DNA of 7,736 bases. It comes from an uncultured Eubacteriales bacterium (GTDB lineage: Bacteria; Bacillota_A; Clostridia; Peptostreptococcales; Anaerovoracaceae). Positions 1 to 7,736 of this stretch are shown here, one piece after another (positions within the stretch are counted from its first letter, which is position 1; each line of letters opens with the position of its first letter). Made by a program: the position numbers and the translations under genes. The stretch is taken from positions 1-7,736 of the forward strand of contig CACYHM010000105.1 in the NCBI GenBank assembly GCA_902774195.1, in the 5' to 3' direction. The notes under the pieces are model-generated. The model searched no databases. It saw nothing but the letters and a program-made list of their open reading frames with translations, and was not told the origin of the DNA.

Positions 1-649
1 ACAGGACATGCTCGGAGACGGCAAAGCCATACTCAGGGAACTGTCGGACGACGGCAGATTCCTCGAGTACAGAGGCACCAGGGGACGCAGCATGATAACG
101 GGATTCATCCGTATAGCCGGGCAGACTGTCGGTGCGGTGGCCTGCAACGAATTCGAAGGACGCAAGCGCATCTCTGCCGCCGGCTGCAACAAAGCGGCCG
201 CACTGATAAACATGTGCACGAGGTTCCACCTCCCGCTCCTGACCATCACGGATACGGAAGGCTATAAGACGGATTCTGCAACGGAGACCTTCCTTCCGGC
301 GGCAGCCGGCAGGATGCTGACGGCGCTGACTTCATCGGATGTGCCGAAGCTCAATCTCGTGACGGGATCTATAGTCGGAAGCGCGTACAGCATGATGAAT
401 TCAAAGGGCCTCGGGGCAGACTACGTATTCATGTGGGACAGCGCGAACGTCAGTATAGTCGAGCCGCGTCAGGCCACGGAGGTCATATTCGGCAGATGGA
501 CGTCTGAACTCGAGCAGCAGTACCGCGACACTCAGTCGAGCGCTATGGCTCTTGCCAGGCACGGGTTTGTAGACAAGGTGATAGCGCCCGAGGATTCGAG
601 AAAGTATCTAATAGGAGCACTTGAGGTGTTCACTAACAGCAGCAGGTGA
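1..649 (+). CDS. Carboxyltransferase subunit, MmdA/12S-like, divergent (5' partial)
   Basis: The frame is open from base 2 to the TGA at 647-649. The Met at base 8 is probably internal, because the family is about 500 residues long and only the last 215 or so codons are here. Seen: this matches the C-terminal crotonase-like lobe of acyl-CoA carboxyltransferases (MmdA, PccB, transcarboxylase 12S), with GFIRIAGQTVGAVA, then NKAAALINMC..FHLPLLT, then AYSMMNSKGLGADYVF, then HGFVDKVIAPEDSRKYLIGALE near the end. Family role: transfer of carboxyl between an acyl-CoA and carboxybiotin. Odd: where relatives have DVPGFLPG..QE..GIIRHGA this protein reads TDTEGYKTDSATETFLPAAAG, and the usual Arg/Lys-rich tail ending in NIPL is absent. 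The acyl-CoA substrate may therefore be unusual, so no symbol is given. It is followed 4 nt later by the OadG-like gene and heads the decarboxylase cluster as seen here. Family confidence is high; substrate is unknown. Confidence 0.82.
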   Translation, partial: QDMLGDGKAILRELSDDGRFLEYRGTRGRSMITGFIRIAGQTVGAVACNEFEGRKRISAAGCNKAAALINMCTRFHLPLLTITDTEGYKTDSATETFLPAAAGRMLTALTSSDVPKLNLVTGSIVGSAYSMMNSKGLGADYVFMWDSANVSIVEPRQATEVIFGRWTSELEQQYRDTQSSAMALARHGFVDKVIAPEDSRKYLIGALEVFTNSSR

Positions 650-653
650 TGAC

Positions 654-965
654 ATGGGCTTAGGAGCGATCTTCAAAACAGCGCTTTTGTATACGCTGAT
701 CGGCATGGGCACGGTCTTCTGTGTTCTAATGTTCATATCGGTATGCATATGGCTGCTGGGACTGGTCTGCGGACCGGAGAAAGAGAAAGAAAAAGAGGAA
801 GGCGCTGCGGCAGCTGCAGCGGAGCCTGCGGCGGAAGAGGGCATCAGGCCGGAGGTCGTTGCTGCCGTCACGGCGGCGATACATCAGTATCTGAAGGACG
901 AAGGAATGGACGAAGGCTACGTCGTAAGGAATGTACGGAGGGCGACATGGAGACATACATCGTAA
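654..965 (+). CDS. Small membrane subunit of biotin-dependent decarboxylase (OadG/delta-like)
   Basis: The product is 103 residues. Residues 7-39 form one hydrophobic membrane segment (FKTALLYTLIGMGTVFCVLM...IWLLGLV), followed by a highly charged and Ala-rich linker at 41-62 (PEKEKEKEEG, AAAAAAEPAA). A short C-terminal block follows with PEVVAAVTAAIHQYL and YVVRNVRR. This architecture, with one N-terminal helix, an Ala/Glu linker and a terminal EVVAA-x-TAA motif, is that of OadG and the delta subunits of methylmalonyl-CoA and glutaconyl-CoA decarboxylases. In that family the subunit helps assemble the soluble carboxyltransferase and biotin carrier on the membrane beta subunit. The ATG at 654 was chosen over the upstream in-frame TTG at 621 because the membrane helix begins just after it and the upstream gene ends at 649. 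An AGCAGG at 641-646 may be its ribosome binding site. Its last 19 nt overlap the biotin carrier gene. Confidence 0.8.
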   Translation: MGLGAIFKTALLYTLIGMGTVFCVLMFISVCIWLLGLVCGPEKEKEKEEGAAAAAAEPAAEEGIRPEVVAAVTAAIHQYLKDEGMDEGYVVRNVRRATWRHTS

Positions 966-1288
966 AGGTAAACGGGGAAGAGTTCGAGGTCGAAATAGAA
1001 AAGAAGAGCGGCTCATCCGCTCCTTCGGCGGCTCCGGCAGAGCCTGCACCTAAGAGAGCAGGCGGAAAGGCGAAGGGAGTTCCTGTCGTATGCGGTACGG
1101 CGGGCTCGGTCTACAAGATCATCGTCCACGAAGGAGAGCATGTCATGAGCGGAGATACGATGATCGTGCTCGAGGCCATGAAGATGGAGATACCTGTGGT
1201 AGCTCCTAAGGAAGGCACGGTCTCCGGGATCCTCGTCTCGGAGGGTGAGACCACCGCGTCCGGACAGACCGTGGCTTACGTGGAATAA
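947..1288 (+). CDS. Biotin carrier protein (biotinyl/lipoyl domain; 1.3S or gamma-subunit-like)
   Basis: The product is 113 residues. It opens with METYIVKVNGEEFEVEIE, typical of biotin carrier subunits of Na+ decarboxylases and of the transcarboxylase 1.3S subunit. A Ser/Ala/Pro-rich flexible linker spans about residues 21-40, followed by the biotinyl domain (about 44-113). The biotinylation motif EAMKME is at 76-81, so Lys79 should be the biotinylated residue. The domain ends normally in GQTVAYVE. The ATG at 947 is supported by GGAGG at 936-940 about 6 nt upstream and by the natural N-terminus. The open frame continues further upstream only as a shadow inside the preceding gene. The gene overlaps the OadG-like gene by 19 nt, which suggests translational coupling. 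It would carry carboxyl groups between the carboxyltransferases encoded on both sides and the membrane beta subunit. Biotin ligase is not in the window. Confidence 0.93.
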   Translation: METYIVKVNGEEFEVEIEKKSGSSAPSAAPAEPAPKRAGGKAKGVPVVCGTAGSVYKIIVHEGEHVMSGDTMIVLEAMKMEIPVVAPKEGTVSGILVSEGETTASGQTVAYVE

Positions 1289-1305
1289 TACCGGGAGGCA
1301 GGACG

Positions 1306-2372
1306 ATGGGTGATACCTTGTTGAATCTGGCTCATCAGACCGGCTTCTTCAGCCTGACAGTCGGCAACGTGATAATGGTTGCCGTCGCCCTTGGATTGCT
1401 GTATCTTGCCATTGCCAGACAGTATGAGCCTCTGCTGCTCCTGCCGATATCCTTCGGCATGCTGCTGGTCAATCTCTACCCTCCGATAATGGAGGAAGGC
1501 GGGCTGCTATACTTTTTCTTCAAGCTCGACGAGTGGACCATACTGCCGTCTCTCATATTCCTGGGGGTCGGTGCGCTCACGGATTTCGGACCTCTGATCG
1601 CAAATCCGAAGAGCTTCCTGCTGGGAGCCGCGGCGCAGTTCGGAGTGTTCGGAGCGTCAGCATCATAGGCGGCGCCGACGGACCGACGTCTATCTTCCTG
1701 GCTATGAAGCTCGGACAGAAGGATCTTATGGGCCCTATCGCTGTTGCGGCATACTCATACATGTCTCTAGTTCCGATAATACAGCCGCCTATAATGAAGG
1801 CGCTTACAACGGAAGAAGAGCGGAAGATAAAAATGGAGCAGCTGAGGGAAGTGACGAAGAAGGAGCGCATACTCTTCCCTGTCATAGTCACGATAGTCGT
1901 ATGCGTGCTGCTGCCTTCGACAGCGCCTCTGATCGGGATGCTGATGCTGGGAAATCTGTTCCGCGAGAGCGGAGTCGTGCGCCAGCTGCAGGATACCGCA
2001 TCAAACTCTCTAATGTATATAGTGGTCATACTTCTCGGGACGTCGGTCGGGGCGACGACAAGCGCCGAGGCCTTCCTGAAGTGGACGACCATCAAGATAG
2101 TTATTCTCGGACTGATAGCTTTCAGCTTCGGGACGGCGGCCGGAGTGCTCTTCGGCAAGCTCATGTGCAGGCTGACGCACGGAAAGATCAATCCGCTCAT
2201 AGGCTCGGCGGGAGTCTCGGCGGTGCCGATGGCGGCCAGGGTATCCCAGAAGGTAGGCGCAGAAGCCGACCCTTCGAACTTTCTGCTCATGCATGCGATG
2301 GGGCCTAACGTAGCCGGAGTCATCGGAACGGCAGTAGCCGCCGGAGTATTCATGGCGATCTTCGGAGTGTGA
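1306..2372 (+). pseudogene. Decarboxylase beta subunit (OadB/GcdB/MmdB family), frameshifted with internal loss
   Basis: This is the Na+-translocating membrane decarboxylase that releases CO2 from carboxybiotin. The first reading frame (1306-1668, 120 residues) has clear family sequence: [18 protein letters not shown], then [20 protein letters not shown], then [12 protein letters not shown], followed by an early stop TAG at 1666-1668. Family sequence resumes in another frame from about 1659: [69 protein letters not shown], ending at the TGA 2370-2372. From memory of the family, roughly 16-25 residues (a membrane segment) normally lie between the AAAQFG-F block and the GGADGPT motif. Here only about 3 codons remain, so a deletion of 3n+1 nt fits better than simple slippage. 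The functional blocks around the conserved Asp of GGADGP and the [10 protein letters not shown] segment are intact. The ribosome binding site GGGAGG is at 1293-1298. The lesion could be a real mutation or an assembly error. Confidence 0.85.
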
Positions 2373-2385
2373 CGGAGGACCGGAA

Positions 2386-3783
2386 ATGGGAAAGAAACTT
2401 AAGATAATGGAGACGGCTATAAGGGACGGCCAGCAGTCGCTCATAGCGACGAGGATGCCGTTCAGCGACATGGAGCCCGCCCTCGCCCTTTTGGACGAGG
2501 CCGGCTATGACGCTGTAGAATGCTGGGGCGGCGCCACGTTTGACGCATGCATCAGGTTCCTCGACGAGGATCCGTGGGAAAGGCTCAGAAAGCTGAGAGA
2601 TGCCATGCCGAAAACGAAGCTCCAGATGCTGCTGAGAGGACAGAACCTTCTCGGATACAGGCACTACTCCGATGACGTGGTCGATTATTTTGTCAAAAAG
2701 TCCATTGACAACGGCATAGATATAATAAGGATATTCGATGCGCTGAACGATCTGCGCAATGTGGAGACGGCCGTAAGGTCGGCGAAGGAGTACGGCGGTC
2801 ACGCCCAGGTTGCGATGTCATACACCATAGGCGAGCCGTACACGCCTGAGTATTGGAAGGACCTGGCTCTCCGCATACAGGATCTGGGCGCGGATTCCAT
2901 CTGCGTAAAGGACATGGCGGGTCTGATGCTTCCGGATGCGGCGGCTGAGATGGTATCGATGCTCAAAGCGAACCTTGAGATACCTGTCCATCTGCACACG
3001 CACTGCACGAGCGGCGTAGCGCCTATCACCTATTACAGGGCGGTGCTTGCCGGAGCCGACTGCATCGATACGGCGATATCGCCGTTCTCGGGAGGGACCA
3101 GCCAGCCGGCCACGGAGGTCATGGTCGAGACCTTCAGAGGCACTGAATTCGATACCGGCCTGGACATGGGAGTGCTCGAGAAGATAGCTGCGCACTTCCA
3201 GACCGTAAGGGATGCCGCTCTCAAAAGCGGACTCATGAATACGAAGGTGCTGGGAACGGACATCAAGACGCTTATCTATCAGGTGCCGGGAGGCATGCTC
3301 TCGAACCTGGTGTCTCAGCTTAAGGAACAGAACGCCGAGGACAAATACCTCGATGTGCTCCAGGAGGTGCCGCGCGTCAGGAACGATCTGGGCATGCCGC
3401 CTCTTGTGACTCCTTCGTCGCAGATAGTAGGCACCCAGGCGGTGCTGAATGTACTGATGGGCGAGAGATACAAGATCCTGTCCAAAGAAACGCAGGAGAT
3501 ACTGAAGGGCAGATACGGACAGACTCCGATGCCTGTTTCGCCTGATCTTCTGGCGAAGATAGATGAGAGCGAAAGGATCACATGCCGGCCTGCCGATCTT
3601 CTAGAGCCTGAGCTCGGGAAGCTAGAAGAGGAGGTCGGAGAGTATAAAGAGCAGGACGAGGACATCCTGACTTACGCTCTGTTCGGACCGGTGGCGCTCG
3701 AGTATTTCAGAAGGAGAGCCGCCCTCAGAAACGGTGTCGATCCGGACGCGATCGACATGAAAAACAAGTCATACCCCGCGTAG
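2386..3783 (+). CDS. Pyruvate/oxaloacetate carboxyltransferase (OadA/PycB/5S-like), no biotin domain
   Basis: The product is 465 residues with the TIM-barrel carboxyltransferase fold of the OadA alpha subunit, pyruvate carboxylase subunit B and transcarboxylase 5S. Seen motifs: ETAIRDGQQSL at 9-19 (metal-ligand Asp14, Gln16), ECWGGATFD at 45-53, VKDMAGL at 174-180 (Lys175, equivalent to the carboxylated metal-bridging Lys), HLHTHCTSG at 202-210 (metal ligands His204 and His206), SPFSGGTSQPATE at 232-244, QVPGGMLSNL at 299-308 and TPSSQIVGTQAV at 342-353. The barrel is followed by the helical conserved carboxylase domain. Family reaction: transfer of carboxyl between biotin and pyruvate/oxaloacetate. 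The protein stops before the Pro/Ala linker and biotinyl domain of full-length OadA, so it must use the separate carrier at 947-1288. The ATG is preceded by GGAGG (2374-2378, 7 nt spacing), 13 nt after the beta gene. All catalytic residues recognised are present, so it looks active. Confidence 0.92.
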   Translation: MGKKLKIMETAIRDGQQSLIATRMPFSDMEPALALLDEAGYDAVECWGGATFDACIRFLDEDPWERLRKLRDAMPKTKLQMLLRGQNLLGYRHYSDDVVDYFVKKSIDNGIDIIRIFDALNDLRNVETAVRSAKEYGGHAQVAMSYTIGEPYTPEYWKDLALRIQDLGADSICVKDMAGLMLPDAAAEMVSMLKANLEIPVHLHTHCTSGVAPITYYRAVLAGADCIDTAISPFSGGTSQPATEVMVETFRGTEFDTGLDMGVLEKIAAHFQTVRDAALKSGLMNTKVLGTDIKTLIYQVPGGMLSNLVSQLKEQNAEDKYLDVLQEVPRVRNDLGMPPLVTPSSQIVGTQAVLNVLMGERYKILSKETQEILKGRYGQTPMPVSPDLLAKIDESERITCRPADLLEPELGKLEEEVGEYKEQDEDILTYALFGPVALEYFRRRAALRNGVDPDAIDMKNKSYPA

Positions 3784-3798
3784 AACGAGGAGAAAACG

Positions 3799-4515
3799 AT
3801 GCTAAAAACGATCGGTATTATGGGCGGCATGGGGCCCGCTGCGACAGTGGACCTGATGAGCAGGATCATCAGCATGACGGACGCCGCCTCCGACCAGGAA
3901 CACATCCCGATGATAGTGGATTCAGATACCAGGATACCGGACCGCACGGAGGCGATCCTGGGAAGAGGGGAAAGCCCGCTGCCTGAGATGCTGGCAAGCG
4001 CGAAAAGGCTCGAAGCGGCAGGAGCCGACTTCATAGTTGTTGCGTGCCACGCCGCTCACTATTATCTGCCGGAGATAAAAAAACAGATAGGCATCCCCGT
4101 AATCGATATGCCTGAAGAGGTCGCAAAACTGCTGAAGATGAAGGGCGTGAACAAAGCTGCTGTCCTGGCAACGGACGGCACGGTCCGGAGCGGACTCTAC
4201 GGCGCCGCTTTGGAGCGCTTCGGCATACAGGCCGTGTATCCTGATGAGGACCAGCAGAAGACGGTAATGTCGCTGGTCTATGAATATGTCAAAAAAGGAT
4301 ACACGGATCCGGCGGATTTTCCGCGCGAAGAAATAACGGGTATAATAGGAGACCTGAGCAGTCAGGGGGCTGAGGTGCTTCTTCTGGCAAGCACGGAGCT
4401 TCCTATCGCGTTCAGCATAATGGGACTGAGATCGAGCGCCTTCATAGACCCGACCGTTGTCCTCGCCAAATCGGCGATAAGGACTGCGGGAGCGAAACGC
4501 AAAAAAGGCCGGTGA
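3799..4515 (+). CDS. Aspartate/glutamate racemase family protein with atypical active site
   Basis: The product is 238 residues, a normal length for the PLP-independent Asp/Glu/hydantoin racemase family. The N-terminus IGIMGGMGPAATVDL (5-19) is the classic aspartate racemase signature. The first catalytic motif, usually ACNTAH, reads ACHAAHYY, with Cys83 kept but Asn and Thr replaced by His84 and Ala85. The second motif, usually GCTEL, reads ASTEL at 197-201, so Ser198 stands where the second catalytic Cys is expected. Family reaction: two-base racemisation using a Cys pair. With one Cys replaced, full racemisation may be weakened or one-directional, or the protein may do something else; this is inference. 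A strong GAGGAG at 3787-3792 supports the start. The gene lies 15 nt after the OadA-like gene and its stop overlaps a possible GTG start of bioY (GTGA), so it is part of the operon. Aspartate is one transamination from oxaloacetate, which would suit the neighbours. Confidence 0.85.
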   Translation: MLKTIGIMGGMGPAATVDLMSRIISMTDAASDQEHIPMIVDSDTRIPDRTEAILGRGESPLPEMLASAKRLEAAGADFIVVACHAAHYYLPEIKKQIGIPVIDMPEEVAKLLKMKGVNKAAVLATDGTVRSGLYGAALERFGIQAVYPDEDQQKTVMSLVYEYVKKGYTDPADFPREEITGIIGDLSSQGAEVLLLASTELPIAFSIMGLRSSAFIDPTVVLAKSAIRTAGAKRKKGR

Positions 4516-4520
4516 TACAG

Positions 4521-5096
4521 ATGACAGTAAAAGAAACAACCATTACAGAAGGACATGTCTCAGAGAAGCTGGAAACGAGAGACCTTGTACTTATAGCCCA
4601 GTGCGCTGCGATGATGACGGTATGTTCATGGATATCCGTCCCTGCGGCGGTCCCTTTTACGATGCAGACATTCGGAGTATTCATGGCCATAGGCCTGCTC
4701 GGCGGAAAAAGAGGGACAGCTGCTGTGACCGTATATCTGCTGCTCGGAGCAGCCGGCCTGCCTGTCTTTTCGGGTTTCACCGGAGGCATAGGACATATAA
4801 TGGGACCGACCGGAGGCTATCTTATAGGCTTTCTGTTCTCTGCGCTCGTTATGTGGCTTACAGAACATTTCTTCGGCAGGAGCATGCGCGTCCTCGTCAT
4901 ATCGATGTTCGCGGGCCTTGCAGTATGCTACGCTTTCGGTACCGCGTGGTTCGTCATTTCGGGAGCGAAAGGCAGCGGCGGCACGGGACTCATGGCGGCG
5001 CTTTCGCTCTGCGTTTTCCCCTACATCATCCCGGACATTATCAAGATCGCTCTTGCGGCGCAGCTGACCAGACGGCTGAGACCTTATGTGGCGTGA
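4521..5096 (+). CDS. bioY: BioY biotin transporter (S component)
   Basis: The product is 191 residues from ATG 4521 and hydrophobic, with about six membrane segments after a short polar N-terminus (1-20). The BioY motifs are all visible: VPFTMQT at 44-50, GLLGGKRG at 58-65, YLLLGAAGLPVFSGFTGG at 72-89, GPTGGYLIGF at 95-104, FGTAW at 139-143 and PDIIKI at 171-176. Family role: high-affinity biotin uptake, alone or with the shared ECF ATPases and T protein, none of which are in the window. Start choice: an in-frame GTG at 4512 overlaps the racemase stop as GTGA and would add three residues. Neither start has an ideal ribosome binding site (AAAAAAGG ends at 4508, too close to 4512 and rather far from 4521), so coupling to the upstream gene is likely. 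Location within a biotin-enzyme cluster makes cofactor supply the obvious role. Confidence 0.93.
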   Translation: MTVKETTITEGHVSEKLETRDLVLIAQCAAMMTVCSWISVPAAVPFTMQTFGVFMAIGLLGGKRGTAAVTVYLLLGAAGLPVFSGFTGGIGHIMGPTGGYLIGFLFSALVMWLTEHFFGRSMRVLVISMFAGLAVCYAFGTAWFVISGAKGSGGTGLMAALSLCVFPYIIPDIIKIALAAQLTRRLRPYVA

Positions 5097-5103
5097 TGAT
5101 CCC

Positions 5104-6045
5104 ATGCTTCAGAATTTCATTATCTGCGTAAACGCCGTCATACCGTCGGCCATATATCTGATCATCGGCATCATACTCAGGGTGTCGGGTGCAGTCACGG
5201 AAGAACAGGTGCGCAAGTTCACCCACGTGGTGTTCATCGCGCTCTATCCGTTTATAATGTTCGACAATCTCTACGGCAAGAATATAGCCGAAAACATGGA
5301 CATGAAGCTCGGGCTGTACGCCGTGGGCTTCACGCTGCTGCAGTTCGTGCTGTCATGGGCCTTCGTGGTGCGCATCGAAAAGGACAACTACGAAAGAGGC
5401 GCCATGATACAGGCGCTGTACCGAAGCAATTACGTGCTGATGGGTTTTCCGATCGCTGTCAATCTGTTCGGAAAGGGCAATATCACGGCGGTAGCCATCA
5501 TCATGATGCTGGTCGTGCCGTTCTACAATATATCTGCGGTGATCCTCTTTGAGACTTTCCGCGGAGGCAGGGTGGACATAAAGAAGATGATCAGGAAGAT
5601 AATGACGAATCCTATCATCGACGGAGGCATCGCTGCATTCATAGTTATGGCGCTAGGGATAAAGCTGCCGTCGGCTGTGGAGATGACGGTGAGCTCGCTG
5701 TCCGATGCGACATCTCCGATCGCCATGATACTCCTCGGCGCGGCTCTTAATATAGAAGGCTTCAAAAGCGACCGCACGCGCATAGTCATATGCACGCTCG
5801 GCAAGCTCGTCGTGTTCCCGGCGTTCGGCATCGCGGGGGCGGTGTTTTTAGGGATCACGGGAGTGCAGCTGATAGCGGTCACGCTCATGGTCGCGGCTCC
5901 GGTGGCCCTCGCGTCGTACGCAATGGCAAGCTCAATGGGAGGCAACGGAGAACTGGCCGGAGAACTGGTCGTGATCACGACCATATGCTCCTGCTTCACG
6001 ATACCTCTGTTCCTGTTCATTCTCAAAACGAACGGACTTTTCTGA
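5104..6045 (+). CDS. AEC-family (auxin efflux carrier-like) permease
   Basis: The product is 313 residues, typical for bacterial AEC transporters (MdcF/YfdV type), with about ten hydrophobic segments in two halves. Seen: an N-terminal helix IPSAIYLIIGIILRVSG (13-29), LYPFIMFDNL (48-57), the first-half signature RSNYVLMGFPIAVNLFG (107-123), VPFYNISAVILFE in the middle, a basic cytoplasmic loop (DIKKMIRKIMTNPII), SPIAMILLGAALN in the second half, and VAAPVALASYAMASSMGG near the C-terminus. Relatives move organic acids such as malonate, oxalate or malate; the substrate here cannot be read from sequence. A dicarboxylate or monocarboxylate linked to the decarboxylase would be consistent. ATG 5104 places the first helix correctly. 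An in-frame ATG at 5086 inside bioY would add six residues. No clear ribosome binding site precedes either, and bioY ends only 7 nt before, so translation is probably coupled. Confidence 0.84.
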   Translation: MLQNFIICVNAVIPSAIYLIIGIILRVSGAVTEEQVRKFTHVVFIALYPFIMFDNLYGKNIAENMDMKLGLYAVGFTLLQFVLSWAFVVRIEKDNYERGAMIQALYRSNYVLMGFPIAVNLFGKGNITAVAIIMMLVVPFYNISAVILFETFRGGRVDIKKMIRKIMTNPIIDGGIAAFIVMALGIKLPSAVEMTVSSLSDATSPIAMILLGAALNIEGFKSDRTRIVICTLGKLVVFPAFGIAGAVFLGITGVQLIAVTLMVAAPVALASYAMASSMGGNGELAGELVVITTICSCFTIPLFLFILKTNGLF

Positions 6046-6052
6046 CGCGGAG

Positions 6053-6067
6053 CCGGTCCGGCACCGG
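6053..6067 (+). repeat. Short GC-rich hairpin after the AEC gene
   Basis: CCGGT (6053-6057), a 5-nt spacer CCGGC, then ACCGG (6063-6067) forms a 5-bp stem 7 nt after the AEC stop codon. An overlapping palindrome GCCGG-T-CCGGC (6052-6062) is a competing arrangement. There is no T-run after it, only TTCACAATTTGTTT, so it is a weak terminator at best. It might protect the 3' end of the operon transcript. Confidence 0.3.
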
Positions 6068-6082
6068 GGTTCACAATTTGTT

Positions 6083-6152
6083 TAACCGCATGGTGTGGAT
6101 GCGAAAGTCCGGAGGACGTGCCTGCCCTCTGTTTTTTTGCCGGATGCGGTTA
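6083..6152 (+). repeat. Nine-bp inverted repeat flanking the terminator
   Basis: The arms TAACCGCAT (6083-6091) and ATGCGGTTA (6144-6152) are exact reverse complements and enclose the terminator hairpin. The left arm can alternatively pair over 5 bp with ATGCG at 6099-6103 (loop of 7 nt). A nearby second pair TCCGG (6108-6112) and CCGGA (6140-6144) also conflicts with the terminator stem. This is compatible with alternative RNA folds or with a DNA-binding site; no experimental or conservation evidence is available here. Confidence 0.4.
6110..6138 (+). terminator. Intrinsic (Rho-independent) terminator candidate
   Basis: CGGAGG (6110-6115) pairs with CCTCTG (6126-6131), six pairs including one G-U, with a 10-nt loop, directly followed by seven T residues (6132-6138). 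It lies 65 nt after the AEC stop and 45 nt before the AGCS start. It could end the biotin-enzyme operon, or act as an attenuator within the AGCS leader. GTCC (6107-6110) can pair with GGAC (6114-6117) and would disrupt the stem, giving a possible competing hairpin. Confidence 0.6.
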
Positions 6153-6182
6153 TCCATTAAAGAGAAACGGGAGAATGATCCA

Positions 6183-7616
6183 ATGGAAACTATCGTAAGT
6201 ATCAACTCTGCTATCAACAATTTCGTATGGGGCATACCTGCCATGGTATGTATACTCGGCATAGGTCTGTATCTGAGCATCAGAACTGGATTCATCCAGG
6301 TCAGGAAGTTCGGCCTTGCGATGAAGGAGACGTTCGGCAAGATCTTCAGCAAGGACAAGACGAAGGAAGGCGCGATCTCGCCTTTCCAGGCGCTGTGCAC
6401 GGCTCTTGCCGCTACGGTCGGCACCGGCAACATCGCCGGCGTTGCGGGAGCTCTCGCTATAGGAGGCCCGGGATCGATATTCTGGATGTGGATATCCGCA
6501 ATGCTCGGAATGTGCACGAAATTCTCGGAGGTCACACTGGCTGTCCACTTCAGGGAGATAGATGACCAGGGGACTTATGTCGGCGGCCCGATGTACTACA
6601 TAAAGAACGGGCTAGGAAAGAACTGGAAGTGGCTCGGAGTGCTGTTCTCGCTCTTCGGGATCGGCGCCGTATTCGGCACAGGCAACGCCGCACAGGTGAA
6701 CACGATCACGGCTTCGATAGACACAGCTCTCACTTCTTTCAACGTGATGGGAGAGAAGGGCATCGGCACGCTGAATCTCATCATCGGCATCGTGCTTGCC
6801 GTACTTATCGCCTTCATCCTCATAGGAGGTGTCCAGAGGATCGGAGCGGTCACGGAGAAACTCGTTCCGTTCATGGCTGTGTTCTATATACTGCTCGGAC
6901 TTGGCGTCATAGTGATCAACTACAGGTTCGTACCGGGAGCGATCGTATCGATCTTCGAAGGCGCGTTCAACCCTAAGGCCGTGACGGGCGGAGTGGTCGG
7001 CACGGTATTCCTCAGCCTTCAGAAAGGCATCGCGAGAGGGATCTTCTCGAACGAAGCAGGACTCGGCACGGGCTCCATGGCTCACGCCAGCGCTGATGTG
7101 AATCACCCGGTAAAGCAGGGCTTTTTCGGGATCTTCGAAGTGTTCGTCGACACGATAGTCATCTGCACCATGACGGCTCTCATCATCATGTGCGGACGCG
7201 CCGATGTGGTCTACGGGCAGGCTGCGGGAGCCGAGCTCACGATACAGGGCTTCACGAACACCTACGGCGCATGGGTATCCATCTTCACGGCGGTCGCGAT
7301 GTGCTGCTTTGCGTTCTCGACGATACTCGGCTGGGGACTCTATGGTACACGCTGCTCCGAGTTCCTCTTCGGAGGCAAGGCCCGCAAGCCGTTCCTGATA
7401 GTCTATGCGCTGGTCGCGATCCTCGGAGCGACGATGGATCTCGGAGTCATCTGGGAGGTCGCAGAGACTTTCAACGGACTCATGGCCATACCTAACCTTA
7501 TAGCTGTATTCCTGCTCTCGGGCACAGTAGTCAGACTGATAAAGAACTACTTCAGCGATGAGGAATACATCCCGTATCACGAGCAGGAAAAAATGCTCAA
7601 AGAAAACAAACAGTAA
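6183..7616 (+). CDS. Sodium:alanine/glycine symporter, AGCS family
   Basis: The product is 477 residues, full length for the amino acid carrier (alanine/glycine:cation symporter, AGCS) family, with about ten or eleven membrane segments. Seen: N-terminal FVWGIPAMVCILGIGLYLSI (14-33), ALAATVGTGNIAGVAGALAI (74-93) with the ion/substrate-site consensus TVGTGNIAGV, GPGSIFWMWISAMLGM, the family hallmark YVGGPMYYI (132-140), and GIARGIFSNEAGLGTGSM (282-299) followed by AHASADVNHPVKQG. All hallmark residues are intact. Family role: uptake of alanine or glycine driven by Na+, or H+ in some members. The ATG at 6183 is preceded by CGGGAG at 6168-6173. The frame is open further upstream but that part overlaps the AEC gene and is not protein-like for this family. 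The short hydrophilic C-terminus ends in EQEKMLKENKQ. A Na+ gradient is what an intact OadB-type pump would supply, a plausible but unproven link. Confidence 0.95.
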   Translation: METIVSINSAINNFVWGIPAMVCILGIGLYLSIRTGFIQVRKFGLAMKETFGKIFSKDKTKEGAISPFQALCTALAATVGTGNIAGVAGALAIGGPGSIFWMWISAMLGMCTKFSEVTLAVHFREIDDQGTYVGGPMYYIKNGLGKNWKWLGVLFSLFGIGAVFGTGNAAQVNTITASIDTALTSFNVMGEKGIGTLNLIIGIVLAVLIAFILIGGVQRIGAVTEKLVPFMAVFYILLGLGVIVINYRFVPGAIVSIFEGAFNPKAVTGGVVGTVFLSLQKGIARGIFSNEAGLGTGSMAHASADVNHPVKQGFFGIFEVFVDTIVICTMTALIIMCGRADVVYGQAAGAELTIQGFTNTYGAWVSIFTAVAMCCFAFSTILGWGLYGTRCSEFLFGGKARKPFLIVYALVAILGATMDLGVIWEVAETFNGLMAIPNLIAVFLLSGTVVRLIKNYFSDEEYIPYHEQEKMLKENKQ

Positions 7617-7639
7617 GAGAACGATTCAAAGGGGATTAG

Positions 7640-7736
7640 ATGAATACACAGAGGATCAAAGTGCTGCTTGCGGCAATAGATAACGGCAGCCTGACAAAAG
7701 CGGGACAGATCTGCGGATACACGCAGTCGGCAGTCA
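7640..7736 (+). CDS. LysR-type transcriptional regulator (3' partial)
   Basis: Only the first 32 codons are present. The peptide reads KVLLAAIDNGSLTKAGQI and then CGYTQSAV, which matches the N-terminal winged helix-turn-helix of LysR regulators (FL.v.e.gS.t.AA..l..sQsavS). In this family the N-terminal domain binds DNA and the missing C-terminal domain binds an effector. The ATG at 7640 is preceded by AAAGGGGA (7628-7635). It begins 23 nt after the symporter stop on the same strand with no terminator visible between, so it may be co-transcribed with the symporter rather than divergently arranged as many LysR genes are. The target and effector are unknown. Confidence 0.85.
   Translation, partial: MNTQRIKVLLAAIDNGSLTKAGQICGYTQSAV

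Follow-up and report, generated by a model that had tools for sequence, protein, structure and literature searches.

A 49-bp deletion divides the beta-subunit gene of a biotin-dependent Na+-pump decarboxylase between two frames in a contig of an uncultured Eubacteriales bacterium: probably a recent loss-of-function allele

The beta subunit of the biotin-dependent Na+-pump decarboxylases is described structurally for OadB of the Salmonella oxaloacetate decarboxylase (OAD). In the cryo-EM description (PMC7274780), the core domain comprises H1 and H2 together with T4-5 and T9-10, and residue Asp203 sits at the tip of the helical hairpin H1. According to the same description, the substitution D203A abolished both the binding of Na+ and the stimulation of oxaloacetate decarboxylation, and Asp203 and the hairpin tip are given as required for both in Salmonella OAD (PMC7274780). 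Here we analysed a stretch of 7,736 nucleotides (termed the window) that carries a gene of this family (PF03977; oadB/mmdB/gcdB type) at 1306-2372, which is read in two frames split at 1655/1656.

Profile searches assigned both pieces of the gene to the beta subunits of Na+-pump decarboxylases. The N piece (1306-1665) matches Pfam OAD_beta over profile positions 2-98 (113.2 bits, E 1.8e-32) and the C piece (1656-2369) over positions 115-349 (371.2 bits, E 6.5e-111), both above the cut-off of 31.6 bits for PF03977. Against TIGR01109, which has a cut-off of 190.6, the C piece passes at 353.4, whereas the N piece alone stays below it at 112.1. The first-pass annotation had placed a gene-breaking frame change near 1640-1670, and the two frames, each matching OAD_beta, bear this out. 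The counterparts of Asp203, Ser382 and Asn412 (Salmonella numbering) are all encoded in the window DNA, though not within one product; the alignment of the C piece begins at residue 197 of Salmonella OadB, with Asp203 inside. No single frame runs through helix T4 and hairpin H1, where the frame change coincides with a loss of 49 nt.

The size of the loss was derived in two ways. In the window, 41 nt separate the start of the AAAQ block (1627) from that of the GGADGP block (1668), whereas the starts of AAAQFG and GGADGP are 30 codons (90 nt) apart in 145/145 relatives that have both exact words (240 beta proteins were fetched, and 95 lacking one exact word through truncation or divergence were left out of this count). 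Exactly 49 nt (3 x 16 + 1) are thus missing. DNA alignment with 13 congeneric loci gave the same figure, with a single 49-column gap after 1655 that represents a clean deletion of 16 codons and 1 nt against each of them, in agreement with the 3n+1 nt loss predicted earlier. On the numbering of the intact 371-aa relatives, the window lacks everything from the final base of codon 117 through codon 133, including the whole of codons 118-133. The earlier suggestion that a stretch of some 20 residues had been lost immediately before GGADGP therefore needs adjustment: a segment upstream of that block is indeed gone, but it measures 16 whole codons plus one base, with 16 residues missing when the two-frame translation is aligned to family proteins, and the junction lies 12 nt 5' of the block.

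Reading from 1306 yields 116 family residues followed by four foreign ones and a stop codon, TAG, at 1666-1668, so that the upstream-frame product terminates 13 nt beyond the junction; neither piece contains a further stop. Between 1500 and 1760, the sole starts in the downstream frame are GTG 1533, ATG 1704 and ATG 1728, and the first of these, the only one after 1500 that precedes 1704, lies deep within the upstream piece. Since the Asp codon (1677-1679) is 3' of the upstream-frame stop and 5' of the first downstream-frame ATG, the Na+-site Asp falls in neither likely product.

Table 1. Coordinates of the features in the window.
Feature	Position	Strand	Remarks
Acyl-CoA carboxyltransferase (PF01039), 3' end, cut by window start	2..649	+	full-length in kin, L026:8000-9346
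oadG-type small membrane subunit (PF04277)	654..965	+	profile match
Biotin carrier protein (PF00364)	947..1288	+	profile match; AMKM motif
Upstream beta piece	1306..1668	+	116 family + 4 foreign residues; OAD_beta profile positions 2-98
Deletion junction	1655..1656	+	49 nt absent; present in 13/13 congeneric loci
Downstream beta piece, other frame	1656..2372	+	OAD_beta profile positions 115-349; without start codon near junction
GGADGP block	1668..1685	+	Asp codon 1677-1679, counterpart of Asp203 of Salmonella OadB
Putative restart fragment, 222 aa	1704..2372	+	identical to catalogue protein P0211
OadA/5S-type carboxyltransferase (PF00682 + PF02436), open	2386..3783	+	profile match
Aspartate/cysteate-type racemase	3799-4515	+	
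BioY	4512-5096	+	
Auxin-efflux-type carrier	5104-6045	+	
AgcS-type Na+:amino-acid symporter	6183-7616	+	
LysR gene, start	about 7640 on	+	92% match to L026, LysR there

To locate the lost segment in a fold, we used an AlphaFold2 model of the intact relative P0121, whose best match in the PDB is 6iww_A (E 1.1e-20). The mean pLDDT of the model is 52.7, with ten-residue blocks over 111-150 scoring 62-78, and its helices at 110-123, 128-139 and 142-151 are of low confidence with merely indicative limits. On this model, the deletion would remove the end of one helix, a turn and the start of a hairpin arm. It would thereby strip the stretch leading into the hairpin whose tip bears the Na+-site Asp, in addition to shifting the frame, and a product restarted at ATG 1704 would lack the hairpin tip. 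The soluble parts of the enzyme should still be able to form carboxybiotin, which the beta subunit could presumably no longer decarboxylate, and Na+ export by the pump would stop.

The genes neighbouring beta remain open (Table 1). The AMKM of the biotin carrier is presumably the biotinylation motif. The OadA/5S-type protein finds its best structure match in 2nx9 (oxaloacetate decarboxylase 2 subunit alpha), which we take to be from Vibrio. Rfam yielded no matches in the window at gathering scores, and a promoter/terminator scan of 1200-2500 found a single promoter and a single terminator, where shuffled sequences averaged 0.5 for either kind. At the 3' end of the window, the AgcS-type gene sits between the genes for the auxin-efflux-type carrier and LysR (window 6046-7639); in genome G001 (locus L026) these two are 13 bp apart with no AgcS between them, and the congener G002 has a 79% match to AgcS on another contig.

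On the contig of G001 (L026:9369-13296), the pump cluster follows a citX-citG fusion, an isocitrate dehydrogenase gene and the end of citF. Citrate fermentation via oxaloacetate is described for Klebsiella (PMC8473912). The cit genes beside the cluster in G001 fit such a fermentation; as a general rule the association is weak, with citF present in 26/47 congeners, on the same contig as beta only in G001, and found also in some congeners that have no beta gene.

Comparison with kin found the gene whole in 13/13 aligned loci. In the 47 congeneric genomes, beta is present in 33, giving 34 matches, 34/34 of them without an internal stop. None of the 122 loci examined has a stop across the site, and 120/122 are ungapped there, the exceptions L077 and L010 being in-frame length differences; these loci are partly non-independent, since some overlap or come from one genome: L022 and L026 denote a single gene, and the alignment figures of L013 and L027 are identical. 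A conserved short form in a single frame, named by the first-pass annotation as the outcome that would contradict a lesion, was found in none of the relatives examined (13 aligned loci, 47 congeneric genomes, 145 proteins and 122 loci). The junction pattern itself occurs in 0/47 congeneric genomes and in no stretch of genome_contigs, a set that may omit records very near the window. In G008, the OadA/5S gene (contig C29:1110-2373) was matched as three consecutive pieces in separate open frames, as if frameshifted, and the beta match of this congener begins at base 2 of the contig.

The nearest genome compared, G001, shares 20% of the 31-letter words of the window and is 87.2% identical to it over 1-6045. 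In the 353 beta codons compared between the two, three changes are nonsynonymous and 48 synonymous, a lower rate of nonsynonymous change per codon than in any other gene compared (AgcS is without a counterpart there). Judged by these substitutions, beta was strongly constrained until the break, which places the break recently, after nearly all of the divergence from G001. Over 1-6045, the 49-bp deletion is also the sole uncompensated frame-breaking indel in coding sequence; the remaining indels are multiples of three, an intergenic 2-nt indel at 3786 and a +1/-1 pair at 4077/4086 in the racemase gene.

As for the taxonomic surroundings, the C piece is 91-95% identical to several catalogue proteins named as from Mogibacterium sp. 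MAGs, a genus that NCBI places in Anaerovoracaceae, and the closest locus in the named genome collection is that of uncultured Clostridiales bacterium RUG576 (92% protein identity), the RUG names presumably denoting rumen genomes. The window thus probably stems from an uncultured bacterium resembling Mogibacterium. The intact protein P0121 (371 aa, a cluster of 80 member sequences, on a 7716-bp contig) differs from the window pieces at 2/353 residues. G001, another species, differs at 3/353, so P0121 need not come from the species of the window. The faster-changing BioY is 80% identical to that of G001 and 99% identical to P0241 on a 34,794-bp contig. This contig may hold another copy of the locus from the same species, and the match indicates that longer contigs of that species are probably present in public data.

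The two readings put forward in the first-pass annotation, a recent inactivation of the pump and an error of assembly, both still stand, with the 49-bp size and the constraint until the break now added. We consider it probable that the beta gene of this biotin-dependent Na+-pump decarboxylase is present in the window as a private and recent loss-of-function allele. The comparison of sequences shows the deletion, the frame change, an intact gene in kin and constraint until recently; the existence of the molecule and the loss of function are inferred. The gene may instead be whole in the organism, the 49 bases having gone missing because a read carried a deletion or was chimeric, because a gap was filled or because strains were mixed; we hold such an assembly or library artefact to be possible though less likely. 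It would suit the strong constraint on beta to either side of the break, the absence of the broken form from all kin and genomes examined, and an intact P0121 only two residues away, albeit not necessarily in the same species. Foreign-tailed fragments are moreover frequent in the protein catalogue: among the best 120 of 2865 matches to the N piece, 60 carry a foreign tail and 60 end abruptly, which makes faults of sequencing or assembly a live source. Speaking against an artefact is the homology at the break points, which amounts to merely 0-3 bp (among 13 kin, 0 bp in eight, 1 bp in two, 2 bp in one and 3 bp in two); no 7-14 nt word is shared within 40 nt of both break points in G001. Assemblers join reads through long overlaps, and with so little homology a collapsed repeat or an overlap-based misjoin would be unlikely. 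A molecule present in the library is the more probable origin of the junction. A further point against an artefact is that P0211, the truncated product of 222 aa that begins exactly at 1704, is on two contigs. The longest is 7736 bp, the length of the window; the second may carry the same break, though it could derive from that very sample, or its sequence might merely start within the gene.

A breakage hotspot at the site is not apparent, as the foreign tails in the best 120 of 2865 matches start anywhere between residues 110 and 187, and the length limits of the search account for part of this range. Deletion driven by a hairpin was rejected as well, the matching G001 strand (96 nt) folding no better than shuffles (z -0.63). 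For two other catalogue entries, P0003 and P0153, the longest contig measures 3146 bp in both cases, and the two may together represent a further beta gene that is broken in two. P0131 has a tandem duplication starting at the same block at which the family sequence resumes in the window.

Two readings would preserve a function for the altered locus. One supposes a working beta subunit in two pieces, its frames joined by frameshifting or its fragments assembling. In its favour, both pieces are free of further stops and highly conserved; nevertheless, the spacing is found in no relative examined, the 16 missing residues are beyond what frameshifting could supply, and the available downstream-frame starts include none near the stop, with the Asp codon preceding 1704. 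We therefore reject a functional split or recoded gene as extremely improbable. The other, which we regard as very unlikely, is that the loss of beta was kept because a single step converted the cluster to a soluble transcarboxylase, in which carboxybiotin, no longer decarboxylated at the membrane, would be passed between the two carboxyltransferases (acyl-CoA <-> oxaloacetate/pyruvate). The cluster does encode an acyl-CoA carboxyltransferase, a biotin carrier and an OadA/5S-type carboxyltransferase, so that 12S-like, 5S-like and carrier genes occur together, although the 12S-like gene is cut here and complete only in kin (L026). The window 5S-type protein matches transcarboxylase 5S (1rqb, E 5.4e-128), and the L026 carboxyltransferase matches the solved 12S (1on3, E 4.9e-53). 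The latter match ranks 18 of 51, however, with propionyl-CoA carboxylase beta chains as the best matches, just as OadA chains are better matches for the 5S-type protein; against mmdA, the L026 protein reaches 253.8 bits where the cut-off is 998.8.

The distribution of the genes in kin also weighs against a transcarboxylase. Among the 14/47 congeners without beta, only G061 retains the OadA/5S gene, which starts so near a contig edge (base 14) that beta may have been cut off, so that the kin examined offer no cluster stably kept without beta. An mmdA-like gene was sought in 40 relatives and was not found in the seven of the 14 beta-less congeners that these include. In the subset of 18 congeneric genomes with a completeness of 90% or more and a contamination of no more than 5%, beta is absent from three. 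Because the beta-less congeners mostly lack OadA/5S too, kin appear to keep or lose the pump whole, as opposed to maintaining a stable form without beta. The break is, besides, too recent for adaptation to be judged.

A recent loss-of-function allele thus remains the preferred reading. If reads confirm the break, the locus would show the loss of the pump at an early stage, in a genus where 14/47 genomes show no beta gene. If the break proves an artefact, it would serve as a warning that a single such lesion is too little ground for concluding that a metagenome contig lacks energy conservation by a Na+ pump. As seen, the locus holds a single broken allele of a pump subunit that is well known, and is otherwise ordinary.

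Altogether, the locus can be set against two known systems. Like Salmonella OadB (6iva/6iww; PF03977, TIGR01109), the window DNA encodes counterparts of Asp203, Ser382 and Asn412. Compared to intact OadB, MmdB and GcdB, its gene is shorter by 49 nt or 16 residues and broken in frame, and neither likely product contains the Asp block. The soluble genes of the window are homologous to 12S and 5S of the Propionibacterium transcarboxylase (12S, 5S and 1.3S), and a biotin carrier is included as well. In contrast to that enzyme, the window cluster also has an oadG-type subunit, the clusters of kin have an adjoining beta gene, and the closest solved relatives of the window-type proteins are PccB- and OadA-type chains.
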